Positions 1 to 13,899 of a DNA stretch of 13,899 bases are shown here, piece by piece (position 1 is the first letter of the stretch; each line of letters starts with the position of its first letter). The notes under the pieces were generated by a model, which was given only the letters and a program-made list of their open reading frames with translations, was not told the DNA's origin and ran no database searches. Made by a program: the position numbers and the translations under genes. This DNA is from Acidobacteriota bacterium (lineage in GTDB: Bacteria; Acidobacteriota; Terriglobia; Acidiferrales; UBA7541), in NCBI GenBank assembly GCA_003161495.1, contig PMOP01000140.1, positions 1-13,899 on the forward strand, in the 5' to 3' direction.

Positions 1-88
1 TTACAGTCGCGCGGCGGCGACGGTTTTACACCGTCTTCCCGGCACGGAGTCTGCGATTGATGTGGCGGAGCGTCGTGATGCTCCGGGT
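1..88 (-). promoter_or_regulatory. Cobalamin riboswitch core, 3' part cut off by the window edge
   Basis: Read on the minus strand, this stretch carries the conserved centre of the AdoCbl (B12) riboswitch: GGGAA (complement of 36-40), three bases later GGTG (29-32) followed by TAAAACC, then GCGACTGTAA ending at position 1. These boxes stand in family order and spacing. The 3' portion with the CAGGA box lies off-window. A 6-bp hairpin (66-71 with 80-85) sits in the 5' part and may be a peripheral stem. The element lies downstream of the btuD stop in the same direction, so it should control a further minus-strand gene beyond the left edge, probably also a B12 transport, synthesis or B12-independent isozyme gene. 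The 5' boundary is approximate. Confidence 0.78.
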
Positions 89-92
89 GAAC

Positions 93-170
93 AGTGGCGC
101 ATGCTTTAGCTTGCGGGGTTTCTCCAGCCTGGGCAAAAATCAAAACCCGCAAGCTGAAGCATGCGCCACT
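93..170. repeat. Palindromic repeat, family A copy 1
   Basis: Inverted repeat with 29-base arms (93-121 and 142-170) that differ at about two positions, separated by about 20 bases. The arms begin AGTGGCGCATGCTT and end with a run of G and T. The same arm type recurs at 2082-2156, so this is a dispersed REP-like unit and not a one-off hairpin. The right arm runs into the TAG stop codon of btuD (169-171). RNA from either strand would fold into a long hairpin, so it could act as a 3' stabiliser or partial terminator between btuD and the next riboswitch. That role is inferred. Confidence 0.85.
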
Positions 171-1047
171 ACGTAATATCCTCGCCGCGACGCGCGCGCA
201 AATTCACGCGCGGCCTTCCCGCTGGTCCGAGTTCCACATCCAGCGGCGCGTCAAACACTTGCTCCAATAATTCCTTTTGATATACGGCGGCGGGCGTGCC
301 GACGCGCAGGCAGCGCCCATGCTGCAAGAGCACCACCTGATCCGCGAATTCCGCGGCAAGCCCGAGCTCGTGTGTCACGACCACGACGGTGTAACGGTTT
401 TCCTGCGCGAGCTGGCGCAAGCGTTCCAGCAATTCCACTTGCGCGCCAATGTCCAGATGCAAAGTGGGCTCGTCCAGCAGAATCAGACGCGGCTGTTGCG
501 CCAGAGCCCGCGCCAAAATCACGCGTTGCTTTTCGCCGCCGGAAAGCTCGCTCATAGTGCGTTTTGACAGGTGTTCCGCGCCTACCTGCGCGAGGGCGTT
601 GCGCGCAATCTCGATGTCCTCGGTGTTCGCAAATCGCAATGCGCGTCCGTACGGATAACGGCCTTGCAGCACAAAATCTCCGGCCAGCGCCGGATAGATG
701 ATCGGGCTTTCCTGGTGCACGACGGCGATGCGTTGCGCGCGCGTTCTCACGTCGAGCCTGCTGGTTTCCTCGCCGTCGAGTTCCACGCGGCCCGAGAGTG
801 GCGCAATCGTTCCGGTGATCAGCCGCAGTAGCGTCGATTTGCCGCTGGCGTTGGGGCCGAGAATAGCGACGATTTCGCGCTCGCGCGATTGGAAGCTCGT
901 CGCGCCCAACGTGAATGTCGGAACGGATTGTTCGCTCGCCGAATAGGCATAGCTGGCTTGCTCGACATTGAGCCGCACTGCCTGTTCGCGACCCGGTCGT
1001 TCCTCGCGCACGCCCGCCGTTTGCGCAAAAGTATCGGGCGCGCTCAT
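169..1047 (-). CDS. btuD: ABC transporter ATP-binding protein, BtuD/FecE-like (B12 import)
   Basis: A 292-residue ATPase that would power uptake of cobalamin through the neighbouring permease at the cytoplasmic face. All nucleotide-binding motifs are visible: Walker A GPNASGKS (64-71; alanine replaces the more usual glycine), Q-loop HQE (111-113), signature LSGGEKQ (168-174), Walker B LILLDEPT (188-195) and H-loop THE (225-227). The frame is open further upstream, but ATG at 1047 is the best start: it overlaps the permease stop as ATGA, a typical coupled junction, and the extra 45 residues upstream are low-complexity and lie inside the permease gene. Length fits the FecE/BtuD family. The B12 assignment rests on the upstream riboswitch and the BtuF-like binding protein; sequence alone would equally allow iron-siderophore or haem import. 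Confidence 0.9.
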
Positions 1048-2063
1048 CGCAATCCTCGCCGCAACAAATAAATGAATACGGGAGCTCCGGCCATTGCCGT
1101 CATGGCGCCCACCGGCAATTCCGTCGGCGGGACAATTGTGCGGGCGAGCGTGTCGGCCAGAACAATGGCGATCGCGCCGCACAGCGCCGATGCCGGAATC
1201 AGCAGCCGGTAATCCGATCCGAAAATCAGGCGCACCGCGTGCGGCACAAGCAAACCGACATAACCGATCGCTCCGCTCGCGGAAACGGCCAGCGCGGTCA
1301 ACAGCGACGCGGAAACGTATACGACGAGTTTCACGCGCGTCACGTCCACGCCCAGGTGCGTCGCTTCACGCTCGCCCGTGAGCAGTAAATTCAAATCCGC
1401 GGACGTGCTGTAAATCGCGCCGATGCCCGCAACGACTCCCACCGTCAAAATCCACTGCATTCCCGCGGAGACGGGCGTCGAAAGATCGCCCATCAGCCAG
1501 AAAACCATGCCGCGCAAGTCCCGCCCGGTAAGCGTCGTCATCAGGAACATGATGATCGCGGAAAAAAATGAGGCGGAGATGATGCCGCCGAGCAAGAGAG
1601 TCGAGCTGTCCAGCTGGCCTTCGCGACGGCCCAGAAAATAAACTCCCGCAATCGTCGCGATGGCGCCAATAAATGCTCCAAGCGGCGTGATCAGCGCAAA
1701 TCCCGGCGCGATGATCAGCGCGAGAATCGATCCCAGCGCGGCGCCGCTGGAAACGCCCAGGACATAAGGATCGGCGAGCGGGTTGCGCAGCAAGGCCTGA
1801 AAACTCGCGCCCGCAACGGAAAGCGCCGCGCCCACCAAAATGCCCAGCAAAATGCGCGGCAAGCGCAAATCAAAAACAATCAGACGATATTCGGTTGGCA
1901 GTTCGTTCGCACGGCCAATCGCAATCCGTCCGAGATCCACGACTAGATCGGTGACGGAGACGGGCACGGCGCCCAGCTTCAGAGCAAGCAACACGCACGC
2001 CAGCAGCAACATCGCAAGCCCGCCGCAAGTCCACAGCAATCGCTTGATAGTTAGCGGGCGCAT
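1044..2063 (-). CDS. btuC: FecCD/BtuC-family ABC transporter permease
   Basis: A 339-residue, highly hydrophobic integral membrane protein of the FecCD/BtuC type, which forms the dimeric translocation channel. Visible family blocks: an N-terminal membrane anchor (11-32), the LRLPR segment before the second helix (66-70), the hallmark GASFQALLRNPLADP (85-99) followed by GVSSGAALG (103-111), the cytoplasmic coupling region around GVDVTR (238-243), GAIGYVGLLVPH (264-275) and the C-terminal ELPVGAMTA...GAPVF (315-330). The start has an AGAGG ribosome site about 8 bases upstream and overlaps the end of btuF by 13 bases; the end overlaps btuD by 4 bases, so the three genes are probably translationally coupled. 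Substrate is inferred from the riboswitch and binding protein. Confidence 0.92.
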   Translation of the reverse strand: MRPLTIKRLLWTCGGLAMLLLACVLLALKLGAVPVSVTDLVVDLGRIAIGRANELPTEYRLIVFDLRLPRILLGILVGAALSVAGASFQALLRNPLADPYVLGVSSGAALGSILALIIAPGFALITPLGAFIGAIATIAGVYFLGRREGQLDSSTLLLGGIISASFFSAIIMFLMTTLTGRDLRGMVFWLMGDLSTPVSAGMQWILTVGVVAGIGAIYSTSADLNLLLTGEREATHLGVDVTRVKLVVYVSASLLTALAVSASGAIGYVGLLVPHAVRLIFGSDYRLLIPASALCGAIAIVLADTLARTIVPPTELPVGAMTAMAGAPVFIYLLRRGLR

Positions 2064-3226
2064 GCGCAGGCCTCTTCAACCGGTGGCGCAGGCTTCAGCC
2101 TGTGGGTTTTAGTCCTTGCAAGGACCAACCCCCGCAGGCTGAAGCCCGCGCCACTCGGTGCAACGCGCGAAGCAAATACTTCCGGGTGCAGCGCGCGCGC
2201 GAGCCGCTCAATGGCGTCCACCATTCGTGGCGCCGGTCGATTGATAGCATCGCTGATCACAACGACGTTTCCATGTTGCATCGCCGCAAGATTTTCCCAG
2301 CCGGGACGCGTTCGCAGCGCGTCGATGTCGCGTTGCGTATCTCCGGCATGCGCGCTGGCGAAAACCAGAACTTGCGGCTGAAGCCGGACAATCTCTTCCA
2401 GGCTGACATGCGGCCACTCGGCCTTCGTGTCCACGACCGAGCGCCCTCCCGCTCGGCGCAACGCATCAGCAATGAACGTGTCTCGCCCCACAGAAATCAA
2501 TGGATCGGTCCACACAACGAAAAGCACGCGCCTCGGCGCGGCGCCGCTGAGCCGGCGGTCGAGATCGGCGAGGCGCGCGCGCAGATCTTCGGCCAGCAGG
2601 GCGCCCTCTTTTTCAGCGCCCAGTGCGCTTCCAAGATGTTCCACGGACGCGATCATTTCTTCAACGCTATGAGGGTCGGTAACGTACACGGGCACGCCTA
2701 TGCGATCCAGCGCGTCCACCGTTTCGCGCCTGTTAATCGACTTCGTGGCCAGCACCAGGTCCGGCTTCAGCGACACGATCTCTTCCAAGTTCGGATTCAC
2801 CGGCCCGCCCACATGCGGTTTCCGCACAGCCTCCGCCGGGAAATCGCAATAATCTGTGTCACCCGCCAAATGATCTCCATCGCGCAGCGCAAAAACAATT
2901 TCCGTAAGATTCGGCGCGAGTGAAACCACGCGATTTACTTCCCGCGGAATTTGCACTTTTCGGCCCACTTCATCCGTGAATGTAGATGTCTGCGCTGCCA
3001 GCATGCTGCCGCAGAAAAGCAGGAAAAAGAAACACGTAGCACAGGCACTCTTGCCTGTGCGCTTTTGGAAACTGCGCGTACAACAACCGCCGCCTGAAAA
3101 TCGCGAAACCCGCACAGGCAAGAGCGCCTGTGCTACCAAAACCGGCCGGCGCGCTAGCCGGCCAATCGCCAATAATCCGCTGAACATACTCGGTCTTGAA
3201 TTAAATTCCATCAATTCTGTCCGCAC
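2051..3226 (-). CDS. btuF: BtuF-like cobalamin-binding protein, extended at both ends by repeats
   Basis: Periplasmic substrate-binding protein of the helical-backbone (BtuF/FhuD) class that would deliver B12 to BtuCD. The core runs from about residue 83 to 351: VVSLAPNLTEIVFAL (100-114), DTDYCDFP (123-130), GGPVNPNLEEIVSLKPDLVLA (140-160) and a C-terminal lobe with VLFVVWTDPLISVG (234-247). A hydrophobic signal segment (66-78) ends in MLAAQ. Two oddities: residues 31-64 are encoded by a family B palindrome inserted just before the signal segment, and residues 357-382 by a family A palindrome, leaving a non-family tail. The start is uncertain. GTG at 3226 has GAGG 10 bases upstream inside the terminator stem; ATG at 3211 or 3187 is also possible with weak ribosome sites. 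Whether the long N-terminus still permits export is unclear. Confidence 0.85.
   Translation of the reverse strand: MRTELMEFNSRPSMFSGLLAIGRLARRPVLVAQALLPVRVSRFSGGGCCTRSFQKRTGKSACATCFFFLLFCGSMLAAQTSTFTDEVGRKVQIPREVNRVVSLAPNLTEIVFALRDGDHLAGDTDYCDFPAEAVRKPHVGGPVNPNLEEIVSLKPDLVLATKSINRRETVDALDRIGVPVYVTDPHSVEEMIASVEHLGSALGAEKEGALLAEDLRARLADLDRRLSGAAPRRVLFVVWTDPLISVGRDTFIADALRRAGGRSVVDTKAEWPHVSLEEIVRLQPQVLVFASAHAGDTQRDIDALRTRPGWENLAAMQHGNVVVISDAINRPAPRMVDAIERLARALHPEVFASRVAPSGAGFSLRGLVLARTKTHRLKPAPPVEEACACAR
2082..2156. repeat. Palindromic repeat, family A copy 2, inside the btuF 3' end
   Basis: Same arm type as 93-170: the left arm (about 2082-2109) and right arm (about 2128-2156) are near-complementary, with the shared motif GGCGCAGGCTTCAGCCTG. 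The spacer holds a second, perfect 14-bp palindrome, GTCCTTGCAAGGAC (2112-2125), so the unit is a palindrome nested in a palindrome. It is fully inside the btuF reading frame, contains no stop in that frame, and adds about 26 residues to the protein. Confidence 0.85.
3036..3136. repeat. Palindromic repeat, family B, inside the btuF 5' end
   Basis: Two 25-base arms, 3036-3060 and 3112-3136, are inverted copies with a single mismatch (core GCACAGGCACTCTTGCCTGTG type), separated by about 51 bases. The unit lies in the btuF coding strand upstream of the signal-peptide core and is read through without a stop. A compact version of the same sequence type, with the arms nearly touching, occurs at 6600-6627. 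Confidence 0.85.
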
Positions 3227-3227
3227 A

Positions 3228-3288
3228 ATAAAAAAGCCTCGCGAGAAACACGAGGCGCATAAAGCCTCACTCTTTCTCGCGAAGAGTG
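3228..3288 (-). terminator. Riboswitch expression platform with intrinsic terminator
   Basis: On the minus strand an 8-bp stem (3249-3256 with 3236-3243, one T-G pair, 5-base loop) is followed directly by a six-T run (3235-3230), a classical rho-independent terminator placed between the cobalamin aptamer and btuF. Two alternative pairings can disrupt it. The loop region 3273-3282 is perfectly complementary over 10 bases to 3239-3248 (the terminator loop and 3' arm). GAGGC at 3264-3268 can pair with GCCTC at 3252-3256 (the terminator 5' arm). A further local hairpin is 3268-3274 with 3282-3288. The layout implies transcriptional OFF control by B12 binding; this is inferred from structure. Confidence 0.85.
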
Positions 3289-3465
3289 CCGGCTGCGGCG
3301 GCCCGGGAGGGTGTCCTGACTTTCGGCGTTTCGCCGATCACAGTGGCGGGACCGTGGCCGATTCTCACGGCCTTCCCCGCTTCCCAAACCTGCTAAATGT
3401 CGATTGGCAGTCTATGTTGCGCGACCTTCAGTGTCAACCCGCTGTGATGCCGCCTGTGAGGCCGA
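3289..3465 (-). promoter_or_regulatory. Cobalamin (AdoCbl) riboswitch aptamer
   Basis: On the minus strand the B12-box elements appear in canonical order: GGGAA near 3382-3386, the P6-type hairpin GGCCG-TGAGAAT-CGGCC (about 3355-3373), CCGCCACTGTGA (about 3339-3350) and AAGTCAGGACAC (3311-3322), then the closing GC-rich region before the terminator. It lies directly upstream of btuF and controls the btuFCD cassette, strongly supporting a B12 substrate. The 5' edge (about 3465) abuts the preceding gene's stop at 3484, so the promoter must lie inside or near the 3' end of that gene. Exact limits would need a covariance-model alignment. Confidence 0.92.
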
Positions 3466-3483
3466 TAAACTTTCCTTGGCGTT

Positions 3484-4134
3484 TCAAGTGCGGGAAAAAT
3501 CGTGCTCGTCCGCCTCTTGCGTCCAGTGGACATCGTCGATCCACCAGCGTCCCTCCGTGCGGATCAGCGTGAAGTGCGCGCGGTAATCCTTGTCGTCAGC
3601 GCCGTGGAGATAAATTTCCAGCGTGACACCCGGGCCTTCGTACGCCGGCGTTTCCGAGCGCACCACGTCCGCGTGAAACATTCTCCAGTGCGTGACGAAC
3701 AGCTCGTGCCAGGTGTCAAAGGAAACCTGCCCGCGGTACCGCGGCGAAAACATGTCGTAGGCCGGGCGCAATTCGCCGCGATCGAGTGCGCGAAGCTGCG
3801 CGCGAACGATTTCCTGTGGGCCGCTGGAAAAAAAACCGAAGGGCGCGTCGAGGCGAACCAGAATCCAGGAGGTCAAAATAAATGCGGCCAGCGCCAGCGA
3901 AAGCAGCAGAAACAAGTTGTGGCGAAAACCCCGCCTGCGCAAAGCCGCATCCTCATAAGCCGCAATTGCTGCTTGCCGATCCTCCGCCGGGCGTTGCTGT
4001 GGAACAATCGGCGCGGTTGATTCGCCAGTCAGTTCAACGGGCGGCTCTGCGTGCAGTGCCGGCTCATGATCGCAGCCGGGATCGACGAACTCTTCGGGGA
4101 CACCTGAACCGGGGATGTTTTGCGGATCGTCCAT
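3484..4134 (-). CDS. Membrane-anchored protein with DUF4864/NTF2-like domain
   Basis: A 216-residue protein of unknown function. An acidic, proline-rich cytoplasmic N-terminus (1-70) with a basic patch RRRGFRH (67-72) leads into one transmembrane helix (about 73-94). A compact outer domain (about 104-206) follows, beginning PQEIVRAQLRALDRGELRPAY and ending with the aromatic GRWWIDDVHW (195-204). That pattern, an alpha-helical start describing a per-residue 'structure under stress' fold and a final W-x-I/V strand, resembles DUF4864 and other NTF2-like domains; the match is from memory. The start is supported by GGGAG six bases upstream. It follows the enoyl-CoA hydratase gene by 39 bases and may share its transcript. 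No catalytic residues can be assigned. Confidence 0.75.
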   Translation of the reverse strand: MDDPQNIPGSGVPEEFVDPGCDHEPALHAEPPVELTGESTAPIVPQQRPAEDRQAAIAAYEDAALRRRGFRHNLFLLLSLALAAFILTSWILVRLDAPFGFFSSGPQEIVRAQLRALDRGELRPAYDMFSPRYRGQVSFDTWHELFVTHWRMFHADVVRSETPAYEGPGVTLEIYLHGADDKDYRAHFTLIRTEGRWWIDDVHWTQEADEHDFSRT

Positions 4135-4173
4135 ACAGATCTCCCGCGCAGCAAGGAGACGCGGCGAGCGTAC

Positions 4174-4998
4174 CTAACGATTCTTCCACTCCGGCTTGCG
4201 TTTTTCAAGCAGCGCGCGCAATCCTTCCTGGGAATCCTCGAGGCGGTACAGTTCATTCAGGAAAATGTTCATCGAGTTTTTCAATGAGTCGCGCAACGAC
4301 ATTCCCATTCCGGCGACGACTGCTCTCTTGGCCATGCCCAGAACAGCGCCGGATTGCGTCGTGATTTTTCCGATGAGTTCGTTCACCGCGGCTTGCAATT
4401 GGGCTTCCGGCACCAGCCGATTCACGAGCCCCAGGTCGCGCGCCCGTTCGGCGGAAATGGCTTCGCCGGTCAGCACGAGTTCCAGCGCTCGCTTCGGTCC
4501 GACGATGTGGGGAAACATCGTCGAAGCCAATGGGGGAAACATTCCAATCGTGATTTCAGGCAGCGCGAAACGCGCGCGCGGCGTGGCCACTACCAAATCT
4601 CCGTAAGCAACAAGTTCCGCGCCGCCTCCGAGGGCCGCACCGTCCACGATCACCAGCACCGGCTGCGGAGCTTCCACCATGGCGATGCACGCGTCATGGA
4701 ACGCGGCCAGCATCGAGAATGCGCGCTCGCCGGTGTACTCGCCGACATCCACACCCGCGCTGAAAACTTTTCCGCCGGCGTCCAGAATGATCATCTTCGC
4801 CGTGCCGTTTTGGGCAACCATCCCGACGCCGTCCGCGAGTTCGCGCAGCATCTGCTCATTCAATAAGTTGTGTTCGGGACGATGCAATGTAAAGCGCGCA
4901 ACCGGGCCGTCGGTCTTGAAGCGGATAAATTCAAAATCCGCCGGCGCACGTCGCGCAGGCTTGTCGAATGCTTCTACAGTCTGGATTCGGTCTGCCAT
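4174..4998 (-). CDS. Enoyl-CoA hydratase/isomerase (crotonase) family protein
   Basis: A 274-residue crotonase-fold enzyme acting on an acyl-CoA thioester. The oxyanion-hole blocks are FSAGVDV (79-85) and GAALGGG (120-126). Both glutamates used by hydratases are at the expected places: E128 in GGAEL and E148 in LPEITIG. The C-terminal helices LTGEAISAERARDLGLVNRLVPE (176-198) are also typical. The style around FSAGVDVGEYT and IGMFPPLAS recalls cyclohexa-1,5-dienecarbonyl-CoA hydratases (Dch), but this is not enough to name the substrate. ATG at 4998 is preferred over the upstream ATGs at 5016 and 5040 because CGGAG lies six bases ahead of it. It is divergent from serS, and no other fatty-acid or aromatic degradation gene is in the window. 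Confidence 0.9.
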   Translation of the reverse strand: MADRIQTVEAFDKPARRAPADFEFIRFKTDGPVARFTLHRPEHNLLNEQMLRELADGVGMVAQNGTAKMIILDAGGKVFSAGVDVGEYTGERAFSMLAAFHDACIAMVEAPQPVLVIVDGAALGGGAELVAYGDLVVATPRARFALPEITIGMFPPLASTMFPHIVGPKRALELVLTGEAISAERARDLGLVNRLVPEAQLQAAVNELIGKITTQSGAVLGMAKRAVVAGMGMSLRDSLKNSMNIFLNELYRLEDSQEGLRALLEKRKPEWKNR

Positions 4999-5194
4999 GA
5001 TCAGCTCCGAATTCATGCTAGCACGGCCGGCGCGCGGCAAAAGATAGGGTCTGCGAGACTCGAAGTTAAGAGTTAATAGTCCAGAATTCAGATTTAAGGG
5101 TCGACAGTTTTAAATAGAGGGCTTTCGGACAGACCCGCTGCCGCATTCGCATTTCTTTCCTAAACTCCCGGCACATAGCTTTCAGATGTCGACG

Positions 5195-5250
5195 CTCATC
5201 ACGAGTTCCGAATCACGATTTACGAATCACGAGTCACGAATCACCCCTCT
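5195..5250. repeat. Four 14-bp tandem direct repeats upstream of serS
   Basis: The octamer CGAATCAC occurs at 5209, 5223 and 5237, exactly 14 bases apart. A degenerate fourth unit precedes it at 5195, matching at about 10 of 14 positions. The consensus unit is CGAATCACGAGTCA. The array lies 19 bases before the serS start, in the divergent gap between the crotonase gene and serS (4999-5268). The rest of that gap holds only AT-rich simple sequence around 5058-5115 and no gene. The array may be regulatory, or may be one of the short simple repeats scattered in such genomes. Confidence 0.7.
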
Positions 5251-5268
5251 TCATGTATCCTATCCCGC

Positions 5269-6543
5269 ATGCATGATTTGGGATATTTTCGCGAACACCT
5301 CGAAGAATTTGAAAAGATGGCGGCAGACCGCGGCGTCAGCATTGATTTCGCCGCCTTTCGCGCCATCGATCAGGAGCGCCGCGAACGAATTACATTCGCC
5401 GAACAGTTGAAAGCGCGGCGCAACAAGGCCAGCGAGGAAATCCCCCGCCGAAAAAAGGCCGGGGAAGACGTCTCCGCTGTGCTGGCAGAGATGAAGCAAG
5501 TGTCGGAGGAAATCAAGCTGGCCGACGAGCGAATCGCGGAACTGGACTCGAAGCTCCTGGATTTCATGCTCACCGTGCCGAATCGCCCGCACAGCTCGGT
5601 TCCGGTCGGGCACGATGCTTCGGCAAATGTCGAAGCGCGCCGCTGGGGCGCGCCGCCAAAATTCGATTTCAAACCGCTCCCGCATTGGGAAATCGCGGAA
5701 AACGCGGGGATCCTCGATTTTCAGCGCGCGGCAAAAATAGCAGGCACGCGTTTTGCGATTTATCGCGGCCTGGGCGCCCGCCTTGAACGCGCCCTGGCGG
5801 CGTTCTTTCTCGACACGCATGCCGCAAACGGATACACGGAAATTCTTCCGCCGTTCCTCGTAAACACGGCCGCTCTCACCGGCGTCGGCCAGTTGCCGAA
5901 ATTCGCTGCCGACATGTTTCATCTCGAAGGCACGGACCTGTGGCTGACGCCAACGGCCGAGGTCGAGCTCACCAGCATCTATCGCGACGAAACACTCGAT
6001 GCCGATTTGCTCCCCATCAAACTTTGCGCATGGACAGCGTGCTTTCGTTCCGAAGCCGGCGCGGCCGGAAAAGACACGCGTGGCCTGAAGCGCCAGCACC
6101 AATTCCAAAAAGTGGAAATGTTCAAGTTCACGCGCCCCGACCAGAGTTACGAAGAACTCGAATCGCTTGTGGCCAACGCCGAGCAGGTTCTTCAGAAACT
6201 CGGCTTGCACTATCGCGTCGTGGGTCTCTGCACCGGAGACATGGGTTTCGCTTCTTCAAAAACTTACGACATTGAAGTGTGGCTCCCCTCAGCAAATGAA
6301 TTCATGGAAATTTCTTCCTGTTCCAACACCGAATCGTTTCAAGCGCGCCGCTCCGGCATCCGTTTCAAGCCCAAGGGCGGAAAAAGCGAATTCGTGCATA
6401 CTTTGAACGGCTCCGGCCTCGCCGTGGGACGCACCTGGCTTGCGATCATGGAGAATTTTCAGCAAGCGGACGGTTCCGTGTTGATCCCGCAAGCTTTACA
6501 TTCCTATTTGGGAACGGATCGAATCCCCGCCGTTAAGCCGTGA
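5269..6543 (+). CDS. serS: Seryl-tRNA synthetase
   Basis: A 424-residue class II aminoacyl-tRNA synthetase that charges tRNA-Ser (and tRNA-Sec where present) with serine in the cytoplasm. The N-terminal long antiparallel coiled coil that grips the tRNA variable arm spans about residues 28-105. The catalytic domain shows the serine-binding TAEVEL (229-234), motif 2 [15 protein letters not shown] (259-273) followed by [11 protein letters not shown] (275-285), the [10 protein letters not shown] segment (344-353), and motif 3 with [14 protein letters not shown] (383-396). Length matches bacterial SerS. ATG 5269 fits the family N-terminus although no clear ribosome site precedes it. No T-box leader is visible upstream. 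Single-gene unit, convergent or divergent with nothing downstream until the promoter at 6801. Confidence 0.97.
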
Positions 6544-6599
6544 GTGGGTGCTGAAGCATTGCAAAACTCCAAAGGTGGTCCGAAGCTTCCGGCCCTCAC

Positions 6600-6627
6600 G
6601 TAGCACAGCCACTCCTGGCTGTGCTAC
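6600..6627. repeat. Compact family B palindrome / possible serS terminator hairpin
   Basis: A perfect 12-bp inverted repeat, GTAGCACAGCCA with its complement, around a 4-base loop (CTCC). The sequence is the family B repeat type seen at 3036-3136 reduced to a simple hairpin. It lies 57 bases after the serS stop. There is no T-run after it, so it is not a classical intrinsic terminator, though it could protect the transcript 3' end. The rest of the gap 6628-6800 shows only a 10-bp palindrome TACCGCGGTA (6662-6671) and no gene. Confidence 0.75.
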
Positions 6628-6800
6628 TCTCGGCAGAGCAAACGTGGGGCAAGCGCAGCCTTACCGCGGTATAGCGTCAATTCACGACTAAGCCACCTAT
6701 TATTAATATCTTACAGGCAATAAGCGAAAATTCCCCCCTTTTCCCCTGGCAAGTCTCGTGTTTCCAGAGCATCTTTCCTCAAAATATCCCGGTTCTTTGG

Positions 6801-6830
6801 TTGACACCGCTTTTCCGGGTTGACTACACT
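6801..6830 (+). promoter_or_regulatory. Sigma70-like promoter for the YHS-gdh unit
   Basis: A perfect -35 hexamer TTGACA (6801-6806) is followed after 18 bases by TACACT (6825-6830), four of six matches to the -10 consensus. Transcription would begin near 6837, eight bases before a 28-codon leader ORF. It is the only convincing promoter-like pair in the 384-bp gap between serS and the next gene. Confidence 0.5.
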
Positions 6831-6844
6831 CGGGTTACTGCGCG

Positions 6845-6931
6845 ATGAACAACCACGCAGTTTGCACGAGAATTAATCTTTTGAGGGGCTTCGGCCCGCC
6901 TGGTTCTTCGGAACGCAGTAGCAGTGGGTGA
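6845..6931 (+). CDS. Candidate 28-codon leader ORF coupled to the next gene
   Basis: ATG at 6845 opens a 28-residue frame ending in TGA at 6929-6931, which overlaps the GTG start of the following gene as GTGA, the usual signature of translational coupling. The start lies only about eight bases after the predicted transcription start, so it would be read nearly leaderless. A GGGC-TTCG-GCCC tetraloop hairpin (6886-6897) lies inside the frame. The peptide has no recognisable motif and a serine-rich C-terminus. It may be a translated leader or chance; the junction is the main support. Confidence 0.35.
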   Translation: MNNHAVCTRINLLRGFGPPGSSERSSSG

Positions 6932-7272
6932 CCGAGAACACGCGCGGCAGGCTGGGCCTCGACGAGCCGCTGGGAAGCGTCGCGCGGGTGAATTTACAAG
7001 AGCGAATCGATCGGTGGGTGAGTCAAGGGCTGGCGTGGCTGATGCGTAAGCTGATCGCGCGGGCCTTGGGAAACGCGGGACCGGCAGCATCCGCGCCTCG
7101 CCCTAAGGATCCGGATTCCGCGATTCCCTTGCATCGCGATCCATGGTGCGGCACGTACGTCTCACCTGAGATTTCTTTTCCATTGGAGCAAGCGGGCCAG
7201 GTGTTGCACTTCTGTTCTGCCGATTGTCGCGCGCGGTATCGAGGTTCTTCCCAGCGCGCGGCAAGTGCGTAG
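6928..7272 (+). CDS. Small three-cysteine PP0621/YHS-like protein
   Basis: A 114-residue protein with an amphipathic helical N-terminal half (about 23-48) and a short C-terminal cysteine module: DPWCGTYVSPE (71-81) and HFCSADCRARYR (94-105), with C74, C96 and C100. This arrangement is that of PP0621/YHS-type small putative metal-binding modules. Ligand and role are unknown. GTG at 6928 is the first available start after an in-frame TAG and overlaps the leader ORF stop; a second GTG at 6988 would give 94 residues. The gene ends 27 bases before the glutamate dehydrogenase start, suggesting one transcript and perhaps a regulatory or redox-sensing partner, which is speculative. Confidence 0.72.
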   Translation: MTENTRGRLGLDEPLGSVARVNLQERIDRWVSQGLAWLMRKLIARALGNAGPAASAPRPKDPDSAIPLHRDPWCGTYVSPEISFPLEQAGQVLHFCSADCRARYRGSSQRAASA

Positions 7273-7299
7273 TCGCGATACTCAAGGAGAGAAACGTCC

Positions 7300-8601
7300 A
7301 TGGCCACGGTGGTGAAAGCGGTCCCGCAACCGATTCTTCCGCGCATGGCTCCGCGCGAAGACTTGAATCCATTTCGCATCGCGCAAATCCAGTTTGATAT
7401 GGCGGCGGAATATTTGAAGCTCGATCCGGGCCTGCGCCTGATCCTGCGCACGCCGAAGCGCGTCATGGAAGTTTCCATCCCGGTAAAAATGGATAACGGC
7501 CAGACGAAAGTTTTTACTGGATTCCGCGTGCAGCACAATGTGTCCCGGGGCCCGGCCAAGGGCGGACTGCGCTATCACCCGAACGTCACGCTCGACGAAG
7601 TGAAGGCGTTGGCCGCGTGGATGACGTGGAAAACCGCGACCGTAAATCTTCCGTATGGCGGCGCAAAGGGCGGCATCGTTTGCGATCCGAAACGCATGTC
7701 CAAGGGCGAACTTGAGCGCATGACGCGCCGATACGCCGCGGAAATTCAGCCGATCATCGGACCGGAAGTCGATATCCCCGCGCCCGATGTTTACACCGAC
7801 GCGCAGACGATGGCGTGGATTATGGACACCTACGCCATGACGGTCGGACACGCGGCTCCCGGCGTCGTGACCGGCAAACCGGTTTCCATTGGCGGGTCCG
7901 AAGGACGCACGGACGCAACGGGATGTGGAGTCCTGTATGTTGTCGAGGAAGCCTGCAAAGTGAAAAAGATTAATTTGCGCGGAGCGACGGTGGCCATCCA
8001 AGGCTTTGGCAATGTCGGCTCGGCCGTGGCGCGGCTCTTCGCGGAGAAAAAAGCGAAAATTGTGGCCATCAGCGATTCCCGCGGCGGTGTGCACAATCCG
8101 CGCGGCATCGATCCGCTGCGCGCCTTGCGCTACAAGGAACGCTCCGGCACGGTTGTCGGCATGCCGGGCGCGTCGCGCATTTCTAACGATGAACTTCTGG
8201 CGCTGAAGTGCGACATCCTGATTCCCGCGGCGCTCGAAAACGTTATCACCCTGCACAACGCCGACCAGATCAAAGCAAAAATCGTCGCCGAAGCCGGGAA
8301 CGGCCCCACCACGCCGCACGCGGATGAAATTCTTTCGCGCAAAGGCATCTTCGTCATCCCGGATATTCTCGCGAATGCCGGGGGCGTCACAGTCAGCTAT
8401 TTCGAGTGGGCACAGGATTTGCAGGGATTCTTCTGGCAAGTCCAGGAAGTAAATTCCAAGCTGGAATTCGTGATGCGCCGCGCGTTCAACGACGTGCACG
8501 AAACCATGCGCAAGTTCCACGTTTACCCGCGCGCGGCCGCGTACATTCTGGCCGTAGGCCGCGTTGCAGATGCGACTTTGGTCCGCGGTTTATTCCCATA
8601 A
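7300..8601 (+). CDS. gdhA: Glu/Leu/Phe/Val dehydrogenase, probable glutamate dehydrogenase
   Basis: A 433-residue cytoplasmic oxidoreductase interconverting glutamate with 2-oxoglutarate and ammonia, linking nitrogen and carbon metabolism. The dimerisation and substrate domain contains GPAKGGLRYHP (84-94), the catalytic lysine K123 in PYGGAKGGI and D163 in PAPDVYTD. The Rossmann domain has GFGNVG (235-240), and the acidic residue at the end of the next strand (D259 in AISDS) favours NAD over NADP. The adenine-side GNGPTTPHAD (333-342) and PDILANAGGV (354-363) are also canonical. Length matches hexameric bacterial GDH. AGGAGA lies about nine bases before ATG 7300. Related amino acid dehydrogenases share these motifs, so glutamate specificity is likely but not proved. 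Confidence 0.93.
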   Translation: MATVVKAVPQPILPRMAPREDLNPFRIAQIQFDMAAEYLKLDPGLRLILRTPKRVMEVSIPVKMDNGQTKVFTGFRVQHNVSRGPAKGGLRYHPNVTLDEVKALAAWMTWKTATVNLPYGGAKGGIVCDPKRMSKGELERMTRRYAAEIQPIIGPEVDIPAPDVYTDAQTMAWIMDTYAMTVGHAAPGVVTGKPVSIGGSEGRTDATGCGVLYVVEEACKVKKINLRGATVAIQGFGNVGSAVARLFAEKKAKIVAISDSRGGVHNPRGIDPLRALRYKERSGTVVGMPGASRISNDELLALKCDILIPAALENVITLHNADQIKAKIVAEAGNGPTTPHADEILSRKGIFVIPDILANAGGVTVSYFEWAQDLQGFFWQVQEVNSKLEFVMRRAFNDVHETMRKFHVYPRAAAYILAVGRVADATLVRGLFP

Positions 8602-8704
8602 AAACTAGATTGCCTTGCAAAAGGGAGTCAATCTGTCGGCGATTCCCTCACTTCCGTTCAAGAAAATCAGTTAACTCAGCGCGTGAAAATCCCGCTTCGC
8701 GCAA

Positions 8705-8911
8705 TCAAAGTTCGTCGTCGGTTGGAATCGGCTCCTTGTGCTTTTTTAGGCTCTCGATGTAGCCCTGAATTGCGTCCTTCGCCATTGTTTTTGCTTCACC
8801 CGATGTGCGTCCATATGTGACGCAGCCGGGCAGCGCGGGCACAATCGCCGTGAAGCCGCCCTCGGGTTCGGGACGCAAAAAAATGTTGAAGCGGAAGTGA
8901 GTCTTCTTCAT
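8705..8911 (-). CDS. HicB-family antitoxin-like protein, no HicA partner
   Basis: A 68-residue protein with the HicB-like fold signature: an N-terminal strand region FRFNIFLRPEPEGGFTAIVPALPGC (6-30) and a helix AKTMAKDAIQGYIESLKKHKEPIP (40-63). In type II toxin-antitoxin loci HicB neutralises the mRNA-cleaving HicA. No HicA-like frame lies on either side, and no C-terminal DNA-binding domain is present, so it looks like one of the common solitary HicB-like proteins. After its TGA stop the same frame continues open for 18 more sense codons (LREAGFSRAELTDFLERK) to a second TGA at about 8648, which could mark a premature stop. It is divergent from thiD, with the insertion sequence between. Confidence 0.82.
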   Translation of the reverse strand: MKKTHFRFNIFLRPEPEGGFTAIVPALPGCVTYGRTSGEAKTMAKDAIQGYIESLKKHKEPIPTDDEL

Positions 8912-8958
8912 GTCACTAGGATGATGCTATAGGAACTGCGGACGAGTCAATCTTAGGC

Positions 8959-8984
8959 ATTGCTGGGTAGTGACTCATTTTGAA
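8959..8984. repeat. Left target duplication and left terminal inverted repeat
   Basis: ATTGCT (8959-8964) is the target copy; GGGTAGTGACTCATTTTGAA (8965-8984) is the terminal repeat. If the adjacent T is counted into the repeat the duplication shrinks to TTGC, so 6 bp with GGG ends is the simpler reading. Confidence 0.92.
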
Positions 8985-9026
8985 AAGTAGGGGACAGCCC
9001 CCTAGGAAGCCATCCCCGTTCTCCTG

Positions 9027-9128
9027 CTACTTCTTACGTTTTATCAGATCGACCACGAACTGCCACAACTGGCAACTATTCACAGCCAACCCAATTACTA
9101 AGCAAAGCAGGTTTAAGCCGTTAAGCAT
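9027..9128 (-). CDS. Candidate 33-residue single-membrane-helix peptide
   Basis: An ATG-started frame of 33 codons ending in TAG. The peptide begins MLNGLNLLCLVIGLAVN, a plausible transmembrane helix (about 5-16), and ends with the positively charged tail DLIKRKK, as in many small bacterial membrane peptides. No strong ribosome site is seen (a GGGAAG lies about 14 bases upstream). It lies in the left passenger region of the insertion sequence. No function can be named and it may be chance. Confidence 0.35.
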   Translation of the reverse strand: MLNGLNLLCLVIGLAVNSCQLWQFVVDLIKRKK

Positions 9129-9325
9129 GGTTCTGGCTTTCTTCCCTTCGGGGCGACCGAAGGAATTCAGCTATCTTTGGAGATAGTCCTGGGGGCAGCG
9201 GGCTACACCACTGGACCCACGGCGACGGTCGGCTTAATTGGCCGGGTATCGCCGCAAGGATTTTACGCTGAATTGAGTCTTGGCGCGGGATTGCCAGTTG
9301 TGGCAGTTCGTGGGAAGATGCCGCA

Positions 9326-9580
9326 ATGTTACTGGTATTTGAGGTCGCCGCCGGAGTGCTTCTCGCCCTGAGTATCTGGCGGCTTCCCACGATTTATAGA
9401 CGAAGGAAAGTGCGGAATTTGTATCTGCGACTTTCGTCTGCTGAGGCGTTGTTTGAGGCGACGAAAGCTGAGATGTACACCAAAGATCAAACCAACTTAC
9501 TGATTCAACTCGCTCTTGCCCAAAATCAAGCCCAAAAGGAATCTCTAGCTTCTCAATTGGCTGATAGTTTTACACCCTAA
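9326..9580 (+). CDS. Small membrane-anchored passenger protein, unknown function
   Basis: An 84-residue protein. An N-terminal transmembrane helix (about 3-18) is followed by the basic YRRRKVR (24-30), consistent with an N-out/C-in anchor, and then a long helical, glutamine-rich cytoplasmic part (33-80) that could form a coiled coil. GGGAAG lies about eight bases before the ATG. It ends 16 bases before the stop of the convergent two-helix gene at 9597. It lies inside the insertion sequence and is not needed for transposition by any known IS1 scheme. I do not recognise the family. Confidence 0.6.
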   Translation: MLLVFEVAAGVLLALSIWRLPTIYRRRKVRNLYLRLSSAEALFEATKAEMYTKDQTNLLIQLALAQNQAQKESLASQLADSFTP

Positions 9581-9596
9581 TTTGAGGACCTGTCCG

Positions 9597-9755
9597 TTAC
9601 CACCAATACGCACTATATTCGCCTATCCAGAAAACTATGAAAAGTGCGGCCGCGAATCCGTAAATAATCCACGCTGTTTGACCAGATTGAGTAACCCCGA
9701 TTGAGAGAATTACCAACCCGACTGCAAAAATTAGCAGTTTCAGAAGATTTTCCAC
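9597..9755 (-). CDS. Small two-helix membrane protein (52 residues), passenger
   Basis: A GTG-started frame of 52 codons with GGGAG five bases upstream. The peptide has two clear membrane helices, LLKLLIFAVGLVILSIGV (about 4-21) and AWIIYGFAAALFIVFWIG (about 28-45), joined by a short polar turn TQSGQT and ending EYSAYWW. An in-frame TAG lies just upstream, so the GTG is the natural start. It is convergent with the 9326 gene and divergent from the 9785 gene, making a compact cluster of small genes. Shape resembles small holin-like or toxin-like membrane proteins, but no family is recognised. Confidence 0.6.
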   Translation of the reverse strand: MENLLKLLIFAVGLVILSIGVTQSGQTAWIIYGFAAALFIVFWIGEYSAYWW

Positions 9756-9784
9756 GATTTCTCCCAGTGTTGAAAGGATATTCT

Positions 9785-9982
9785 ATGAAAACTACTTCGA
9801 AGCTTTCGTGGGATGAGTATCTGGCTGCGTTTGCTGAAATTTTGAAAACCATGACCGCACCGCTTCCGCCGGACGTGATCCAGAAGATAGCGCGCGAAGT
9901 TGAAGCAAGCCTAGTCGATATTTCTCGTTCATCTCCGGTACCAGATTTGGATTTTTCTCCGCCCCAGCAAGAGCATCTTTAA
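9785..9982 (+). CDS. 65-residue passenger protein, antisense to the next gene
   Basis: ATG 9785 has GAAAGGA about seven bases upstream. The protein is helical, with SWDEYLAAFAEILKTM (8-23) then PLPPDVIQKIAREVEASL (27-43), which reads as genuine protein; the last 20 residues are proline-rich and less convincing. The frame is open upstream to 9701, but the ribosome site favours 9785. It overlaps the minus-strand gene 9792-10127 along almost its whole length. I do not recognise it. Confidence 0.5.
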   Translation: MKTTSKLSWDEYLAAFAEILKTMTAPLPPDVIQKIAREVEASLVDISRSSPVPDLDFSPPQQEHL

Positions 9983-10127
9983 AGTGCGCTCCCGCACCAG
10001 GATACTTTGCGTTGTTTTCTAAAGCTGTGACAGCCGAATAGTAGGCATTCAGCTTTGTATCTAGCACTTTCAAAGCATCAGTCCAAGCAACCAGCAAATC
10101 GTTAAATTCTGCGGAATTCACGTCCAT
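9792..10127 (-). CDS. Helical protein co-transcribed with the transposase, unknown
   Basis: A 111-residue protein starting 12 bases after the transposase stop, with AGAGG overlapping that TAG stop and about nine bases before the ATG, so it should be translated from the transposase message. Residues 1-80 look like a helical hairpin (EFNDLLVAWTDALKVLDTKLNAYYSAVTALEN at 7-38, then AGAHFKDALAGAEKNP at 45-60 and an alpha segment to 80). The last 30 residues are Ser/Pro/Thr-rich and lie antisense to the 9785 gene. No motif is recognised. Position in a transposase operon suggests an accessory or cargo role; this is inference. Confidence 0.62.
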   Translation of the reverse strand: MDVNSAEFNDLLVAWTDALKVLDTKLNAYYSAVTALENNAKYPGAGAHFKDALAGAEKNPNLVPEMNEKYRLGLLQLRALSSGSRPAEAVRSWFSKFQQTQPDTHPTKASK

Positions 10128-10139
10128 AGCTGAGTACCT

Positions 10140-10985
10140 CTAGGCAGCTTTTACCGCAGGCACTTCCAACAAGCCAGCAATTTCTTCGATCTCCCAAACG
10201 TGATCTGAAACGCCAGCTTCCATAGCGGGAGTAACGCGCAGTGTCTTGTGAATTCGGCAGAAATTGTAGTGCATATAATACAGTGCGATTGCCCAGAAGT
10301 GATTGTCTACCTTTTTGCTGAAAGCATTCGTTAGGCGCGTGAACCGTCGCATCCCCATCCGCATTGAGAGATTCTGGCGTTCAATATAGCTGGTCGAAAT
10401 GTATTTAGGATTCGGGCGACCAGCGACTTCGATTTCGCGTGTTCCGATGCACTCTGCTGGCGAATACCGTGCTTCTGTCACGCGGTCATTGCCGTAGAGT
10501 TTAATCAGCATGGCATAGTCAATACCATTCCCGAATGCACCCTCGACCGCTTCCAAATAGGCTCTGTGGCCATCCGTAGTCAACTGGACGCGATTGGCGA
10601 GCCGCGAAGCGAGATCATCCATAAAAGTTTTGGCGGCTTGCGAATTACGACTCCCGACCATGAAGGACGGCACTAGCTTGGTGTCCGCGTCCATCGCTAC
10701 CCAAGTCCATACATCGCCGTACCCGAAAGTGTTCTTCTTATCTTCAGGCACGTTCTTCTGTTTGGCGTAACAAAAACTCCAGCATTCGTCGCACTGGATG
10801 CGCTTGCAGGTCAGATTGCGGAATACCTTATTCTGGTATTCCAGACAGACGCGGCCAATCTCGGGCAGTAGTTTCAGCACGGTGTTGAACGCGACGTTGC
10901 ACATACGAGCCGTCGCTCGGAGTGAGTTCCCTTCCACGAGGGAAGCAATAATTTGTGTTCGTTGTTGGTTTGATAGGCGATTCAT
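10140..10985 (-). CDS. IS1-like single-frame DDE transposase
   Basis: A 281-residue transposase. A helix-turn-helix (about 18-45) binds the ends, followed by a cysteine cluster (C60, C65, C68, C72) of possible zinc-finger type. The catalytic core carries D99 in VAMDADTKL, D138 in LTTDGHRAYL and E202 in SYIERQNLSMR, with the IS1-style tail RRFTRLTNAFSKK (213-225). Unlike IS1 itself, no frameshift is needed. ATG 10985 is chosen because the family N-terminus is MNRLS and the upstream TTG at 11024 is the -35 box of its promoter. The gene fills the centre of the element and appears intact. Assignment to the IS1 family is from motif recall; ISfinder naming is not possible here. Confidence 0.92.
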   Translation of the reverse strand: MNRLSNQQRTQIIASLVEGNSLRATARMCNVAFNTVLKLLPEIGRVCLEYQNKVFRNLTCKRIQCDECWSFCYAKQKNVPEDKKNTFGYGDVWTWVAMDADTKLVPSFMVGSRNSQAAKTFMDDLASRLANRVQLTTDGHRAYLEAVEGAFGNGIDYAMLIKLYGNDRVTEARYSPAECIGTREIEVAGRPNPKYISTSYIERQNLSMRMGMRRFTRLTNAFSKKVDNHFWAIALYYMHYNFCRIHKTLRVTPAMEAGVSDHVWEIEEIAGLLEVPAVKAA

Positions 10986-10994
10986 AATGAAGTC

Positions 10995-11024
10995 ATTATG
11001 CATGAGCCGCTCAAGCATTGTCAA
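10995..11024 (-). promoter_or_regulatory. Transposase promoter, near-leaderless
   Basis: On the minus strand TTGACA (11024-11019), an 18-base spacer and CATAAT (11000-10995; five of six matches) form a strong sigma70-like promoter. The predicted start of transcription, about 10988, is only some three bases before the transposase ATG at 10985, so the message would have almost no leader and no Shine-Dalgarno site. Confidence 0.65.
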
Positions 11025-11110
11025 GAGAAAAGTGAGAAAAAATGATATATTCTGCGATGACCCCTACTGACGAGTTGCCATCCTATCTTCCTGAAATTGG
11101 AGGGTATTTC

Positions 11111-11386
11111 ATGAGCAAAGGCGAACAGAACGAAGTGCGCGAGACACTTAAACTTCGGGAAAAAGAGATTCGCAATGAGATTGCGGGTATCGAGGGAAAG
11201 ATGAAGGCGGCTGCACCGCCTTTCAACTCACTCAGCAGGTCTCTGGCTGATTGCCAAGTCGGGAACTTAGATTGGAGCGTTTATCAAAACCTCGTCTCTG
11301 AACTCCCGCTCAAAGCAAAACGCTTTGATGCTTTAAAAATAGAGTTGCAGGACGTTCGGGCACAACTAGCTAAATTCATTGATTAG
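11111..11386 (+). CDS. Small coiled-coil passenger protein, unknown function
   Basis: A 91-residue, highly charged helical protein: EVRETLKLREKEIRNEIAGIEGKMKAAA (8-35) and KRFDALKIELQDVRAQLAKF (70-89) read as coiled-coil segments joined by a polar loop. The frame is open from 11042, but ATG 11111 has the strong site GGAGG about eight bases upstream and is the likely start. It diverges from the transposase and its last 11 bases overlap the convergent 11376 gene. No family is recognised. Confidence 0.6.
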   Translation: MSKGEQNEVRETLKLREKEIRNEIAGIEGKMKAAAPPFNSLSRSLADCQVGNLDWSVYQNLVSELPLKAKRFDALKIELQDVRAQLAKFID

Positions 11387-11624
11387 CCGTATTCCAGCGA
11401 GCTTTAGCGGCTTTACTGGCGATTTGAGACCTTTGTTCTCGACTAAGCCGTTTGGCACGCTCCTTACCGCCCTTTAGGCCCCCTTTACGGCCTATTTCAG
11501 CCAGATATGCCGATATTGGCGATCTGACTTCGGATACCTGATCGGTACTCTCGGTCAGTAACTTGGCGATTTGGTGAGCACGCTTATTCGTATCTTTGGG
11601 CAATCTCTTGCTTGATCGGATCAT
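11376..11624 (-). CDS. Basic Gly/Lys-rich (KGG-type) passenger protein
   Basis: An 82-residue, strongly basic protein. Residues 1-28 (KRLPKDTNKRAHQIAKLLTEST) precede a glycine-lysine block IGRKGGLKGGKERAKRLSREQRSQIASKAAKARW (44-77) typical of a widespread family of small proteins sometimes annotated as histone H1-like or stress-induced KGG proteins. Such genes are, from memory, common on plasmids and mobile elements. The basic charge would allow nucleic-acid binding; function is unknown. It is the last gene before the right terminal repeat, convergent and overlapping by 11 bases with the 11111 gene. No clear ribosome site precedes ATG 11624. Confidence 0.72.
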   Translation of the reverse strand: MIRSSKRLPKDTNKRAHQIAKLLTESTDQVSEVRSPISAYLAEIGRKGGLKGGKERAKRLSREQRSQIASKAAKARWNTANQ

Positions 11625-11669
11625 GCATCTATTATGGCACGTTTTTCTGTACTGTCTATACCTTCAGAA

Positions 11670-11695
11670 TTCAAAATGAGTCACTACCCATTGCT
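11670..11695. repeat. Right terminal inverted repeat and right target duplication
   Basis: The stretch 11670-11689 is the exact reverse complement of 8965-8984. ATTGCT (11690-11695) is the second target copy. Confidence 0.92.
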
Positions 11696-11731
11696 GTTTC
11701 AGAACTGAACGCCAGGTAGTTGGGCAGTGGG

Positions 11732-11746
11732 TCGAGAATTTCTCGA
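11732..11746. promoter_or_regulatory. 15-bp palindrome upstream of thiD, possible operator
   Basis: TCGAGAA-T-TTCTCGA is a perfect inverted repeat with a one-base centre, 37 bases right of the insertion sequence and about 140 bases before the thiD start. It may bind a dimeric regulator. No matching second copy was noticed in the window, so this is only suggestive. Confidence 0.3.
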
Positions 11747-11883
11747 ATGCGCTAGGCGTGGCAAAAAAGATGTTGCGCGTGAGCGTTCACACGCGTACAT
11801 TTCGACTTGCCGGCTCGCGCGTCGGTTTGCGCAGCCGGTCCACTTGTCTGTGGGCGACTTTTGTCGCGGAGGGGCTCGAAGAA

Positions 11884-12765
11884 TTGTCCAATCACGTGAA
11901 TGCGGCTCCGCCCATCGTGCTGACGATCGCGGGTTTCGATCCATCGGCCGGCGCGGGCGTTGCGGCGGACCTCAAAACCTTCGCGGCGCAAAACTGCTAT
12001 GGGATCGCGGCCATCACGGCGCTGACCGTGCAATCCACGCGCGGCGTGAAATCCGTGCATGACACTCCCGCCTCGGAATTGCGCGCGCAGTTGGACGCGC
12101 TTCTCGAAGACATCAAAATTTCCGCCGTGAAAATCGGAATGCTGGGCCATCGCGGGAACGCTGTCGTCGTTGCCGAATTTTTGGATCGCGCCGCCGTCGC
12201 AAACGTCGTTCTGGATCCGGTGATGAAATCCACTTCCGGCGAAGTCGATTTGGTGGATGCGGGCGGAATTAAATATATCGGCGAGGAATTACTAAAGCGT
12301 GCGACTGTGGTCACGCCGAATATTGCCGAAGCGGAGATTTTGTCGGGTATTCCCATCAAGGATCAGGCCGCGATGGAAGCCGCGGCGCGCAAGATCGTGG
12401 AACGCGGCGCCCGTGCCGTGGTCGTCAAGGGCGGCCACATGGAAAAGGCCATCGACGTTCTCTTTGACGGAACGGAAGTACTGCGTTTCGGCGGCGATCA
12501 TCTTAAAAGCGAAAACACGCACGGCTCAGGATGTACGTTCGCCTCGGCGATTGCCGCCCAACTTGCCTGCGGACGCCCGCTGCGCGAAGCCGTGCTGCTC
12601 GCCAAAGCCTACGTGACGAAAGCAATCGAAAAAGGTTTCTCCATCGGCAAAGGCCCCGGCCCCCTCGATCATTTTTACCGCATCCACCAGGAACCTCCCA
12701 CACGCGGCGTCCACGAAGTCCCTCAACACGGCATGCACCCCGCCGCCGAACCCGGCGCCCACTAG
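11884..12765 (+). CDS. thiD: Hydroxymethylpyrimidine/phosphomethylpyrimidine kinase
   Basis: A 293-residue ribokinase-fold enzyme of thiamine synthesis and salvage that phosphorylates HMP and then HMP-phosphate. Motifs counted from TTG 11884: GFDPSAGAG (17-25), ADLKTFAAQNCYG (28-40), TALTVQST (45-52), DPVMKSTSG (111-119), TPNIAEAEILSG (144-155) and the anion-hole/catalytic HGSGCTFASAI (213-223). The start is uncertain. TTG 11884 has GGAGGGG about 11 bases upstream; GTG 11896 is closer to the family N-terminus but lacks a site; GTG 11758 would add a 42-residue Arg/Ser-rich extension foreign to ThiD. The C-terminus carries about 30 His/Pro-rich residues beyond the usual end. No other thiamine gene or TPP riboswitch is seen. 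It converges on pyrC. Confidence 0.9.
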   Translation: MSNHVNAAPPIVLTIAGFDPSAGAGVAADLKTFAAQNCYGIAAITALTVQSTRGVKSVHDTPASELRAQLDALLEDIKISAVKIGMLGHRGNAVVVAEFLDRAAVANVVLDPVMKSTSGEVDLVDAGGIKYIGEELLKRATVVTPNIAEAEILSGIPIKDQAAMEAAARKIVERGARAVVVKGGHMEKAIDVLFDGTEVLRFGGDHLKSENTHGSGCTFASAIAAQLACGRPLREAVLLAKAYVTKAIEKGFSIGKGPGPLDHFYRIHQEPPTRGVHEVPQHGMHPAAEPGAH

Positions 12766-12780
12766 AAAATCTAAAAGTAC

Positions 12781-12926
12781 GAATCCACAGATAAACACTG
12801 ATAAACACTGATAAAAAAGAATGACGTGCAATTAGATTGAGACGATTAGATAAGCTGCAAAAGCTAGACCGTTAATTTCATCCTTTTCGCTTTTATCAGT
12901 GTTTATCTGTGTTCATCTGTGGATTC
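12781..12926. repeat. 36-bp inverted repeat between convergent thiD and pyrC
   Basis: Arms 12781-12816 and 12891-12926 match at 34 of 36 positions when inverted, with a 74-base spacer. The left arm contains a tandem duplication of ATAAACACTG. The right arm ends one base before the pyrC stop codon. The motif ATCTGTGTTCATCTGTGG within the right arm resembles a dispersed repeat I recall from several environmental bacterial genomes. The whole gap 12766-12927 is occupied by this structure, which could serve as a bidirectional transcription end, although its arms lack the usual GC-rich stem. Confidence 0.82.
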
Positions 12927-12927
12927 A

Positions 12928-13899
12928 CTATCGTTGGTAAGCAATGCGGCCTGCAACAATGGTCGCAATGGGTGCGCCGCGAAATTCGCGGCCGTCGAAG
13001 GGCGAATTGTGCGACTTGCTGGCGGATTCTGCGGCGCGAAATGTCCATTTGTGTTCGCTGGAAAAAATCGTCAGGTCGCCCGGCTCATTTTCCGCGATGC
13101 GGCGCTGCATTCCGAGAACTCGCGCCGGTCCCGTTGTAAACAATTCCACCATGCGCGTCAGAGAAAGTTTTCCCGCGTGCACGAGCTCTAGACCAAGCCC
13201 GATCGCCGTTTCAAAACCGGTCACACCAAACGGTGCGCGGTCAAATTCCACGTCTTTGAGCGCCGCTTCGTGCGGGGCATGATCGGTGGCGATGGCGTCC
13301 ACAGTGCCGTCCGCGAGGCCGGCGATGAGCGCGTCACGATCTTCGCGTGAAGCGAGCGGTGGATTCATTTTGTAGCGTGTGTCGTACTGGACGTCTTCAT
13401 CGGTGAGCGTGAAATGATGCGGCGTCACTTCGCAAGTGACGGACAATCCCTTCGCTTTGGCGCCGCGCACGAGTTCCAGCGAGGAGCGCGCCGAAAGATG
13501 TGCGATGTGCAGGCGGCAACTGGTCAGCTCACCCACTTGCACGTCCCGCGCGACAGCCAGCGATTCCGTGGCGGCGGGCATTCCGCGCAGGCCCAGCCTG
13601 ACGGATTGTTTTCCCTCGCGCATCACGGCGCCGGCAAACAGCGAGCTGTCCTCGCAGTGATCGATTACCGGCAAATCGAGCGCGCGGCAATACTCCATCA
13701 CCTGCCGCAAAAGTTTCGCCGTGGCGATGGGCCGGCCGTCGTCGGAAACAGCGACGATTCCGGCTTGCTTCATGGCGGCGATTTCCGCAAGCGCTTCGCC
13801 TTTGCTCCCGATCGACGCCGCGCCAATCGGCCACACGCGCACGCTCGCTACCGCGGCGGCGCGCTCCATAATCGAGCGCGTCAGGGACGCATTGTCGTT
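12928..13899 (-). CDS. pyrC: Dihydroorotase, 5' end off-window
   Basis: The last 323 residues of a class I dihydroorotase (AllB/PyrC type, usually about 430 residues), which closes carbamoyl-aspartate to dihydroorotate in pyrimidine synthesis. The fragment begins in the substrate-binding NDNASLT block just after the (missing) DxHxH zinc motif. It then shows VSDDGRPI (about 49), VIDHCED (about 77), PHHFTLTDED (about 163), ATDHAPHE with the catalytic aspartate (about 206), PFGVTGFETA (about 223) and the C-terminal GDLTIF (about 282). An ATG at 13869 is internal, as coding sequence clearly continues to the edge. TAG stop at 12928. In many genomes pyrC follows pyrB; that region is not visible. 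Confidence 0.95.
   Translation of the reverse strand, partial: NDNASLTRSIMERAAAVASVRVWPIGAASIGSKGEALAEIAAMKQAGIVAVSDDGRPIATAKLLRQVMEYCRALDLPVIDHCEDSSLFAGAVMREGKQSVRLGLRGMPAATESLAVARDVQVGELTSCRLHIAHLSARSSLELVRGAKAKGLSVTCEVTPHHFTLTDEDVQYDTRYKMNPPLASREDRDALIAGLADGTVDAIATDHAPHEAALKDVEFDRAPFGVTGFETAIGLGLELVHAGKLSLTRMVELFTTGPARVLGMQRRIAENEPGDLTIFSSEHKWTFRAAESASKSHNSPFDGREFRGAPIATIVAGRIAYQR

Follow-up and report, generated by a model that had tools for sequence, protein, structure and literature searches.

A candidate IS1-type transposon from Acidobacteriota pairing a single-frame transposase with a small basic protein and variable cargo

IS1 is a textbook insertion sequence of under 1 kb that duplicates 8–9 bp of its target. 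Two-frame IS1 makes InsA and InsB' through a programmed frameshift, with InsA having a role in regulating or assisting transposition, and the family also includes single-frame members. An insertion sequence with passenger genes is called a tIS in the available text of PMC7986276. Toxin-antitoxin pairs are described in Tn3 transposons in the available text of PMC7157771, where their context suggests a regulatory role in transposition. The element evaluated here resembles the tIS, as described there, in having passengers within its ends and one transposase, yet extra DNA is universal among its boundary-defined relatives, most of which also retain the same single partner gene. With the Tn3-family transposons, as far as that text describes them, it shares possible transposition-regulating passenger genes, but the transposases are unrelated, and the gene kept here encodes a basic protein on its own, alongside cargo that changes between elements.

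The window, a 13,899-nucleotide stretch of an Acidobacteriota contig (PMOP01000140.1), contains a complete element at positions 8966–11688 (2723 bp). We placed its boundaries by comparison with relatives, because their ends start with GGTAGTG and are flanked by 8-bp duplications. The left terminal inverted repeat (8966–8984, + strand, 19 bp, GGTAGTGACTCATTTTGAA) lies on the 3' side of the transposase gene, and the right one (11670–11688, − strand, 19 bp) lies on the 5' side of the genes for the transposase and for a small basic protein, here called KGG. The 8-bp target-site duplication CATTGCTG is read from the sequence and from the relatives' duplications at 8958–8965 and 11689–11696. The original prediction of exact inverted ends holds for their exactness, while its 20-bp length and its span of 8965–11689 (2725 bp) are corrected and its exact 6-bp target duplication is rejected, because one duplication base on each side had been taken as part of the ends. 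Allowing at most three mismatches, the inverted end was matched twice in the window and never in 200 shuffles. The host assembly holds one full copy of the element.

Paired GGTAGTG ends were found at 50 of 78 transposase loci, compared to 0, 0, 0, 0, 1, and 0 of 78 for six permuted end motifs; 28 of the 80 transposase rows have no paired ends. The boundary-defined elements span 1.9–5.2 kb, and 45 of the 50 are flanked by a duplication of 8 or 9 bp. All 50 carry extra DNA, with a minimum of 1131 bp beyond the transposase match, so that the bare copies which would have counted against a passenger-bearing element were not seen among them. A search of viral contigs for the exact end pattern returned 0 matches.

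The transposase (10140–10985, − strand) is encoded in a single frame of 281 aa with an ATG at 10985, although upstream starts as far as 11024 are possible. It matches PF03400 at 29.9 bits (cut-off 24.1), and the residues D66, D138, and E202 are present in 80 of 80 aligned rows, in agreement with the intact single-frame DDE transposase that had been described. The NCBIfam equivalog NF033558 scores 58.9 bits, below its cut-off of 100; judged by these profiles, the transposase is related to IS1, yet lies outside the curated IS1 model. No solved structure was related to it at E <= 1. The element thus shares with the IS1 family the PF03400 match, the DDE triad, and inverted ends with 8–9 bp duplications, but it differs in its one 281-aa frame in place of an InsA/InsB' programmed frameshift, its GGTAGTG ends, its larger size, and its KGG partner. 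Together with the passengers found between the ends, as in a tIS, this bears out the original description of an IS1-like element with passengers.

The KGG protein (11376–11624, − strand, 82 aa, pI 11.3) starts 64 bp inside the right end and has invariant residues at five sites (G twice, R, A, and W). By eye it has a GG-rich basic motif like that of the GsiB/KGG stress repeat proteins (PF10685), but it was rejected as a Pfam KGG repeat because none of 29 members has any Pfam match. Its best match among solved structures has an E-value of 0.81, and none was considered related. A PHROG of unknown function matches at 2.2e-5.

Of the 30 boundary-defined elements with a transposase sharing 50% identity or more with that of the window, 29 contain KGG; in the sole exception (L086), a KGG-like N-terminus can be seen by eye after the element's end. 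Below 50% identity, KGG is inside 7 of 20 elements and missing from 13, which means that KGG is dispensable for the movement of transposases of this type. In 34 of 36 KGG-bearing elements the gene is on the transposase strand (L078 and L097 have it on the opposite strand). Among 35 same-strand matches, in which the broken gene of L063 is counted twice, 21 start less than 100 bp inside an end, a number that random placement in free DNA equaled in 0 of 2000 trials. In L061, L071, L073, L081, L093, and L094 the start lies 346–1284 bp from the end. The distances of KGG and transposase are correlated (r = 0.41, 31 pairs; 0 of 5000 permutations as high). Counting against a two-gene core, the KGG label requires 14 changes on the tree. 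The closest relatives of the window transposase (L163, 72%; L164; L165, 69%) have no KGG in the available DNA, which extends upstream for 345 bp and 451 bp to the contig edge at L163 and L164; in L165, where the transposase match begins at residue 23, the 4 kb upstream contain neither an end nor KGG.

Searches starting from KGG gave a similar picture. In 396 genomes of the host phylum there were 41 full-length KGG genes, of which 35 lie within 5 kb of a transposase match (34 of them on the same strand and upstream), a proportion inflated by the 28 of the 41 that were profile seeds; among the 13 non-seed genes, 7 are near a transposase. Of the remaining six, L131 and L132 have paired ends with 8-bp duplications, and L132 is an element of 542 bp with KGG as its sole recognized gene. 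At L134, an end with one mismatch lies 77 bp upstream, a transposase remnant is kept in L130 and L131, and L133 and L135 have neither an end nor a transposase nearby. In 249 genomes of a second phylum (that of G404, a Proteobacteria-titled MAG), which contributed no profile seeds, 5 of 6 KGG genes are beside a transposase and the sixth has an end 684 bp upstream. For alphaproteobacterial plasmids, KGG was inside the ends in all of the first 4 of 26 records found by transposase; tblastn of one KGG member against plasmids found no match and was too weak, since the profile recovers KGG in four plasmid loci. An Ignavibacteriae-titled genome (L007) has the window's own ends with KGG 77 bp inside, no transposase, and no clear duplication. 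Judging from these sequence comparisons, KGG travels with the transposase in more than one phylum; in most cases the two genes share a strand, with KGG upstream of the transposase and reading inward from the nearer end. A literature search of titles and abstract starts, with subscription journals and ISfinder/TnPedia outside its scope, found no account of this pairing.

We therefore favor, as reasonably probable, an autonomous IS1-type transposon of the tIS kind, with a putative two-gene core (transposase and KGG) and an exchangeable cargo slot. The transposase would act on the GGTAGTG ends and insert the whole unit, producing the 8-bp duplications, and may also mobilize short same-ended elements in trans. 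KGG, being very basic with five invariant positions, could bind nucleic acid and regulate or assist transposition, much as InsA does in two-frame IS1; transposition control, one of the roles suggested in the original prediction, is plausible for it. If so, KGG would be a further player in transposition control, open to experimental test. A more ambitious proposal, offered tentatively, is a multi-phylum IS1-type lineage in which KGG is a core protein at or near the ends that sets transposition frequency or target choice, while the slot spreads toxin-antitoxin and anti-phage genes and the window copy carries a new, uncharacterized set. The breadth of this idea comes from KGG lying close to an end in the host phylum, the second phylum, the Ignavibacteriae-titled genome, and the plasmids.

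Alternatively, though we consider this rather unlikely, KGG could be cargo that is kept for a selfish or protective function (such as an antitoxin-like or chromatin-like one) and has no part in transposition. Its absence from many distant elements would fit, as would the 16 of 19 partial matches to its C-terminal motif that lie away from a transposase and the annotation of its relatives as 'histone H1' by their sources, some bacterial instances of which the KGG lineage could explain. The position near one end on one strand, the co-inheritance with the transposase, and the presence of KGG in elements differing in other cargo argue against this alternative.

Beyond the transposase, the window copy has about 1.8 kb of DNA with small uncharacterized ORFs, as predicted; against four family libraries these gave chance-level matches, except for the KGG-PHROG match. 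ORF84 (9326–9580, +) has an N-terminal hydrophobic segment and a helical rest, ORF52 (9597–9755, −; GTG start, GGGAG upstream) is a small hydrophobic protein with two hydrophobic stretches, and ORF91 (11111–11386, +; GGAGG upstream) appears helical, with its end overlapping that of the KGG gene; the hydrophobic and helical features were judged by eye, and none of the three was assigned to a family. ORF111 (9792–10127, −) lies on the strand of the transposase gene and begins 12 bp past its stop codon. ORF65 (9785–9982, +), once listed as a 65-residue passenger, was rejected and is probably not a gene because it is almost wholly antisense to ORF111, which has 10 homologues. A tblastn search of the other loci examined with ORF111, ORF52, ORF84, ORF65, ORF91, and ORF64 found none at E <= 0.1. 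Most passengers thus have no open counterpart in the related copies examined, an outcome named in advance as adverse. KGG, by contrast, persists, and the passengers therefore do not form one traveling cluster as had been proposed. From this pattern, ORF111, ORF52, ORF84, and ORF91 seem to be exchangeable occupants of a variable cargo slot.

It is doubtful that the extra ORFs besides KGG and ORF111 are simply decayed or non-coding DNA carried along. Their lack of matches elsewhere is in line with decay, as is a third-position GC of 0.42–0.50 in ORF52, ORF84, ORF65, and ORF91, below the 0.66–0.72 of four host ORFs. However, it is equally low in KGG (0.46) and ORF111 (0.44), plausible ribosome sites precede ORF91, ORF52, and ORF111 by eye, and a large protein set was queried with KGG, the transposase, and ORF111 only.

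Defence-like cargo was observed in some relatives, and the window's cargo may therefore help the element or the host. Of 31 relatives tested, 9 have a cargo ORF with a strong match to a PADLOC model: an RmrT and RmrA pair (L152), an RmrA-like protein (L184), PD-Lambda-2_B-like proteins (L066, L096, L136, L149, L151, and L181), and a SoFic-like protein (L182), with a HigB-like toxin also in L066. While these proteins and the ORF111 homologues lend some credit to the original idea of a defence or toxin-antitoxin module of small membrane proteins in the window, we judge it quite improbable, given that PADLOC recognizes no defence gene among the 8 ORFs of this copy at E <= 1, that searches for toxin and antitoxin families found no match to any of them either, its cargo ORFs are unmatched in other loci examined, 22 of the 31 relatives have no strong PADLOC match, and only 1 of 7 partner ORFs tested (that of L152) matches a model. 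In the favored transposon, the slot would be a place to look for defence or toxin-antitoxin genes that are new.

Two of the 10 ORF111 homologues are on contigs equal in size to one bearing a transposase relative. We also observed a perfect 23-bp inner inverted repeat (9053–9075, +, and 9291–9313, −) that the first reading had missed. Three Rfam matches within the element, all far below the gathering score, were rejected. A search of 199 phylum genomes and of plasmids recovered the inner repeat itself alone, and it may be a nested MITE or a structured RNA.

Read beside its relatives, the IS1-type element in the window spans 8966-11688 (2723 bp), with perfect 19-bp inverted ends and the target duplication CATTGCTG. 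These boundaries were adopted because the relatives start with GGTAGTG and mostly duplicate 8 bp. Taken alone, the element's sequence gives the 20-bp ends and 6-bp duplication of the original prediction. GC content was 0.486 within the element vs 0.590 outside. The element is flanked by a short HicB-like ORF on one side and, on the other, by an ORF at 11758 that by eye looks like thiD. The HicB-like ORF (8705-8911) matched a solved HicB at E 2.2e-4 and starts 47 bp from the target duplication. The window is one contig (C49) of a 3.9 Mb host genome in 544 contigs, with an estimated completeness of 73%; judging by its relatives, the host is probably acidobacterial. One full copy of the element was found in this assembly, along with a decayed transposase piece adjoining a short divergent KGG gene (contig C15) and a lone element end with 3 mismatches (contig C417). 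Locus L142 (4235-4810), from the host's own genome, has a decayed transposase start divergent from a short KGG gene, and a divergent arrangement was also seen twice in genome G172.

The 281-aa transposase (10140-10985, minus strand) exceeded the cut-off for PF03400, fell below that of the NCBIfam IS1 model, and had at least 8000 relatives in a large protein set. It matched 60 of 396 genomes of the host phylum at E <= 1e-10 and, at E <= 1e-30, 11/249 in the phylum of G404 (titled Proteobacteria) and 6/247 in that of G397 (titled Ignavibacteriae), with the host, G404 and G397 each counted. Loci for comparison were stretches of up to 4 kb per side around mostly best-scoring transposase matches, the plasmid loci coming from the first 4 of 26 plasmid records. 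All 80 transposase rows conserve D66, D138 and E202, and 52 have paired ends. L136 and L137 were omitted from a 50-element set because they entered via the KGG search. A duplication of 8 or 9 bp was present in 45 of these 50 and absent in five, among them L093, for which an earlier reading gave an offset 6-bp repeat. Six permuted end motifs run identically as a control each recovered 0 or 1 of 78 loci. The 52 elements span 1908-5150 bp, every one having at least 1131 bp beyond its transposase match.

Among the passengers of the original prediction, the 82-aa KGG protein (11376-11624, minus strand) is the only one kept in relatives. With a profile derived from 70 homologues of the window's KGG, the gene was located within 26 of the first 32 elements, and in 24 of these it lies upstream of the transposase on the same strand. 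In the unified set, KGG was inside 29/30 elements with a transposase at least 50% identical and 7/20 below 50%, sharing the transposase strand in 34 of those 36. Counting L136 and L137 as well, there are 37 same-strand matches: 23 start 44-92 bp in from the end, the remaining 14 at 146-1284 bp. A reverse search from KGG used a 29-member alignment; across the 396 host-phylum genomes, 35 of 41 full-length KGG genes lay within 5 kb of a transposase, but 28 of these genes had themselves been part of the search alignment, so that the fair figure is 7/13. Of the other six, three (L131, L132 and L134) have an element end close by, L130 retains a remnant of the transposase, and L133 and L135 have neither near KGG. 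In the phylum of G404, which supplied no seeds, KGG was beside a transposase in 5/6 cases.

Divergence of KGG and transposase was correlated (r 0.41, 31 pairs), also where the transposase was at least 50% identical (r 0.39, 25 pairs), with 0/5000 permutations as high in both cases. With rows cut by contig edges scored as lacking KGG, the label was clustered on the transposase tree, at 14 changes vs a shuffled mean of 25.7 (0/500 shuffles as low); these 14 changes indicate that KGG gain or loss is frequent. Three KGG homologues in the large protein set sit on contigs sized 4676, 3107 and 2845, the same as contigs with transposase relatives, which fits shared contigs without proving them. KGG is basic (pI 9.0-12.0 in 31 members), and neither a Pfam nor a solved-structure relative was found. 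A two-gene core of transposase and KGG very probably describes the element. KGG may act as a nucleic-acid-binding regulator or accessory of transposition, although we hold a regulatory role only tentatively; the core and that role, taken as a single reading, seem to us somewhat probable. Each component belongs to a known type (IS1-type transposase, insertion sequence with passenger genes, toxin-antitoxin cargo); no description of the KGG-transposase partnership was found in the open-access library searched, which is weak evidence of absence. The KGG-less L088, L089, L092 and L098 have in common an uncharacterised ORF of ~114 aa, which might be an alternative partner.

The remaining cargo varies. 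None of ORF111, ORF52, ORF84, ORF65, ORF91 or ORF64 had a tblastn match (E <= 0.1) in the other loci compared. In L163, which has the nearest transposase (72%), the downstream end lies 206 bp past the transposase match, so this element lacks the left cargo block of the window copy. ORF111 has 10 homologues, two of them on contigs sized 3022 and 994, equal in length to contigs that carry a 97% and a 75% transposase relative. In relatives, 125 mechanically chosen cargo ORFs were searched with Pfam; the 25 of 38 families listed include HTH_3 (12), IrrE-like peptidase M78 (5) and SocA-like antitoxin (3), with HigB, HicB, HipA-like, Fic and P63C among the singles. One ORF per element, mostly the largest, was tested with PADLOC in 30 elements, giving eight matches below 1e-20 (five PD-Lambda-2_B, two RmrA, one SoFic); L096 gave a ninth, and one of the nine matching elements, L136, came in via the KGG search. 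On a Hoeflea plasmid, L152 (1555-5778) carries adjacent RmrT and RmrA beside KGG and transposase, bounded by ends that have an 8-bp duplication. Six further partner ORFs gave no match to any PADLOC model, and in Pfam the L066 partner matched a HigB-like toxin. Because HTH-M78 proteins also occur widely outside defence, the defence labels denote resemblance, not function.

The window's end recurs exactly in 24 stretches, which come from 11 assemblies with the titles Acidobacteria, Terriglobia, Proteobacteria, Deltaproteobacteria, Bacteroidetes, Chitinophagaceae, Ignavibacteriae, Chloroflexota and Candidatus Manganitrophus; seven of the 11 also had a transposase match. Of the 24 stretches, 19 showed a second, partner end, and 18 of these pairs measure 76-352 bp, so short transposase-less derivatives are common; L029, at 76 bp, is a doubtful pair. 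Inspection by eye revealed an exact 6-bp repeat flanking the 20-base end pattern on its outer side in 11 of the 19. The transposase would act on the element ends and could mobilise the short elements in trans. L007 (3253-5453, Ignavibacteriae-titled) carries the same ends as the window element, together with KGG and further ORFs, but has no transposase. L132 contains a 542-bp element (4923-5464) whose ends are of the GGTAGTG type, flanked by an 8-bp duplication, and in which KGG is the only recognised gene.

Within the window element, an inner inverted repeat (9053-9313) has perfect 23-bp arms around 215 nt. It folds far better than shuffled sequence, both on the plus strand (z -7.6) and on the minus strand (z -8.5), its interior alone less strongly (z -2.1 and -3.2). 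No second copy was found in the host assembly, only itself among 199 phylum genomes, none in the plasmids searched, and no Rfam family matched; it can be read either as a nested MITE or as a structured RNA. Elsewhere in the window, a cobalamin riboswitch (RF01482; 3260-3405, minus strand) heads a series of ORFs on the same strand (169-3226), which by eye resemble a B12/metal transporter.
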